Below, one piece after another: positions 1 through 63,751 of a DNA stretch of 63,751 nt. Both the position numbers and the translations under genes were made by a program. Each line of letters opens with the position of its first letter. The first letter of the stretch is position 1. The notes below the pieces were generated by a model that saw only the letters and a program-made list of their open reading frames with translations, was not told the origin of the DNA and did not search any database. Origin of the DNA: Vibrio sp. 10N.286.49.B1 (GTDB lineage Bacteria; Pseudomonadota; Gammaproteobacteria; Enterobacterales; Vibrionaceae); assembly GCF_002873335.1 (NCBI RefSeq), contig NZ_MCUW01000089.1, positions 262,551 through 326,301 of the forward strand, in the 5' to 3' direction.

Positions 1-426
1 TAACTATTAACTATTAACTATCCTAAACCAACACGCCCTCCCTTTAAGCCATCTTCTTACGCAACAACTCAATAAGTCGCACCACAAAATGTTCATATCC
101 GTGGCAACAATGAGCCCATCCTGATTCGTCGCTATAAGTATGATTTAAATACGCTATAAGTGCCTTCTCACATCGTTCGCTTTCAATCACCGCTATTCAC
201 CTCGGACATTAAATGGCTATTATGGCTTTTTACTCTAAGTAAATATCGGTATCCACACTTTAAAACCGAAGTCAAGTTCCTACTGTTTTCTGCTATTTCA
301 AATTCTACTGTTATATTTCTCACACCCAAACAAGGTATGACGATTTTATGCTGCCGTCGCTTATACGCACTGAGCATACTATTTTCATTCAATGTAATTA
401 CATCGAAATAAACAAGAGTAAATAAT
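1..426. other. Left-edge region without a confident gene
   Basis: The first 21 bases are three copies of the heptamer TAACTAT, cut by the window edge. On the minus strand 190-44 there is a GTG-started 48-codon open frame ending in TAA. Its composition is protein-like, but I recognise no family, so it may be a small gene or the tail of a broken one. The rest is AT-rich and includes the leader of the barrel gene at 427. Confidence 0.4.
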
Positions 427-954
427 ATGAAAAAGACACTATTAACCATCGCACTTCTTTCCGTTTCTTCATTTAGTTTTGCCGACGATAATTCTGGATT
501 CAGAATTGGCGCTGGTGTTGCTAGCGGCTTTGAGCAGCATGATAGTAATAAAGCCATTGCCGCACCTAAAATTGAATTAGGTTATGACATGAACTCAATG
601 CTGTCATTTAACGCAGGCTATACACACCTAAGTGGCGATTCAAGTGTTGCTGGTGAAAAAAGTGAGCTGTCGGGTGGCGCATTAAACTTGGGCGTTGAAG
701 TTGGCCATACGTTTGATTTATCGAATCATAAACTTAAGCCATATGTTGGTCTTGACTATAAGTTTCAATCGGTTGAAAACAAAGTCGCAGACTTAAATGA
801 TAAAGAACGTACTCACTCGGCGGTGCCTTCACTAGGTGTACGTTGGACAGCGCCTGTCGGCTTTTATACGGATGCAAAAGTCAGTTACCACAAAGCGACT
901 GACTACGTAAAATCTGACGCCGTTGCTGGCCTCACGGTTGGCTGGAAATTTTAA
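427..954 (+). CDS. Small outer-membrane beta-barrel protein
   Basis: A 175-residue exported protein. Residues 1-19 form a signal peptide with a likely cut after SFSFA. The mature part alternates hydrophobic and polar residues with many Gly and aromatic positions, as in an 8-strand OmpA/OmpX-type barrel, and it ends in the Phe expected at the last strand (GWKF). It would sit in the outer membrane; the exact role is unknown. It is monocistronic: AT-rich sequence precedes it and a hairpin follows about 35 bases after the stop. The specific subfamily was not recognised, and the barrel call rests on pattern and length rather than a diagnostic motif. Confidence 0.75.
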   Translation: MKKTLLTIALLSVSSFSFADDNSGFRIGAGVASGFEQHDSNKAIAAPKIELGYDMNSMLSFNAGYTHLSGDSSVAGEKSELSGGALNLGVEVGHTFDLSNHKLKPYVGLDYKFQSVENKVADLNDKERTHSAVPSLGVRWTAPVGFYTDAKVSYHKATDYVKSDAVAGLTVGWKF

Positions 955-990
955 TTAGTATAGAAAATTCAGGTTCACGGATGAGCCCAC

Positions 991-1032
991 TTATATAAAA
1001 CCACTACACCGGTAGCTAGTGGCGTTATATAA
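991..1032 (+). terminator. Hairpin after the barrel gene
   Basis: Arms TTATATAA and CCACT pair with AGTGG and TTATATAA around a short loop. There is no strong T run afterwards, so it may act as a weak terminator or an mRNA 3' end stabiliser. The remainder of 955-1305 is AT-rich and shows no gene. Confidence 0.4.
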
Positions 1033-1305
1033 ATTCATAGTCAATCAATAATAAAAATTAATTATTATCATGATTAAAAGATAATTAACCGCTCGTGTTT
1101 ATCTTGATTCATCTCTCCACAACATAAAGTACACAATAGAATATACTTTATGCCTAACATCGATGGCTCTGTTATCAACATCGAAGTGGTCAAAGCACAT
1201 CACATTATTTCGTTAAGGTCATTCGCAGCAAAGCTCAATGTAGATCGTAGTTTTTCATTGCTCGTTTTGTCACAATGACGGCCTATCCACACAAAAGTAA
1301 TTGTC

Positions 1306-2082
1306 ATGATGTTCACGAAACAAGACCTTATTAATGATCTCAATACCCTTGGCATTGATAACAATGGTGTCCTACTTGTCCACTCATCAATGAAGGCTAT
1401 TGGGCCTGTTGAAGGTGGCGCAGACACCGTATTAGAAGTCTTGTCAGAGATAATGGCAGGCGGTTTACTGGTGTTACCGACGCACAGCTGGGATAAACAT
1501 AATCTTGCAAGTGGCATTTTTGACCCAGACAAAGAACCGTCTTGCGTGGGCATATTGAGTGAAGTGTTCCGACATCGAGCTGGGGTCGCTCGTTCGCTTC
1601 ATCCCACTCACTCGGTTGCCGCGTTAGGTAATGGCGCCGCGCAATTTATTTCAGGAGAAGAAAACGCCACGTCACCCTGTCCAAGAGATGGGGCATGGGG
1701 AAAGCTGTATGATACTGACGCTCAAATTCTATTTCTTGGCTGCCCGCTAACACGTAATACCTATATCCATGGTGTTGAAGAGTGGTGTGGTATCCCACAT
1801 AGAATCGATGCTAACCCAGAGGCCATCAAAATAAGAAAAGGTGAGCACATCATCAATACCGTCCTGCATCGCCACAAAAGCCCCGTGAAGAGTATCCATG
1901 AAAATTATGGCAAGCTAGAAAAGCCGTTCATCGATCTTGGAATCGGTCATTGGGGACAAGTAGGAGAAGCGAAAGTCTTTCTCGCCCAAGCAAAAGCAAT
2001 GGCTGATATCACCACTGCGTTTCTCAAGAAAAACCAAGACCTATTTATTGATGATACGCCAGTCCCTGAATCGTGGTATTAA
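1306..2082 (+). CDS. AAC(3)-family aminoglycoside N-acetyltransferase-like protein
   Basis: 258 residues, the usual length for the Antibiotic_NAT (AAC(3)) family, which transfers acetyl from acetyl-CoA to the 3-amino group of aminoglycosides or to other amines. Visible family motifs are LLVHSSMKAIG near residue 23, LVLPTHSWDKHN near 55, the LHPTHSVAALG stretch near 100 and the HGVEEW segment near 154. The start is one of two adjacent ATGs, and no strong ribosome-binding site precedes them. It stands alone between a barrel gene and an MFS transporter on the same strand, with no mobile element beside it. Many environmental members have unknown substrates, so resistance is not assured. Confidence 0.85.
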   Translation: MMFTKQDLINDLNTLGIDNNGVLLVHSSMKAIGPVEGGADTVLEVLSEIMAGGLLVLPTHSWDKHNLASGIFDPDKEPSCVGILSEVFRHRAGVARSLHPTHSVAALGNGAAQFISGEENATSPCPRDGAWGKLYDTDAQILFLGCPLTRNTYIHGVEEWCGIPHRIDANPEAIKIRKGEHIINTVLHRHKSPVKSIHENYGKLEKPFIDLGIGHWGQVGEAKVFLAQAKAMADITTAFLKKNQDLFIDDTPVPESWY

Positions 2083-2143
2083 GTACTTCAGGTATAAGAT
2101 GATGCTCTCATACATGCTGTATATAAGCATCTGTCCTCTTCAG

Positions 2144-2165
2144 TGAGTTGACTTCATTCAACTCA
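2144..2165. repeat. Perfect 8-bp-arm inverted repeat
   Basis: TGAGTTGA and TCAACTCA are separated by six bases. The repeat lies between the acetyltransferase and the MFS gene. It has no T run, so its role (weak terminator or operator) is open. Confidence 0.35.
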
Positions 2166-2351
2166 ATCTCCGCTCATGGAGGGATATACCACACTCTTAG
2201 ATGCGGTGAACCACTCGAAGTAAGGTTGAAATGCCACCCCGTTAACATGACCATTAAATAAGAAGTTCATCTTTTTTCTCAATAAAGCCATGATTTAATG
2301 AGCCAAACGGTATATACATAATGAGGTATTACTCAAAGTGCAGATAAATTC

Positions 2352-3683
2352 ATGACGCTCAAAGAAATCCTTCAAATTCGTAATGTTCGCTACTTCATCA
2401 TGTTTCGAAGCAGTTACTTTGCGCGTTTTTATTACCCTATTTTCACCCTACTCTATTTAGATTATGGCCTAACCCTTTCTCAATTCGCCATGCTTAACGT
2501 GGTTTGGGCAGCCACCATTGTGCTAGCTGAGGTTCCGTCCGGGGCATTTGCCGATACCTTAGGTCGAAAAAAACTCGTCGTATTATCTTCGATTGTCATG
2601 TTTGTTGAAATCGCCATGATCGCGGTGGTACCAACAGGGAACCCCAATTTGGTGTTCATCGTATTTTTGATCAATCGAATATTAAGCGGCCTTGCGATGG
2701 CGTTAGCGAGCGGTGCCGATGAAGCACTGGCTTACGACACGCTAAAAGAGCAAGGCAAAGAAGCGCTGTGGCCGCGAGTCCTACAAATCCAGCTTCGCAT
2801 CGCCTCAAGCATCGGTATCTTTGTCACGCTGGTCGGCGCTGCGATGTACGATGTTGACTTTATGGCTAACATTTATCATTTTCTCGGGTTAGCCAAGCCA
2901 GACAGTACGCAAGACCTAATGCGCATACCCGTTTATGCCACCCTCCTTGTCGCGATCGTTGCCATTTATTCCGCGATAAGCATGCAAGAAGAGAAAAAAA
3001 CACTACCAAGCGGCAGTAACAAACTGGCCACGACCATGGCAAGCCTTAAGCTAACGGCAAATACGGCTAAATGGGTATTTGCGACACCTTATGTGCTATT
3101 CATATTGCTCTACTACAGCCTATTTGAACATACCTCGCGAATGTTTTTAACCATGAACAGCCAATACTATCTCGCTATTGATATCCCTATTCTCTATTTC
3201 GGCTTTATTGGGGCGGGGATCAGTTTACTTAAAATAGTACTGGCCGGACAAAGCCGTCGGCTTGCGGAAAGTATGGCGCCTAAAACGTTCATTGCGGTGA
3301 TGGGTTTTGCAACCATGGCAACCTATTATTGGATCAGTTTAGGCTGGTCAGTCTATGGGGTGATACCTGCGCTGGTATTAATATTTATCATTATGACAAT
3401 GAATATTTTTATTAGTTATCATCTAAATAAAAAAACCGAGTCGCACAACAGAGCCACTGTCTTAAGCTTTAAAGGTCTAATATTTAACCTAGGATACGGC
3501 TTGATTGGTATTTTATATGCCTACTATTATAAATTGGTGTCTCAGGGTTACACCGCGCAAGAAATAGAACAAAATATCGATTTCTTAGCCTCCCTTTCTT
3601 CATTTTTCTACTACTTTACATTTTTGTTCCTTTCAATCACGGCGGTATTCTATTTTAAGGATAAAAAGAAGGCGATTTTTTAG
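2352..3683 (+). CDS. MFS transporter
   Basis: 443 residues with about 12 hydrophobic segments and the MFS loop 2-3 signature near residue 70 (GAFADTLGRKK, the usual GxxxDxxGRK form). It is an inner-membrane secondary transporter; the substrate cannot be told from sequence. Because GAFADTLGRKK follows an acidic segment (EVPSG), it resembles the small group of MFS proteins often annotated as multidrug or unknown permeases. It lies 269 bases after the AAC(3)-like gene in the same direction, so a shared resistance role is possible but unproven. It converges on the YdjM-like gene with only 30 bases between them. Confidence 0.8.
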   Translation: MTLKEILQIRNVRYFIMFRSSYFARFYYPIFTLLYLDYGLTLSQFAMLNVVWAATIVLAEVPSGAFADTLGRKKLVVLSSIVMFVEIAMIAVVPTGNPNLVFIVFLINRILSGLAMALASGADEALAYDTLKEQGKEALWPRVLQIQLRIASSIGIFVTLVGAAMYDVDFMANIYHFLGLAKPDSTQDLMRIPVYATLLVAIVAIYSAISMQEEKKTLPSGSNKLATTMASLKLTANTAKWVFATPYVLFILLYYSLFEHTSRMFLTMNSQYYLAIDIPILYFGFIGAGISLLKIVLAGQSRRLAESMAPKTFIAVMGFATMATYYWISLGWSVYGVIPALVLIFIIMTMNIFISYHLNKKTESHNRATVLSFKGLIFNLGYGLIGILYAYYYKLVSQGYTAQEIEQNIDFLASLSSFFYYFTFLFLSITAVFYFKDKKKAIF

Positions 3684-3713
3684 AGACATCAAGTACGGTC
3701 AGCAATGAATGGA

Positions 3714-4715
3714 CTAGAAATCGAAAAGCATACTAAGAAAAACATCTCTGTCCGCTGGGGAAACGTCTCGATGAGTCGTGTACTCCACGTGTGAGTCCAC
3801 CGTCGCGGAAGGCGATAACTTAATGCTCCACAGCGCTTTAAGCTGGTTAGGAACCATTGAATATCGCACATCCATAATACTCAGTTCATCGGTGGGGTCT
3901 TGCGCTAAAAATCCGTTTGAGAACCAACGGAAGCGCTCAATATCTTGGGCTTGTTGCGAATTCGGGTCAAGCCATGGGAAGTCTCGATTCACGTCCAACT
4001 TTGCGATAGATTCACCAGGGTATGTTTTCACCGAGGTGCCCACCCTCACCGCGTCAACATAATACTGCTGGTCTGTTTCATAAATCACTTTCCATACCAA
4101 AATATTAGCGAAGCTTGGTTTGGCTTCCAGCAAGATAGGCTCGTGCTGCCGTTCTTTTGCTAATTGCCAACCAGCAGCTTCAGCCCTGTCTTTTTGTATT
4201 AGCCCCAGCGTTGGATAAGTCAACGCCCAAAGAAACGCAATACGAGCAAACCAAGGGGTTCGCTTCCACGTTGCCAATACGAGCAATATGAGTATTGGAA
4301 GTGTGTATATAGGATCGATAATAGATATATTGTTCCAGGCATAACGCTCATTAGTGAACGGCCAAAACAACTGGGTACCATAAGATGTGCAGGCATCAAG
4401 CAGCGCATGAGTGCTGTAGCCTAACGCGCAATAGAGCCAACTTTGTTTGAACGAGAGTCCGCGTTTTTTTGCGAACAGTAAATGTAAAACTAACGCGCAA
4501 ATTAAACTGCCAATGGGGATAAAAAACAAAGAGTGCGTGAACTGTCGATGGAACTCCAAAAACAGCAGCGGGTCACTTGATGATTGAATGAGAACATCCA
4601 AGTCTGGCGCCATTCCAGCAAGCAGCCCCAGCAGCCCCGCCACTAGCATGTGTTGCTTTTTACTCACCGATTGGGACAACGATGCGCCCAGCACTCCCTG
4701 CGTTAATGGGTCCAT
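3714..4715 (-). CDS. YdjM-like membrane-bound metal-dependent hydrolase
   Basis: 333 residues. The N-terminal half matches the YdjM/YfhO-type DUF457 family: MDPLTQGVLGA at the start, PDLDVL near residue 42 and HRQFTHSLFF near 56, where the Asp and His residues are the presumed metal ligands. Four or five membrane segments follow up to about residue 165. The second half is soluble and less conserved, with Trp-rich segments. Family members are inner-membrane proteins of uncertain function; E. coli YdjM is LexA-regulated. No clear LexA box was seen upstream here. The ATG at 4715 fits the family N-terminus. Confidence 0.75.
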   Translation of the reverse strand: MDPLTQGVLGASLSQSVSKKQHMLVAGLLGLLAGMAPDLDVLIQSSSDPLLFLEFHRQFTHSLFFIPIGSLICALVLHLLFAKKRGLSFKQSWLYCALGYSTHALLDACTSYGTQLFWPFTNERYAWNNISIIDPIYTLPILILLVLATWKRTPWFARIAFLWALTYPTLGLIQKDRAEAAGWQLAKERQHEPILLEAKPSFANILVWKVIYETDQQYYVDAVRVGTSVKTYPGESIAKLDVNRDFPWLDPNSQQAQDIERFRWFSNGFLAQDPTDELSIMDVRYSMVPNQLKALWSIKLSPSATVDSHVEYTTHRDVSPADRDVFLSMLFDF

Positions 4716-4928
4716 AATTAACTCATTGATAGTTTTCGATTAAGTCGCTCATCATCTTAGAGTAGACCCATTTCGGTGAATTGGAATAGATTGATGGCAT
4801 AGACATTGGATACGTTGAGCAAAGTGCTTATGCGTTTAGTGCCCTCATCTTATGTGTAAAGGGACAAATATATAAAGAACGACATATATAAAGAAACAAA
4901 CGCATCAATGCGTAACCCTAGAGCGCCG

Positions 4929-6011
4929 CTACAACTGATATAACATCACCAAGCTTAACTTTTCCTGATAAGACTCGATAAGCTCTAGCTTGGTTTTCCC
5001 TTCATTGTGGTAAAACAGCGCCCCCTGATCCTTCAGGACCGGGTAAAATTCATCGATCATATCGAGGACGGCATTAACACGTTGGATTGTAATCGGCGTG
5101 CAGCTCTTACCATCAAGGTCGTCTTCAATATCTAAGACATGTGAGCGAAACATCTCTAATGTAAATAGTTTTTCTAGCGCCTCATCGCTCTCAAGCGCTG
5201 CTCGGTATTGGTCTCTTAGTCGCTCTGTAAAGTCGATGACTTCAAGACTGGCATGGTTACCTTGTAGCCAAGCCTGCTTTTCTTCTAACGCATTCATTGC
5301 GGCTTGTTTGACACGGCGAAATGCCTCTAACGATTGTCGATGCGAATGGCCCTGCTCTAATACCCATCCCGAGAAAAATCGGGTTTCAAAGCGCTCACAG
5401 AATTGGAAACGAGGATCATCCACCCCATTACTGTTCAGCTCAGTCAGTGGGTCAAAGGGATACATATAGCCAAAATCAAACAACCACAGCTGCTGGTTAT
5501 CATCACTCAATAAATTCCCAGAGCACAAATCCCACTCGAACAGTCCAATCCTTTCACACGCACTTAATGTAGAAAATAGCTGCGACAGGAGTGAAGGCGT
5601 AAGTTGTTTTATTGGTTCACCCTCAATCCAATCAGATAAAATAATACCAAGGCGATAGTCTGCATATACCGTTTCAACAATGCACTTGAACGACTCTGAC
5701 GTCTCGGGATCATCCTTAACCTTTTGAAAATCAGAACGACGTTGCACCTCATTAAGGAACGAGAACTGACCATCTAAATTTTTTACACGGGCGACTGGGC
5801 GTTTTTTCTTTAACGTGAAGTCTTTGCCATCAAGACGGATCCGATAAACCTCGGCCGTCAGCCCACTATCGAATGTTTGAATGACATAAGGAGACTGACT
5901 AGAGGTTAAGGCCAATTCCTCGGGCGATATCGGGCAATGGTTGAGGTGGCCAACAACCAGATTGTCACCGCTTTTTTCAAACTGCCACTGTGCTTGATGA
6001 CGCTTATTCAT
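4929..6011 (-). CDS. Protein-kinase-fold phosphotransferase, uncharacterised
   Basis: 360 residues with a reduced kinase/APH-like fold. FTLKKKRPVARVKN (about 76-89) could carry the ATP-binding Lys. WDLCSGNLLSDD (about 160) looks like the catalytic loop with an Asp-x4-Asn spacing, and LFDFGYMYPFDP (about 178) supplies a DFG-like metal-binding motif. It therefore probably phosphorylates a small molecule or protein in the cytoplasm. The C-terminal third is helical. It is monocistronic, with divergent genes upstream. The family was not recognised with certainty. A RIO/YihE-like or aminoglycoside-phosphotransferase-like protein is possible, and it could be read together with the nearby AAC(3)-like gene only speculatively. 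Confidence 0.55.
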   Translation of the reverse strand: MNKRHQAQWQFEKSGDNLVVGHLNHCPISPEELALTSSQSPYVIQTFDSGLTAEVYRIRLDGKDFTLKKKRPVARVKNLDGQFSFLNEVQRRSDFQKVKDDPETSESFKCIVETVYADYRLGIILSDWIEGEPIKQLTPSLLSQLFSTLSACERIGLFEWDLCSGNLLSDDNQQLWLFDFGYMYPFDPLTELNSNGVDDPRFQFCERFETRFFSGWVLEQGHSHRQSLEAFRRVKQAAMNALEEKQAWLQGNHASLEVIDFTERLRDQYRAALESDEALEKLFTLEMFRSHVLDIEDDLDGKSCTPITIQRVNAVLDMIDEFYPVLKDQGALFYHNEGKTKLELIESYQEKLSLVMLYQL

Positions 6012-6374
6012 ACCTTCAATCCCTGATGACCGTTCCGTTACAAGGACTGTACAAAAAATTCATGCATTGCATATCACCCTTACTGACATAATTTAAGGCT
6101 TAGCGTTTAGGCATATGCAGGTAAGACGGTTTGGGGCATTAACAAGTTAATGCGTGACATCGACATTGATTAAAGCGATATGTTTGAATCTTTACTCTTA
6201 ACGTTAAAAGCGTAAGACCATAATAACTATGCCACCCCTAAAGCTTCTGCCTTTAATCGTCCTAATATATTATCTGCTCCGTCATTAGTGACTTGGTTGA
6301 ATGGCATCTATCTGGCATCATGCGCCAACAAGCGCCGTGGTCAATGAACGGTACAGAGAATGCGAAGGTAGCCA
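6012..6374. other. Divergent intergenic region, no gene seen
   Basis: This 363-base spacer separates the kinase-fold gene and the dioxygenase gene, which are transcribed away from each other. It should contain both promoters. I see no strong operator, RNA structure or coding remnant in it. Confidence 0.4.
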
Positions 6375-7175
6375 GTGGTAGAAAACAGCCAACAATTAAA
6401 GAACCGTTACGACGAACAGGGCTACTTTGTTCTCAGAAGTTATTTTGATGACGCTCAGCTTTCATCGCTTAGAAAAGTGGTACTGAAATTTCATGACCGG
6501 TGGAAAGCCGACAATGAAGAATTCTATCAAGAAGAAGCATTTAACTCGTCTTTAATTACGGGAAGCGAATACTTACCCACCGGCGATAGAACGATACTTT
6601 TTGACTTCATCAGCTCAAAAAAAATGATGGACGTCGTCGATGCGGTGATCCCGGAAAACCCAGCGTTCATGAACACACAACTGTTCTTCAACCCTGTCAA
6701 TCCGCAACAAAAAGACTTCTGGCATCGTGACTGTCAATATGACTATGACGTTGAAGACCAAATGAGAGTCATACTAGAGACGCAAGTATTACACCTTCGC
6801 GTCCCCTTATTTGATGAACCCGGAATGGAAATCATACCCGGGACGCATAAGCGATGGGACAACGAAGAAGAGTACAACGTTCGCCAAGAAGTGAATGGCA
6901 AAGTGAGCAGTGATAGCCTCTCTGGTGGCAAGCAGATTGCATTAGCAGCGGGCGACTTGTTAGTGTTTTCAGCGGATATGATTCACCGAGGACGGTACGG
7001 ATTAGATCGTTTGGCTTTGGATATTTTGATTTTTGATTCTGCGTCTGACTATGTCGACTACGTCGATGACGATTGCTTACCTACTTCGTCAATACTCAGC
7101 AATATCGCCAATCCAAGGCTATTTATGAATACACTGCATCTCAAGTCGAGGTGTCATGAACATGAACAACGTTAG
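6375..7175 (+). CDS. Phytanoyl-CoA dioxygenase (PhyH) family protein
   Basis: 266 residues, typical for Fe(II)/2-oxoglutarate dioxygenases of the PhyH family, which hydroxylate lipids, amino acids or secondary metabolites. The N-terminus (YDEQGYFVLRSYF) is the standard family opening. The iron triad is visible: FWHRD near residue 117 supplies the HxD, and MIHRGRYG near 203 supplies the distal His plus the Arg that binds 2-oxoglutarate. MEIIPGTHKRW near 153 is the usual strand before it. The start is GTG, followed by a second GTA codon, and no better ATG lies near. It is an orphan gene whose substrate cannot be inferred from its neighbours. Confidence 0.82.
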   Translation: MVENSQQLKNRYDEQGYFVLRSYFDDAQLSSLRKVVLKFHDRWKADNEEFYQEEAFNSSLITGSEYLPTGDRTILFDFISSKKMMDVVDAVIPENPAFMNTQLFFNPVNPQQKDFWHRDCQYDYDVEDQMRVILETQVLHLRVPLFDEPGMEIIPGTHKRWDNEEEYNVRQEVNGKVSSDSLSGGKQIALAAGDLLVFSADMIHRGRYGLDRLALDILIFDSASDYVDYVDDDCLPTSSILSNIANPRLFMNTLHLKSRCHEHEQR

Positions 7176-7391
7176 ACAGTATTAAGCGACACGTGTGACG
7201 ACATAAATCAATTCAAACACAATCATAAAATTGGCCGCTTTATATTTCTATGTAGGGTGGCCATTCGCAGCTAAATTGAAATATGTATTGATGATTATCG
7301 ATAAATCCTGCTAATTTAATAGACCACTAACATTACAGCGGCGTATCGGTTGTAATTGTTTTTAAATTGTTATCACACGGATGTTCTACCC

Positions 7392-8330
7392 ATGCTCGCA
7401 AAAATTATTACCCTATTCCCACTTTGGGCAATCCTTTGCTCAATCATTGCCTTCTTTATCCCTGCACCTTTTGCGTCTCAGAGTTCGTTAATCGTGCCTT
7501 TGTTGACCGTCATTATGTTGGCTATGGGGCTAACCTTACAGCCAGCCGACTTCTTAAAGGCGATTAAAAATAAAAAAGCGGTCGGCTTGGGTCTAGTGTT
7601 GCAATTTACTGTCATGCCGACAGCAGCATTACTGATTAGCATGATGCTAAACTTCTCTCCGGAATTAACACTCGGCATGGTCTTGGTGGGTACGGTTGCA
7701 GGTGGCACCTCTTCAAATGTGATGTGCTATTTAGCAAAAGGCGACGTCGCTCTTTCTATTACCATGACGGCACTGTCCACATTCTTAGGGGTAATCTTAA
7801 CGCCGTTCATTATTGAATTGATTATGGGTCAGAGTGTGGATATTCCAGTCCTCGGAATGATTCAAAGCCTCTTTAAGATTGTGTTCTTACCTGTGTCGAT
7901 TGGTGTTTTGTGTAATGTCTTTTTCCATAAAGTGGTAAGTAAGGTTGAGCCGTTGCTACCGCTGATTTCTATGATTGCGATTGTTCTAATTGTTGCCATT
8001 GTGGTTGCCCTAACGGGAAGTAAATTAGCGGCGGTAGGACCTATCGTCATGCTCGCAGTCATTCTACATAATGGCTTTGGTCTGACGGCCGGTTACTTTA
8101 TTTCTAAGGCTATGGGGTTTGAAGAGAAGGTGTGTCGCACCATCGCATTTGAAGTGGGTTTGCAGAATTCAGGCTTAGCAACCGCGTTAGCGTTAAAGTT
8201 CTTTACTCCTGCATCAGCGGTGGCGGGTTCACTGTTTTCCGTTTGGCACAATATATCGGGCTCTATCGTCGCGGGATACTTTTCAAAGAGATCGCCTAAA
8301 GAGCCTGATCCATTGAAAGTCAGTGATTAA
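7392..8330 (+). CDS. Bile acid:sodium symporter (BASS) family transporter
   Basis: 312 residues with about ten membrane segments. The two conserved Na+-site regions of the family are visible: GGTSSNVMCYLAKGD around residue 107 and EVGLQNSGLATAL around residue 256. BASS proteins import organic anions (bile acids, pyruvate, pantoate and others) with Na+; the substrate here is not known. A TTG-initiated extension back to 7356 is possible, but its first dozen residues are polar and atypical, so the ATG at 7392 is preferred. The gene is monocistronic and converges on the HAD gene across a hairpin. Confidence 0.82.
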   Translation: MLAKIITLFPLWAILCSIIAFFIPAPFASQSSLIVPLLTVIMLAMGLTLQPADFLKAIKNKKAVGLGLVLQFTVMPTAALLISMMLNFSPELTLGMVLVGTVAGGTSSNVMCYLAKGDVALSITMTALSTFLGVILTPFIIELIMGQSVDIPVLGMIQSLFKIVFLPVSIGVLCNVFFHKVVSKVEPLLPLISMIAIVLIVAIVVALTGSKLAAVGPIVMLAVILHNGFGLTAGYFISKAMGFEEKVCRTIAFEVGLQNSGLATALALKFFTPASAVAGSLFSVWHNISGSIVAGYFSKRSPKEPDPLKVSD

Positions 8331-8359
8331 ATCACGTTAATTTAGTTATCAGCGCGTAT

Positions 8360-8388
8360 TATCAAGCTCCTTTTTCAAGGGGCTGATA
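8360..8388. terminator. Hairpin between convergent genes
   Basis: A stem with one bulged A pairs TATCAAGCTCCTT with AAGGGGCTGATA. It sits between the BASS gene and the HAD gene, which converge. It has no long T run, so it may be a bidirectional but weak terminator. Confidence 0.35.
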
Positions 8389-8450
8389 GCGCCTTGTAGT
8401 AATGTGAAATATGCCAAAACTGGTTATTCGTGACTAGAAGTCGAACATAA

Positions 8451-9128
8451 TCAGTCATTGGCATTAGAATCATAAGTAAGTTTCCAGCTTTGTTTACTCA
8501 CTCTATCCACTGAGAGATGGCGGTAATTGTCAGCTCCAAAGTCTACACTCAGTGCAGATAAAGTAGCATGGCTTAAGATACCAAAAACGCTCGCACCTGC
8601 ACTCTTTGCCGATGTCACACCAGCGATAGCATCTTCAAATACAATGCACTTATCAGGCTTAACACCCAATTTTTTTGCACCTAACAAGTAAGGCTCTGGA
8701 GCAGGCTTTCCGCACGTGACGTCTTCAAATGTAACGAAAACGTTAGGAATCGGAATACCACCAGTCTTCATTCTCGCTTGAGCAACATCGATATTGCATG
8801 ATGTCACTATACCCCACGGGATTTGATTTTGGTCTAGGGTCGCCAAGAACTCGAGAGCACCCTCAATGGCTACGACCCCGTTGGTATCATTAGCTTCTTG
8901 GTCTTTTAACCATTCAATCTCTTTTTCAATCGTGGATAATGACTGATTGCGAAGCAGATCTCTTACACATCCGTCAGCGGTCCTTCCGTGAATAACACTC
9001 AACACATACTCTACGTCCAATTGATATTTCGATGCCACTTGGCCCCACGCTCGATTAACGGACTCTATCGAGCTTACCAATGTTCCATCAAGATCGAATA
9101 AACAACCCGCAAAATTTAGTTCTGTCAT
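8451..9128 (-). CDS. HAD-superfamily sugar-phosphate phosphatase
   Basis: 225 residues, subfamily I HAD with a helical cap. Motif I is LFDLDGTLV (about residue 11), motif II is the Thr/Ser in GIVTSC (about 108), motif III is CGKPAPEPYLLGAKKLG (about 145) with the catalytic Lys, and motif IV is VFEDAIAG (about 165). This pattern is that of YfbT/YniC-type sugar phosphatases or beta-phosphoglucomutase relatives. A clear GGGGAG site lies six bases before the ATG. It follows the SorC-type regulator by 56 bases on the same strand, so it is probably co-transcribed. It likely dephosphorylates an intermediate of the divergent PTS pathway, preventing sugar-phosphate stress. Confidence 0.85.
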   Translation of the reverse strand: MTELNFAGCLFDLDGTLVSSIESVNRAWGQVASKYQLDVEYVLSVIHGRTADGCVRDLLRNQSLSTIEKEIEWLKDQEANDTNGVVAIEGALEFLATLDQNQIPWGIVTSCNIDVAQARMKTGGIPIPNVFVTFEDVTCGKPAPEPYLLGAKKLGVKPDKCIVFEDAIAGVTSAKSAGASVFGILSHATLSALSVDFGADNYRHLSVDRVSKQSWKLTYDSNAND

Positions 9129-9184
9129 AAAAGGCTCCCCTAAGCCAACGTCGGTACGTATGTTGACAATGATTATTTCCGGAT

Positions 9185-10120
9185 CTAATTATCTAATAGA
9201 TACTTAGCCGTACCCTCATCGGTAATGAGAGTTGAAACCCACTCTCCTAGCAAACACGCTCGAATTGCTTTATGTTTATCATTGCCTCCAGCAATAGCGA
9301 TGACTTCAGGTATATTGCGGATGTCTTGAGGTTTTAGCGCCAAGCTCAATGAATCAGCACCGGTGACTAACTCATTACCATTAATATCAAGGATCACAGA
9401 GCACAGATCAGCCGTTGCACCTTTCGAGATCAGGTCTTCTCGATAGTGTGTAGAGATTGTTCCATACATCCCCGAACTTCCTTCTCCGCACCATGAACCA
9501 ATGCCGGTGATCAAAATATCTAACTTACTATAAAGCATGTGCAATTCTTGTATCGATGCTTCTAACTTCATGCTTTCAGCCGTTTCGACTTTCTCAAGCC
9601 ACATTGGTGCGAGCAAAGGGAAAGGGCGTCCATCCCCTAGTCCTGCGAGTCGATGTACTATTTCTAAAGAACTATGTCGAAAATTCATCCCTTCTTGTAC
9701 GCCTGCAGCTTGCACAACATTGCACTTGGGAAAGACAGTGAGCTTGTCTGCAATCGCAGAAAGTACTCGTCCAGAAGCAACACCTATATTGGCCACATTA
9801 GGCCCCAATTCTTGAAGTAACTCAGCACCAGTACTCGATAACGAATCAATAAGACTATCTGAGGCTAAGCTAGGGCTTGCGATAACAGTACAGTGCTTCA
9901 ATCTATATTTTTTTTCTAGCTCATCCGAAAGGTCAGTTCGGTACCCTTCTAAGTCTGGTATGACAAACTTCACAATACCGTTGTCCGTTGCTTCATCTAA
10001 TAACCTGGCAACCTTGAAACGAGAAAGACCAAATTCATCCGCAATCTGGTTTTTGGGCTTACCCTCTAGGTAGTGAGCCTTCGCGAGTTTGATAAGTTGT
10101 ATTTTTTTTAGTAGATCCAT
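9185..10120 (-). CDS. SorC/DeoR-type sugar-binding transcriptional regulator
   Basis: 311 residues. Residues 8-45 form the helix-turn-helix typical of the SorC family (HYLEGKPKNQIADEFGLS, then RFKVARLLDEA). The remainder is the sugar-phosphate-binding domain, with the NIGVASGRVLSAIADKL segment near residue 112 and late Gly-rich strands (VIAIAGGNDKHKAI near 270). Members bind a phosphorylated sugar and repress or activate adjacent catabolic genes. A GGAG site precedes the ATG. The gene faces the PTS operon, and palindromes GCTCATATGAGC and GCTCTTATGAGC lie at the two ends of the shared 331-base region, which suggests autoregulation plus control of the operon. Confidence 0.9.
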   Translation of the reverse strand: MDLLKKIQLIKLAKAHYLEGKPKNQIADEFGLSRFKVARLLDEATDNGIVKFVIPDLEGYRTDLSDELEKKYRLKHCTVIASPSLASDSLIDSLSSTGAELLQELGPNVANIGVASGRVLSAIADKLTVFPKCNVVQAAGVQEGMNFRHSSLEIVHRLAGLGDGRPFPLLAPMWLEKVETAESMKLEASIQELHMLYSKLDILITGIGSWCGEGSSGMYGTISTHYREDLISKGATADLCSVILDINGNELVTGADSLSLALKPQDIRNIPEVIAIAGGNDKHKAIRACLLGEWVSTLITDEGTAKYLLDN

Positions 10121-10149
10121 TCAGTACTTCTCCAAACACCACAGAAAGT

Positions 10150-10165
10150 CCGCTCATATGAGCAA
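10150..10165. promoter_or_regulatory. Candidate operator near the regulator start
   Basis: CCGCTCATATGAGCAA contains the perfect 12-bp palindrome GCTCATATGAGC, 30 bases upstream of the regulator ATG. It matches the site at 10420 in 15 of 16 bases. The intervening 10166-10419 is very AT-rich, with a half-site-like ACCGCTCATTTG at 10381 and GTGCTCATAAG near 10400, and no gene. Confidence 0.6.
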
Positions 10166-10419
10166 GTTAACATAATAATCAATATCTCCTAGTACTTTCA
10201 AACTTTTCAATTAAGTAAATTCAACTAATACCGAAAGAACCAAGCATAAGCATTTGTATTAAATGACAAATTATAAATAATTTGAATTTTAAAAATCCAA
10301 TAACAACATAGAATCAATTGAGTAATCGCACAATTAAAATGTGATGACCAATACAAAAACTCATAATCCGCATTGAAAACACCGCTCATTTGATTAATAG
10401 TGCTCATAAGTTAAATGAA

Positions 10420-10436
10420 TCCGCTCTTATGAGCAA
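10420..10436. promoter_or_regulatory. Candidate operator near the PTS operon start
   Basis: TCCGCTCTTATGAGCAA carries the near-palindrome GCTCTTATGAGC, 16 bases before the IIA start codon. It differs from the site at 10150 at one base. Overlap with the leader suggests repression by blocking polymerase or early elongation. Confidence 0.6.
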
Positions 10437-10451
10437 AAAACTGAGGTAACT

Positions 10452-10907
10452 ATGTATTTTGATAAAAAACTATCGTTTTTCAATGTGGAAATTACGGATC
10501 GAACAGAACTGCTTAAGTTCATGTCCGACAAACTACTAGAAGCTGGGTTCGTTAAGGATTCATTTCAAGAAGCGCTGCTCCAGCGTGAGGTTGAATATCC
10601 AACAGGATTAGAAGCAGCACACTGTGGCGTGGCGTTACCGCATACGGACTCAATACACGTCAATAACTCACAGGTTTGTTTTGTAAAACTTAAAACTCCG
10701 ATCAAATTCAGAGATATGGTTGACGCCAGTGAAGAGGTCGAAGTGCAATTTGTGTTCATGCTTGCGATGAAAGAAGCCCATGAGCAAATTGAAAACCTTC
10801 AAAACCTTACTCTAATGCTGGAAAGCGCTAGTACGGTTGAGAAATTACACACACTTCAAAACAGAGCTGAGTTTGAAGAGATATTAAGAGTTTCTAACTT
10901 AAAATAG
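10452..10907 (+). CDS. PTS IIA component, galactitol/fructose (mannitol) type
   Basis: 151 residues, the length of a stand-alone EIIA of the PTS_EIIA_2 family. The phosphoryl-accepting His is in GVALPHTDSIHV near residue 65, preceded by REVEYPTGLE, a hallmark of galactitol-type IIA proteins. It takes phosphate from HPr and passes it to the separate IIB. It is the first gene of a six-gene operon and starts after a GAGG site. The order IIA-IIC-IIB with separate polypeptides matches the Gat/Sgc class. The sugar is not determined by this subunit. Confidence 0.92.
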   Translation: MYFDKKLSFFNVEITDRTELLKFMSDKLLEAGFVKDSFQEALLQREVEYPTGLEAAHCGVALPHTDSIHVNNSQVCFVKLKTPIKFRDMVDASEEVEVQFVFMLAMKEAHEQIENLQNLTLMLESASTVEKLHTLQNRAEFEEILRVSNLK

Positions 10908-10916
10908 GATGAAATC

Positions 10917-12266
10917 ATGGAATTTTTGAGTTCTTTTTTTGAATGGGTTATCGGTTTAGGTGGCGTCGTTTTCCTACCTGTCATTATTGTGCTAATTGCA
11001 CTCTTTTTCCGAGTTCCACTACAAAAAGCAGTCATGTCGGGAATAACGGTTGGTATAGGTAGTGTTGGCCTAGGTTTAGTGATTACCTTACTTGCAAGTA
11101 CACTCGGTGAGGCGATTAAGGTCATGGGTGCAAAATATGGTACCGATCTCACCATATTAGACATCGGTGTTGGCGTAGGAGGCCCTCTCGCTTTCTCAAC
11201 ATCGTTAGGTCTATTGCTTATTCCAGTCTCTTTACTGCTTAACACCATGTTTGTCTCTTTTGGTTGGACAAAGACACTGAATGTTGATATCTGGAATTTT
11301 TGGTTCCCAATATTTTTAGGACTAATGACTTACGCAGTGACTGGACAATACTATATCGGTGTATTGGGTTGTATTGCCGGCATTATGCTCCAGTGGCTTC
11401 TGTCAGACATTTTCCAAAAACAAATTAGTGACTTTTATGGTTATCCGGGCATCGCAATTTCTCATTTGATGGCGTTAGCTGGCATGGTCGTCGCCGTTCC
11501 TCTCAATTGGATTTTAGATAGAACTCCAGTCATCAACAAAATGGATGCAGATCCTGAATCACTCACTAAGAAGTTTGGTATTTTCGGTGATTCTATTTTT
11601 ATGGGTCTACTCGTAGGTCTGGCCGTTGGTCTACTTGCAGGATACGACGCATCTCAGGTAGGTAACCTTGCAATTTCTACCGCAGCAGTAATGAAAATAA
11701 TGCCAAAAATGGTGGCGATGTTTATGGAAGGATTACTTCCAGTAGCGGAAGCCGCGAAAGAATATACAAACAAAAAGTTAGGTGGCAAAGAAGTCAACAT
11801 CGGTATGGATGCGGCTTTAACAGTGGGCCACCCTGCAGTAATGGCAACGGCATTATTAATGGTTCCTATTTCACTGTTATTAGCCGTAACCCTTCCAGGT
11901 AATAAAGTTTTACCGTTTGGCGACCTCGCGTTTTATGTTTTTGGCATTTGCTTAATGGTTCCTGTTTTTAAAGGAAATCTCGTAAGAAGTGTCATTGGCG
12001 GAACTATTTACTTAGCGATGTGTTTATACCTATCAACATGGCTTGCTCCAGAAATTACCAATGTATTTGCAATTGCTAATTACGATGTTGGCACCACAGG
12101 AGTGATTAGTGCAGTACTACTAGGCTTGTGGCCCGTCGGCTTGTTCGTTCTATTCGCAGTGAAGTTTGGCGTTATCGGTATCTTGGCACTAATTACCATG
12201 ATCTTCTGTGGATTGCTTTACGTGAACAAATTTAGAAAAACTACCCCAATTGAGGCAACAATATGA
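10917..12266 (+). CDS. PTS IIC permease, galactitol (GatC/SgcC) family
   Basis: 449 residues, similar in length to GatC and SgcC. It has about ten membrane segments and the GatC-type features FLPVIIVLIALFFRVPL near the start, the VGVGGPLAFSTSLGL loop near residue 80 and ALTVGHPAVMATALL near 300. It forms the membrane channel for a hexitol or related sugar, which is phosphorylated on entry. A nine-base gap with AGGATG separates it from IIA, and it overlaps IIB by four bases, so the three subunits are translationally coupled. No known PTS sugar specificity can be assigned from sequence alone. Confidence 0.9.
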   Translation: MEFLSSFFEWVIGLGGVVFLPVIIVLIALFFRVPLQKAVMSGITVGIGSVGLGLVITLLASTLGEAIKVMGAKYGTDLTILDIGVGVGGPLAFSTSLGLLLIPVSLLLNTMFVSFGWTKTLNVDIWNFWFPIFLGLMTYAVTGQYYIGVLGCIAGIMLQWLLSDIFQKQISDFYGYPGIAISHLMALAGMVVAVPLNWILDRTPVINKMDADPESLTKKFGIFGDSIFMGLLVGLAVGLLAGYDASQVGNLAISTAAVMKIMPKMVAMFMEGLLPVAEAAKEYTNKKLGGKEVNIGMDAALTVGHPAVMATALLMVPISLLLAVTLPGNKVLPFGDLAFYVFGICLMVPVFKGNLVRSVIGGTIYLAMCLYLSTWLAPEITNVFAIANYDVGTTGVISAVLLGLWPVGLFVLFAVKFGVIGILALITMIFCGLLYVNKFRKTTPIEATI

Positions 12267-12547
12267 AAACTTTATTAGTCGTGTGTGGTGCAGGCCACGC
12301 AACATCAACATTAGCCGTCAGCAAAATCAATAAATGGATTGAAGAAACAAAGCAGACAGGAACCATCAAAATCATTCAAAGCAAAATCGCTGATGAACTA
12401 AACCGAATTGATGATTACGATGCAGTAGTAAGTACAACCATCGTTCCAGATTCTATCAAGTCTAAGGTTATTGTGGGCTTGCCACTATTGACGGGAATTG
12501 GTATCAATTCTGTATTTGATCAAATTGCTGAACGTTTAAAGGGGTAG
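12263..12547 (+). CDS. PTS IIB component, galactitol type
   Basis: 94 residues, standard for a free GatB-type IIB. The phosphorylated Cys lies in the P-loop VVCGAGHATSTLA (Cys near residue 8), and a Rossmann-like fold follows. It receives phosphate from IIA and gives it to the incoming sugar at IIC. Its ATG overlaps the IIC stop by four bases. The active-site loop has His where GatB often has Val or Ile, which could reflect a distinct subclass. Confidence 0.9.
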   Translation: MKTLLVVCGAGHATSTLAVSKINKWIEETKQTGTIKIIQSKIADELNRIDDYDAVVSTTIVPDSIKSKVIVGLPLLTGIGINSVFDQIAERLKG

Positions 12548-12551
12548 TCAC

Positions 12552-13070
12552 TTGGAACTGATATTTAATTCATTAAATATCACCACAGCAAAAGGACGCC
12601 CGTCTTACCACGACCTCACATCAGATCTTTCGGAGTTAATCCGAAAGTCTGGTGTGGTGAATGGTGTCTTAACTGCAACGACTCCTCATACAACATGCTC
12701 TTTTTTCTTTGAAGAAGAAATGCATGATTTGGATAGTAATGGTGATGATTTTCTTCAACTGGACTTTAATGCCACGCTAGATCGTATAGCACCTATACAG
12801 GCAACCCATAACCAGTTTAAAAGTCCGGGGCCGGAACATATAAAGTTTGGTTTGTCTCTTGCAGATCCTAACTACCCTGCAGAAAAATGGGTCATGTACA
12901 ACACAGATGCTCACATTAGAGCATCCATGTTTGGGCAGCACTCATTGCAAGTTATTGTAAAAGAGGGCAAAGCGTTGATGGGGGCATTAGGGCGTGTCTA
13001 TTTCGCTGACTGGGATACATTGAGGGAACGACAGCGTGATGTAAACGTGGTCGTTATGGGGGTGGTATGA
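12552..13070 (+). CDS. YjbQ/UPF0047 family protein
   Basis: 172 residues of the YjbQ family. The typical segments are TTPHTTCSFFFEEE near residue 44, the HNQFKSPGPEHIKFGLSLADP region near 85, and HIRASMFGQHSLQVIVKEG near 115. Conserved His residues in these segments form the putative active or metal site. E. coli YjbQ has weak thiamine-phosphate-synthase activity, but its cellular role is unsettled. The start is TTG, supported by AAGGGG upstream in the IIB tail. It sits between PTS IIB and an epimerase with four-base overlap to the latter, which argues for a role in the sugar pathway rather than in thiamine synthesis. That role is inference. Confidence 0.88.
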   Translation: MELIFNSLNITTAKGRPSYHDLTSDLSELIRKSGVVNGVLTATTPHTTCSFFFEEEMHDLDSNGDDFLQLDFNATLDRIAPIQATHNQFKSPGPEHIKFGLSLADPNYPAEKWVMYNTDAHIRASMFGQHSLQVIVKEGKALMGALGRVYFADWDTLRERQRDVNVVVMGVV

Positions 13071-13726
13071 TGAAAATATACCCATCCTTATACAGCAGTA
13101 ATCACCTTAGTTTCGGTGAAACTTTAGAGCGACTTTCGAATATCAATATGAAAGACATTCACATTGATATTATGGATTGCAATTACGTGCCTTCATTTGG
13201 CATTACGTATGACGCAATCAAGGCTATCCAGGAAAAATTTGATCTCCGATTAGATTGCCATTTAATGGTAGATAATCCTGAGTGGCATATTGATAAGCTG
13301 ATTGCATTGAATGTTGATACTATTTGCTTAACTTACGGTACCACCAACAATGATTTTTATTATCTAGAGAAAATCGTCCAATCTGGTTTGCGCTGTGGTG
13401 TGGCAGTGAACCCCGGAACAACGATTGAATCTCTCGTTGATTTACTTGATATCGTAGATGTCGTATTGGTGATGAGCGTTAACCCAGGGCAACCTAATCA
13501 ACGTTTTTTACCTCGCATAAACAATAAAATACGACGACTTTTTGAATTGAGAGAACAAAAAGGTCTCACATTTAAAATTCAAATAGACGGTGGTATTAAC
13601 GTCGATAATATTTCATCAGTGCAAGCCTCTGGCGCAGATATCGTAGTGTGCGGAGGGTCGTTGTTCTCAAATGGTCACATTGAAGAAAACGCGTATAGAT
13701 TAGAAGGCCTAGCGCATGGAATATAA
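13067..13726 (+). CDS. Ribulose-phosphate 3-epimerase family protein (AlsE/SgcE-like)
   Basis: 219 residues forming a TIM barrel of the RPE family. Metal ligands are visible: HIDIMDC near residue 31, DCHLMV near 64 and QIDGGIN near 168. Two conserved loops deviate. The usual MDGHFVPN reads MDCNYVPS, and the phosphate-side loop normally ending NPGFGGQ reads NPGQPNQ. Such changes point to a substrate other than ribulose-5-phosphate, as in allulose-6-phosphate epimerase or SgcE. Its start codon overlaps the YjbQ stop, and its end overlaps the SIS gene by 11 bases. Inference: it converts a ketose phosphate made by the PTS route into its C3 epimer. Confidence 0.85.
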   Translation: MMKIYPSLYSSNHLSFGETLERLSNINMKDIHIDIMDCNYVPSFGITYDAIKAIQEKFDLRLDCHLMVDNPEWHIDKLIALNVDTICLTYGTTNNDFYYLEKIVQSGLRCGVAVNPGTTIESLVDLLDIVDVVLVMSVNPGQPNQRFLPRINNKIRRLFELREQKGLTFKIQIDGGINVDNISSVQASGADIVVCGGSLFSNGHIEENAYRLEGLAHGI

Positions 13727-14288
13727 GGTTATAAATAATCAGATATTTGAACAGGTCCATAATGCGGTTAATGAGATTGAAGACAAGACATTAGATTTAC
13801 TCATCGAAAGCCTCGAGCCTAAGAAGAGAGTCTTTTATTATGGCTGCGGTCGGTCTGGTATTTTCTTATCGTCATTTGCTAATAGACTTCTACATTTAGG
13901 TTTTGAGATTTACTCACTTAACGATATCACGAAACCAAAAGCAGAAGCTGGCGATATTTTCCTGGTCACCAGTGGCTCAGGAGAAACGTCGAGTGTCGTG
14001 AGTTTTGTCTCTAAGTCCAAAAATATAGGGATGAAAATAATAGCGTTCAGTGCTCAACAACAGTCATCAATGGCATCTTTATTGACTGCAGATGACGCTC
14101 TGGTTGTTATCCCTTGTGACTCATACATCGATGATGCGATCCCCGATATCCGTGACCTTAAGATGCCTTTAGGGACATTGTTCGAGTTATCGTGTTTAAT
14201 GGCTTACGAAACTGTCACTAATTCATTAATGTATCACTTAGGTGAGTCTGCGTATGCACTGTCATGCAGACATACAAATTTAGAGTAA
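13716..14288 (+). CDS. SIS-domain sugar-phosphate isomerase, HxlB-like
   Basis: 190 residues, a single SIS domain with the length of 6-phospho-3-hexuloisomerase. Motifs are YYGCGRSGIFLSSFANRLLHLG near residue 41 and LVTSGSGETSSVV near 87, which bind the phosphate. MPLGTLFELSCLMAYE near 150 is the typical HxlB helix. HxlB interconverts 3-hexulose-6-phosphate and fructose-6-phosphate, usually paired with hexulose-phosphate synthase. Here there is no synthase but an epimerase-like protein upstream. It is the last gene of the PTS operon, with a terminator following. Likely role (inference): feeding the operon's product into fructose-6-phosphate. Confidence 0.83.
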   Translation: MEYKVINNQIFEQVHNAVNEIEDKTLDLLIESLEPKKRVFYYGCGRSGIFLSSFANRLLHLGFEIYSLNDITKPKAEAGDIFLVTSGSGETSSVVSFVSKSKNIGMKIIAFSAQQQSSMASLLTADDALVVIPCDSYIDDAIPDIRDLKMPLGTLFELSCLMAYETVTNSLMYHLGESAYALSCRHTNLE

Positions 14289-14656
14289 TCATAAGCCCTG
14301 TTCTTATATTCTTATTCGATACTCTCCCGCTATTATTTTGCGTATCCATATAAGTCATATTGCCCTTATCATTAAAAATGAGGGCTTTTCTCACTAACCT
14401 AAAGTGTTCCAATTGATCAAAATGGTTCGCTTGAGCGCTCCTACCCCCTCATAAATACCATTAACGCACAATGTAGATTCACCTACTTCATCCAACCCTC
14501 TACTGGCAAGTATCTTGTCGTCCTCATCTACACCCCAAAAATAACAAAAAATTATCATTAATATAATTTATGATAATTTCTATTAATTAACGCATACCCA
14601 TATACTCTCTCCATCGAAACAAAACATCGAAACAAACATTGAATTTGGAGCAAGTT
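14289..14656. other. Gap between PTS operon and VOC gene
   Basis: This 368-base region holds the terminator at 14362, then AT-rich sequence up to the GGAG site six bases before the VOC gene. No coding remnant was recognised. Confidence 0.4.
14362..14390 (+). terminator. Rho-independent terminator of the PTS operon
   Basis: GCCCT(T)ATCAT and ATGAGGGC form a stem around a short A-rich loop, followed by TTTTC. It lies about 73 bases after the SIS gene stop. Confidence 0.6.
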
Positions 14657-15142
14657 ATGAAAATGAATCACGTAGGTATCATGGTTGGCGATATGGACAA
14701 AGCTGTCGAGTTCTACACTCAGGCTCTAGGTCTTAAAATCGTAATGAATAACACTAAAGTTATTGAAGAGCGCGAATCGGCAATTGGCCGTATGTGTATT
14801 GCCGTATTTGGTGAAGGCTTTAAAGGTTTTAACATTGCACACCTTGTCACATCTGACGGCATCGGCGTTGAAATGTTCGAAATGAAAGAACGCCAAGAGC
14901 GGCACGAGGTTGATTTCTCTCGCTTAGGTATCTTCCACTTCTGTCTACAAACCGACGACTTTGAAGGCGTGATGGCGAAAGTAGAGAAGTTCGGTGGCAA
15001 AGTACGCATGGACGTTATGCGTTACCACCCTGAAGACGACAGCAAACAGGCGAAAATGGTTTATCTAGAAGACCCGTTTGGTAACTTGTTCGAACTATAC
15101 TCACACACATACGAAGAAACATACGCGACTGATTACGAGTAA
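14657..15142 (+). CDS. VOC/glyoxalase family protein
   Basis: 161 residues with two VOC beta-alpha repeats. MNHVGIMVGDMDKAVEFY at the start supplies the first metal His, IFHFCLQTDDFE near residue 96 the second, and YLEDPFGNLFELYSH near 134 the C-terminal Glu. These metal-dependent enzymes include glyoxalase I, dioxygenases and isomerases; the precise reaction is unknown. The ATG at 14657 has GGAG six bases upstream and gives the family N-terminus, so it is preferred over a TTG 18 bases earlier. The gene is monocistronic and ends in a strong terminator. Confidence 0.85.
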   Translation: MKMNHVGIMVGDMDKAVEFYTQALGLKIVMNNTKVIEERESAIGRMCIAVFGEGFKGFNIAHLVTSDGIGVEMFEMKERQERHEVDFSRLGIFHFCLQTDDFEGVMAKVEKFGGKVRMDVMRYHPEDDSKQAKMVYLEDPFGNLFELYSHTYEETYATDYE

Positions 15143-15164
15143 CAACACGTAATCGCGCAACCCC

Positions 15165-15202
15165 ACTAAAAAGGATTGGTAGAAATACCAATCCTTTTTA
15201 GT
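15165..15202 (+). terminator. Long perfect terminator hairpin
   Basis: A 17-base arm beginning ACTAAAAAGGATTGG pairs exactly with its complement around a GAAA tetraloop. The descending arm contains a T run. It terminates the VOC gene and would also work on the other strand. Confidence 0.8.
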
Positions 15203-15283
15203 ATTTCTGGAGAAGTGCAGAGATAGCGCTTAATTGAACAGAAACCTCTAAGCATGTCACGCCTTAACCCATTCCAATTAGGT

Positions 15284-15402
15284 CGTCACCCTTGGAAAGC
15301 GAGGCTATTCCGACGCCTCTGAATCACTTAAAAGAAAAAACTAAGTGCCAGTCATCGACTCACAACACGCGGATGAAGATCCCCTTTTCCAAGGGGATGA
15401 CG
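15284..15402. repeat. Intergenic repeat unit, copy 1 (degenerate left end)
   Basis: The unit starts GTCGTCACCCTTGG and ends GATCCCCTTTTCCAAGGGG followed by ATGACG, with an internal hairpin CCCCTTTTCCAAGGGG. Flanking sequence is also shared with copy 2: CCCATTCCAATTAGG before, and TTTGTCATATGGAG after. The GTCATCC...GGATGAC ends are inverted, as in small non-autonomous or ERIC-like elements. Confidence 0.7.
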
Positions 15403-15511
15403 GGTTGTATTTGTCATATGGAGTAACGCGCCAAAATCTGTTGTGCGTATTCAGACCCAATCACGGATATAGAGCTCTTAAGTTATCACTTTAACCCCAT
15501 CCCAATTAGGC

Positions 15512-15629
15512 CGTCATCCTTGCGAAAACAAGGATCTCACAAAACGCGTGACTCACTTAAATAAAAACTAAGGGTTAGGAATCGGCTCACAACGCGCGGA
15601 TGAAGATCCCCTTTTCCAAGGGGATGACG
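15512..15629. repeat. Intergenic repeat unit, copy 2
   Basis: A direct repeat of 15284-15402, with better-kept ends: CGTCATCCTTGCGAAAACAA on the left and AAGGGGATGACG on the right. Together the two copies fill most of the 15203-15802 gap, in which no gene is seen. Similar sequences recur between Vibrio genes, to my recollection. Confidence 0.7.
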
Positions 15630-15802
15630 AGTTATGTTGTGTTTGTCATATGGAGCAACGCGTCAATACCTGTTGGATGACGATGATTTTGACTTATGGG
15701 GGCGGTCACATGCCAAACACGAATATTGATAACCTTTTGGTTACCCTTCCATCCTTACACTTCTTCGATAACGACAATCATTAAGCTCAATCAGGAGAAG
15801 AG

Positions 15803-16237
15803 ATGAAACTATTCGCATCGCTACTAACCACCATGCTCATCGCAGGTACTATTTGGGGGGCGGTACTTATGCAACCCGTAATGGCCGAAAGCTCATCAAA
15901 GACAAAAACGTCAAAAAACGCAGAAAAAACAACTACTATTCAACAGGTTAATAAAAAATCATCGACTAACAACAAAACGTATATCCATAGTGTCGTCACC
16001 AAGAATATCTCATTAGATGCCAATGCCGTCGCTGCACTTTGGGTTGAGTTTGAAGATAAGATCACGAAGCAAGAGAACCTACCTGAGACACTTGATCGCC
16101 TTGTGGTGATCTATCAGAACATGAGTGACAATTTTAGTCATGCCACCGTCAGCATTGGTTTTCCCGTCGAGGCGAGCACTCAGAAAGACGGCTATATTGA
16201 ACTTATCTCCAGTGCACAAGGGCAACAGTTATTGTAA
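15803..16237 (+). pseudogene. Truncated exported protein with GyrI-like (effector-binding) domain
   Basis: 144 codons. Residues 1-28 look like a signal peptide or anchor (cut near VMA/ES), followed by a Lys/Thr/Ser-rich linker. From about residue 60, the segment with ALWVEFEDK and HATVSIGFPVE resembles the first half of an AraC effector-binding (GyrI-like) domain. The domain stops abruptly after SSAQGQQLL, where its second half should follow. Immediately after comes the second half of an unrelated radical SAM gene in another frame. A single deletion that fused the two genes explains both. The remaining open frame could still be expressed. Confidence 0.6.
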
Positions 16238-16239
16238 AG

Positions 16240-16769
16240 CGATCGAACCACTTAAGATGAGCTTCTATGGCGAAACGACCGTGTTAATCGCGCGTGACAA
16301 AGCGTTGCTGAATGCGGCAGCGAAAGCAGGATTCAAAGCCGTGCTGTTAGGGATAGAAACCCCATCAGAAGAAGCTCTGAAAGCGCAGAAAAAAGGGTTT
16401 GTGAAGCCATCAAAAATGAAAGAGCACATTGCTGAAATAAAGCGTCATGGCATCGAAGTGTGGGGAGACTTTTTGTTCGGCTTTGATGAACACGACGCGT
16501 CAATATTTGAGCAAACCCAATCGTTTGTTAAAGAGATTAAGGTTGATAAGGTGATCCCGCACTATATGATCCCGTTCCCGGGTTCAGAGACGTTTAATCA
16601 ACTTGATCAAGAAGGACGTATTCTGACCACAGACTGGTCAAAATACGATGGCAGCCATCCTGTGTATCAACCTAAACATATGACGGTGAATGAGCTTGAA
16701 GACGGCATCGCTTGGATTTGGAGCAAAAATGCCAGCTTGAAAGAAAAGATGGCAGCATGGTTTGGGTAA
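16240..16769 (+). pseudogene. 3' half of a radical SAM (B12-binding type) gene
   Basis: About 176 codons from PLKMSFYGETTV to the stop match the later part of the radical SAM barrel found in B12-binding-domain methyltransferase-like proteins: LLNAAAKAGFKAVLLGIETP, then EVWGDFLFGFDEHD and HYMIPFPGSETF. The N-terminal B12-binding region and the CxxxCxxC iron-sulfur motif are absent. The frame stays open upstream to 16125, but those residues overlap the preceding gene in another frame and look non-homologous. The catalytic core is therefore missing and the gene is almost certainly dead. Confidence 0.75.
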
Positions 16770-16784
16770 ACATACCAACAAGTT

Positions 16785-17123
16785 TTAATCGTTACGTTCA
16801 GAACGATTTTCAGCCACGATGTCTGAATCTTTCTGAGCGTAAAAATCGACTCTAAAACTCGTGTCATCAGACATAAATTCCACTTTATGCCAATACTCAG
16901 GTGGCGAGATAGCGAATCCAGCTTGCTCAATGATTATTTCTTGTTCCACTTCACCACGCCTTTCAGTAAAGCCGTAAAACTTTAAGGAACCGCTAATCAC
17001 GTTAATTTTTCCATAAACGCCCGCACGAGTATTATGCAAATGCAGGAACATTTTAGGGATGTTATCAGGCGTAAACACTGGCGTTGATTTATAGTTCACA
17101 AAGTCTGTTGGGATGACGGGCAT
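16785..17123 (-). CDS. DUF1971 (TehB-associated cupin-like) protein
   Basis: 112 residues starting MPVIPTDFVNYKSTPVF. This is the DUF1971 family, small beta-barrel proteins that also occur fused to the N-terminus of tellurite-resistance methyltransferase TehB. NTRAGVYGKINVISGSLKFYGF near residue 32 and SPPEYWHKVEF near 74 are the recognisable parts. An upstream ATG at 17159 adds 12 atypical residues, so 17123 is preferred. No TehB is adjacent. It may bind a small ligand; the function is unknown. Confidence 0.75.
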   Translation of the reverse strand: MPVIPTDFVNYKSTPVFTPDNIPKMFLHLHNTRAGVYGKINVISGSLKFYGFTERRGEVEQEIIIEQAGFAISPPEYWHKVEFMSDDTSFRVDFYAQKDSDIVAENRSERND

Positions 17124-17567
17124 AAATAGCTCACTTCTTAAATATACGTAACTGACCATTGATTACTATTAATATAGACCTGTAATAAGTAAGCACAAGC
17201 GAGGTCTTCGACTGCCGCCGCTAGCGTGGTATTACAATTACGCTCAACGGGTACATTCGTTGTCTGTACCAAACCGCGAACCATGAAGACAAAGCGCATG
17301 CTGCTGTTATTGCACACACTCACTTTGCTCTTTTGATTCTGCTAGACGTTGGCTGTATACCGCATAATCGTTATGACCCCGATGTCACTTTACTGTTTTC
17401 CGACCATTTATCCCTTTCCATTAATCTATTTCTTCGCTTTCTAAGTACAAGTTATTAATAATTCGATGTAAATCGCTCTCTTTATCGGATTGTTGTCTAC
17501 AGTTTTATGGGGCTTACTATTGCGGTAGTGACGAATAAAAGACACTTTTTAATTGCAGGGAAAAGAA
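17124..17567. other. Intergenic region before the ABC operon
   Basis: About 440 bases. A minus-strand frame of 61 codons exists at 17138-17323, but I could not assign it and it lacks a convincing start site. The right part must carry the promoter of the ABC operon, whose first gene is preceded by AGGGAAAAG. Confidence 0.3.
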
Positions 17568-18341
17568 ATGAAAAGTCCAATTGTCACACTCGAGCATGCC
17601 AGCAAAAGCTTTGTTGATGGCAAGGAAACCCATCGGGTATTGGAAGGTGTCGACTTCACTCTTACCACAGGCGCTAGTGTCGCTTTGACCGGCGCCAGTG
17701 GCAGCGGTAAAAGCACGCTACTCAATATCATCGCGGGGTTTGAACCACTTTCAGATGGTGAGTTGTGGTTAGATGGCGATCACTCTGCAGGCTGGAAAGA
17801 TCCTCAATGGAGCCGCTTCCGCTATCAAAAGCTGGGCGTTATCTTCCAACAATTCAATTTATTGACGCCACTCAACGTTAAACAAAATATCGCCTTCCCC
17901 TTGCACTTAAACCAACAGGCATGGTGCGATTGGTGTGATTACTTGGTGGAAGCGTTAGGCATCAGTCAATTGCTTAATCGACATGTTTCTGCCCTTTCCG
18001 GTGGCCAGCAGCAACGGGTTGCGATCGCTCGAGCGTTAGCCCACAGGCCTAAATTACTGCTTGCCGATGAGCCCACAGGAAACCTAGACCAAAAAGCAGG
18101 ATTAGAGGTGATGAAACTACTGAGCGAAATCACAACGCAAGGTAATACGGCCGTACTTTTGGTCACGCACAGTGCCGAGTGCGCCAAATTTATGCAGACA
18201 CAACTCGTATTAGATAATGGCCGCTTGACTAACGCGTGCTTAAATAACGCTTACTTAGATAACGCTCGCTCGAACGCCGCTCAACAACAAAATCATGACA
18301 CCAAGCAGCAAAACCTCGAGCAACGCCATGAAGCCAAATAA
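17568..18341 (+). CDS. ABC transporter ATP-binding protein (LolD/MacB class)
   Basis: 257 residues. Walker A is [10 protein letters not shown] near residue 40, the Q-loop FQQFNLL near 95, the signature [15 protein letters not shown] near 142 and Walker [13 protein letters not shown] near 163. The class is that of LolD, FtsE and MacB, which energise FtsX-type permeases. The C-terminal 35 residues are an Asn/Gln-rich tail with repeats of LNNAYLDNA type, unusual for the family. The ATG at 17568 has AGGGAAAAG upstream. It overlaps the permease gene, so the pair forms one transporter, probably acting on lipoproteins, lipids or peptides at the inner membrane. Confidence 0.88.
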
Positions 18342-20823
18342 ACGCTCCCACACCAAAATCGCGCTACATTTATTTGCTGCGCACTACCGTCAATCGCCAT
18401 TGCAAGCCGCCGCGATTCTGGTTGGGATCGTGCTTGCCGTGACCTTGTTTGTCGCCGTACAAGCCATCAATCTCAATGCCAAGCGCAGCTATGCCGAATC
18501 CACCGAGCAACTCAGCGCACAAGCACAGTACATGATCATTCCACCAGCCGGACAGAACTACTTACCAGAGTCACTCTATTTCAGCCTAAGACAAAATGGA
18601 CTGAGCGCAGCGCTTCCGGTGATTGAAGGGCGAGTAAGAGATGAGCAAGGTCGCCGCTGGTCCGTGCAAGGCAGTGATCTAATCGCCGCGATCTCTTCAC
18701 GATCTCGCGATTCGGCGACCGATAAGAAACACAACGATCAACGTATATCTTTGTTCAATAACGCCTTACCTCTGCCCCAACTTTTAGCCAGCGAGCCTAT
18801 TGTTATGATGAGCGAATCACAACACCAAAGCTTGAATGAAGTCGGCACGCTAACTCTGGATGACATCAGCTCCAAGGTCGTGGTATTGCCCGATGAGTGG
18901 CAATTGGGGAGTCGAATGTTAATGGACATTGGTTTTGCCCAGCAGCTTCTGGGCAAGCAAGGGCAGCTTAGCTATATCGCGGTTTTTAATACTAATAACG
19001 ACCCAAAACATCAATGGCAAAACCTAGTAGGCAAACAAGGGCAATGGATAACCAATAACCAAGGCACCGATCTCGGCTCTATTACCGATAGTTTTCACCT
19101 TAACTTAACCGCGATGAGTTTATTGGCTTTTTTAGTGGGCTTGTTCATCGCTTACAACGGGGTGAAATACAGTTTGCTCAAACGCAACCGGCTATTAGTG
19201 CAAATTCAGCAAGCCGGTATTGCGCCGAGCATCGTATTGTCAGCCCTGTTGATCGAGCTTACTATTCTGGTCATATTTGGCGCTTCGCTTGGTTTCATTC
19301 TGGGCATTCAGTTAAGCCATTGGCTGCACCCCACCGTGGCGATAACCCTTGAACAGCTTTATGGCGCAACGCTGCTTCCCGGCACTTGGCAATGGTCATG
19401 GTTGATACAAGCCTTATTGCTCACGCTGGCTGCAACACTTGTCGCTTGCTGGCAGCACTTTAAGGAGCGGGTACGTCAACCACTCGCGTCTCATGGTGGT
19501 TTTTACCAAGCACCAGACACATCAAACGAAAACCAGTTATTCGTTATCGGTATCGTCCTAACCTCGCTTGCGTTAGCAGGGTTATGGTTGAGCGAACATC
19601 ATCGCTTCACCATGGCATGGCTCGGTGTGCTAGTCATATCGATTCCTTTGTATCTGCCCAAAACACTCAGTGTATTAGCCCATTGGAGCGAGAAGCGCAC
19701 CAAGTCGGGTTTGATGCAATATCTGTTTGCCGAGCTGCGGGAGCTCATTGCTCCCCTCTCTCTTGCCATGATGGCATTGCTTCTTGCCGTGACGGCCAAC
19801 ATAGGGATGAATACCTTGGTTGGCAGCTTTGAATTCACTCTAAAACAGTGGCTTGAACAGCGCTTACATGCTGACATTTACGTCAGCCCCGCCCAAGGCG
19901 AAATCGCGAACGTGGAACATGCGCTAGAACAGTTCGATAACGTTGAAACCATCTACAAGCAATATTACGTCGACGACAACCTGCAAGGTTTGCCTATTTT
20001 ACTCGGTACGAAAGACCGAGACACGTTAGAGCAAACCATGGTGTTCAAGTCGCAGCTGGATAACTTTTGGCCGCGCTTTTACCAAGGCGAGTTGGTCGCG
20101 ATCAGCGAACCCACAGCGGTAAAGCTCGGCTTATTACTCGATAGCACACTCACACTAGACGCGATCCAAGACAAAACACTAAAGGTTGGTGCTATTTTTC
20201 ACGATTACGGCTCCCCAAATGGTGAAGTCTTACTTGCGCCTAACCTATGGCTTGAGAGCGGTTTTACTGACTTACCGACAAGCCTGGGTATTAAAGTCGC
20301 TGGCGACCCACAAGTGGTATACGAGCAACTGCGCCAGAAACTGAATTTGCACCACAGCCAGCTTTACGATCAAACACAAATCAAGTCCATTGCGTTAGAT
20401 ATCTTCTCGCAAACTTTTGCCATTACGCGGGCGCTCAATGGCGTCACCTTAATGGTGGCCGTTGTGGGGTTGTTTTGTGCTTGTTTTATGTTGCTCGAAG
20501 CACGCAAAGCTGCCATAGCAAGGCTGTACGCGCTTGGTGTCAGTCGTCAAAGATTGATGGCTATGGTCGTGGGGCAAATCGTTGCACTCGTTTGTTTCAC
20601 ATTGGTTATCGCCTTGCCGCTCGGCGCCATCGTCGGCTATGTCCTGACAGACATGGTTACCCTGCGCGCCTTTGGTTGGAGCTTAAATTACGTATGGAAC
20701 TGGGGGGATGCATTGGTTATCGCAACCATCACCATTCTAGTCGCAGTGATAGCAACCTTAGTTCCACTATGGCGCTTGGTGAACAAGCCCGTGGTCTCCA
20801 GTTTGCAAAGTGAGGTGTTGTGA
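18328..20823 (+). CDS. FtsX/MacB-type ABC permease, two-module
   Basis: About 831 residues with a hydrophobic anchor near residue 30, a periplasmic domain, and membrane clusters near residues 265-370, 405-520 and 700-830. This fits a double FtsX-domain permease of the AttF/AttG or LolC type. It has no ATPase domain of its own and pairs with the preceding gene. The ATG at 18295 would add 11 residues. The ATG at 18328 gives a basic N-terminus ([10 protein letters not shown]) next to the membrane segment and is preferred, with moderate certainty. The stop overlaps the next start (TGATG). Confidence 0.82.
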   Translation: MKPNKRSHTKIALHLFAAHYRQSPLQAAAILVGIVLAVTLFVAVQAINLNAKRSYAESTEQLSAQAQYMIIPPAGQNYLPESLYFSLRQNGLSAALPVIEGRVRDEQGRRWSVQGSDLIAAISSRSRDSATDKKHNDQRISLFNNALPLPQLLASEPIVMMSESQHQSLNEVGTLTLDDISSKVVVLPDEWQLGSRMLMDIGFAQQLLGKQGQLSYIAVFNTNNDPKHQWQNLVGKQGQWITNNQGTDLGSITDSFHLNLTAMSLLAFLVGLFIAYNGVKYSLLKRNRLLVQIQQAGIAPSIVLSALLIELTILVIFGASLGFILGIQLSHWLHPTVAITLEQLYGATLLPGTWQWSWLIQALLLTLAATLVACWQHFKERVRQPLASHGGFYQAPDTSNENQLFVIGIVLTSLALAGLWLSEHHRFTMAWLGVLVISIPLYLPKTLSVLAHWSEKRTKSGLMQYLFAELRELIAPLSLAMMALLLAVTANIGMNTLVGSFEFTLKQWLEQRLHADIYVSPAQGEIANVEHALEQFDNVETIYKQYYVDDNLQGLPILLGTKDRDTLEQTMVFKSQLDNFWPRFYQGELVAISEPTAVKLGLLLDSTLTLDAIQDKTLKVGAIFHDYGSPNGEVLLAPNLWLESGFTDLPTSLGIKVAGDPQVVYEQLRQKLNLHHSQLYDQTQIKSIALDIFSQTFAITRALNGVTLMVAVVGLFCACFMLLEARKAAIARLYALGVSRQRLMAMVVGQIVALVCFTLVIALPLGAIVGYVLTDMVTLRAFGWSLNYVWNWGDALVIATITILVAVIATLVPLWRLVNKPVVSSLQSEVL

Positions 20824-21926
20824 TGAATCAACTCACTAGAATTTTCGCATTTACTCTTAGCACCTTATCCCTCATAGGCTGTGAAGAGTCGCAACCACAA
20901 AATATGGGTGCTATTCTCGGCGAAAATGCAACACAAGCCGACAACTCGCCATTTACTGAAGTGGTAAAAGGCATCGATATCACCTTCCCTTCCGACCATC
21001 AAGCGCACCCTAATTTTCGGCACGAGTGGTGGTACTTAACCGCAAACTTAACCGACGAAAACGGCCGCGCTTTAGGAGTGCAATGGACACAATTTCGTTT
21101 CGCGGCGGCACCACATAAAAGTGACACCAATAAAACCGCCTGGTACAGCCAACAAATCTACATGGCACATAGCGCCGTCACAACGAAGGACACACACTAT
21201 GCCGATGAAAAGTGGTCTCGTGGGCAAGCGGAGTTTGCTGGTGTGGACGCGTCACCATTTCGTGTTTATCTCGATGATTGGCAGTGGGCATCTTCTACCG
21301 ATGACCTCTTCCCAGCCACATTGAATGCAAAATCAGATCAATTTGGTTACTCGCTCAAGCTAACCTCTGCTGCACCCTACCAAAAACAAGGCGATCAAGG
21401 CTACAGCACCAAGAGTCTCGATGGACGGGTTGCCTCGTATTACTACAGTCAGCCGTTCATTAATGTCTCAGGCGAGGTCACGATTGATGGAAAAACCCAT
21501 CAGGTATCAGGCAAAGGTTGGATAGACAGAGAGTGGAGTTCGCAGTTCTTGCTCGACTCACAACAAGGCTGGGATTGGTTTGCGCTAAGGTTGAGTGATG
21601 CCACCAGCTTGGTCGTGTTTCAGCTTCGACATTCAACCACTGGGGAAACAAGTTATTCCCACGCGAAGTTAATGCAGCAAGATGGCTCTGGTATCACTAT
21701 CGACCAACAAGACATCCGTTTAATCGCCCTCAAGCAAACAGAAATCGACGGGCGTGATTATCCAACCAAGTGGCAAGTTTCTATTCCATCGCAACAGATT
21801 GAGCTGACCGTTTCAGCGCTTAATCCAAACGCCAAAATGCCACTGTCTGTGCCGTATTGGGAGGGCCCTATCACAATTGAAGGATCCCATTCCGGCTCCG
21901 GCTATATGGAGCTGACGGGTTACTAA
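20823..21926 (+). CDS. AttH/CrtC-like lipocalin-domain lipoprotein
   Basis: 367 residues. A signal with a lipobox (LSLIGC, Cys near residue 20) predicts a lipoprotein. FRHEWWYLTANLTDENG near residue 61 and KGWIDREWSSQFL near 231 are diagnostic of the AttH/CrtC (lipocalin-like, carotenoid 1,2-hydratase-related) family. In other bacteria, AttH is encoded with an ABC ATPase and permeases exactly as here, so this protein probably receives or modifies what the transporter moves. The carotenoid reaction itself is unlikely, since no carotenoid genes are near. Confidence 0.85.
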   Translation: MNQLTRIFAFTLSTLSLIGCEESQPQNMGAILGENATQADNSPFTEVVKGIDITFPSDHQAHPNFRHEWWYLTANLTDENGRALGVQWTQFRFAAAPHKSDTNKTAWYSQQIYMAHSAVTTKDTHYADEKWSRGQAEFAGVDASPFRVYLDDWQWASSTDDLFPATLNAKSDQFGYSLKLTSAAPYQKQGDQGYSTKSLDGRVASYYYSQPFINVSGEVTIDGKTHQVSGKGWIDREWSSQFLLDSQQGWDWFALRLSDATSLVVFQLRHSTTGETSYSHAKLMQQDGSGITIDQQDIRLIALKQTEIDGRDYPTKWQVSIPSQQIELTVSALNPNAKMPLSVPYWEGPITIEGSHSGSGYMELTGY

Positions 21927-22073
21927 TCCGGTGGTGGTCTATGGTAACGAAAACATACCGAGACACGTCGTTTTTTGAAAGCCCTGAACCACGACTTGCA
22001 GCCGCAATAAAAACGGTGTTCATCACTCTGCCTCCAAGTTACCGATATAGATTAATATAATGAACGCGATTAT

Positions 22074-22101
22074 GTTGGCCAATGAAACAACATTGGCCAA
22101 C
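22074..22101. repeat. Perfect 11-bp-arm hairpin between convergent genes
   Basis: GTTGGCCAATG and CATTGGCCAAC flank AAACAA. There is no T run on either side. It lies between the attH-like gene and the MFS gene, which converge, so it may separate the two transcripts. Confidence 0.5.
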
Positions 22102-22131
22102 ATTGCGGGGGCTGATTTACGGAGGCGTTAT

Positions 22132-23322
22132 TTATGCTGCCTCAAGCACTTCATTTTTGGTTTCATTACGAGTATCCAATTTGCCACTATAACGGGTTAG
22201 TGCCAACGCAATGAGAACAATGACGGCCCCTACCCATGGGGTGTGCATCAATCCCGCTTTCGTCACGATCAAGCCACCACCCCAAGAGCCTAGCGCTATG
22301 CCTACATTAAAAGCGGCGATGTTAAGTCCAGACGCTACATCGACCGCATCTGGCGTGTATTTCTCTGCCAAATTAACAACATAAACTTGCAACCCAGGGA
22401 CATTACCAAAGGCAAAGGCCCCCCAAACCAAGATGGTTGCCACTGCCGCTATAGGGTGCACGGCCGTAAAATTAAACAAGACTAAGATAGCCGCTAAACC
22501 TGAAAATATAACGGTCAGCGCTTTGATGGGCCCCATCTTATCGGCCATTTTTCCGCCCCAGATGTTACCAACCGCGACAGAAACACCGTACACCAACATG
22601 ATTAAACTGATAGCACTCGAGTTGAATCCTGACACCTGTTCTAAAATCGGAGCAAGGAAGGTAAATGCGGTAAACGTACCGCCGTAACCTAACGCTGTGA
22701 TGGCATAGACTAAAAGTAATCGTGGCTGAGTGAGTACTTTCAGTTGCGAAGATAGCTTTGCCGCAGGTGGTTGCTTAAGGTTGCTTGGCACTAAGAAAGC
22801 ACTACCAATTAATGCGATTAACCCCAAAACGGCAACGATAAGAAACGTGGACTGCCAACCAAAAGCTTGGCCGATATAAGTACCCAGTGGAACACCAGTA
22901 ACGAGTGCTACCGTTAAACCCGTAAACATAATGGCAATGGCACTGGCTGCCTTTTCTTTAGAAACTAACCCTGTGGCAATGGTCGAACCAATGGAGAAGA
23001 ACACGCCATGCGCGAGACCGGTCAATATACGGGCAAGCACCAATGTGTTGTACCCTGGAGCTTGCCAAGCCAGTACGTTACCGGCAACAAAGAGAGTCAT
23101 AACGGTGAGTAGTACGTGTTTGCGATTCCAATTACCGGTCAGCGCCGTTAAAACAGGAGCGCCAATAGCAACACCAAGGGCGTAAAGGCTAACTAAAAGT
23201 CCGGCTGATGGTAAAGAGACACTTAAATCATTTGCCATTGTTGGCAGTAACCCAACAATAACAAACTCTGTGGTTCCGATCGCAAAGGCGCTGAGCGTCA
23301 GTGCAAGAAGTGCTAAGGGCAT
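22132..23322 (-). CDS. MFS transporter, AraJ/sugar-efflux or drug-efflux type
   Basis: 396 residues, 12 membrane segments. TTEFVIVGLLPTMANDL near residue 17 and YALGVAIGAPVL near 47 are typical of the DHA1 AraJ/PbuE-type efflux branch, and NWNRKHVLL near 68 is the loop 2-3 signature. It exports a drug, sugar or nucleoside; the substrate is unknown. The ATG at 23322 gives the normal N-terminus; a 14-residue longer form is less likely. It is divergent from a LysR regulator with about 190 bases between, a classic regulator/pump pair. Confidence 0.85.
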   Translation of the reverse strand: MPLALLALTLSAFAIGTTEFVIVGLLPTMANDLSVSLPSAGLLVSLYALGVAIGAPVLTALTGNWNRKHVLLTVMTLFVAGNVLAWQAPGYNTLVLARILTGLAHGVFFSIGSTIATGLVSKEKAASAIAIMFTGLTVALVTGVPLGTYIGQAFGWQSTFLIVAVLGLIALIGSAFLVPSNLKQPPAAKLSSQLKVLTQPRLLLVYAITALGYGGTFTAFTFLAPILEQVSGFNSSAISLIMLVYGVSVAVGNIWGGKMADKMGPIKALTVIFSGLAAILVLFNFTAVHPIAAVATILVWGAFAFGNVPGLQVYVVNLAEKYTPDAVDVASGLNIAAFNVGIALGSWGGGLIVTKAGLMHTPWVGAVIVLIALALTRYSGKLDTRNETKNEVLEAA

Positions 23323-23509
23323 AATGTACTCACTTATGTTTGTTTCGTGATAGATGGCGGGCATAAGGTGGGATGACTGCGCCTAATGCCCCGCTCTGTT
23401 TCGATGGCAGCATTATGCTTGGATGATTAATTGAGAAAAATAGAGGTTTTAGCAAATAATATTTGTTATAAATGCAATAAATGACTCTATTGAAATATGA
23501 GGAAGTGAC

Positions 23510-24391
23510 ATGCGGACGCGTTCTGACGATCTGGAGATATTATTGACGGTAGTCGATAGCGGCGGTTTTACAGCAGCAGCAGAGGCACTAGATATTCAAG
23601 TCGCTCGTGTATCAAGAGCGGTGAGCAAGGTAGAAAAACAACTGGGTGTATCGATACTTAACCGCACTACGCGACGAGTTGAGTTGACGGATGAAGGGCG
23701 TCAATTTATCGAGTCGGTTCGTGTTGGGTTAGCCCAGATCCAACTCGCAGAAGAAGACATCATCACGAGGGGCGAGTTACCCTCAGGACGTTTACGTGTG
23801 GATGCGGCGAGCCCATTTGTGTTCCATCAACTTATCCCTCTTGTTCAAGCATTTAGTCAAGAATACCCAAATATCGAATTAGAACTGACTTCAAACGAAG
23901 GCTTTGTTGATTTACTGGAAAAGAAAACGGATTTGGCCATTCGAATTGGCCAGTTAACGGATTCAACACTTCACGCAAGGCCGTTAGGTCGGAGCTTGTT
24001 GTACATCGTGGCCGCTCCAGAATATTTATCAAAACGTGGATTTCCGCAAAGGCCACGTGATCTTGTTTCACATGATACGATAGGATTTACAGGCCCTAAG
24101 ATCCTCAATCACTGGCCCTTGAAAGGTTTTGAGTCTTTAAGTCCGACTCTCACATCGAGTAATGGTGAAACGGTTAGACAACTCGCGTTGACCGGAAATG
24201 GTATCGCTTGTTTATCTGGTTTTATGGTCAAAAAAGATATTGACGAAGGCCGTTTAGTTCCGCTGTTAGAGAGTGATAAATTGCCAAGCACTGGCAGAGA
24301 GCAGATCAATGCCGTGTTCTACAAATCATCGTCTGTTGCCAAACGTATTTCAGCGTTTATCGACTTTATCCAACCAAAATTAGATCTTTAG
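23510..24391 (+). CDS. LysR-family transcriptional regulator
   Basis: 293 residues. The N-terminal helix-turn-helix is in GGFTAAAEALDIQVARVSRAVSKVEKQLGV (about 17-47), and the effector-binding domain starts near residue 88 with LPSGRLRVDAASPF. This is the standard LTTR layout. GAGGAAG precedes the ATG. It is divergent from the MFS efflux gene and most probably controls it; the inducer is unknown. Confidence 0.9.
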   Translation: MRTRSDDLEILLTVVDSGGFTAAAEALDIQVARVSRAVSKVEKQLGVSILNRTTRRVELTDEGRQFIESVRVGLAQIQLAEEDIITRGELPSGRLRVDAASPFVFHQLIPLVQAFSQEYPNIELELTSNEGFVDLLEKKTDLAIRIGQLTDSTLHARPLGRSLLYIVAAPEYLSKRGFPQRPRDLVSHDTIGFTGPKILNHWPLKGFESLSPTLTSSNGETVRQLALTGNGIACLSGFMVKKDIDEGRLVPLLESDKLPSTGREQINAVFYKSSSVAKRISAFIDFIQPKLDL

Positions 24392-24437
24392 ATGAGCGGC
24401 ATAGGGTATTTAGACTCTGCTCATCCGCGCTAAACCT

Positions 24438-24485
<48 letters not shown>

Positions 24486-24698
24486 TAAACCCTTTAATTT
24501 CAGATAGTTAAATCAATGGGTTTTCTCTATTTTATTAATAGACCATATCGTCGAGTAATCCCGCTTAATATCACCTATTGTTTCATTTCATCACTTATGA
24601 ATTTGCTCGTGTTGTCTCAAGTAAGCAGAATTGGAGCAGATCGAAGTTGGTTAATTATTCATCGTAAATGTGGTTTCAATTGTGAAACACATTGCTGA

Positions 24699-26891
<2,193 letters not shown>

Positions 26892-26983
26892 AACCGAAGC
26901 GCTAAAGATAAACAACCGGTCACTCTTATGACGGTAATTCCGATAGTTTAACAAAACTGAACGACCTAGCCGTTAGCTGATAA

Positions 26984-27016
26984 TCCCCGCCAACAACGTT
27001 GGTGGGAATTTTTATT
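26984..27016 (+). terminator. katG terminator
   Basis: TCCCCGCCAAC pairs with GTTGGTGGGA around AAC and is followed by ATTTTTATTT. The remaining 27017-27163 holds a run of imperfect AAGCAATCAACCAAGTA repeats and no gene. Confidence 0.8.
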
Positions 27017-27163
27017 TGTGTACTAGCGTTAACAGTGGCGTACAAGTTGCGAAGCATCCATGTCACACGTCTAAACGGATGGCTTCACAGCCCTGACTCA
27101 TTTTCGGTGCGTAAGCCATCAACCAAGTAAGCAAGCAATCAACCAAGTACGCAATCAATCAAG

Positions 27164-27198
27164 CAAAAAAAAGCCTCCTACTCAATGAGCGGGAGGCT
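27164..27198 (-). terminator. Terminator of the alginate lyase gene
   Basis: Read on the minus strand, AGCCTCC pairs with GGAGGCT and an eight-T run follows. It begins about 20 bases after the lyase stop. Confidence 0.85.
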
Positions 27199-27217
27199 GT
27201 GTTTTTATAAGATAAGA

Positions 27218-28786
27218 TTAATCTTTGTATTGATCGTGAGACACGTCTAGCTGGTAGAACGTCGCTTGTGAGTAGTCGTCTAGATCACCGCTGATGTTTT
27301 GGTTATAAACACCGGCTTTGAAGTACATGTACTTGCCGCCTGCATCGTAGCCGCTTTCGCTCATATCAACCACTTGTACAACGTCGTCTTTGCCTTCACG
27401 CATTAGCGTAACGGTCATCGTGTTGCCTTTAACGTCAATGCGGTAGCTGAACACTTCACCAAGCGCGATACCATCGTCACCCACTTCAGCAGTCATGTCG
27501 CCCACTAGAGGATAGAAATCCTCTTTTGTTGCGTCTTGGCTTTCATGTGCAAAGTAAACTGCACCTGTTGCTTGGTTTGGCAGCTTACGGTAGTACAAAC
27601 GAATTGGCTCATCGTTTTGGTCGTGAATCTGACCGATGATAAAGCGACCTACTTCATTCGCGTTACCTGTTGTTGTTGCGTGGTCGATTTTCAATGTTGC
27701 TTCTAAAACGCCATCAATGCCAGCCGCCGCTTCTAAATCCGCTTTAGGTGCGCTTGAGAATACCCAGTTGTTCTTGTTCACACCTTTTGTGCTAATAGAC
27801 TGGTCGCCACGACGCATCATTTCACGAAGCTCGGTACGCGCGTACTTAGTGTTTTTAGATGTACGCACACCTTTCACATAAGCCTTGAAGACTAAGCCAC
27901 CATCGTCAGCAGTGTAGAAGATTTCTGGATGTTGGTAACCGTTTGCAAGGTTCCACTCAGACACATCATCAGGCTTGCCATTTTTGTCATGGTCAAATGG
28001 TTGAGATAGGTACCAGTGAGTCATATCAAAGTTTTCGCTAGGTGCATTACCTGCTACCGGTGTTGCTGGTAAACCTGTTGGTACTGGTAGCGCACTGCGT
28101 GTGTCACATTTTACTGTCGTATCACAAGGGTAGACTGCGGCTACGCCGAAGTTACCTGAACGAAGATCTTTACGTGCGTCCTTGCGCGCTTTTTCTGCCG
28201 CTTTCATATCAGCGATCATTACTGCTTCAGCAGCGACAACTGCTGGAGTAATGATATGGCTAGCAGGACAAGCGTTAACGTTACAGTTAACCGCCGCTAA
28301 CTCAGTCAAACTATTCCAACCGCTTTTGGTATTGCCGTGACCAACGTATCTCACGTAACGTGCTTTAACCGCAGGCTCAAACTGGAAACGCTCTAGACCG
28401 ATCGCTTTACCTGAGCTCATTTGATTCTCAAGTACTGTTGTCCAATTTTCACCATCAACACTGACTTGAATATCGAATATAGACTGACGCTCATTACCTT
28501 TACTGAATGCTGCCTGAACCGCGTCAAACTCTTGCACTGAACCATAGTCCAGCATTGCCCACTCGCCGTCACCCGCTGATGACCAACGTGTTGTTAGATC
28601 TTGGTCAAACAGACGATCTGGACCGTTGCCGTCATGGCTGCTTGCCGTAAGAGCAACAGGCGTCAGGAGAGCTACACCCGTTTCTTTGTTATTCGGAAAT
28701 TCAGAGGTAGGTGTGCTGGTACTCGCACAACCAACAGCAAGTAATACAGAAGAGGCAATCAAGGTTTTTACAATAGTTCGTTTCAT
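27218..28786 (-). CDS. PL7 alginate lyase lipoprotein with CBM32-like domain
   Basis: 522 residues. The signal peptide ends in a lipobox (LLAVGC, Cys near 20). Residues about 40-175 form an F5/8-type (CBM32-like) sugar-binding domain with VALTASSHDGNGPDRLFDQDLTTRW at its start. Residues about 250-520 are the PL7 catalytic domain with the three signature segments YARTELREM near 330, IIGQIH near 385 (Gln and His) and YMYFKAGVYNQN near 490. It cleaves alginate by beta-elimination outside the cytoplasm, giving unsaturated oligomers. It is monocistronic and lies at the start of the uronate island. Confidence 0.93.
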   Translation of the reverse strand: MKRTIVKTLIASSVLLAVGCASTSTPTSEFPNNKETGVALLTPVALTASSHDGNGPDRLFDQDLTTRWSSAGDGEWAMLDYGSVQEFDAVQAAFSKGNERQSIFDIQVSVDGENWTTVLENQMSSGKAIGLERFQFEPAVKARYVRYVGHGNTKSGWNSLTELAAVNCNVNACPASHIITPAVVAAEAVMIADMKAAEKARKDARKDLRSGNFGVAAVYPCDTTVKCDTRSALPVPTGLPATPVAGNAPSENFDMTHWYLSQPFDHDKNGKPDDVSEWNLANGYQHPEIFYTADDGGLVFKAYVKGVRTSKNTKYARTELREMMRRGDQSISTKGVNKNNWVFSSAPKADLEAAAGIDGVLEATLKIDHATTTGNANEVGRFIIGQIHDQNDEPIRLYYRKLPNQATGAVYFAHESQDATKEDFYPLVGDMTAEVGDDGIALGEVFSYRIDVKGNTMTVTLMREGKDDVVQVVDMSESGYDAGGKYMYFKAGVYNQNISGDLDDYSQATFYQLDVSHDQYKD

Positions 28787-29304
28787 ATTAAATCCATTAT
28801 TATATTACAAAGACAGCGTTTGTAAGTGAAAGCAAAGTCCGCAAACAGGCGTTGTTTGGTACTTCATCTTCGAGTGTCTGCGATAATGCAAAATATTACA
28901 TAATGTAATAATACAAATAAAACATTTAATTGAATAAATGAGACTGGTGACACTTTCTGCTTTGCCCATACTTTAACTCGATCACATTTCTTATTGATAA
29001 AAAAAAAGATAGGCAAATTGAAAATCAACGCACTGAAAGACTGTAAGCGATTGATAAAAATAGAAATATCAATCACTTACAGTACTAGTTAACCAAGCAA
29101 GCATTTCTACTGCCCTAAATGAAGCCGATTGTTTGTTGAACAAGTCGTATTAGTCGAGTTCTTAGGAGGTGAATAACCACATCTCTAATAGTCTCTCCCA
29201 ACATTTTTAGCGCACTTTTCCTTTACATCACTCACCAAGAAATCTTTTAACTCAATATATTTTCTAACTCAGTGCTTGAGTTTTTGATCAGCGAAAGATC
29301 TGCT
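28787..29304. other. Intergenic region between PL7 and GH88 genes
   Basis: About 518 bases, AT-rich. The left part is the PL7 promoter region, with ATAAAACATTTAATTGA near 28916 faintly resembling a KdgR site. The right part up to 29304 holds the 3' end of the GH88 transcript. No gene or remnant was recognised. Confidence 0.4.
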
Positions 29305-30438
29305 TTATAGTGATGCTAACTTGTTTTTGAGTCTGTATAACCCTTCCACAAAGTAGTAATCTCCGTAGATAAGTGAACAATCGATACCGAGTCCTTTAGG
29401 ATAGTTAAAGGTACCTCCAACCAAAACACCTTGCTTGCTATCATCGTTATAGGTTCCATAGTTTTGATAAAGACTATTTAGCATATCATTTGCTGCAACA
29501 AGATAACGCTCACGCAGATCTGCTGTTGGCGCTAAATCTGAAAGTAGTAAAAGCCCACTAGCGGCACAAGCCCCAGCTGAAGTATCTCGGGGGGTGTCTG
29601 TCTTAATAGGAGCTCTGAAATCCCAATATGGCACTGAATCTTCGGCTAAATTTTCGATAAAGAAGTCCGCGGTTTTCATTGCGGCTTCCAAATAGCGTTC
29701 TTCTTTTGTGTATTGATAGCTCAATGCAAAACCGTGGACTGCCCAAGAAGCTCCGCGACTCCATGCGGAATCCTGATTGTAGCCTTGCCCGCCGTGATAC
29801 TGTTTGACCTCGCCCGAAAAGCAATCGAACTCGACCATATGTCTGACCGAGCCATCTTCACGAATAAATTCTTTTAGTACCGTGTCGGCATGTGCCATAG
29901 CAATGAGCTTGAATCTGGGTGCATCCAACTGTTCAGCGGCCCAATATAAAATGGGTAAGTTCATCATACTATCGATGATACTTAATCCTTTTGGGTCAGC
30001 ATCATTCACATCGTTTTTATTCCATGCTGTTAGAAATCGGCCATTGATATTAAAACGACTCGCTAGGTGACTCGCCGCTCTTAACGCACGTGTTTTGGAT
30101 TTTTCATTTCCAAGCAGTTCGTAGTGCTTGATTGAGGTTAATTGCCACATAAACCCTACATCATGATGAATATCGACGAACTCATCTAATGGGCCATCCA
30201 TGGTCAATTCACGGTCTATTGCGATGTCCTTAAATGGAGAGTAGTTTTCTTTTTCATATAATAACCACAACAACCCAGGCCAAAATCCAACTACCCAGGC
30301 CCACGGTCTATCCGTATCACTGTAAATACCATTAGATGTCATAGATGGAAAACAAGCGGACATCTCTTCGCTAGTTGACTTCACTTTCTCAAACGTATCA
30401 GTCCAAGCTTGCTCAACCCACAAAATATTCTTTTTCAT
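29305..30438 (-). CDS. GH88 unsaturated glucuronyl hydrolase
   Basis: 377 residues, the length of a cytoplasmic UGL with no signal peptide. It hydrates and splits the non-reducing 4,5-unsaturated uronate from lyase products, releasing 4-deoxy-5-keto-uronate. The family features are visible: FWPGLLWLLYE near residue 52, HHDVGFMW near 92 and IIDSMMNLPILYWA near 155, supplying the two catalytic Asp residues, and NQDSAWSRGASWAVHGFA near 224. It lies 21 bases after the TauE/SafE gene on the same strand. The substrate could come from hyaluronan, chondroitin, ulvan or similar polymers; alginate oligomers usually do not need it. Confidence 0.93.
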   Translation of the reverse strand: MKKNILWVEQAWTDTFEKVKSTSEEMSACFPSMTSNGIYSDTDRPWAWVVGFWPGLLWLLYEKENYSPFKDIAIDRELTMDGPLDEFVDIHHDVGFMWQLTSIKHYELLGNEKSKTRALRAASHLASRFNINGRFLTAWNKNDVNDADPKGLSIIDSMMNLPILYWAAEQLDAPRFKLIAMAHADTVLKEFIREDGSVRHMVEFDCFSGEVKQYHGGQGYNQDSAWSRGASWAVHGFALSYQYTKEERYLEAAMKTADFFIENLAEDSVPYWDFRAPIKTDTPRDTSAGACAASGLLLLSDLAPTADLRERYLVAANDMLNSLYQNYGTYNDDSKQGVLVGGTFNYPKGLGIDCSLIYGDYYFVEGLYRLKNKLASL

Positions 30439-30459
30439 TTGATACCTTTAATATAAAAA

Positions 30460-31179
30460 TTATATGACCTTTAAGCCCGAGTAAACCGCCCCTATCCCCG
30501 CGACAAGGCACAAGCTTAGAGAGAGGTTACGCACGAGTTTTTTAGAAAGTCGATGTAAGACACTTATTGCTAATTTATGACCCGCATAACCAGCAGGTAC
30601 CAAAGGAAGTGCTAACAATAGATGTTTGATACTCATATAGCCAATTGGGATCTGAATGAGCAGAGATAAGGTAGAGCTCATTAAAAAGAATGCCGCTAGA
30701 TTGGCACGGATTTGCTCTACTTTTTGATGTTGCAACAACAAAGCCATTGGTGGACCACCAATGCCTGAACTCGTACCTAAAAACCCAGAAAAGAAGCCAG
30801 CAAGCATCAAACGCCTAGGCGTTACCTCCATTTTAATCGGAAGTAAGCTTGTACCGACAGCAATAAGGACAGTGGTCCCAAGCAACACCGATAGCTGACC
30901 AACATCGATGAAGTAAAGAATCGCCGCCCCCGCACACGTACCAGGAATTAGACCTAAAATGCCTTTCATGAGGCCATGTAAAGATATTTGTGTCCGATAT
31001 TTATACGTATTAAGAAGCGCTATAAAAAAGCCAACGATAATGATAGGGCCTGGGATGTATTCTGGTGACAAATACAACAACAGAGGTGATGCCACAATGG
31101 CCATGCCAAACCCGGTGGCAGTTTGGATAAATGCACCGATAAATATCAGGGACATAGCGAGTAGTACTGTAATATCCAT
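30460..31179 (-). CDS. TauE/SafE-family membrane exporter
   Basis: 239 residues with seven or eight membrane segments and two repeated halves. GAFIQTATGFGMAIVASPLL near residue 15 and GFLGTSSGIGGPPMALLL near 135 are the family signatures. TauE/SafE proteins export sulfite, sulfoacetate or related anions. The start is ATG at 31179; a TTG just before it also exists. Co-transcription with the GH88 gene suggests it handles an anion released during degradation of a sulfated uronide, although no sulfatase is encoded in the window. That link is inference. Confidence 0.82.
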   Translation of the reverse strand: MDITVLLAMSLIFIGAFIQTATGFGMAIVASPLLLYLSPEYIPGPIIIVGFFIALLNTYKYRTQISLHGLMKGILGLIPGTCAGAAILYFIDVGQLSVLLGTTVLIAVGTSLLPIKMEVTPRRLMLAGFFSGFLGTSSGIGGPPMALLLQHQKVEQIRANLAAFFLMSSTLSLLIQIPIGYMSIKHLLLALPLVPAGYAGHKLAISVLHRLSKKLVRNLSLSLCLVAGIGAVYSGLKVI

Positions 31180-31262
31180 CAAACTTTATAACCCCGTATT
31201 CCGAATAGCATATCTCAAATCGCCAATAATTATCCTTTTATTGAAAGGCACAGTCAAATAAA

Positions 31263-31279
31263 ACGAAACATCGTTTTAC
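31263..31279. promoter_or_regulatory. KdgR-like operator upstream of tauE-GH88
   Basis: ACGAAACATCGTTTTAC matches the KdgR-type pattern ATGAAACATTGTTTCAT at 13 of 17 positions and sits inside the palindrome TAAAACGA-AACA-TCGTTTTA. It is about 85 bases before the transporter start. The assignment rests on my memory of the consensus. Confidence 0.45.
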
Positions 31280-31373
31280 AATCGAAATTAACTACAAAAA
31301 AAACAACAAACCTTAAGACATTAACACGTTGAATAATCAAAGTTTAATAGGATAAAGACGATAACTTACATAA

Positions 31374-31511
31374 CATGACGCGCACGGCGCTGGGTTTCAA
31401 CGTGGTGAACTCAAAGGAGGTAATGCGAAAGATTACCCCAATGGGCACGGCCCCCAAGGTGATGTAATTTGCATTGAGAACTATGTTCGTGCAGTTCGAG
31501 ATCGCCCTTAA
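31374..31511 (+). pseudogene. C-terminal remnant of a DUF1566-like protein
   Basis: An open stretch of about 45 codons ends in TAA. Its end reads GHGPQGDVICIENYVRAVRD, which resembles the last segment of DUF1566-type surface or lipoproteins (ending NYVRxVR). There is a stop directly upstream and no start, so only the tail of a gene remains, between TauE and the ABC operon. The rest of 31180-31642 has no gene. Confidence 0.4.
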
Positions 31512-31642
31512 TTAGGGTTGAAAGGATAAAACTTTATCGAGATGATCTGTTCAATCTGAAATAACGAAATCAGACAGGGAACGAATGGCATCACCCTCCC
31601 TATCTTTTTCGAAGCTCTAATCACTAAATCCAAAGCAGTGAT

Positions 31643-32746
31643 TTAAGCAATATTTGACAAAGGCACCAACGGCAGTTCAACACGAAGCTTGGTCTGCGAA
31701 TCAAAAAGAAAAGCATCGTTCAGGTTAAAGCCGACATCAATCGTTTGCCCTTCCTTGAGTTGATATTTTCGGTCAATGCTCAATAAGAATTTCTGTCCTC
31801 CAGAAAGACAGTGAACAATTCGATTACTGCCTGTCGTTTCGACCAGATCTACGTTGGCCTTCCACTGGATCTCTTTGTGAGTGCTCTCTTCTAATATACT
31901 CATCTTATCGGGCCTAATACCTAGCAAGTAGTCGCCTCGCTCCTCTGCACTCGCTGATACTTCCCATGAGATATCTGGCCCAATTATGGTGGCGGTTTTG
32001 TGCGATACCGTTAATGGCAATATATTGGTCGGAGGGTTACCGATAAATGAAGCAACAAATACATTCGCTGGATTGTCGTAAATCTCTTCAGGGCTAGCAA
32101 ACTGCTGAAGCACACCGTCTTTCATCACAGCAATTTTATCGGCTAGTGTTAATGCTTCTATCTGATCATGCGTGACATAAACCGTCGTGTTGCCAAGCTT
32201 ACGGTGCAGCTGCTTAATTTGGGCACGCATTGAGTTTCGCAATTCAGCATCAAGGTTCGATAACGGCTCATCCATTAAGTAGATACCTGCGTCACGTGCA
32301 ATGGCGCGTCCCATTGCAACCCGTTGACGTTGACCGCCAGACAAGAGTCCTGGCTTCTTATCTAAATGTTCAGATAGGCGTAATGATTTGGCGACCTCTT
32401 CAGCACGGCGATAACGAGTGGGCTTATCAACACCTCTCAATTCGAGGCTAAAAGCTATATTGTCCCGTACCGTTAGATGCGGATACAACGCATAATTTTG
32501 GAAGACAAATGCTAGATCGCGATCTTGCGGGGATACGTGATTCACTCGATTGTGGTTGATCAGAAGGTCACCACGAGTGATGTGCTCTAAACCTGCAATC
32601 ATTCGCAATAAGGTAGATTTCCCACAGCCTGAGGGACCAACGATAACGATGAACTCACCGCTTTGGATCTCTAAGCTCACATCATGTATTACTTGGTTAT
32701 CTTCAGAATAAGTCTTATCTATATTATTTAGCGTGATAGCCGTCAT
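31643..32746 (-). CDS. ABC importer ATPase, UgpC/MalK family
   Basis: 367 residues. Walker A is GPSGCGKST near residue 37, the signature LSGGQRQRVAMGRAIARD near 134 and Walker B IYLMDEPLSNLDAELR near 154. The C-terminal TOBE/OB domain (about 235-365) is that of MalK/UgpC-type carbohydrate importers, with LLGIRPDKM near 275. It is the last gene of a five-gene minus-strand operon and begins inside the GDPD stop codon (TAATG). It powers the two permeases encoded upstream. UgpC-like ATPases are often shared among carbohydrate importers. Confidence 0.9.
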   Translation of the reverse strand: MTAITLNNIDKTYSEDNQVIHDVSLEIQSGEFIVIVGPSGCGKSTLLRMIAGLEHITRGDLLINHNRVNHVSPQDRDLAFVFQNYALYPHLTVRDNIAFSLELRGVDKPTRYRRAEEVAKSLRLSEHLDKKPGLLSGGQRQRVAMGRAIARDAGIYLMDEPLSNLDAELRNSMRAQIKQLHRKLGNTTVYVTHDQIEALTLADKIAVMKDGVLQQFASPEEIYDNPANVFVASFIGNPPTNILPLTVSHKTATIIGPDISWEVSASAEERGDYLLGIRPDKMSILEESTHKEIQWKANVDLVETTGSNRIVHCLSGGQKFLLSIDRKYQLKEGQTIDVGFNLNDAFLFDSQTKLRVELPLVPLSNIA

Positions 32747-33501
32747 TATTGAGTCCTCAACATAAATTCGTCGCGCAGAGTTAATGCTAGATCTGGTCTA
32801 TCGGTCGTGAAGGCATACACGCCGAATTCAAGTGCTTTATTAATATCAGCCTTTTTATGAGCTCCATAGCAACCATATTCCAGATTCTTCGCTTTAACTG
32901 CATTTTGAGTTCGATGCATCAGCTGACTAACGTGAACCGATATTTCATTCGCCTTTATTTCTTTCGCTATCTTCGCTACTTGTTCTGCCCCCAAAAGGCT
33001 TGGCATATTGCGAGCAACTAGCCAGATCGTAAATATCTCAGGGGCTTTTAGCGCAACGTCAGACAATACTTCGCAATTGAATGAAGAAATGATGCACTGT
33101 TCATTCATCCCTGTCTCTTCAAGAACACTTAATACTTGCTCAACGATATTTGGATAAGGAAGTTTGTCTTCATCCCCTTTGATTTCAAGTCGTAAGACTA
33201 TATCGCTATTGCTATAGAGATCGCACAGCTCTTTGAGAGTCATAATTCGTTCACCACCAGAATAGTTAACACTACCCTGTGAAAGCTCTTGCCAGGTTTT
33301 AGCATTCACTGGACCTGTCATATCGGTAGTACGGTCTAAGGTGGCATCGTGATGAACGACTAAGATGCCATCTTTGGTTGGATGTACATCGAACTCTACA
33401 AGCTCAACAGGCAAATTTAAGGTGTTTTCAAATGCTCTACGGCTATTTTCGCCCCAAAGGAGAGTGCCACCGCGGTGTGATGCTATTAATGATTTAGTCA
33501 T
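32746..33501 (-). CDS. Glycerophosphodiester phosphodiesterase (UgpQ-like)
   Basis: 251 residues without a signal peptide. ASHRGG near residue 8, LVEFDVHPTKDG near 34 and VVHHDATLDRTT near 48 are the GDPD catalytic and metal residues (His, Glu, Asp, His), and LRLEIKGDE near 104 completes the site. It splits glycerophosphodiesters into glycerol-3-phosphate and an alcohol in the cytoplasm. Being inside a Ugp-like ABC operon mirrors E. coli ugpBAECQ, but with Q before C. The alcohol part might be a sugar, given the surrounding island (inference). Confidence 0.9.
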   Translation of the reverse strand: MTKSLIASHRGGTLLWGENSRRAFENTLNLPVELVEFDVHPTKDGILVVHHDATLDRTTDMTGPVNAKTWQELSQGSVNYSGGERIMTLKELCDLYSNSDIVLRLEIKGDEDKLPYPNIVEQVLSVLEETGMNEQCIISSFNCEVLSDVALKAPEIFTIWLVARNMPSLLGAEQVAKIAKEIKANEISVHVSQLMHRTQNAVKAKNLEYGCYGAHKKADINKALEFGVYAFTTDRPDLALTLRDEFMLRTQ

Positions 33502-33511
33502 TGGATACTTC

Positions 33512-34354
33512 TTATTTCAGTGCGCCCATGGCGATGCCACGAACCAAATGTTTTTCGACAAGCTTAAAGCAGAGTAACGTTGGCAACATAGTGAGCGTTG
33601 CGCCTGCCATGACAAGTGGCCAGTTAACGATGCCATCATCAGCTGCGCCTGCATAAAGACGTGATAGCGCAATTTGCAAGGTACGTACTTCTTCACTATC
33701 CGTTGAAATCAACGGCCAGATATAGGAATTCCACTCTCCAAGGAAAGTAAACAGAGCCATAGCAGCAATCGCTGGACGCGCCATTGGCACGATCACTTTC
33801 CAAAGAACCTGAAGATGCGTTGCTCCATCAATCCATGCAGCCTCATCCATCGCTTTTGGGATGTTTTTGAAATATTGGCGTAGAAAGAAGGTCACAAAGC
33901 CACTCGCGATAGACGGTAGAATTAACGTCCAATAGCTATCAAGTAATCCCACTTTTGCCATATTGAGATAGTTTGGAATGAGACTGATGTGACCCGGAAC
34001 CATTAATGTTGCAACCACCAGCCAAAACAGAAATTCACGTCCTTTGAATTCTATCCGGCTAAACGCATAAGCCGCACACACTGAAACCGTTAGACTTAAT
34101 ACCGTAACAGCGATTGAAACCACCGCAGTATTAAAAAGATACAGAGGGAAATTCATCTCAGTAAAGGCATAAGCATAGTTCTCTAACGAGAAGCGAATAT
34201 CACCCGTTGTATAAGCATCAAATGGGATTAGTGATAAGAAAATCCCATACCCTATAGGGAACAAAAATAACAACGCAAATGCTGTGAGAACAACAGACGA
34301 CAACGACCAACGTATTTTCTTTGGTTCAACACTAATAGTACTAACGGCCTTCAT
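33512..34354 (-). CDS. ABC importer permease, UgpE/MalG type
   Basis: 280 residues with six membrane segments and the permease EAA motif DEAAWIDGATHLQVLWKVI near residue 180. It belongs to the carbohydrate-uptake CUT1 class and forms a heterodimer with the next permease. The ATG at 34354 gives the usual basic N-terminus. It overlaps the end of the upstream permease gene by 14 bases, which shows tight operon coupling. Confidence 0.9.
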   Translation of the reverse strand: MKAVSTISVEPKKIRWSLSSVVLTAFALLFLFPIGYGIFLSLIPFDAYTTGDIRFSLENYAYAFTEMNFPLYLFNTAVVSIAVTVLSLTVSVCAAYAFSRIEFKGREFLFWLVVATLMVPGHISLIPNYLNMAKVGLLDSYWTLILPSIASGFVTFFLRQYFKNIPKAMDEAAWIDGATHLQVLWKVIVPMARPAIAAMALFTFLGEWNSYIWPLISTDSEEVRTLQIALSRLYAGAADDGIVNWPLVMAGATLTMLPTLLCFKLVEKHLVRGIAMGALK

Positions 34355-35213
34355 AATGAACCTTTTTACCAATGAGCTTGGATTTAACCACTGCTAAAGC
34401 CAATAGAAGAACAAACAAGATGACAGCGAGTGCTGACCCCTGCCCAATATCAAACAGTTCAAAGCCCGTACGATAAAGCAGATTTACGAGCATATCGGTC
34501 GCAAACGCTGGGCCACCGTTAGTCATCACATTAACAATAGTAAATATTTGGAACGACTCTACTACTGAGATGATCAGCAAGAAATAGGTCGTTGGCATAA
34601 CCAAAGGAAAGGTCACTCTGCGAAATACATGTAATTTCTTGCCACCATCAACTTGTGAGGCTTCATATAACTCTTTTGGAATAGCCTGCAATCCAGCAAC
34701 GTAAATCACCATGTCATAGCCCAATTGCTTCCAAGTATTTACAATGATGATCACCCATAACGCTAACATTGGTGATTGGAGCCAAGTAACCTTATCTACA
34801 CCGAATGTCGCCAAAATGGAATTAATAAGGCCAAAGTCTGTCGCGAATATCCAACTCCAGATTACCGAGATGGCAACTGTAGAGGTCACCGAGGGTAAAA
34901 AATAAGCTCCTCGAAGGAATCGTACCAATTTGGTTTCATTGACTAAAAAGTTAGCTAAGAGCAGAGCTAACGCAAGTCGTATAGGCACTGATACGACGAC
35001 AAAAATCAATGTGATTATCAGTGAGTTTCTAAACTCTTCACCTTGTAAAAGGTAGCGATAGTTATCTAAGCCTACAAAAGGCATATCGCTACTCAAGAAG
35101 TTCCACGTATGGAAGCTGTAGAAGAATGACGAGATAATCGGCCAATAGGTAAAAATGCCTATTAGAAGAATACACGGCAATACAAAAAAATAGGGGGCTA
35201 GTTTTTTCATCAA
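34341..35213 (-). CDS. ABC importer permease, UgpA/MalF type
   Basis: 290 residues with six membrane segments. The opening YFFVLPCILLIGIFTYWPII and the EAA-loop segment PKELYEASQVDGGKKLHVFRRVTFP near residue 175 are typical of UgpA-like CUT1 permeases. It lies after the solute-binding-protein gene, separated by a short hairpin, and before UgpE. Substrate class: glycerol-phosphate esters or oligosaccharides. Confidence 0.9.
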   Translation of the reverse strand: MMKKLAPYFFVLPCILLIGIFTYWPIISSFFYSFHTWNFLSSDMPFVGLDNYRYLLQGEEFRNSLIITLIFVVVSVPIRLALALLLANFLVNETKLVRFLRGAYFLPSVTSTVAISVIWSWIFATDFGLINSILATFGVDKVTWLQSPMLALWVIIIVNTWKQLGYDMVIYVAGLQAIPKELYEASQVDGGKKLHVFRRVTFPLVMPTTYFLLIISVVESFQIFTIVNVMTNGGPAFATDMLVNLLYRTGFELFDIGQGSALAVILFVLLLALAVVKSKLIGKKVHYEGR

Positions 35214-35231
35214 TCTATTTTGAGTTAATGG

Positions 35232-35251
35232 AAGGCAGGTTACCCTGCCTT
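35232..35251 (-). promoter_or_regulatory. Intra-operon hairpin between binding protein and permease
   Basis: AAGGCAGG and CCTGCCTT flank a four-base loop. No T run follows. In ABC operons such hairpins often protect the binding-protein mRNA and make it more abundant than the permease message. Confidence 0.5.
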
Positions 35252-35258
35252 ATAGATG

Positions 35259-36491
35259 CTATAGACGTGACTCTACGCGAGAGTGGAAAGCTTTCAGCGC
35301 TTCATCTGCACTTCGCATACCCAAAGCGATGGATTCCCATACCCCATTTTCTTGTGAGCGAATCCAAGCCATTGCAGGTGGACGAGCGCGTCCTTGAGCA
35401 ACAGGAAGTTGGTCCATTGCCGTTGCAAATTCTTTTTGTTCCTCAAGCAAAGCAATTGAAGAATCCAGATCAAGCGCTTTTTTGTTCACTGGCATATACC
35501 CAGTATGCTGAAACCATTCTGCACTTTGATTTGCCGATGCTAGGTACTGCATGAACTGCCAAGAAGCTTTTTGTTTTTCCTCTCCAATATTGGCCAACAT
35601 ACCAACACCCGCACCACCAATAGGTACACGGCACTCAACCGTACAAGGCATAGGAAGAACGACTAAGTCATCCCCCAACGCTCGCTTATAGTCACCAAGG
35701 TTACCCGTACTGTCGAAATGTATCGCAACTCGGCCAGAACTAAAGTGCTGCTTCACCATTTTTTCATCAGTCACGCTCTCCGCAGAGGCAACATGATGCT
35801 TGTGGTAAAGATCTCCCATCCATTGGAAAGCATCGATGGTATTTTGGCTGTGAAGTCCTGATTCATTCGTCACTGGATCAACCCAATCACCACCATTTTG
35901 CATGACAAGTGCAAAGCGACTGAACTGTCCTGGCGCGTTTATCCCATAGATATTTTTATCGCCCAACTCTGCTTGAACTTGCTTAGCAACATCAAGAATC
36001 TGATCTAAATTTGCCATAGCCGGTACCTCTTCAATACCCGCTTTTTCAAGTAATGCTTTATTCACATACATTAGCGGCGTAGAAGAGTTAAACGGCATGA
36101 CGTAATTACCTTCTTTGTAACTACCAATTTCTTTCGCAAATGGCTGAAGCTGTTCTGTGAATTCAGCATTTTCTTCATAGTAATGATTAAGATTGGTCAG
36201 TACATTGGCTTCCGCGAATACACCATATTGGGTGACCTCTAATATCGCCATATCAGGATTACGACGTGCCGGAATTGAAGCTTGCAGCTTGGTTATAATG
36301 TCCGCATATTTGCCGTTGTAAGTCGCACTGACTGCTACGCCTTCATGAGAAGCATTGAAATCGTTGATGATGCCTTGAAGGACAACTTCATCATCTCCGC
36401 TTTGGTTATGCCATAACTCAACTTGAACAGGTTTTGCTATTGCACTGGCAGCGACTAGAGAAAGTGCCACAGTAGAAAGACGCAGTTTCAT
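35259..36491 (-). CDS. Extracellular solute-binding protein, UgpB-like
   Basis: 410 residues. The signal peptide is MKLRLSTVALSLVAASAIA, with a likely cut before KPVQ. The mature start VELWHNQSGDDE and the NPDMAILEVTQYGVFAEANVL segment near residue 80 place it in the family 1 carbohydrate/UgpB cluster. It captures the substrate in the periplasm. It is the first gene of the operon, is preceded by GGAATG, and is divergent from the RpiR regulator. Aromatic residues (Trp in NGGDWVD and SAEWFQHTGYM) could stack against sugar. Glycerophosphodiester or an oligosaccharide are both reasonable ligands. Confidence 0.88.
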   Translation of the reverse strand: MKLRLSTVALSLVAASAIAKPVQVELWHNQSGDDEVVLQGIINDFNASHEGVAVSATYNGKYADIITKLQASIPARRNPDMAILEVTQYGVFAEANVLTNLNHYYEENAEFTEQLQPFAKEIGSYKEGNYVMPFNSSTPLMYVNKALLEKAGIEEVPAMANLDQILDVAKQVQAELGDKNIYGINAPGQFSRFALVMQNGGDWVDPVTNESGLHSQNTIDAFQWMGDLYHKHHVASAESVTDEKMVKQHFSSGRVAIHFDSTGNLGDYKRALGDDLVVLPMPCTVECRVPIGGAGVGMLANIGEEKQKASWQFMQYLASANQSAEWFQHTGYMPVNKKALDLDSSIALLEEQKEFATAMDQLPVAQGRARPPAMAWIRSQENGVWESIALGMRSADEALKAFHSRVESRL

Positions 36492-36584
36492 GTTTCATTC
36501 CATTTATTGAAAAACTGAGAGCATGCTAAGCAGACATGATGACACTAGGGTTACAGTTTTAATTGCATTAATTGAAGATCACTG

Positions 36585-36597
36585 TGCAATAATTGCA
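36585..36597. promoter_or_regulatory. Candidate operator in the ugp-like/RpiR divergent promoter
   Basis: TGCAATAATTGCA is a perfect palindrome. A related AATTGCATTAATTG occurs about 25 bases to its left. Both lie between the binding-protein gene and the RpiR regulator and could be its binding sites. Confidence 0.4.
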
Positions 36598-36722
36598 AAA
36601 TTTATAAGCATATGTTTTTAATGGGAAATAAACCAAACTCATGTTGCATGACATGCTATTTGGAAATCAAACGGTCATATTCTGCAACTACCCTGCAATA
36701 AACCTATGACCAAGAGCAGAAC

Positions 36723-37598
36723 ATGAATAGCACCAAACTCACCTACCAATCCAAATCAGCCGCCATTTTTGAGCAACTGTTGAGTAACGAAGCCAAGTGC
36801 TACACTAAAAAAGAGCAACGGGTTGTCGATTTTTATCTGAATGATCCAGAACATATCGACTTATCAGCTAATGCCATCGCAGAAGCGATAGAGGCTCACC
36901 CATCAACTCTTGTTCGTTTCGCTCAAAAACTTGGGTTTAAGGGGCATCCTGAGCTCAAACGTTACCTGCAGAAGAAAAACCAGAACCTTGAAGATGCCAG
37001 CGAGCGTCATCAGCATACGCAGAGTCAAATTGAAGGTGATGTATTGCAAGCAACCATCTCGCAAGAAATTGAACATCTGAAGTTGATGACGAGTACATTA
37101 ACGCAAGCTCAACTCGATGAAGCTTGCCAGCTGATATTAAATGCAACGAAGGTATTTATTAACGGACAAGACAATGTCGAAGGGTTTTCTGAACACTTCT
37201 CGAGGCGACTGATGCGTTCAGGTTTTGATGCCAATACAGTTTCTCTAGATCATTCCAAATTCGCAGAACGCCTTGCTCAGTCATCTGAAGGTGACGTGCT
37301 TATTTTACTATTCAATAATACTTTGAGTAACCAAACCCTATGCCTTATCACTATTGCGCGGCATTTAAAACTTAAGATAATTGCTATCAGTGATCTAAGT
37401 GCAACAAAGTTACCTGAAAACATACACCTATTGAGAATCTATCGCGGGGAACACAAAGGAACGAAGTCTGTGAGCCCTTCTCTGGTGGTTACCAATGCGC
37501 TAATAAGAAACCTAACGGCTTTGGCCAAAGAGCAAACTATGCAAGGGTTGCAGAAATTTGAAGCAATTCGAGCCAGTGTCGATTCGCTTTGTCGATAA
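36723..37598 (+). CDS. MurR/RpiR-family transcriptional regulator
   Basis: 291 residues. The N-terminal HTH_6 domain (about 20-90) includes LSANAIAEAIEAHPSTLVRFAQKLGFKGHPELK, the family signature. The SIS domain (about 120-260) normally binds a phosphosugar; its usual GxGxS loop reads NGQDNVEGFSEHF here, which is degenerate. It is divergent from the Ugp-like operon and presumably regulates it in response to a sugar or glycerol phosphate. Confidence 0.9.
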   Translation: MNSTKLTYQSKSAAIFEQLLSNEAKCYTKKEQRVVDFYLNDPEHIDLSANAIAEAIEAHPSTLVRFAQKLGFKGHPELKRYLQKKNQNLEDASERHQHTQSQIEGDVLQATISQEIEHLKLMTSTLTQAQLDEACQLILNATKVFINGQDNVEGFSEHFSRRLMRSGFDANTVSLDHSKFAERLAQSSEGDVLILLFNNTLSNQTLCLITIARHLKLKIIAISDLSATKLPENIHLLRIYRGEHKGTKSVSPSLVVTNALIRNLTALAKEQTMQGLQKFEAIRASVDSLCR

Positions 37599-37724
37599 TT
37601 CCCCTGTCGTAGAAGTATCACATGTATGAGAAGAGAACGTCGCTTACTGTTCATACACAACAAGTGACAATGCTTTACAAGCAAAATCAATCTCTTCACT
37701 AATTCCGCAATGGTTAAGTAAGAA

Positions 37725-38114
37725 TCATAGTGATTCACGAGTTGCATTTTGCATCGCGATGTTTAAGCCTCCATCAAGCCCTACCGGAACCCAGAACTCT
37801 GCGATTTCACCTGCTGAAGTATCAATAAATGCACCTGGTATTGCATCAGAGTCTTCATTAAGAATTGTCAGCGTAAATGTTGCTCGAACAGAGGTTTCTA
37901 ATGCGGTGAGTGTTACCTCACCACTATCTTGCGTAAAGTGACTATCACCCGTATAGAACATAGCGCCATCGACATTTACTCGGTAATAGACCACCGCTCC
38001 TTCCACTAGGTCTTTAACGTCCAAATTGCCACCAAAATACTGCGGAGCAAATGAATAGATAGGAATGCAGAAACTGAGATCTTGCTGGCACACCTCTGGA
38101 CTGTTGTGAGCCAT
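37725..38114 (-). pseudogene. Acetamidase/formamidase remnant
   Basis: 129 codons. The segment FGGNLDVKDLVEGAVVYYRVNV, then DGAMFYTGDSHFTQDSGEV (about residues 28-70), is the core motif of the FmdA/AmdA family (usual form GGNxD...GDxHxxQGxGEV). Family members are 300-400 residues, so both the N-terminal region and the end are shortened. A run of about 100 non-coding bases flanks it on the regulator side and 283 bases on the lyase side. Most likely a decayed gene lost at the insertion boundary of the uronate genes. Confidence 0.65.
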
Positions 38115-38397
38115 AGCAAGACCTAATCGCGAAAGCTTAACAATGTTTGCGTCGACGAAAAACTATAACCAACGTCCAGTACTACATGAGTTTGAGAGCC
38201 ACTATATGCATCGATACAAAAGGCTGAAATCGGCGCTAGGAAATATGGTAAACCTGAGCTCTAACAGGCAGACCACATAAGCGCGCCTAGCTCGAAAAAA
38301 GAACGGGTTGTGGGCCGTGTGCTGTTCGTTCTCTACGTTGATACAGACGAACCAGTCAGCAGCACTGGCTCGTCCTTGAACCATGCAATGTTACCGA

Positions 38398-40398
38398 CTA
38401 GTCAATGAAAACTGAGCCTTTCTCTTGATTGATTGAAACACGTTGCTTCACTCCATTTCTTACCAGTTTTAAGTTGATAACATCCGGTTGCCACTCGATA
38501 TCAGCAACTCGAATCTCATCGTTTTGCGTCAAGTTATGTACCGCGACAACGTTCAAAACTGCTTCTTGGCTGCGCAAAATCGTATAGGCTAGATCACTGG
38601 TTGCCGGATTATCTGGCGCATACCCCAGCAACAGAGTTGCCGAACAATCCGTGATCACTTGTTGGTGAAACTCTGCCTGGCCCTCAATTGAATAACGTAG
38701 ATCCATGAACTCCTGAAGCGGCATCTCATGGCAATTTGTCATTCTTGCTAAAGGTCCATCTAACGGGTTCTCGCAGCCTTGTGCTTGTGCCAAAGCGCTA
38801 TGTTGACCTCTGATATGCCAAACTAAGTCCAGTTGTTGTTGATGTGGGTTTTGGGCTGTATTAAATTCAATCGCCACATCCCCTAGCCAGAGAATTTGAC
38901 GGCGAAACACCACGTCTTTATATGCCGCTTCATCCCACTGAACAATGGTATGGCTGTCAACTTTCGGTAACTCGCCGCACCAATCTGTTTGTGTGTCTAA
39001 CCATGTGTAAGCCTGATCTTTTACAAACTTATTAACTTGAGGGTTTGATGGTGGCTGGTTTTTCTGGTTCACTGCCAAGGTATTATGTGTCACTGTATTT
39101 TTATAGTAACCATAATGCAGTTCGGCTCCATAACCAGTGGTTCCCAAATCAGGCAAAATTTCTTTGCCATTGCGAGTAATAAGAATCCCCAATCGATCAT
39201 AATGATCGTGTTCACCACCATAAGGTGCATGCTTCACCAAAAGCATATTGTCGTGCTCACGAGTATGCATAATAGTGATACCGGATTGTTCGGCATGAAT
39301 AGACTGACACGTCAGCGGCTCAGCCACCGGTAATTCATCGACACCGTACAGCAGCGCATCGATATTATTCCGAGGCTTATCTTGATATATGTTTTGCAAC
39401 GCCGATGCAAACAAAGGGTCTCGGAACTCACGATAACCAAATTCAAACAAGTGGCTGTGAGTTAGTTTCTCTTGACCAGCGATACAATCGTTTAAGCGGG
39501 GAAAGTCACCCGTATTGCTGAGCAGCTTGAGCGGGAACGCCAACATGGTATGGAAGTTTGGTACCGATTGCAGTGAATGTTCAGACTTGCATGCCATTTT
39601 TTCAAAATTCAAAAGGGCTTGTAATGCGTAGTAATGATAGTGGATTGAACCCTCAAACCATAAGCCCTCCCCCTTCACACCATTCTCTAACTGATACTTC
39701 AAGCCATAAGGGGTGTTCACCGAAAAGTCGATGAGCTTTCGGTCATCAAGTATCAAACCTATCACACCAATTGTCGCAGAAATTTTCATTTCATGGTTAT
39801 GCAATTGATCCGCTCGATGTTGCATCAGGAACTCCGCACCTTCGCGCAACAAACGCTGTTCAATAAATAGCTGCTCTTCCGCACTCAACTGATCTTTAAT
39901 GAAATCATAGCCTCGAGCAAAGTCGATATTACAGTTCGCTTCACAGAGAGTTTGAGCGTTTGCTTTGCCCGGACCGTTGTATGGAATACCACCGTGTTCT
40001 TCGTAGTTGGGATAGTATTCTGCATAACCTAATAAGATCTCTCGAACTTTCTCTACATATTTATTGTCTTGAGTGATCTGCCAAAGTAACCCTAGGTCAT
40101 TGCACGCTTTTGAATTAAGTCCGTTAAGCCAACGCCACCACGCACCATCATAAGGTTCGCCGGTAAGCACCTCGCCATCGACAGGGCATATATGTTCGGT
40201 GGGTCGGTTTCTGTCCCAACTTAAGCGAACCCCGTGCGAAGGGCAAAAGTAATATAGATTCCATGTCGCGCGGGCATCAGGTGGAACTAACGTATCTGAA
40301 GTAAGCACGATTTGATTATCTTGGATAATCTGTTCGATGATGTCTTGATTGGCATTTTGACGAATTACCGACATTTCTTGAGAGGTAAACTGCAACAT
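38398..40398 (-). CDS. Heparinase II/III-like polysaccharide lyase, cytoplasmic
   Basis: 666 residues, no signal peptide. Near residue 51, YFCPSHGVRL and then HICPVDGE form the Cys pairs typical of the family's N-terminal region. The alpha/alpha toroid spans about 60-330 with the catalytic-region His and Tyr in QLHNHEMKISAT near 200 and SIHYHYYALQALL near 255. The beta-sandwich domain starts near 370 with APYGGEHDHYDRLG. It is probably an exo-acting oligouronide lyase of the PL15/PL17/PL21 fold group. It is encoded nine bases after UxaC, so it acts on imported oligomers inside the cell. The exact PL family and substrate are not certain. Confidence 0.82.
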   Translation of the reverse strand: MLQFTSQEMSVIRQNANQDIIEQIIQDNQIVLTSDTLVPPDARATWNLYYFCPSHGVRLSWDRNRPTEHICPVDGEVLTGEPYDGAWWRWLNGLNSKACNDLGLLWQITQDNKYVEKVREILLGYAEYYPNYEEHGGIPYNGPGKANAQTLCEANCNIDFARGYDFIKDQLSAEEQLFIEQRLLREGAEFLMQHRADQLHNHEMKISATIGVIGLILDDRKLIDFSVNTPYGLKYQLENGVKGEGLWFEGSIHYHYYALQALLNFEKMACKSEHSLQSVPNFHTMLAFPLKLLSNTGDFPRLNDCIAGQEKLTHSHLFEFGYREFRDPLFASALQNIYQDKPRNNIDALLYGVDELPVAEPLTCQSIHAEQSGITIMHTREHDNMLLVKHAPYGGEHDHYDRLGILITRNGKEILPDLGTTGYGAELHYGYYKNTVTHNTLAVNQKNQPPSNPQVNKFVKDQAYTWLDTQTDWCGELPKVDSHTIVQWDEAAYKDVVFRRQILWLGDVAIEFNTAQNPHQQQLDLVWHIRGQHSALAQAQGCENPLDGPLARMTNCHEMPLQEFMDLRYSIEGQAEFHQQVITDCSATLLLGYAPDNPATSDLAYTILRSQEAVLNVVAVHNLTQNDEIRVADIEWQPDVINLKLVRNGVKQRVSINQEKGSVFID

Positions 40399-40407
40399 AA
40401 TGGATAC

Positions 40408-41832
40408 CTACGCTAAATCTTGATATGAATGAAAATTGAAGTATTGTTTGGCATTTTGGTAACAGATGTTCTCGACGCTTTGCTTAAGCAAAGACTCATC
40501 ATTAGGTAACTCTCCCTCATCGACCCACCGACCCAGTAAATTACACAGAATGCGACGAAAATAGTCATGACGAGAGAGCGACAAAACACTGCGAGAATCG
40601 GTGAGCATTCCGACAAAGCGCCCTAAAGCACCTAAATTAGCCAAGTCTTGAAGCTGTTTTTCCATGCCAGCCTTGTGGTCGTTAAACCACCATGCTGAAC
40701 CAAGCTGTACTTTACCTGGATTCGCATCACTGTCTTGGAAAGCCCCTATAATCGAACCTAGCACAGGACTATCTTTAGGGTTGAGGCTATAGATGATGGT
40801 CTGCGGTAGTTGGCAGTCTTGATCCAACATACTCAACAAATGACCTAGGTTTTCTGCAATTGGGTTGTCACTGATAACACTAAAACCCACACCACCACCG
40901 AGCTCATCAAAGCGGCGCTTGTTCACATTGGTTAAAACACCAATATGAATTTGCATCGACCAACCATGCTTGTGATAAGCCTTACCAAGCACCTCAAATA
41001 CGGCTGTTTTGAACTGCGAAATTTCCTCGCGGCTAAGCGCTTCGCCGTCTTTTACCTTTGCTATCACTTGGTCAAGCACGTCAGGCTGATAATGCGAAAA
41101 CTCCACAACTTTTAACCCCAAATCAGATAATCGACAGTGGCGCTGTGCAAAATAATCCACTCGAGAAGTAATGGCTTTAGCATAGCTAGCAAAATCGACC
41201 ACATTGACATCCGTGAGGGCAGCCAGTGAACTCAGCGTCTTTTGAAAGCGAGTTTGATTCTCGATTTCAATAAGGCCGTCGGCGCGGAATGTAGGCAAAA
41301 CCTGTACCGTAAATTCCGAGCGGCTGAGTTTCTCGTGATAGACCAAATCACTAAGTGGGTCATCAGTGGTGCACAAGGTGTCTACTCGACTCTTTTTGAT
41401 AAGCGCTTGGAATCGATGAGACTCTTGCTTAAGTTTTTGATTACAATGCTGCCAGATCACCTCACAATTCTCTGGGTTGAGTAGTAAATCGAGAGCAAAG
41501 TATTTTTTGAGTTCCAAGTGACACCAATGATACAGCGGATTACCGATCAGATAAGGCATGGTCTCACACCACTTTTGGAACTTGTCGTAATCACTCGTAT
41601 CACCCGTAATGTAATGCTCATCAACCCCGTTACTGCGTAATGCGCGCCACAAGTAGTGATCGCAACTCAACCAAGCTTGAGCGATATTGTCATATTGATG
41701 GTTGTCGTAGATCGCTTTGGCATCAAGGTGATTGTGATAGTCAATAATGGGAAGTCCCGCCGCATAATCGTGATATAAACGCTTGGCAGTGCCTCCCTGC
41801 AATAGAAAATCTTGATGTATATATGCAGACAT
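40408..41832 (-). CDS. uxaC: Uronate isomerase (glucuronate/galacturonate)
   Basis: 474 residues, close to E. coli UxaC (470). DYHNHLDAKAI near residue 31 carries the metal-binding HxH. WCETMPYLIGNPLYHWCHLELKKYF near 90, MQIHIGVLTNVNKRRF near 293 and the late LTDSRSVLSLSRHDYFRR are the family blocks. It converts D-glucuronate to D-fructuronate and D-galacturonate to D-tagaturonate. It lies between the SSS symporter (146 bases, with a hairpin) and the lyase. UxuA/UxuB or UxaA/UxaB are not in the window, so downstream steps must be encoded elsewhere. Confidence 0.95.
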   Translation of the reverse strand: MSAYIHQDFLLQGGTAKRLYHDYAAGLPIIDYHNHLDAKAIYDNHQYDNIAQAWLSCDHYLWRALRSNGVDEHYITGDTSDYDKFQKWCETMPYLIGNPLYHWCHLELKKYFALDLLLNPENCEVIWQHCNQKLKQESHRFQALIKKSRVDTLCTTDDPLSDLVYHEKLSRSEFTVQVLPTFRADGLIEIENQTRFQKTLSSLAALTDVNVVDFASYAKAITSRVDYFAQRHCRLSDLGLKVVEFSHYQPDVLDQVIAKVKDGEALSREEISQFKTAVFEVLGKAYHKHGWSMQIHIGVLTNVNKRRFDELGGGVGFSVISDNPIAENLGHLLSMLDQDCQLPQTIIYSLNPKDSPVLGSIIGAFQDSDANPGKVQLGSAWWFNDHKAGMEKQLQDLANLGALGRFVGMLTDSRSVLSLSRHDYFRRILCNLLGRWVDEGELPNDESLLKQSVENICYQNAKQYFNFHSYQDLA

Positions 41833-41928
41833 AATTCAAACTCTTGTATAAAACGGCGTTGATAACCTTTTGGGAAAACTTAGTAATAAACTGGCTTTCT
41901 AACCCCCTCATCGAGGTAAACCAATCTA

Positions 41929-41954
41929 AGCCAGAGAGACCGTGCTCTCTGGCT
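41929..41954 (-). terminator. Hairpin between the symporter gene and uxaC
   Basis: AGCCAGAGAG and CTCTCTGGCT are perfect ten-base arms around six bases. The minus-strand 3' side lacks a T run, so it may partly terminate or stabilise the symporter message. Confidence 0.5.
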
Positions 41955-41978
41955 ATACACTGACTACTTGTTACCGAG

Positions 41979-43745
41979 TTACTTAGAAATAGACACTTCT
42001 AATTGAGGCGTTTTCCGAGCACTCATCAATAACAGTGAGCCAACAGTAACAATCACCGCGCCACAGAAGACAAAGGCCATACGCCCCCAGAATGGGTTCG
42101 GGATAAGTATCATAGCGGTGACCAGTGCACCAAAAACCAGAATTAACTTGCCCAACATGTCACGCTGTTGGCGATCCATTTCGTCTTGGCCTTCTTCTTC
42201 GATAACAGGAGTAGCGACATCACTCCAGAACTCTTTAAGCTCTGTGTTTCTTTTGCCAACAGGCTCTTTGTAGAACTTTGTTGTTAGGCAGAAGAAGCCG
42301 CCAGTTATCACTAAGTGCCCCATCACCCCAAGAAGAACTTTTAAGTCACTGGCTTCACGCCCAGTGAACGGAACTTCAAGGTTTAGTAAATTAGCGACTA
42401 CGTCTGCTGTGAGCACAAAACTCACAATATAAGACACCATCATACCGACAGCTAATGTCGCCCAAGCCGCCCAGTCTGGTGTTTTCTTAATAAACATGCC
42501 AAAGAACAACGGCACTAGAATTGGCATTTGCAGCAGTGTACTTACGTACATCATCGCGTCGAAAAGGCTCAAACCTCGTAGAGAATTAATAAATAGAGCC
42601 ACCATGATGATCAATATTCCGAAAACCATGGTCATAAATTGACTCACGCGCATCAGCTTTCTGTCATCCGCATTTTTGTCAATGATCGGTGCGTAGAAGT
42701 TACGCACAAACACACCAGAGTTTCGGTTTAAGCCTGAATCCATTGAAGACATTGTTGCCGCAAATACCGCTGACATAAGCAGCCCCACCATACCAACAGG
42801 CATTACGTTTTCGACAAACACAAGGTAGACCGCATCAGCGGCTTTACTACCAAGTTCTGCTGCGTGTACGGTTGCAGCCTCAGGATAGATAATTGCTGTT
42901 ACCCAAGGTGGTAAGAACCAAATCGCCGGTCCAATCAGCATCAATACGAACGCCAGCAGTGCGGCTTTACGTGCGTTAACAGAATCTTTTGCCGTTAAGA
43001 ATCGATAAGAGTCTTGCATGTTGTTGATGTTTTGCAGTTGCTTCACGAACATGAAGATAAACCAAGATACGAACAGCAATGGGTAATTCATATCAGAACC
43101 CATAATACTGTCGGTTGGGAATTGTTCGATAAGATTCGATGGCCCACCAATTTTGGCCAATGCAGCGACAGCACAAACCACCGTCACAGCCATTATTACC
43201 ACCATTTGTACAAAGTCTGAGGCAACCACTCCCCATGCACCGCCTAGAACCGAAATAAAGAGAACAATCAAACCAGTGACAATAATTGTTGTTTCGATAT
43301 CAACTTTAAACACGGCGCTGACGAATAGTGCGAGACCATTTAGCCATATACCGGTGTAAACCACGCTTGTCGGCATGGTTGCCCATGTAAACACTTGCTC
43401 ATTAGTTGCACCGAATCGACGACGAACACCTTCAATAGGTGTGACTACACGCATTTGTCGAAAGCGGTACGAAAAAAACAACCAAGAAAGTAGAAAGCCA
43501 AATGCGTTCGCCATGAAAATAACCATGATTGGGAACCCATCGGTAAAAGCTTTACCCGCAGCGCCAGTAAATGTCCAAGCACTAAACTGAGTCATGAACG
43601 CGGTAGAGCCAACCATCCACCATAGCATCTTGCCTCCACCACGAAAGTAGTCACTGGTAGAGTTGCCTGCAAAACGTTTAAAGATAACGCCAATCGCTAT
43701 CATAAAGATAAAGTAGACACCAACAACGAGCATGTCGATATTCAT
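41979..43745 (-). CDS. SSS-family sodium:solute symporter
   Basis: 588 residues with about 14 membrane segments. STSDYFRGGGKMLWWMVGSTAFMTQFSAWTF near residue 30 and the Na+-site region AVFAATMSSMDSGLNRNSGVF near 330 are the SSS signatures. Such symporters in uronate clusters (for example ToaA-type) import unsaturated oligo- or monouronates with Na+. A hydrophilic insert of about 45 residues (EEEGQDEMDRQQRD) precedes the last helices. It is upstream of uxaC on the same strand and likely brings in its substrate. Confidence 0.88.
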   Translation of the reverse strand: MNIDMLVVGVYFIFMIAIGVIFKRFAGNSTSDYFRGGGKMLWWMVGSTAFMTQFSAWTFTGAAGKAFTDGFPIMVIFMANAFGFLLSWLFFSYRFRQMRVVTPIEGVRRRFGATNEQVFTWATMPTSVVYTGIWLNGLALFVSAVFKVDIETTIIVTGLIVLFISVLGGAWGVVASDFVQMVVIMAVTVVCAVAALAKIGGPSNLIEQFPTDSIMGSDMNYPLLFVSWFIFMFVKQLQNINNMQDSYRFLTAKDSVNARKAALLAFVLMLIGPAIWFLPPWVTAIIYPEAATVHAAELGSKAADAVYLVFVENVMPVGMVGLLMSAVFAATMSSMDSGLNRNSGVFVRNFYAPIIDKNADDRKLMRVSQFMTMVFGILIIMVALFINSLRGLSLFDAMMYVSTLLQMPILVPLFFGMFIKKTPDWAAWATLAVGMMVSYIVSFVLTADVVANLLNLEVPFTGREASDLKVLLGVMGHLVITGGFFCLTTKFYKEPVGKRNTELKEFWSDVATPVIEEEGQDEMDRQQRDMLGKLILVFGALVTAMILIPNPFWGRMAFVFCGAVIVTVGSLLLMSARKTPQLEVSISK

Positions 43746-43790
43746 TACGAACCCCTTTTCATTATTGCTTCGTTTAAATTTGTTTATTTT

Positions 43791-43806
43791 TAAAATGCCA
43801 TTTCAT
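43791..43806. promoter_or_regulatory. Weak KdgR-like palindrome upstream of the symporter gene
   Basis: TAAAATGCCATTTCAT, read on the minus strand as ATGAAATGGCATTTTA, resembles the KdgR pattern about 45 bases before the symporter start. The other bases of 43746-44072 are AT-rich promoter region and a terminator, with no gene. Confidence 0.35.
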
Positions 43807-44023
43807 TATTGCATTAACGACGTTTTATAAAAGAGATCACTGTAAGTTTTGTGATCCAGGCGATACAAAAGTCATACAAATAAGAACGTATATAAATTAT
43901 TGAGGAATAAGCTTTTGGGTGAAGAGATCAAGCGGCATAGAGTTGGCTTTCAAAAGGCATGGTTCTAAACGGTGATACTGCGAACTTTTCTGCTTATCAA
44001 AGAAAGCCCCCAAGTACCAAGCA

Positions 44024-44051
44024 TAAAAAAGCCAACCTCATTAGGCTGGCT
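44024..44051 (-). terminator. Terminator of the kduD-ygjV-kdgF-dhuI unit
   Basis: On the minus strand AGCCAGCCT pairs with AGGTTGGCT (one mismatch), followed by six T. It lies 22 bases after the isomerase stop. Confidence 0.85.
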
Positions 44052-44072
44052 CTATCACATCAAACGCGAGAA

Positions 44073-44711
44073 TTAGTCCAGAAGTGAACGAACGTAATCA
44101 GCAATTTCTTGATTCTGGCAATTATCAAAGAAACACTGCTGGAAACGAGGGCTACCAACGGCAGTCTTTACTAACTCTTGATCGATCGCGCTTAGTGAAT
44201 CAATAAAGTTATCCTTCACTACTGCTGCTTTTACCTCATTAAGAAGCACGGCGTTACGCTGTTGTGGCTCTGCTCGCTCCAGTGGATAACCTTGACCACG
44301 CTCTCCTGAGAACGCTTTTTCAAAAATGTAACGCACGTTTAGCTCACCAGCCCAGCCAAAACCTTTCGCAAAAGCGAGCGAGATTGCATTGCCATTGTTG
44401 ATTTGGTTGAACAAGAACGCATCCGACGGTTCTAAACAATAACCACACGCCACACCTGGGTGCAAATTCAGTGACATCATAGCGCCTTGGCCTGTTCCAC
44501 ATCCTGTCACAACGAAGTCAACGGCTTTCGAGTTAATCAAAATACTCGCCATAATACCTAGGTGAATATAAGTTAAGTGATGATCATTCTCGTCTGTCAT
44601 CCCTAGGTTGAAAACATCATGACCAAAACCACCAGCAACTGACTCTAGTTCAGCGGATACCATTGCATTTTTGCCTGCTTGACTGTTTTCCATCATTAAC
44701 GCGATTTTCAT
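44073..44711 (-). CDS. RpiB/LacA-family isomerase, DhuI-like
   Basis: 212 residues, longer than RpiB (about 150). DFVVTGCGTGQGAMMSLNLHPGVACGYC near residue 66 is the RpiB/LacA active-site region with the catalytic Cys. In streptococcal and other bacterial GAG pathways an RpiB-type protein called DhuI isomerises 4-deoxy-L-threo-5-hexosulose-uronate (DKI) to 2,5-diketo-3-deoxygluconate, replacing KduI. No KduI is present here, while KdgF and KduD flank it, which supports that role. It ends the operon at a strong terminator. Confidence 0.85.
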   Translation of the reverse strand: MKIALMMENSQAGKNAMVSAELESVAGGFGHDVFNLGMTDENDHHLTYIHLGIMASILINSKAVDFVVTGCGTGQGAMMSLNLHPGVACGYCLEPSDAFLFNQINNGNAISLAFAKGFGWAGELNVRYIFEKAFSGERGQGYPLERAEPQQRNAVLLNEVKAAVVKDNFIDSLSAIDQELVKTAVGSPRFQQCFFDNCQNQEIADYVRSLLD

Positions 44712-44783
44712 TTACTTTCTCCTGCAGCATTACTGCAAATTTTAAAATTTAGTGCTTAAACGTTCGATCTCAAGATTCAAAGC

Positions 44784-45104
44784 TTAAACAAAGTCTTTAC
44801 GCATTGGCGTAAAGTTATCAAGTAATACGCCAGGTTCTAGGCAAACACAGCCATGTTCGATACCCGGCTTTTTATACATCGTATCGCCAGCGCACACCAC
44901 TTTGGTCACGTCGCCAATGGTAAATTCAAAGGTTCCCGACAAAACATAGGTAATCTGCTCATGAGGATGGGTATGAAGCGCACCAACAGCGCCGCTTTCA
45001 AAATGAACTTCTACCGTCATCATATTTTCGCTATGAGCAAGCACCTTGCGAGAAACGCCAGCACCAAGATCTTCCATTTTTACGTCATTGTTATATACGA
45101 ACAT
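44784..45104 (-). CDS. kdgF: KdgF-like cupin, unsaturated uronate linearising enzyme
   Basis: 106 residues, one cupin barrel. The metal ligands are in ALHTHPHEQITYVLSG near residue 43 and IEHGCVC near 83, matching KdgF from Yersinia and Halomonas. KdgF speeds the ring opening of 4,5-unsaturated uronate monomers to linear 4-deoxy-5-keto-uronate. It is encoded 19 bases after YgjV and 72 before the DhuI-like gene. This step sits exactly between the hydrolase/lyase and the isomerase in the pathway. Confidence 0.9.
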   Translation of the reverse strand: MFVYNNDVKMEDLGAGVSRKVLAHSENMMTVEVHFESGAVGALHTHPHEQITYVLSGTFEFTIGDVTKVVCAGDTMYKKPGIEHGCVCLEPGVLLDNFTPMRKDFV

Positions 45105-45123
45105 ATCGCTGTTAATCCCATTT

Positions 45124-45636
45124 TTACGTCGTAATTTTGCATTTAGCTTTACCTTGGTACAGACGAAAAATAGTAAATAAATTCATCCCTATCACTGATA
45201 TTTCCATCAATGAGCCACCAATTGAACCAATAATCAGGTTGTTGGTTAACCAACATGCGGCCCCCAATAAAAAGCCGACTCTAAGTGCAATACCATTCAA
45301 TTTGAATATTGAGTACGTTCCAATAATCGAGCCAACCAGAGGCAAGAGTTGATGCCAATGCTGTGCAAAACCTACTCCGCTACCAACCGCGAGAGCAACA
45401 AACAATCCTGCCGCCCACCACGATTTGGTATACATTGCAGTGCAAGTTCTGAGCGCTGAAATCAACGCACCGATTGCCGATGTAATGGAACCTAATAGTA
45501 AAAAATGAATAAGATGATTTACATTCAACAGCAGCATCACCACTTTGAGCTTTTTGTCCTCTTTCTGGTAAAAGGTCGAAATACCCAGAAGAAAACTGCA
45601 TAGCCCTACAGCTTGTGCCACAGTATCGTTCACCAT
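45124..45636 (-). CDS. ygjV: YgjV-family inner membrane protein
   Basis: 170 residues with about five membrane helices. AQAVGLCSFLLGISTFYQKEDKKLK at the start and LMEISVIGMNLFTIFRLYQGK at the end fit the YgjV family. In E. coli, ygjV lies beside uxaCA and exuT, so the family is linked to hexuronate metabolism, but its activity is not known. Here it is in the middle of the kduD-kdgF operon with 18-19 base gaps, an independent repeat of that association. Confidence 0.82.
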   Translation of the reverse strand: MVNDTVAQAVGLCSFLLGISTFYQKEDKKLKVVMLLLNVNHLIHFLLLGSITSAIGALISALRTCTAMYTKSWWAAGLFVALAVGSGVGFAQHWHQLLPLVGSIIGTYSIFKLNGIALRVGFLLGAACWLTNNLIIGSIGGSLMEISVIGMNLFTIFRLYQGKAKCKITT

Positions 45637-45654
45637 CTTAAAATACTAAATTCG

Positions 45655-46416
45655 TTAGCGAGCTAACCACCCACCATCGACAGCAATGGTATAACCATTA
45701 ATATAATCTGATGCTGATGACGCAAGGAACACACATGGGCCAGCAACATCTCTAGGGGTACCCCAACGTTCAGCAGGAATACGCTCAAGGATAGCTTGAC
45801 TGCGGTCTGCATCATCACGTAGTGCTTGAGTATTGTTGGTTGCCATATAGCCAGGTGCAATCGCATTTACATTGATGTTGTCGCTTGCCCATTCGTTCGC
45901 CATCGCACGAGTAATACCCATTACTGCGCTCTTAGACGCCGTGTATGAAGGGACACGGATACCACCTTGGAAAGAGAGCATTGATGCAATATTGATGATC
46001 TTACCGCCCGTACCTTGTGCTTTAAACTGCTTCGCTACAGACTGAGACATAAAGAAAACTGTCTTCGAATTGATGTTCATCACGTCATCCCAGTTTTGCT
46101 CAGAAAACTCAATCGCATCTTCTCGGCGTATAATGCCTGCATTGTTCACAAGGATATCTACGCGACCAAACTCAGTCAGTACTTTATCTATAATTCCTGG
46201 GATATCTTCTTGCTTTAGAAGATTGGCACGCACGTCCAAAAACGTATGACCTGCCGCTTTCATTTTTTCAACCGTCTCTGTTGGCTCAACATAATTAACG
46301 CCAACTACTTTGCACCCAGCTTCCGCCAGACCAATTGCCATACCTTGGCCAAGACCCGTATCACAGCCAGTCACTATCGCTACTTTTCCTTCCAGATTGA
46401 ATGACTCTAACATCAT
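45655..46416 (-). CDS. kduD: 2-dehydro-3-deoxy-D-gluconate 5-dehydrogenase KduD
   Basis: 253 residues, short-chain dehydrogenase. VTGCDTGLGQGMA near residue 14 is the NAD-binding motif, LVNNAGI near 88 the central motif, and SYTASKSAV near 154 the catalytic Tyr and Lys with Ser in INIASML near 140. The ending YINGYTIAVDGGWLAR is typical of KduD. It reduces 2,5-diketo-3-deoxygluconate to 2-keto-3-deoxygluconate. The ATG at 46416 has GAGGAA six bases upstream; a longer frame to 46494 lacks this. It is the first gene of the operon. Confidence 0.93.
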   Translation of the reverse strand: MMLESFNLEGKVAIVTGCDTGLGQGMAIGLAEAGCKVVGVNYVEPTETVEKMKAAGHTFLDVRANLLKQEDIPGIIDKVLTEFGRVDILVNNAGIIRREDAIEFSEQNWDDVMNINSKTVFFMSQSVAKQFKAQGTGGKIINIASMLSFQGGIRVPSYTASKSAVMGITRAMANEWASDNINVNAIAPGYMATNNTQALRDDADRSQAILERIPAERWGTPRDVAGPCVFLASSASDYINGYTIAVDGGWLAR

Positions 46417-46517
46417 GTTTGCTTCCTCAATTATGTTTGGTGGTGTGGCGTTTCTGTTGTGCTGGCCACTTGACTTAGTCATACAATAAAGCAAATTCTT
46501 CTTTCTTACAATTATTT

Positions 46518-46534
46518 TTAAAACAACATTTCAA
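46518..46534. promoter_or_regulatory. KdgR-like palindrome upstream of kduD
   Basis: Read on the minus strand, TTGAAATGTTGTTTTAA matches ATGAAACATTGTTTCAT at about 12 of 17 positions. It is flanked by the longer inverted repeat AATTATTTTT/AAAAATAATT. The remaining 46535-46915 holds no recognisable gene. Confidence 0.4.
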
Positions 46535-46915
46535 AAATAATTATTACTTGTTTCGAAAGTTTGAGGTTGATCGTTTTCCCTTCTTGGTCTTTTGAAAAGG
46601 CTTTTTATAAATTACGAAAAGTGGCGTCTTGTCTTGATACGAGATAGTTCGAAAGAGAAATGGAGACCTCCGGCCAAATGTGGTGTCGTCGGCATTGATG
46701 GTTATAGATATTGTTGAATTTTTTAGAGAGGGAACAGAAAGAGATTGTCGTGTTTGATCTTTCGCAGCATCTAGTGATGAGGTGGGGAGTCAGTAAAGAT
46801 ACCAATAGCACTAAGCAGGGAGTGATTATCGAAACAACTTTACAAACTAAAGTAAAAGTTACCCGTAGCTAAACCTAACCATGAGTCTAGAAACCGACTA
46901 ACTGTTGCACGATAG

Positions 46916-47206
46916 CTAAAGCCCAGACTTATTAAATCGCTTCTGAAATTGTGTTGGTGTCGAACCCATTAGATTTTTAAAGTATTTAACGAAATTACTC
47001 GCGTCCTCGAAACCAAAATCATACGCCATCTGCTGGGTGGTAGTACTACTGATCACCAGCCGTCTTTTCATCTCGATAGTGGTGTATGAATCGAGCGCCT
47101 GTTTCACCGCCAACCCAATTGCTAGTTTACAGACTTGGTTTAGAGTTTTATAAGTGGCAGTTAGATTTTCTCCTGACTCGCATAAGGTATGCCTGCAACT
47201 CAGTGT
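46916..47206 (-). pseudogene. AraC-family regulator, C-terminal remnant
   Basis: About 96 open codons with no plausible start. YKTLNQVCKLAIGLAVKQAL, then TTQQMAYDFGFEDASNFVKYFKNLMGSTPTQFQKRF, is the two-helix-turn-helix DNA-binding domain of AraC regulators. The roughly 200-residue N-terminal domain is missing. An in-frame stop lies just upstream at about 47207, then the left eut inverted repeat begins. The truncation point therefore coincides with the border of the eut module. Confidence 0.75.
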
Positions 47207-47218
47207 ATTTTAGAAAGT

Positions 47219-47256
47219 ACATCCGTTCTGGGCAGGTACGCCTTTCATTCGAATTC
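47219..47256 (-). repeat. Left inverted repeat flanking the eut module
   Basis: On the minus strand this reads GAATTCGAATGAAAGG then CGTACCT, and so on for 38 bases; 31 match 52233-52270 in inverted orientation, including 16 in a row (AATGAAAGGCGTACCT). It overlaps the last codons of the eutR-like gene. Confidence 0.7.
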
Positions 47257-48213
47257 AGGAAAAGAGCCACTTATATTTGCAAACCTTGTCTCTGATGGTG
47301 ACTCACCAAATAATAACTTATAGCTGTGGCTAAATTGGCCTAAGTGGAAAAAACCAAAATCATAAGCTAACTCGGTAATCGTGCGGGTTTCCAATGGTTC
47401 TTGCAACATTCTGCGTATTTGATTGAGCCGTGTTCGATGAACAAACTGTTTGGGTGAACTATTGCAGCAGGCTTGAAATGTGTATTGTAACGTTCGTCGA
47501 CTGACATGCACAGCATTACACAATTCACTGATAGTGACAGGGGTATGGTAACTTCGACTTTCCAGATAGCAAATGATGCGATTCATCACGATTTGTCGAT
47601 GTGGTATCGAGTTCGAACGGATTTCGTTTTCAAAGCTTGATGAAAGCAATTCCAGCAACACGTCCTTAATAATGATGTGATGAGTTTTGCTTGACCAACG
47701 TAATTGATGAGGATCAAGTAGGATAGCCAAGTAGTACTTGAGTTGTTGAGTTTGTTGCCTTGTTAACTTCGGTAAATAAAGTTCACCTTCAGTAATACCA
47801 TCAAGGTTCAGTTGTTCTTGGAGAGCCTGGACAAATTCTTGTTTAAGCACAATGCCATAGATTGAAAATGTTTCTGGTGTCATTAACTCAAAATCCAAGC
47901 CCCCTTTACGAAGCAAAATTTTGTCTGCATCTTGGCGTGAATGGTTAATGTGCAAGGGTTTGTCGTCGGTACTTAACCCAAGCCATAATCCGCCACCTTC
48001 AACGCGGCACTGCTGTCGTAAAGCTCGATTACTATCCTCTCGAAAAATATGAATGTTGGGTAATCTACGCTCGTTTATTTGCCCGACAAACCCACCATTA
48101 CTCAACTGGTCATACTCTTGCTGCCAATTGACTAAGCTTGCGGCTTGTTGGTTTGCATCTTTTATATGCCTTATGCACAGTTCTGGTGCTAGTGGGACGA
48201 CGTCTACATCCAT
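47245..48213 (-). CDS. AraC-family regulator of ethanolamine use (EutR-like)
   Basis: 322 residues. The C-terminal AraC HTH domain (about 215-310) includes VTISELCNAVHVSRRTLQYTFQACCNSSPKQFV and ITELAYDFGFFHLGQFSHSYKLLFGESPSE. The N-terminal half is of the cupin-like EutR/FeaR type, with GLWLGLSTDDKPL near residue 73. E. coli EutR activates eut genes in response to ethanolamine and B12. It is divergent from eutB with 186 bases between, so it probably activates eutBC-eat. GGAAAGAG precedes the ATG. Confidence 0.87.
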   Translation of the reverse strand: MDVDVVPLAPELCIRHIKDANQQAASLVNWQQEYDQLSNGGFVGQINERRLPNIHIFREDSNRALRQQCRVEGGGLWLGLSTDDKPLHINHSRQDADKILLRKGGLDFELMTPETFSIYGIVLKQEFVQALQEQLNLDGITEGELYLPKLTRQQTQQLKYYLAILLDPHQLRWSSKTHHIIIKDVLLELLSSSFENEIRSNSIPHRQIVMNRIICYLESRSYHTPVTISELCNAVHVSRRTLQYTFQACCNSSPKQFVHRTRLNQIRRMLQEPLETRTITELAYDFGFFHLGQFSHSYKLLFGESPSETRFANISGSFPEFE

Positions 48214-48399
48214 GATAACTCTTTCCGATGTGTATTCTGTGAATCAATTTGGGGCAATAATATCGTAACAAACTGTTTTATATACACATTACAACATTGC
48301 CGATTTTTGATAATGGGTTGGAACGTAATTCGCTTTTATTTTACTTATCTGTATTGATGGTTTAGCAAAAAATGAACCATGTTGTAAAAAGGAAGCGTA

Positions 48400-49812
48400 A
48401 TGACGGCAAGTTATCGTCGACAACAAGGAAGTAGAATATATGTCTTTGAGTCGCTCGCCGATTTAATGGCTAAGGCGACGCCTGAGCGCTCTGGGGATGC
48501 GTTAGCTGGCGTATGCGCAGAATCGGCTGCTGAACGAGTCGTTGCACAAATGACATTGGCCGACTTACCACTGAAAACCTTTTTAAACCAGGTTGTTATC
48601 CCGTACGAGAGTGACGAAATCACACGCCTAATCATTGATAGCCATGATAATGAAGCCTTTAAATCGATAGAGCATCTTACTGTGGGGGATTTCCGTAATT
48701 GGCTTCTCAGTGATCATGCAGACAGCGTTGCAATTGCACAAATTCACCAGGGATTGACCCCCGAAATGGTGGCCGCGGTGTGTAAGATAATGCGCAATCA
48801 AGACCTCATCCAGGTCGCTAAGAAATGTCAGGTTATCACCGCCTTCCGCAATACCATTGGCATGCCGAATCGTTTATCAACGCGCCTGCAACCAAACCAT
48901 CCGACGGACGCTCTCAATGGTATTGCTGCCACTATTTTCGATGGTCTTATGTACGGCAGTGGTGATGCAGTAATAGGTATCAACCCTGCGACTGATAATG
49001 TTCCGCAAGCCATCAAGTTAATGAACTTGATGGATGAAGTCATTCAGCATTATCAAATACCAACTCAGTCCTGTGTTTTAACTCACGTAACAAACACCAT
49101 TGAAGCCATTGAGCTTGGTGCGCCCGTTGACCTTGTTTTCCAGTCGATAGGCGGCACACAGGGTACAAATGACACGTTCGGTATTAATTTAAACGTGTTG
49201 CAAGAAGCCCAAGAAGCCGCGCTTTCTCTCAACAGAGGCACCGTTGGCAATAACGTGATGTATTTTGAAACGGGTCAAGGAACGGCATTGTCTGCGAATG
49301 CTTTTCATGGTGTAGACCAACAAACCTGTGAAGCGCGTGCTTACGCAGTGGCGAGACAGTTTGATCCTTTGCTCGTCAATACGGTTGTAGGCTTTATTGG
49401 ACCTGAATATCTGTTTGATGGGAAGCAAATCATACGGGCTGGATTAGAAGATCACTTCTGTGGAAAGCTACTTGGATTGCCTATGGGATGCGATATTTGC
49501 TACACCAATCATGCTTATGCCGATCAAAACGATATGGATAACCTGCTTACGTTGCTAGGCGTTGCAGAGTGTTCTTTCATCATGGGTATTCCGGGTTCCG
49601 ACGACATTATGCTCAATTATCAAACGACCTCATTCCATGATGCCTTGTACGCTAGAAAGGTATTGGGCTTAAAACCGGCACCAGAGTTCGAGCAGTGGTT
49701 GATGAAAATGGGGATCTTTGAAGACATCAATGACGTGCGTCTCAATAATGGCACCGCGAGTTCGTTCGCCGCAACCATCGAACAATTAAACGCGAGGGTC
49801 TCTCATGGATAA
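48400..49812 (+). CDS. eutB: Ethanolamine ammonia-lyase large subunit EutB
   Basis: 470 residues (E. coli 453). It contains the active-site barrel: MPNRLSTRLQPNHPTD near residue 151, SGDAVIGINPATDN near 186, MYFETGQGTALSANAFHGVDQQTCEARAYA near 287 and MGIPGSDDIMLNYQTTSFHD near 391. With EutC and adenosylcobalamin it converts ethanolamine to acetaldehyde and ammonia. AGGAAG lies before the ATG, and it overlaps eutC by eight bases. No shell protein or aldehyde-processing gene follows, so the aim may be nitrogen supply. Confidence 0.97.
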   Translation: MTASYRRQQGSRIYVFESLADLMAKATPERSGDALAGVCAESAAERVVAQMTLADLPLKTFLNQVVIPYESDEITRLIIDSHDNEAFKSIEHLTVGDFRNWLLSDHADSVAIAQIHQGLTPEMVAAVCKIMRNQDLIQVAKKCQVITAFRNTIGMPNRLSTRLQPNHPTDALNGIAATIFDGLMYGSGDAVIGINPATDNVPQAIKLMNLMDEVIQHYQIPTQSCVLTHVTNTIEAIELGAPVDLVFQSIGGTQGTNDTFGINLNVLQEAQEAALSLNRGTVGNNVMYFETGQGTALSANAFHGVDQQTCEARAYAVARQFDPLLVNTVVGFIGPEYLFDGKQIIRAGLEDHFCGKLLGLPMGCDICYTNHAYADQNDMDNLLTLLGVAECSFIMGIPGSDDIMLNYQTTSFHDALYARKVLGLKPAPEFEQWLMKMGIFEDINDVRLNNGTASSFAATIEQLNARVSHG

Positions 49813-50677
49813 ACTCATCGAACGTAAAGGCCAGAAATCAATAAACGTAGTAATTCGAAACCCTTGGGTTGAGCTTCGAGAGTTCACTTCTGCACGCATC
49901 GCATTAGGGCGAACCGGTAACAGTGTACCGACCAACGAATTACTTAGTTTTCAGCTAGATCATGCAAAAGCAATGGACGCCGTTCATTGCGCTTTAGATG
50001 TCGATACCTTAATCGAAGGGTTAACGGGTTCACACCTGATTTTTAAACACACCCACAAGCCACCAATGACAGTGACCAGCAAGGTGACCGATCGCCTCAT
50101 GTATTTACAACGTCCCGATTTAGGACGTCAGCTTGATGACGCATCATGGAATAAGCTCGCAGGCATCACCAAAGAACACAATGCTCAGCCCGATCTAGCG
50201 ATCGTCATTGCTGATGGCTTGTCATCGGTTTCTATTCAGAATCACGCCGTACCAGTAATCGAACGCTTGATGTCCTTATTAATAAGAGATGACGTCAACC
50301 AATGGACAATCGCACCAATAACCGTGGTCAAGCAGGGGCGAGTTGCGGTCGGTGATGATGTTGCCCAATGCCTTAAAGCGAAAGCCGTACTCGTTTTAGT
50401 CGGAGAAAGACCAGGCCTAACATCACCGGACAGTATGGGGCTCTATCTGACATGGGGGGCAAAGCGAGGTTCGAAGGACTCACAAAGAAATTGTATTTCT
50501 AACGTACGGCCACAAGGTCTTAATTACGACGACGCTTGCCAGCGTGCGTTCTATTTGCTCACCGAGGCGCGAAAATTACAGCTTTCTGGCGTGAACTTGA
50601 AAGACCGATCATTGGTGGATGAGCAATGTCATAAGCATCTCGACGACAAGCACAGCAACAATTTATTAGTTTCTTAA
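49805..50677 (+). CDS. eutC: Ethanolamine ammonia-lyase small subunit EutC
   Basis: 290 residues. FTSARIALGRTGNSVPTNELLSFQLDHAKA near residue 23 and LVGERPGLTSPDSMGLYLTWGAKRGSKDSQRNCISNVRP near 200 bind cobalamin and form the interface with EutB. Its start overlaps the eutB end. It supplies the B12-binding half of the enzyme. Adenosylcobalamin must come from elsewhere in the genome; no eutT or eutA reactivase gene is here. Confidence 0.96.
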   Translation: MDKLIERKGQKSINVVIRNPWVELREFTSARIALGRTGNSVPTNELLSFQLDHAKAMDAVHCALDVDTLIEGLTGSHLIFKHTHKPPMTVTSKVTDRLMYLQRPDLGRQLDDASWNKLAGITKEHNAQPDLAIVIADGLSSVSIQNHAVPVIERLMSLLIRDDVNQWTIAPITVVKQGRVAVGDDVAQCLKAKAVLVLVGERPGLTSPDSMGLYLTWGAKRGSKDSQRNCISNVRPQGLNYDDACQRAFYLLTEARKLQLSGVNLKDRSLVDEQCHKHLDDKHSNNLLVS

Positions 50678-50695
50678 TATGTAGAAGGATTTACT

Positions 50696-52099
50696 ATGTC
50701 TAATCATCAGGAATATCTGGCCAAAAGGCAGTTAAAAAGAGGCACCGCAGGTTGGATTCTGCTTGCAGGTCTTGGGGTGTCTTATGTTATATCAGGCGAC
50801 TTTGCAGGGTGGAACTTTGGTATCGCTCAAGCGGGTTGGGGCGGTTTCCTAATCGCGGCGATAGCGATGGCGGTAATGTACTTAACCTTAGTGTTGTCGC
50901 TAGCAGAAATGTCGGCTGCAATTCCTGCCGCTGGAGGCGGTTACAGTTTTGCTCGTCAAGCAATGGGTCCAACCGGTGGTTTCTTTACGGGTTTATCGGT
51001 TCTTATAGAATACGCGCTCGCACCCGCCGCTATCGTTATTTTTATTGGCTCAGCTGTCAATGAACTCATCGGGCTGGATGGCCCTATGGTCTACGCACTT
51101 TTCTATGCACTTTTTATCGCTATTCACATGGCAGGTGTTGGTGAAGCGCTAAAGGTTATGATGGTGATTAGTGGATTAGCTGTGCTGGCAATTTTAATGA
51201 CGGCTGGCGCTCTAATTGGTGAGTTTAACATTGATAATTTGTTTGATATCGCGCCAACGACGGCTCAGGCAACAGAAATATTGCCTTTCGGTTGGTATGG
51301 AGTATGGGCTGCGTTGCCATTTGCAATGTGGTTGTTCCTAGCGGTTGAAGGCGTTCCATTGGCAGCAGAAGAAGCGAAGAACCCAGCGAAAGATGTGCCA
51401 AAGGGTATCATTGGTGCGATGCTATTTTTATTAGTAACAGCAACCTTAGTCGTGGTACTTCTTGCCGGGGCCGTCGGGTCTCAAGTTATCGGTGATAGCG
51501 CTGTCCCTCTAGTGGATGCCCTAAAAATAACAGGCAATTCAACACTGGCAACGGCCGTTAACATACTTGGTTTAGCTGGCTTGGTAGCGTCATTCTTCTC
51601 CATTATTTATGGCTACAGTCGCTTGGTGTTTGCGCTTTCTCGTGCTGGTTATTTACCACAGAGTTTATCTCTCACGAGTAAGAAAAAAGTCCCTTCTCGC
51701 GCGTTGTTAGTTCCAGGTATTTTTGGGTTTTTAGTGTCATTAACTGGTGAAGGCGACCTCATCCTGGCAATGGCGGTTGTTGGTGCAACCGTATCGTATG
51801 CATTAATGTCACTGAGTCATATTTTACTGCGCATTAAACAACCTGAACTGGAACGTCCGTATAAAACACCAGGAGGAATGTTCACGTCAGGGATATCACT
51901 CGTTTTATCTCTCGTTGCGATGACTGGCGTCTATGCATTTGATCCATCAGCCTTCTTTATGACTATGGGATTATTTGTTATCGGCGGTGCATATTATGGA
52001 CTCTATAGTCGTAAAAATTTAGTGGCAACATCAGCCGAAGAAGAGTTTGCAATGTTGTCTGTTGCTGAGCAAGAGTTGACAACAGAAGGAGCACGCTAA
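50696..52099 (+). CDS. eat: Ethanolamine permease (APC family)
   Basis: 467 residues, about 12 membrane segments. GTAGWILLAGLGVSYVISGDFAGWNFGIAQAGWGGF near residue 14 is the Eat-type opening, and LFLAVEGVPLAAEEAKNPAKDVPKGI near 215 is the APC central motif. It takes up ethanolamine, the substrate of the enzyme encoded just upstream. AAGGA precedes the ATG 19 bases after eutC. Use of an APC permease instead of EutH is typical of microcompartment-free systems. Confidence 0.93.
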   Translation: MSNHQEYLAKRQLKRGTAGWILLAGLGVSYVISGDFAGWNFGIAQAGWGGFLIAAIAMAVMYLTLVLSLAEMSAAIPAAGGGYSFARQAMGPTGGFFTGLSVLIEYALAPAAIVIFIGSAVNELIGLDGPMVYALFYALFIAIHMAGVGEALKVMMVISGLAVLAILMTAGALIGEFNIDNLFDIAPTTAQATEILPFGWYGVWAALPFAMWLFLAVEGVPLAAEEAKNPAKDVPKGIIGAMLFLLVTATLVVVLLAGAVGSQVIGDSAVPLVDALKITGNSTLATAVNILGLAGLVASFFSIIYGYSRLVFALSRAGYLPQSLSLTSKKKVPSRALLVPGIFGFLVSLTGEGDLILAMAVVGATVSYALMSLSHILLRIKQPELERPYKTPGGMFTSGISLVLSLVAMTGVYAFDPSAFFMTMGLFVIGGAYYGLYSRKNLVATSAEEEFAMLSVAEQELTTEGAR

Positions 52100-52174
52100 T
52101 TAATTTGAATAAACGGCAATCATATACAAAGCGTCATTTTACCTAACGCAACTCAATCAGTTTCTTCGTATTAT

Positions 52175-52205
52175 CAACGCTCTAAGTCTAATGACTTTGA
52201 GCGTT
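52175..52205 (+). terminator. Terminator hairpin after the permease gene
   Basis: AACGCTCTAAG pairs with CTTTGAGCGTT around TCTAATGA (with mismatch). The following T content is modest. The rest of 52100-52495 holds the right inverted repeat and about 220 bases without a recognisable gene. Confidence 0.5.
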
Positions 52206-52232
52206 CGTTAGGTTTAGGGGGGACTTTATGCC

Positions 52233-52270
52233 GAACTCTAATGAAAGGCGTACCTACTTAGAACGACTGT
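52233..52270 (+). repeat. Right inverted repeat flanking the eut module
   Basis: GAACTCTAATGAAAGG then CGTACCT, continuing to GAACGACTGT; it matches the left copy in 31 of 38 bases. In one frame both copies encode NSNERRT..ER, so they may derive from a shared coding fragment. Upstream similarity continues weakly for about 25 bases. Confidence 0.65.
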
Positions 52271-52495
52271 CGTTTATAAGCCCGACTGGGACGCTCGTTA
52301 TGGAGAAGGTAGATTGAACATATTTAGGGCTCTGTCGAATCAAAAGAATAGCGCTAGATAAACGACTATGACACTAGAGAACTTAGGGATTGATTTACTT
52401 GAATCCTATCGCTGTTACTAAAGAAAGATTGTGAATGTATTACAAATAGCCTCAATCGACGCTAATAGGTTTATACTCAAATCAAAGATTAGGGT

Positions 52496-53272
52496 TTAAC
52501 CCTCACAACGATTCAAACCAAATTGGTTATTATGGTGGTCAACTACCCAACCTTGTTTAATCAACGCTTGAATAGGTTCATTATATTCACATTTTTCATG
52601 TTGATAGTAATCACCTTCAATAAAGTTAATTTCATACGCGGCATGATTTTGGCGGTTTAGCCACTGATCGCGCGAGGTAAGTTGACTATCAGAACAAATC
52701 AGGCCACCGAACAATATATCTTTATCCGTCACATTCTGTTTTCCAATGGAGCGGCTACAAACAGCACTTATGGCGTCTGAGACGGAAAGTGATTTCTCTT
52801 CTCTTTGTTCATCTGGCATAAACTTCAACCTCAAGAGTGTCTTAGGCTTAGGGCTGTACTGATTACTGTACGTTATATACACCTGAGAAAATTCATACTG
52901 ACATTTTGTGGCGTCTGTTTCAGAAAACGTCACTGGTAGCGCTGAAGAGAATTCATATCGAGTACCATCCCCACTCACGGTGGGCTCTGCGCTGACTATG
53001 ATTGACCGTTGTTGCGTCATCCTTGGGTAAGAGCCATAGATTTTTGATTGGCACTCTTTCTCATCGGTGACAAAAAGTACCCTCGCACGCAGCGTAAGAT
53101 CAGCCGGTTTAGTTCCATGAAAAGAGACCGTTGCCGCGCCTTTAAATGAGACTTCATCCTCAATACCACTGATTGTCAATCCGTGGCTTTGTTTCTGCTT
53201 CCAGCCTGGATAATCTGGCGTACAGCCACTGAGTATAGCCATAGAGAACATAACGGCACTGCATTGCTTCAT
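52496..53272 (-). CDS. Lipoprotein of unknown function
   Basis: 258 residues. The signal MKQCSAVMFSMAILSGC has a lipobox with Cys near residue 17, so it is a predicted lipoprotein. The mature part contains four or more further Cys residues (in KECQSK, TKCQYE, AVCSRS, LICSDS, HEKCEYN, LNRCEG) that could form disulfides in the periplasm. I recognise no domain. It is monocistronic and preceded by a terminator from the DLH gene. Function unknown. Confidence 0.7.
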   Translation of the reverse strand: MKQCSAVMFSMAILSGCTPDYPGWKQKQSHGLTISGIEDEVSFKGAATVSFHGTKPADLTLRARVLFVTDEKECQSKIYGSYPRMTQQRSIIVSAEPTVSGDGTRYEFSSALPVTFSETDATKCQYEFSQVYITYSNQYSPKPKTLLRLKFMPDEQREEKSLSVSDAISAVCSRSIGKQNVTDKDILFGGLICSDSQLTSRDQWLNRQNHAAYEINFIEGDYYQHEKCEYNEPIQALIKQGWVVDHHNNQFGLNRCEG

Positions 53273-53399
53273 TACTCTTATTCATCCTTTCATTGAGTCA
53301 ATCATCGCTACCGCCATCCATGTAAAATACGATCATAACCAAAACTAGGTCAAACGGTAACGCCTTGAATTAAGCGTTCGGTCTGCCGTAACAAAGTTT

Positions 53400-53427
53400 G
53401 GGGCACTTCTGAGTTACGAAGTGCCCC
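53400..53427 (-). terminator. Terminator after the dienelactone hydrolase gene
   Basis: GGGGCACTTC and GAAGTGCCCC form a perfect ten-base stem with an eight-base loop. A short AAACTTTG follows on the minus strand. Confidence 0.6.
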
Positions 53428-53469
53428 TGCATAGGTTCTGAGCAGAAAAAAGTTCGGTAGCGTTACCTA

Positions 53470-54378
53470 TTAAGAAAGTTGCTTGGTAAAGAACTCAAGA
53501 GTACGTTCCCATGCCAACTCCGCTTCTTCTTCAGCGTAACGACCCGTTGAATCGTTGTGGAAGCCATGATTCACGCCGTCATATGTATAAGCTGTATATT
53601 CAGCACCAATCTCTTTGAGCTCCGCCTCATAGTCGGGCCAAGTGGCATTCACGCGTTTATCGATCCCAGCAAATTGGATGAGCAATGGCCCTTTAACATT
53701 CTTTCTTAAATCAGGTGCTGCAGGAGTACCATAAAATGGAACCCCTGCATCTAACTGCTCTGGCATTACTGCAGCCAACATATTGACGATATAACCACCA
53801 AAGCAAAATCCGACAGCGCCTAGTTTTCCGTTACTTTTTTCATGAGATTTCAAAAAGTTCGCTGCGGCTATAAAGTCCTCTTCTATTCGCTCCCTTGATA
53901 GCGATTTTTGCATCGCTCGACCTTCATCATCATTACCTGGGTAACCTCCAAGTGAATAAAGTGCGTCAGGTGCAAAAGCGATAAATCCCGCCGCCGCCAA
54001 CCGTCTTGCTACATCCTTAACATATGGATTTAGGCCCCTATTTTCATGAACAACTAATACAACAGGTGCATTACCCACCAGCTCATTGGGTACAACTAAA
54101 TAACCACGACCTTCTCCGTACCCTTTAGGTGAAGGAAACGTCTCGTAGGTGGCTTTGATGGAAGGATCATTAAAAGAGACCTGTTCTGCTTTCGCATAGT
54201 TAGGGATCAGTGCAGACGTTAATGTTGTCATGGTCAAGCCAAGCACAGCTAAGCCTGATAGACGAGCCATAAATTCTCTTCTATCAATTAGACCGTGCGC
54301 ATATTCGTCATACCAATCAAATGCTTCTTGAGGGATAGATCTAGTTGGTGTTGATTGAGATTCGTTCTTTTGATTCAT
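53470..54378 (-). CDS. Dienelactone hydrolase family protein with Tat signal
   Basis: 302 residues. A Tat-type signal sits behind a 31-residue leader: DRREFMARLSGLAVLGLTM near residue 32, cut after YAKA. The mature alpha/beta hydrolase has the DLH triad: Cys in GFCFGGYIV near 192, Asp in AGIDKRVN near 235 and His in NHGFHND near 268. VVLVVHENRGLNPYVKDVARRLA near 104 is the oxyanion region. It hydrolyses a lactone or ester in the periplasm; the substrate is unknown. The long leader before the Tat motif is common for this subfamily. Confidence 0.9.
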   Translation of the reverse strand: MNQKNESQSTPTRSIPQEAFDWYDEYAHGLIDRREFMARLSGLAVLGLTMTTLTSALIPNYAKAEQVSFNDPSIKATYETFPSPKGYGEGRGYLVVPNELVGNAPVVLVVHENRGLNPYVKDVARRLAAAGFIAFAPDALYSLGGYPGNDDEGRAMQKSLSRERIEEDFIAAANFLKSHEKSNGKLGAVGFCFGGYIVNMLAAVMPEQLDAGVPFYGTPAAPDLRKNVKGPLLIQFAGIDKRVNATWPDYEAELKEIGAEYTAYTYDGVNHGFHNDSTGRYAEEEAELAWERTLEFFTKQLS

Positions 54379-54767
54379 AACTTTTCCTTGTTGTGAGCTG
54401 TTGACCCCATCAACTATAGTGGAAACAAGAGAGAATTTGAACGATCGCTCAAAATAATGTTAGATTATTTTCTGTAACAAAATAAAGTGATTAAATAACA
54501 ATAAGATAAAACCATCACTTACGATTGGTGCCCCTTAACCTTGCACTGACTGTTAAGTGGTCCACACTAGACGATATATTGAAAAATATGTAGCGAATGC
54601 AGTGTTACCGAAACTCGCTTGATGGCAATGAGGCATAAACGCGTTTCAAGTGGACCTAGTGAATGCTCGTAAATAGCACAGAATTACCGCCTTTAGTCAC
54701 TCAATCTCTACTACCTTCTCTTCTGAATAGTGATAAAATCTCCGCATCAAAATTATCGAGAAACTCT

Positions 54768-55106
54768 ATGTTTATCCATCATGTTAACGGCATCGACTGG
54801 CTGGTGATTACCGCTTTTGAAGAACTGAAAACTATGTTTATAGAAGAAGCCGGTACGATCCCCTCTTGCTTCTCTACCACCAGCGAATTGAACCTGATTG
54901 ATCAAGCCAAGCGCACTTATGGATATTTGCCTACACTCCGCGGCGTAATCACCGATACCGGCACCTTTCAAAGTCAGGACAACGAAGAAGATTTGAACCC
55001 ACAGCTTGCCTGCCTAGTTGAGGGGCGTGGCCGGGTGTTTATCTATCACGGCGGCTTTGTGGCTTTTGTGGATGATGAGCAAACCTTTATTACCCGAATG
55101 GGCTGA
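54768..55106 (+). CDS. Conserved hypothetical protein, unknown function
   Basis: 112 residues from ATG 54768 (MFIHHVNGIDWLVITAF). The frame remains open upstream to 54663, but those residues look non-coding. No signal peptide or membrane segment is seen. The sequence has an acidic stretch (SQDNEEDLNPQ) and ends in HGGFVAFVDDEQTFITRMG. I do not recognise the family. It may be cytoplasmic. Neighbours give no clue, as it lies between the DLH gene and mobile-element debris. Confidence 0.5.
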   Translation: MFIHHVNGIDWLVITAFEELKTMFIEEAGTIPSCFSTTSELNLIDQAKRTYGYLPTLRGVITDTGTFQSQDNEEDLNPQLACLVEGRGRVFIYHGGFVAFVDDEQTFITRMG

Positions 55107-55147
55107 AACTCATTCAGTAAGTTGAAATCGGCGACTTGCCCCCAGCC

Positions 55148-55172
55148 GCAAGCGTTTCGTTTATTAACAGGG
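55148..55172 (+). repeat. 25-bp direct repeat, copy 1
   Basis: GCAAGCGTTTCGTTTATT followed by AACAGGG; it matches 57233-57257 at 24 of 25 bases. The two copies flank the PhzF remnant and the RAYT element. The rest of 55107-55394 shows no confident gene; a 69-codon minus frame at 55323 is unassigned. Confidence 0.7.
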
Positions 55173-55398
55173 GGCGAATTGAATAGAGCCGGATCCTAGC
55201 TTCAATAAGAAAAGCAATGCTGCGGTTCACTGGCGAGCGGTATCTCTGCAGGAATGGGGGAAAAAACGATTTACTTCCTATTTTCTCTGACTCCAAAAAG
55301 CAACGTTGATGATGTTCCAACACATTGAAAAATAGTTTTTTAAGAGGATGATCTTCTCTCGATATTTGTAAGATCAGTAGGAAATGGTCTGCTGTCTA

Positions 55399-55866
55399 CT
55401 AAAGAACCATCTCTCTTTTTCCAACTAAAACTGCTTGCCCGGCAATGCTGATGTGTAGCATTGATTGTGCTTTCTCAACCGTCACTAAAACTCGACCAGG
55501 GCTATCCATCGCAAGGCCTTGATATCCCCAATAACAAGCTTATGACTCGCATTCAATTAAGTCATGGTGAACAAGGTACGCTCCCGCAGGGCCATTCGCA
55601 TTACCCGTTACAGGATCTTCATTTATGCCAATGGCAGGTGCGAACATTCGCCCAAAAGTAACAGGGGCTTTCCTACTGCCTTCTAAGACAAATGGGAAGA
55701 ACCCATTGCAATCAATTGTAGCGCTCAGCGCTTTTAGTTTTTCATTGTTCGGAACTAATCCATCAAGTCTTTTTCTGCTCAGCATTGGCACCATAACTTT
55801 GGAATGACCCGTAGTAACAACTTGGATAGGTAAGTCGCAAAAATCATCCTCACTTATGATCTTATA
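55399..55866 (-). pseudogene. PhzF-family isomerase, C-terminal remnant with internal stop
   Basis: On the minus strand the frame reads DLPIQVVTTGHSKVMVPM, then FGRMFAPAIGINEDPVTGNANG (the PhzF C-terminal signature), then AGAYLVHHDLIE, an in-frame TAA at 55540-55542, and then YQGLAMDSPGRVLV...SIAGQAVLVGKREMVL to the true family end. The N-terminal half is missing at the border with the RAYT element near 55866. The gene is dead through both truncation and a nonsense codon. Intact PhzF proteins are about 260-300 residues. Confidence 0.8.
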
Positions 55867-55874
55867 AAGCAGAT

Positions 55875-57199
55875 CTTATAAAGGACACACACCTCATACC
55901 AGATCTTATAATTGATCTTATAAAGGACACACACCTAAAAAAGAAATCAAAAGCACTCCCGTATTCAAAGTAGCAATTAACTGCATACTTTTGCTTTCTT
56001 CAATCTATTTTGGTGAAGTTGTCTAGTTTCTTAAGGGACGTTACTTACGTTTAGGCATTGGGCGAACGACAATATCCAGAATTTTCACTGGCCTATGGGT
56101 AGGAGCGGCGGGGAAAGTGGTGCTTACTCTAGTTGATAGATGTGCATCCTTCTCTTTCTTAAGGCAGCCTTAGCTTGAACTGTATGAACGTGACACCCAA
56201 CCGCTGTCGAACGTGTTTTTTCTAATCCAGTACATACCATTAGCCAACTCTTCTGATTGAAATTTAAACGCGCCAAAATAGCAGATTGATTGGCATCCAT
56301 ACTGGCTTTTCCTTCGCGAAATAGACGTGCAGTCCAGTCTACTAACTCAATGTAATCGATGAGCCGAAACGGAATACCATCTAGCATTTCATTCGTCGGA
56401 TTTCCGATAAAAGGGTGTAAACATGGGGCTGTTGCTAAATTTTTACCCAGCGCATCGATTCTGGCTTTTATGGAAGTAAACTCCGATGTTTCAGGGGTTG
56501 TGGCAATACCGGCTCGAATGGGATTCAAGTCGACATACGCCATTGCGGCAGCAAGGGCTTTTTCATCAAGCAACGCTTGGCTTTTGAAGCGGCTTTCCCA
56601 AAAGTGTCCTGTACAGTTATCTTCTCGATTCGCCCTACACGCTATATCGTAATTGAGCTCTTTCATGAACCAACTTAAGCTCCACAGCCTTTCTCGCCAC
56701 ACTTCAATGAGCTCAAGACACTTGTCTTCCTCGGCTTGATTGGTGAGCTCCTTATTTTGCCAACGCTCCATGAGTACGGGTAATTTATGTGCACGCCCCC
56801 AATGTTCGACCACTTCATGCAGTGACAATGCTAACGCTTTGTCTTTATTGATATGAAGCACCAGGTGATAGTGATTACTCATGATGGCGTAGGCGCAAAC
56901 ATCGATGCAGTATACCTCCGTCAGAGCGTGAATTTTTCGCTCTATCCATTCTCTTCGATGTTCGTAGCTCGTGTTGGTGAGCGGGTCATCGCCGCACAAA
57001 AAACTGCGCCTCACACAACGTGAAACGCAGTGGTAATACGAAGTCGCATCCACGGAAATAAGCTGTTTTCTGGCTGTTGTCAAAATGAGATCCGCTATGA
57101 AGGTTTTAAATAACTTAGCAGTTCTCTTTTAATGGGATTGTTGGTGAGTCGGCGAATTGGACAAAATCAAACTAATTTCATACTTTTGGTGTGTGTCCT
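55875..57199 (-). mobile_element. RAYT/IS200-like HUH transposase element, copy 1
   Basis: About 1.3 kb. The right (3' of the gene) side has CTTATAAAGGACACACACCT at 55875 and again at 55917. The 5' side has the inverse GGTGTGTGTCCTT at 57188. The transposase lies between them. Flanking 55930-56120 is nearly identical to 63139-63330 at copy 2. The repeat pair is likely the recognition site of the transposase. Confidence 0.75.
56124..57083 (-). CDS. REP-associated tyrosine transposase (Y1_Tnp, RAYT-like)
   Basis: 319 residues. The single-strand HUH nuclease domain opens with SYYHCVSRCVRRSF near residue 16. The metal-binding His pair is in MSNHYHLVLHI near 68, and the catalytic Tyr is probably in MAYVDLNPIRAG near 181. 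The C-terminal extension of 120 residues is larger than in IS200. The start is TTG, as no ATG gives the family beginning. RAYTs act on short palindromic DNA repeats; here the GGTGTGTGTCC repeats are present at both ends. A second copy starts beyond the right window edge. Confidence 0.85.
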   Translation of the reverse strand: MTTARKQLISVDATSYYHCVSRCVRRSFLCGDDPLTNTSYEHRREWIERKIHALTEVYCIDVCAYAIMSNHYHLVLHINKDKALALSLHEVVEHWGRAHKLPVLMERWQNKELTNQAEEDKCLELIEVWRERLWSLSWFMKELNYDIACRANREDNCTGHFWESRFKSQALLDEKALAAAMAYVDLNPIRAGIATTPETSEFTSIKARIDALGKNLATAPCLHPFIGNPTNEMLDGIPFRLIDYIELVDWTARLFREGKASMDANQSAILARLNFNQKSWLMVCTGLEKTRSTAVGCHVHTVQAKAALRKRRMHIYQLE

Positions 57200-57232
57200 T
57201 TTAATCCTATTTAATCCTTCAGCCGTCTATCT

Positions 57233-57257
57233 GCAAGCGTTTTGTTTATTAACAGGG
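57233..57257 (+). repeat. 25-bp direct repeat, copy 2
   Basis: GCAAGCGTTTTGTTTATT followed by AACAGGG; one mismatch with 55148-55172, in the same orientation. It lies just beyond the 5' end of the RAYT element. Confidence 0.7.
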
Positions 57258-57339
57258 AACAATAGCCAACTGTTTTTGTTCTGTTGAAAGTGCTTGTTAT
57301 AAGCCGGTTAGTGGTGAAATGACATAACTTCCCCTGACA

Positions 57340-57437
57340 TTCCCCTAATAGCATTAGCAACAGGATATCTAAGTCCAATCAACTTTGAAAAACAAAATGT
57401 CGCTTAACCTGGTGTCCAATGTTGCTGGGGCAGATCA
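57340..57437 (+). mobile_element. IS3-family remnant (transposase C-terminus and IS end)
   Basis: The frame from about 57354 reads LATGYLSPINFEKQNVA then TAA at 57405, which is the typical end of an IS3-family orfB integrase. Directly after, CTGGTGTCCAATGTTGCTGG then GGCAGATCA looks like the IS right end. All else of the element is missing. The rest of 57084-57471 shows no gene. Confidence 0.65.
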
Positions 57438-57471
57438 AAAATATGTTGACTAAGCAACGGCTACAGAGTTG

Positions 57472-57687
57472 TTACTCTTTATCTGTTTCTTGCGTAAACT
57501 CCAGGAGGTCACCTGGTTGGCACTTAAGGTGAGTACAGAGAGCATTCAATGTCGAAAGCTTCAGCGCCTTAGCTTTACCATTTTTTAAAACAGATAAATT
57601 TTGTTCAGTGATTCCTATCAAAGCTGCAAGATCCTTAGAGCGCATCTTTCGTTTAGCTAACATAACATCGATGTTAAAAATTATCAT
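57472..57687 (-). CDS. Small XRE-family transcriptional regulator
   Basis: 71 residues, nearly all one HTH_XRE domain: MRSKDLAALIGITEQNLSVLKNGKAKALKLSTLNALCTHLKCQPGDLLEF. This tiny form (YozG-like) is commonly encoded with a DUF2975 membrane protein, as here (18 bases upstream). It is probably the second gene of a two-gene unit and may repress it. The ATG is at 57687. Confidence 0.85.
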   Translation of the reverse strand: MIIFNIDVMLAKRKMRSKDLAALIGITEQNLSVLKNGKAKALKLSTLNALCTHLKCQPGDLLEFTQETDKE

Positions 57688-57705
57688 GGTATCTGTCCTA
57701 CTGAC

Positions 57706-58230
57706 TTATATTGTTAGCTTGTTTTCTTCGTTTATTTTTGCAGCAAGCTCCATAACTCGACTGACACAAAAGACAACCAAACCGATGATAAAATTAATCA
57801 CATCACTATCCGATGGATGAATACTCACACTCCATACGCCGTTGTTATAGGTAAGCGCGATGGACAATAGTAAATCAGATACTACCGTCACTAGTGGAGA
57901 TAAAAGTAGTAAAACGCCTACTCTCTTAATGAGCTTTGCGTTCTGTACTTCAAAAATCACTTGGTTTGCATATAACCCAAAAAGCTTGGCTATAGTCCCG
58001 AATATCAGAGTAAACTGAATGACTGGCAGCATCGCGGGAATAAGCCCCCAAAGTGACCTTTCTATGCTCATAGGTGTATATACTTCTACGGGGAAAGACG
58101 CATCAACCCAACTAGGAGCAACTACCGTTGCCACAAACCATAAGAAAATACTCCCTGTAAGCGCAGTAGCGGTAACCGCGTAGATCGCTTTTCTTGTGAC
58201 TTTCGCTAACTTCGTTATTGAAGACTCCAT
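57706..58230 (-). CDS. DUF2975 membrane protein
   Basis: 174 residues with four membrane helices (about 18-40, 60-85, 100-125, 140-160). GLYANQVIFEVQNAKLIKRVGVLLL near residue 86 is the DUF2975 hallmark (usual form NPF...N...LR). The family is of unknown function, with members coupled to XRE regulators. The pair may form a membrane-sensor/regulator switch (inference). A 35-bp palindrome lies about 140 bases upstream. Confidence 0.85.
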   Translation of the reverse strand: MESSITKLAKVTRKAIYAVTATALTGSIFLWFVATVVAPSWVDASFPVEVYTPMSIERSLWGLIPAMLPVIQFTLIFGTIAKLFGLYANQVIFEVQNAKLIKRVGVLLLLSPLVTVVSDLLLSIALTYNNGVWSVSIHPSDSDVINFIIGLVVFCVSRVMELAAKINEENKLTI

Positions 58231-58333
58231 TGACTAGGACCCTGTGTGAAAACTACTGATATAAAACTGTGACGGAAGTAACTATACAATCAACTTTAAA
58301 CTAAGACAAACGCACAGGATGATGCTCCTTTAC

Positions 58334-58353
58334 TTGCAGCACAAAAGCTGCAA
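58334..58353. repeat. Short hairpin TTGCAGC/GCTGCAA
   Basis: Seven-base arms around ACAAAA, 16 bases left of the 35-bp palindrome. It lies upstream of the DUF2975 gene. Confidence 0.5.
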
Positions 58354-58369
58354 ACTTACACCTCTTGAT

Positions 58370-58404
58370 ATGGTAATCTTAATTTTCAAAATTAAGATTA
58401 CCAT
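58370..58404. repeat. 35-bp near-perfect palindrome
   Basis: The arm ATGGTAATCTTAATTTT is followed by a single C and then its exact complement, 17 bases each side. There is no T run and no flanking gene end. The rest of 58231-58938 is AT-rich with no recognisable gene. Confidence 0.85.
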
Positions 58405-58938
58405 CGTAACACCTCTCTCAAACCTTCTCCTACACAGATCATTATTCCATTCAAGCAGCTTATATTTCGTCGCGAAATAGGTCGTCACAAACACCGTCTT
58501 TTTATATCAACTCTAAAAACTTAGCCCTTTTAAGACAGAGAGATAACTAACTTTGGCGTTGCATAAATCATTGCTAGCTTACTGATTATTCAAAACATAA
58601 CTAATTCAGCTCAGAAGGTGAAGAGCGAGTACTTGATCTATGTAATCGCACTATAAAACCCAAAGCTAATAGCAGCCATTAAGATAAATAGTTATTGCAA
58701 TACGATAATTACTTGCCTAAAGTCTTTCACTTCTGGGGCCACTAGTCATTCTTAGTGTTAGTGAACCCAGAGACGGGTCAAGAGACATCGATGTTACGAA
58801 TAGCCGATTAACAAAGGAAATTTGCAAGTTAAAACGGCGGTTCATCAGAAGACAGACTTAATGACGTTAACAAGAAGAACTTGGATTACTCAGATCCAAC
58901 AACTAATCCATACATACCAAGGAGAGAATCTAAGTTCT

Positions 58939-59359
58939 ATGAAACAGCTAATTATACTAGTCACCTTTATTTTCCCTGGTTTGGTTTTTGCGAGCGAAGT
59001 AAATGACTTTGATTTGACTATCTCGAGGTGGCGTTATCACTTACAGGTTGAAGAATTGAATCAAGACAAGGAAATACTCGGCTTTCGTTATAAACAGTGT
59101 GCGGCATTTACACTGGTAAGCAGTTATGAATATAGAGCTTATGGTACTGGCTGGTATACACAATGAGCTATTAATGACTACATAAACCTTGGTGTCCAAA
59201 TGGGAAGAATGACTGACTCTACCAAAAAGAAAATATCATACAATTTACGGGTATAACGCCTTATTTTCTCCCGCCGTAACCCTTCACTATAAGCATTTAG
59301 GTACCGAGTTTTCACTGTTCAACGATGTATTAGTATTTTCAGCAAAATTGATGATATGA
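58939..59359 (+). pseudogene. Broken exported protein (stop plus frameshift)
   Basis: The start MKQLIILVTFIFPGLVFA is a signal peptide, and the next 56 residues (ISRWRYHLQVEELNQDKEI, then FRYKQCAAF) look beta-rich. TGA at 59164-59166 interrupts the frame. The same frame goes on for about 20 codons, and after a one-base shift near 59230 another frame gives YGYNALFSPAVTLHYKHLG then TEFSLFNDVLVFSAKL and ends at 59359. A small barrel or secreted protein of about 135 residues is implied. A functional short version is possible but unlikely. Confidence 0.55.
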
Positions 59360-59398
59360 CGACAAAAAACTCTTATTACTCAATAAAGAGAAATAATA

Positions 59399-59971
59399 AT
59401 GAAATTAAAGATGAAAAATGGATTAATCCTTGTCGCAGTAGTTGCTTCAGGAGCAGCACTAGCAGATGAACAAGGACATTCAGACCAATTTTCTGGTTTA
59501 CATGTGGAATTACTTAAGACGGGTTACACCGCAAAACATGAGCTTGAAAATGGTGTAACTGCGGACACATTATATGGATGGGGTGTCCAGGCTGGGTACG
59601 AACTAAATGGTTATCATGACTTTGTTGCATCAATTTCCCGCCAAGATGGAGAACTCAACGATGACACTAATAGTGATATTCGTTTAGGTGGGAATGCCTA
59701 TAAACTAGCCTGGAACTCAGGTTACACGTTCGACGTATTGCCGCGCGTTTTGTCTATCAAGCCTTATGGCATTTTAGGTTGGACTTGGTTAGATGGGTCG
59801 GCAACGGATGACGACGAAGCGTTTTCGCAAAAGGAGAGTTCATATACATATGGTATTGGCCTCAAAGCGAATATTCTCGAGGACTTTACTGTTGGAGCAG
59901 AATGGACGCGAGGTGAGTTCTACGGGTCAGATATGGATACCGTGTCTCTAATGGCTGGCATTAAGTTTTGA
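59399..59971 (+). CDS. Outer-membrane beta-barrel protein, paralog A
   Basis: 190 residues. The signal peptide is residues 1-22 (AALA/DEQ). Alternating strands rich in Gly and aromatic residues follow, with LYGWGVQAGYELNGYHDFVASISRQDG near residue 60, SIKPYGILGWTWLDGSA near 118 and a final Phe (MAGIKF). It resembles an 8-strand OmpA/OmpX- or Ail-type barrel. It ends one base before paralog B, so the two are co-transcribed. Function unknown; possibly surface adhesion or envelope stability. Confidence 0.72.
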   Translation: MKLKMKNGLILVAVVASGAALADEQGHSDQFSGLHVELLKTGYTAKHELENGVTADTLYGWGVQAGYELNGYHDFVASISRQDGELNDDTNSDIRLGGNAYKLAWNSGYTFDVLPRVLSIKPYGILGWTWLDGSATDDDEAFSQKESSYTYGIGLKANILEDFTVGAEWTRGEFYGSDMDTVSLMAGIKF

Positions 59972-59972
59972 C

Positions 59973-60509
59973 ATGAGAAAACTAACCTTTTTTTCGCTCA
60001 TAGTGGCCCTGCCGTGCCTAGCTATCAATGATGACCCTGACCAATATACAGGGTTCAATATTGAGCTTCTCAAAATAGGAACAGTTACCAGTCAAGAGCT
60101 ACACAACTATGATCACCAAGCAAAACCTAGCTTTGGTTGGGGCGCGAGGCTTGGCTATGAATGGGACGGCTATAGCGCAATTCGATATTCAGTTTCCAAA
60201 GTCGATAATGACATCGACGGTCTCGATTTCAAACGGTATGGCACTGACTATCAAGTTGATTGGGCACTTGGCAAAACCTTTGACATTTTTACAAACAAGC
60301 TCTCCTTCAAACCATATGGATTTATTGGCTGGCACTGGGGAAAGACTGAAAAACTGAATGAAGTTAATAAGTACTCTGCTTGCTCCTATGGATTAGGTAT
60401 TCGCTTCAACGTCTTTGAAGAAATCATACTAGGTGCAGAGTGGAATAAAACAAAAGTAGCTGGTGAAAAACTAGACTCAATCCTTATCTCTGCTGGCTTT
60501 AAATTTTAA
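59973..60509 (+). CDS. Outer-membrane beta-barrel protein, paralog B
   Basis: 178 residues. A short signal peptide is followed by DDPDQYTGFNIELLKIG, and the core FGWGARLGYEWDGYSAIRYSVS and LSFKPYGFIGWHWG mirror paralog A strand for strand, as does the C-terminal Phe (ISAGFKF). A shared IELLK or VELLK segment at the mature N-terminus links them. A tandem duplication with divergence is clear. It is followed 11 bases later by a lipoprotein gene. Confidence 0.72.
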   Translation: MRKLTFFSLIVALPCLAINDDPDQYTGFNIELLKIGTVTSQELHNYDHQAKPSFGWGARLGYEWDGYSAIRYSVSKVDNDIDGLDFKRYGTDYQVDWALGKTFDIFTNKLSFKPYGFIGWHWGKTEKLNEVNKYSACSYGLGIRFNVFEEIILGAEWNKTKVAGEKLDSILISAGFKF

Positions 60510-60520
60510 GGAACATATCA

Positions 60521-60895
60521 ATGAGAAAACTATACTTAGTCGCTGCAGTTACCGCTCTAACTCTAACTGGGTGCGTGGCACCTATCTCAGCCAATTATGA
60601 TTTGGCAACCCCGACGCCCGGTGCGGTAAAAGCAGGATTGTATGTTGACAAAGACTACAACGAAATATTTGTATCCCAAAACGGTCAAGGGTACTACTGC
60701 CAACCCAACATGAACAACCTTAGAAAGCTCAAGTATACTTATATCGAAGGCACTGTATATGCTGTGGGTCAGTCAAATCGAGCACTACCAATAAAACAAG
60801 GAATTCAAGAAGTCACATTTGGTGGTAACGAATTTACCAGAGTTCACAAAGCCTCTATCATTTGTAAAACTCTGGCTTCCGAGAACGGCTATTAG
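60521..60895 (+). CDS. Small lipoprotein of unknown function
   Basis: 124 residues. The signal ends LTLTGC, with the lipid Cys near residue 18. The mature part has two more Cys residues (YYCQPN and IICKT), which could bond. I recognise no domain. It is the third gene of the barrel-protein unit with an 11-base gap, and a terminator follows. It could assist or anchor the two barrel proteins (inference). Confidence 0.7.
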   Translation: MRKLYLVAAVTALTLTGCVAPISANYDLATPTPGAVKAGLYVDKDYNEIFVSQNGQGYYCQPNMNNLRKLKYTYIEGTVYAVGQSNRALPIKQGIQEVTFGGNEFTRVHKASIICKTLASENGY

Positions 60896-60912
60896 AATAG
60901 GTTGTTTTTACC

Positions 60913-60941
60913 AAAGTGATACTCCCTAGAGTATCACTTTT
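60913..60941 (+). terminator. Terminator of the barrel/lipoprotein unit
   Basis: AAAGTGATACTC and GAGTATCACTTT form a perfect 12-base stem with loop CCTA, followed by TTA. It lies 18 bases after the lipoprotein stop. Confidence 0.75.
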
Positions 60942-61010
60942 ACTTCGATTTAAACGTGAACTAATCTTCTAAATATCCAAAGTTTAAATATAAATGTGAC
61001 CGAGCCTATC

Positions 61011-63038
61011 ATGAATATTAACCTCAGAGCCGTGGCGTTATCGATATCAATCGCTTCCCTAAACTCCTTTGCCCAACAAAGCATTTCTTACGGTGAACAA
61101 AACATAGTGCTTAGTGAGGAAGTCGCCCCCGGTGATGACTTCAACATGTACGTAAATAAAGCTTGGGAGTCTAACGCTGAGATACCTGCTGGCTATCCAT
61201 TTCGAAACGCTTTTGTTGACGTACACCTGCGAACGCAAGCGGACTTACGCTCAATCATCTCAAGACTAACATCAAGAGAGCTCTCATCGTTAAAACATGA
61301 CGAACGTAATATTGTAGTGCTTTATAACAGCTACTTGGACACCAACAAGATTGAAAAGTTAGGGCTTAGCCCCCTCAAAAGCGTGTTAGAAGATATTGAA
61401 ACTATCACTACAAAAGAAGAAGCTACGGCGTTTATGGCTAAAGTGAGTGTGGGGTCGTTCTTAGATTTGATGGTCTCGCAAGATGAGCGGAAGCCCACAG
61501 TAAACCGCTTACACGTTTCTCAAGGTGGACTGTCTATGACTCGTGCCTATTATATAGACAAGGGCGAAAAGATGGACAACGTACGCAACGAATATCTCTC
61601 GTATATCGCAAGAACCTTTGAAGCTCTTGGGTATAAAGATGCAGCGCAAAGAGCGCTACAAGTTTTTGAACTCGAGACTATCTTGGCGCAAGGGTACTGG
61701 TCTAACGCAGAAATGAGAAATGTTGAGAACACCTATAAGCTCGTTTCTCAGAAACAGCTAGTCGATTTGGCTCCAGGGTTTCCATGGTTGTTGTTCTTTG
61801 ATGAGTTAGGCATTGCCGAGAGCGAGCGCGACAAAATCATTCTAATGACGGACACGGCCATTGAACATGTTGCGAAAACATTCGAGGGTGCTGACATCCC
61901 TACGCTGAGGTCTTATCTGGAGTTTCACTACGTGCAATCCTATGCCAGATTTTTGCCAGTTAAGCTTGCCATCAATTACTTCAATTTTCATAGTGGTGTA
62001 TTGGCTGGTGTTTCTAAAGACAAATCCAGACAGGAAAAAGCACTGCGTTTCATTGATGAGTTTTACGGAGAGCAGCTCGGAAAAATGTACGTTGCAGAGT
62101 ATTTTCCAGAACAGAACAAAGCCGAAATGACTAAGCTGATTCAATACTTGGAGTTAGCATTCAGACGCCGCTTTGAGCAAAATCTTTGGATGGATGATGC
62201 AACGAAAGAAGAGGCTATCAACAAACTCGATAAATTCACCGTTAAAATTGGCTATCCTGGCCAATGGCATAACACCTCCGATATCACATTTTTACCCGGC
62301 AGCCTAATGAAAAACGTGGAGATGGCGCGAAAAAAAGCTGTGAAAAAGCAAATAGCGATGATCGGCCAGCCAGTCGCTTCTTGGGAGTGGGATATGCTGC
62401 CACAAACAGTTAATGCATACTACACTCCTACAGCAAACGAGATAGTCTTCCCTGCTGCTATATTACAACCTCCATTTTACTCTCCTGACGTAGACATGGC
62501 TTATAATTTTGGAGCTATTGGAGCCGTCATTGGACATGAGATTGGACATGGGTTTGATGACCAAGGACGAATGTTCGATGGCTATGGTGTAATGCGCGAT
62601 TGGTGGACGCGGACAGCTAGTAAAAAATATAAGACCAAAACCACGCAACTGGTCAAACAGTACAGTGAGTATGAGTTCGATGGTCTCAAAGTCAATGGTC
62701 AATTGACCCTAGGTGAAAACCTTGGCGATTTAGGCGGTGTCACAATAGCGCTAGAGGCATATAAACAGTTTTGCAAAGATAACTATAAAGGCGGGAAAGC
62801 ACCAGTCATTGCTGGTACTACTGGTGAACAGCGCTTCTTTTTGGCATGGGCCCAAGTATGGCGTGAAAAAGCAACGACAGAAGCATTACGAGCTAGAATT
62901 TTGAGCGATCCACATGCCCCGAACCAGTTTCGTATTAATGGGATAGTAAGAAACATCGATGCTTGGTACGACGCCTTCCATATTGATGAATCGAGCATCC
63001 TCTACCTACCGCCGGAGCAAAGAGTAAGAATCTGGTAG
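61011..63038 (+). CDS. M13 family (neprilysin-like) zinc metallopeptidase, exported
   Basis: 675 residues. The signal peptide is MNINLRAVALSISIASLNSFA. APGDDFNMYVNKAWESN near residue 38 is the M13 N-terminal motif. The catalytic HExxH is VIGHEIGHGFDDQGR near 505, the substrate-side motif VNAYYTPTANEIVFPAAIL is near 465, and the third zinc ligand Glu is in LGENLGDLGGV near 568. It degrades peptides in the periplasm. The ATG at 61011 is better than the GTG five codons before, because the signal peptide starts there. It is monocistronic after a terminator. Confidence 0.93.
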   Translation: MNINLRAVALSISIASLNSFAQQSISYGEQNIVLSEEVAPGDDFNMYVNKAWESNAEIPAGYPFRNAFVDVHLRTQADLRSIISRLTSRELSSLKHDERNIVVLYNSYLDTNKIEKLGLSPLKSVLEDIETITTKEEATAFMAKVSVGSFLDLMVSQDERKPTVNRLHVSQGGLSMTRAYYIDKGEKMDNVRNEYLSYIARTFEALGYKDAAQRALQVFELETILAQGYWSNAEMRNVENTYKLVSQKQLVDLAPGFPWLLFFDELGIAESERDKIILMTDTAIEHVAKTFEGADIPTLRSYLEFHYVQSYARFLPVKLAINYFNFHSGVLAGVSKDKSRQEKALRFIDEFYGEQLGKMYVAEYFPEQNKAEMTKLIQYLELAFRRRFEQNLWMDDATKEEAINKLDKFTVKIGYPGQWHNTSDITFLPGSLMKNVEMARKKAVKKQIAMIGQPVASWEWDMLPQTVNAYYTPTANEIVFPAAILQPPFYSPDVDMAYNFGAIGAVIGHEIGHGFDDQGRMFDGYGVMRDWWTRTASKKYKTKTTQLVKQYSEYEFDGLKVNGQLTLGENLGDLGGVTIALEAYKQFCKDNYKGGKAPVIAGTTGEQRFFLAWAQVWREKATTEALRARILSDPHAPNQFRINGIVRNIDAWYDAFHIDESSILYLPPEQRVRIW

Positions 63039-63104
63039 TTTGTGATCTTTATTGTTCTACACGGATGCGCAGCGTGCTTTAGGTCTCCATTTGGTGACGT
63101 TTTT

Positions 63105-63751
63105 CTTATAAAGGACACACACCTTCTTATAAAGGACACACACCTAAAAAAGAAATCTAAAGCACTCCCGTATTCAAAGTAGCAATTAACTGCATACTGT
63201 AACTTTCTTCAATCTATTTTGGTGAACTGTCTGGTTTCTTAAAAGGCATTACTTACGTTTAGGCATTGGGCGAACAACAGTATCCAGCATTTCCACTGGC
63301 CTATGGGCAGGTGCGGCGGTGAAAGTGGTGCTTACTCTAGTTGATAGATGTGCATCCTTCTCTTATTTAAGGCAGCCTTAGCTTGGACCATATGAACGTG
63401 ACATCCAACCGCTGTCGAACGTGCTTTTTCTAATGCAGTGCATACCGTTAGCCAACTCTTCTGATTGAAATTTAAACGCGCCAAGATAGCGGGTTGATTA
63501 ATATCCATACTGGCTTTGTCTTCGCGAAATAGACGTGCAGTCCAGTCTACTAACTCAATGTAGTCGATGAGCCGAAACGGAATGCCATCTAGCATTTCAT
63601 TCGTCGGATTACCGATAAAAGGGTGTAAACATGGCGCTGTGGCTAAATTGTTACCCAACGCATCGATTCTGGCTTTTATCGAGGTAAACACCGATGTTTC
63701 AGGGGTTTTGGCAATACCAGCTCGAATGGCATTCAAGTCGACATACGCCAT
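63105..63751 (-). mobile_element. RAYT element, copy 2 (right part outside the window)
   Basis: CTTATAAAGGACACACACCT repeats stand at 63105 and 63126, in direct tandem, then sequence nearly identical to copy 1 up to the window end. The order and orientation are the same as in copy 1. The tandem unit here is shorter by the 22 bases that separate the two repeats in copy 1. Confidence 0.75.
63332..63751 (-). CDS. RAYT-like transposase, copy 2 (partial)
   Basis: 139 residues of the C-terminal part; the N-terminal HUH region lies beyond the window edge. It matches copy 1 almost residue for residue: MAYVDLNAIRAGI, then AKTPETSVFTSIKARIDALG and the same ending KRRMHIYQLE. Differences are scattered (for example KARSTAV against KTRSTAV), so the copies are not recent identical duplicates. 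Confidence 0.85.
   Translation of the reverse strand: MAYVDLNAIRAGIAKTPETSVFTSIKARIDALGNNLATAPCLHPFIGNPTNEMLDGIPFRLIDYIELVDWTARLFREDKASMDINQPAILARLNFNQKSWLTVCTALEKARSTAVGCHVHMVQAKAALNKRRMHIYQLE

Follow-up and report, generated by a model that had tools for sequence, protein, structure and literature searches.

A recurrent bacterial gene set joining a Gat-type PTS, a long YjbQ protein, an epimerase relative and an HxlB-like SIS enzyme

Several described systems share parts with the locus considered here. The E. coli K-12 sgc operon (sgcR, E, A, Q, C, B, X) combines PTS IIA, IIB and a Gat-type IIC with an epimerase-family protein, SgcE, whilst the E. coli D-allose operon encodes an ABC transporter, a kinase and AlsE, a D-allulose-6-phosphate 3-epimerase. 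The ribulose monophosphate route employs the HxlA/HxlB pair, and tetrulose-phosphate pathways include the TIM-like isomerase EryH. In Bacillus methanolicus, the atlABCD operon for D-arabitol has Gat-type IIA, IIB and IIC subunits and polyol-phosphate dehydrogenases, according to the excerpted text of its description (PMC6685057).

The locus lies in Vibrio sp. 10N.286.49.B1, within a 63,751-nucleotide stretch of DNA (the window), and differs from each of these. Its operon lacks SgcQ and SgcX and carries SIS and YjbQ genes that are absent from sgc, and in our tree SgcE is remote, on a long branch that does not belong with the epimerases of the gene set; the likeness to sgc drawn in the first-pass annotation is real for the PTS subunits and the presence of an epimerase-family protein but is otherwise loose. 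The window operon has a PTS where the D-allose operon has an ABC transporter and kinase, and it has no polyol-phosphate dehydrogenase, unlike atl, whose excerpted description makes no mention of YjbQ, epimerase or SIS proteins (PMC6685057). A literature search of limited extent did not yield a characterised pathway composed of these genes. The first-pass annotation called the set undescribed-looking; it is found in many genera, and its genes are already annotated, albeit piecemeal. Provisionally, its sequence suggests a sugar-phosphate pathway in its own right and one not yet characterised. Our main reading, to which we give a probability of about 0.4, is that of a catabolic operon dedicated to one sugar and ending in fructose-6-phosphate by way of a ketone-shifting SIS enzyme and an epimerase of altered specificity.

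Layout of the locus and its recurrence

Eight intact ORFs lie between positions 8451 and 14288, with the HAD phosphatase and SorC-type regulator genes divergent from the other six. All eight proteins exceed the curated Pfam cut-off of their own family, and the gene content is as first proposed.

8451..9128, minus strand: HAD-family sugar phosphatase-like protein, 225 aa (PF13419 HAD_2, 88.3 bits)
9185..10120, minus strand: SorC/DeoR-type sugar-binding regulator, 311 aa (PF04198 Sugar-bind, 155.3 bits)
10149-10165, no strand assigned: operator-like palindromic element, regulator side, 17 bases, TCCGCTCATATGAGCAA (repeat family D1)
10420-10436, no strand assigned: operator-like palindromic element, operon side (D1; 16 of 17 bases as in the regulator-side copy)
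10452..10907, plus strand: PTS IIA, fructose/galactitol type, 151 aa (PF00359 PTS_EIIA_2, 122.3 bits)
10917..12266, plus strand: PTS IIC, Gat type, 449 aa (PF03611 EIIC-GAT, 219.0 bits)
12263..12547, plus strand: PTS IIB, 94 aa (PF02302 PTS_IIB, 34.2 bits)
12552..13070, plus strand: long YjbQ/UPF0047 protein, 172 aa, TTG start (PF01894, 69.8 bits)
13067..13726, plus strand: ribulose-phosphate-3-epimerase-like protein with altered lid, 219 aa (PF00834 Ribul_P_3_epim, 172.2 bits)
13716..14288, plus strand: HxlB-like SIS-domain isomerase, 190 aa (SIS_2, 43.8 bits; TIGR03127, 134.8 bits)
14362-14385, plus strand: terminator-like hairpin followed by a T run, 3' of the SIS gene

Co-encoded IIA, IIB and EIIC-GAT subunits, each above its Pfam cut-off, make this a Gat-type PTS. 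The IIC protein scores 368.1 bits against the galactitol model TIGR00827, under the cut-off of 542.2, so galactitol itself is not implied as the substrate. The HAD protein likewise falls under the cut-off of the sugar phosphatase model NF008610 (213.7 against 282 bits) and the regulator under that of its top-scoring NCBIfam model (130.5 against 420 bits). The six plus-strand genes are tightly packed, with overlaps of 4 bases (IIC/IIB), 4 bases (YjbQ/epimerase) and 11 bases (epimerase/SIS) and gaps of 4 bases (IIB/YjbQ) and 9 bases (IIA/IIC), which suggests a single transcript. Terminator-like sites such as the one beyond the SIS gene number 9 in the window, against 4.7 expected in shuffles.

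The two D1 elements, of which the 17-base regulator-side copy encloses a perfect 12-base palindrome, flank the divergent promoter region, one at each end, and a third copy, 76% alike, lies at 10381-10397. In a whole-genome search the 15-base core of D1 matched exactly at the two promoter-region sites only; with one mismatch there was one further genomic site, and the reversed control pattern gave 2.

A search of gene neighbourhoods in other genomes, as the first-pass annotation had advised, showed that the set recurs in bee-gut, lactic-acid and Enterococcus bacteria with its gene order largely kept. The scan, seeded with the long YjbQ, yielded 32 loci, and counts refer to the 31 in which YjbQ was re-detected (L034 being left out). 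A Gat-type IIC was found near the long YjbQ in 29 of the 31, an epimerase in 26 and an HxlB-like SIS protein in 25; as 10 of the 32 scanned loci are Gilliamella by their titles, these are not independent events. Matches to PRD regulators were also obtained, some of them weak or on the opposite strand. Eleven of the 31 loci have an additional KpsF/GutQ-like isomerase, which fits the expectation of a route involving sugar-phosphate isomerisation.

The epimerase and the HxlB-like SIS enzyme

The window's epimerase has the fold (AF2 model pLDDT 94.8) and the catalytic His/Asp/His/Asp of the RPE superfamily, and the solved structures closest to it in sequence and fold are RPEs, with AlsE (3ct7) also matching. 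Its NCBIfam scores lie under the cut-offs of both the rpe equivalog (177.5 against 212.6 bits) and the AlsE equivalog (154.5 against 271 bits), and it passes the broad subfamily NF004076 only (189.4 against 165 bits), so that its earlier description as divergent was fair. Catalytic residues Ser7, His32, Asp34, His65 and Asp174 are kept in all 28 epimerases of the gene set. An aromatic lid residue (Phe, Trp or Tyr) occurs in none of the 28, compared with 122 of 124 comparison proteins, an unbalanced sample made up of 119 of the 120 nearest relatives listed for the window protein (its own entry excluded) and five others. In the window the lid reads PGQPNQ rather than the usual PG(F/W)xGQ, and residue 10 is likewise changed in the epimerases of the set. 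Neither its score nor its lid is that of a housekeeping RPE, and a housekeeping Rpe scoring 303.3 bits is encoded elsewhere in the genome. The tree, which gives a long branch to the epimerase of the window, places 25 of 26 epimerases of the set in one clade (support 98/94, from a bootstrap that had not settled), with the protein from L024, a locus in which the SIS gene is missing, falling outside.

The beta8 loop, reportedly in work by Chan and colleagues in 2008, sets the preference for pentulose or hexulose substrates. It is of RPE length in all 28 epimerases of the set and of AlsE length in none, with 6 residues in the window protein against 7 in AlsE, and amongst the comparison proteins the one-residue-longer form is limited to E. 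coli AlsE, which also has the usual lid, and two others. This bears on an allose- or allulose-like route, in which the PTS would make an aldo- or ketohexose-6-phosphate, the SIS or YjbQ protein would isomerise it and the epimerase would carry out the C3 reaction of AlsE to give fructose-6-phosphate. Such chemistry is simple and would suit an enzyme that shares the catalytic residues of AlsE, scores on its model and resembles 3ct7, but the loop length argues the other way, if not conclusively given that RPE and AlsE are promiscuous, the longer AlsE loop is found instead in an AlsE-like gene near Lactobacillus locus L026, and an isomerase moving a ketone between C2 and C3 would be superfluous; we consider the route unlikely. 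A pentose route would have the PTS take up a rare pentose or pentulose, a SIS isomerase form a pentulose-5-phosphate and the epimerase deliver xylulose-5-phosphate to the pentose-phosphate pathway. Here the RPE-length phosphate loop, the RPEs as closest structures and the KpsF/GutQ-like protein of 11 of the 31 loci, whose family includes arabinose-5-phosphate isomerases, are all favourable, and yet the genome already has its housekeeping Rpe, an ordinary ribulose-5-phosphate epimerase would not need a changed lid and residue 10, and the HxlB-type chemistry would be left idle, making this, too, a doubtful explanation.

For the SIS protein the label HxlB-like proved apt, as its top NCBIfam model is HxlB (TIGR03127), although its 134.8 bits fall under the cut-off of 160; some related SIS proteins pass, such as that of Enterococcus locus L006 (196.2 bits). 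It carries the HxlB motifs GRSG, RLxHLG, SGSGET, P(L/M)GxxFE and C-terminal NLE, as derived from the alignment itself. Asn56, where HxlB has Met, is present in 29 of 29 SIS proteins of the group, two of which (P0002 and P0025) were placed there by tree position alone, and in none of 22 others. Gln150 and Gln158, present in most of the group, are absent from the window's protein. An HxlB-like protein encoded beside an FGGY-like kinase gene (L071) branches inside the group, and a single SIS clade of the gene set is neither rejected nor demonstrated (p-AU 0.334).

Given that HxlB is the nearest model, formaldehyde fixation or release through the ribulose monophosphate route has to be weighed. The tree separates the SIS group at 100/100 from five HxlBs adjoining or fused to an HxlA-like gene, and no protein in the genome exceeds the cut-off of 200 bits for hexulose-phosphate synthase (TIGR03128), the best reaching 129.2 bits. 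The gene concerned adjoins a UlaE-like gene and is presumably an ascorbate-pathway decarboxylase. The formaldehyde route, dismissed at the outset by the first-pass annotation, is scarcely credible.

The long YjbQ protein

Membership of the YjbQ/UPF0047 family is clear from the Pfam score (69.8 against 27 bits) and from the fold, the AF2 model (pLDDT 90.0) retrieving 17 structures at E <= 0.001, all of them YjbQ-like. The long form has a conserved insertion peculiar to it, and an alignment of 25 sequences has 36 invariant columns. Against TIGR00149, named 'secondary thiamine-phosphate synthase', it scores 63.4 bits, just under the cut-off of 67.75, which might favour a role in thiamine synthesis with the position in the operon incidental. 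This we judge very improbable: the long form has its own insertion and recurs beside sugar genes, a separate canonical short YjbQ (141.1 bits) is retained in the genome, and in the excerpted text of a 2021 review E. coli YjbQ is labelled 'unknown function', with yjbQ listed amongst the genes that relieve a pdxB block on overexpression (PMC7954711). The YjbQ/UPF0047 family is widespread, with members in 10 of 14 control genomes.

In other loci the long YjbQ adjoins aldolase and TIM-family genes, the latter passing the PRK04302 subfamily cut-off in 6 of 6 tested, which recalls the EryH pathways, although the window operon itself has no TIM-family gene. A distant YjbQ form sits with an FGGY kinase in Shinella; the two Shinella proteins were found by tblastn and NCBIfam, having been missed by the locus scan, presumably through its ORF overlap filter. 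These neighbours point to sugar phosphates as the common setting of the long YjbQ, and its linkage to sugar-phosphate genes in several locus types gives a short list of substrates for its reaction.

A proposed pathway

Returning to an operon dedicated to one sugar, we infer its reactions, their order, the substrate and the regulation as follows. As the operon has no dehydrogenase or kinase gene, the sugar would have the oxidation level of an aldose or ketose. The Gat-type PTS would import and phosphorylate it, and the long YjbQ would convert the sugar phosphate at an early step; at a guess from the neighbouring genes, it is most likely an isomerase or anomerase. The SIS enzyme would shift the keto group between C2 and C3. 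As an RPE relative whose specificity has changed, the epimerase would invert the carbon adjoining the ketone, and fructose-6-phosphate would be the end product. The SorC-type regulator would sense a sugar phosphate and act on the two palindromes, whilst the HAD enzyme may relieve sugar-phosphate excess. That the SIS protein and epimerase lie under the curated HxlB, RPE and AlsE cut-offs leaves room for other reactions. The first-pass annotation had also proposed that the operon serves a PTS sugar and brings its own epimerase and SIS enzyme, and this much is supported; its epimerisation at C3 is less fitting with the RPE-length loop of the set.

A more specific version, which we put forward only tentatively and think improbable, is that the SIS enzyme and the epimerase together funnel 2-ketohexose-6-phosphates of D configuration. 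In a first step the ketone would be moved from C2 to C3 by the SIS enzyme, erasing C3, the epimerase would invert C4 of the 3-hexulose-6-phosphate and the SIS enzyme would return the ketone. Neither kinase nor aldolase would then be needed to get from tagatose-, sorbose- or allulose-6-phosphate to fructose-6-phosphate. The spacing of keto C3, epimerised C4 and phosphate at C6 equals that of keto C2, epimerised C3 and phosphate at C5 in ribulose-5-phosphate, which would account for a phosphate loop that keeps the RPE length while the lid and residue 10 are rebuilt. The pair may be a new way from rare ketose phosphates to fructose-6-phosphate, and YjbQ as the entry isomerase or anomerase would be the first physiological role for its family.

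The gene set is also plasmid-borne, on many plasmids of E. faecium: a search with one copy from this species matched 146 Enterococcus records, of which 140 did so over at least 80%. It may be conjectured from this carriage that the sugar matters for the gut life of the species; by their listings, several of the E. faecium plasmids with the set come from blood, wound or rectal swabs.

The operon in its own genome

Eight intact genes occupy positions 8451-14288 of the window, and the domains that the first-pass annotation had named for them are present in Pfam and NCBIfam searches. The six plus-strand genes overlap or almost abut one another, with a terminator-like hairpin downstream, and the divergent promoter region has at each end a 17-base element whose core is palindromic; no further exact match to that core was found in the whole genome (5.15 Mb in 89 contigs). 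The same genome encodes a separate housekeeping Rpe, a canonical YjbQ and a second long YjbQ; no hexulose-phosphate synthase scored over the cut-off there. Just downstream of the operon (14639-15142) lies a gene for a glyoxalase-family protein of the 'glyox_marine' type (179.1 bits, below the cut-off of 262) that, unlike the operon, has matches in 50 of 61 sampled genomes of the genus.

Distribution of the gene set on chromosomes and plasmids

At E <= 1e-10, a protein search with the long YjbQ identified 165 relatives (120 listed), which include named proteins from Gilliamella, Orbus, Clostridium, Aerococcus, Globicatella and Lactobacillus. Scanning of genome contigs with an alignment of 25 long-YjbQ sequences returned 32 loci; YjbQ was re-detected in 31, and there gene content was counted within 6 kb of it in either direction. 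The PTS IIC is nearby in 29 of these, the epimerase in 26 and the HxlB-like SIS protein in 25, with a KpsF/GutQ-like SIS protein in 11 and a TIM-family gene in three. PRD-type regulator matches are found in 26/31 loci and a SorC-type regulator in 1/31. The common gene order is IIA-IIC-IIB-YjbQ-(KpsF-like)-epimerase-SIS, with the epimerase on the opposite strand in four Lactobacillus loci (L026-L029). The gene company at three of the loci is as follows:

L014, 125-5620 (Gemella MAG): Gat PTS, two zinc dehydrogenases (one matching galactitol-1-phosphate 5-dehydrogenase best, below the cut-off), TIM-family protein, long YjbQ
L021, 5126-10513 (Vagococcus elongatus): 5' of long YjbQ, Gat-type IIC, GFO/IDH/MocA dehydrogenase, AgaS-family SIS, CutC-like protein
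L026, 3597-18510 (Lactobacillus kullabergensis): two Gat PTS sets, two KpsF/GutQ-like genes, RpiB-type genes and an AlsE-like epimerase with a longer beta8 loop; it looks like a rare-sugar island

Plasmids also carry the set. A tblastn search of 72,556 plasmid records with the long YjbQ matched 160 (152 from Enterococcus, five from Shinella and three from Lacticaseibacillus). The Enterococcus faecium set begins with a regulator-sized protein named in the annotation as PTS IIA, which by comparison with the scanned loci is a PRD regulator, and continues with genes annotated as IIA, IIC, IIB, YjbQ, rpe and hxlB. This set matches 146 plasmid records, all at 99% or above; in 140 of them the match spans 80% or more of the set, and among the best matches listed an IS element lies inside the match. 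On E. faecium plasmid NZ_OR095733.1 (L077, 4935-10773), as on many others of this species, the gene set of the window is accompanied by a PRD-type regulator. One E. faecium plasmid has its IIB and YjbQ genes left unannotated, and an L. paracasei plasmid carries a variant of the set with an extra SIS gene.

The epimerase and the SIS enzyme

In the epimerase tree, 25 of 26 members of the set fall in one clade (support 98/94). When 28 epimerases of the set were compared with 124 others, Ser7, His32, Asp34, His65 and Asp174 proved to be retained in all 28, whereas the lid aromatic residue (Phe, Trp or Tyr), present in 122/124 others, is found in none, and the lid Gln, present in all 124 others, is kept in only four. 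Residue 10, which is Ser or Ala in 120/124 others, is Asn or Asp in 20 of the set and Ser in the remaining eight. The beta8 loop is of RPE length in 28/28 of the set and 121/124 others, and is longer in E. coli AlsE, the Lactobacillus AlsE-like gene and protein P0272. The AF2 model of the window epimerase (pLDDT 94.8) is about equally similar in fold to RPEs and AlsE. We read these residues as the mark of an enzyme that has kept its catalytic machinery but probably rebuilt its pocket, and that would be neither an ordinary RPE nor AlsE. On a geometric argument, the altered pocket may point to C4 epimerisation. The argument leans on work on the AlsE loop reported by Chan et al. in 2008 and on two precedents, YcjR for the epimerisation of C4 next to a ketone at C3 and EryH for the shifting of a ketone.

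The SIS enzyme retains the HxlB core motifs in alignment. Asn56 is found in 29/29 of its group and in 0/22 others, 20 of which have Met, whilst Gln150 and Gln158 are present in 93% of the group, the window protein having Met and Leu at these positions. Support of 100/100 in the tree divides the group from five gammaproteobacterial HxlBs, all with scores above the TIGR03127 cut-off; the gene beside, or fused to, each of these we take, from the start of its sequence, to be HxlA. The gammaproteobacterial protein of L071 (1498-2052; 148 bits against a cut-off of 160) adds one more HxlB-like enzyme that would lie outside the formaldehyde pathway; the start of its neighbour looks like that of an FGGY sugar kinase.

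YjbQ and the gene sets that share it

The long YjbQ has the UPF0047 fold, with an insertion that sets it apart from the members of solved structure and 36 invariant columns across 25 aligned sequences. It is found in 12 of 394 sampled genomes of the window's taxonomic order (2/114 genera) and matched in 6 of 196 genomes of the genus, the match in G073 being weak and partial. The second long-YjbQ locus of the window's own genome (L046, G000:C78:109000-128500, at 6324-10463) encodes Gat IIC-IIB, a class II aldolase, a TIM-family protein, YjbQ and IIA, with a GntR/FCD regulator gene close by, and would be a different sugar pathway using the same YjbQ form. Read in context, the loci of genomes G119, G050 and G104 are of the same type, with Gat IIC-IIB, a class II aldolase, a TIM-family protein and YjbQ (Pfam assignments for G119 only), and G167 has a short locus with a similar gene-length pattern only. 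Since the other genomes read in context carry a different set, the window's own type was seen in one of the 196.

The different gene sets have the YjbQ enzyme in common, and this points to action of YjbQ on an early sugar phosphate; to judge by its gene company, it may be an isomerase or an anomerase. A distant YjbQ of Shinella sumterensis (29.9% identity by tblastn) is surrounded by genes that carry the annotations SDR, sugar phosphate isomerase/epimerase, triose-phosphate isomerase and FGGY kinase, and the tie between YjbQ and sugar phosphates therefore does not need a PTS. In a single sequence (P0135), possibly an artefact, PTS IIB is fused to the long YjbQ in one ORF.
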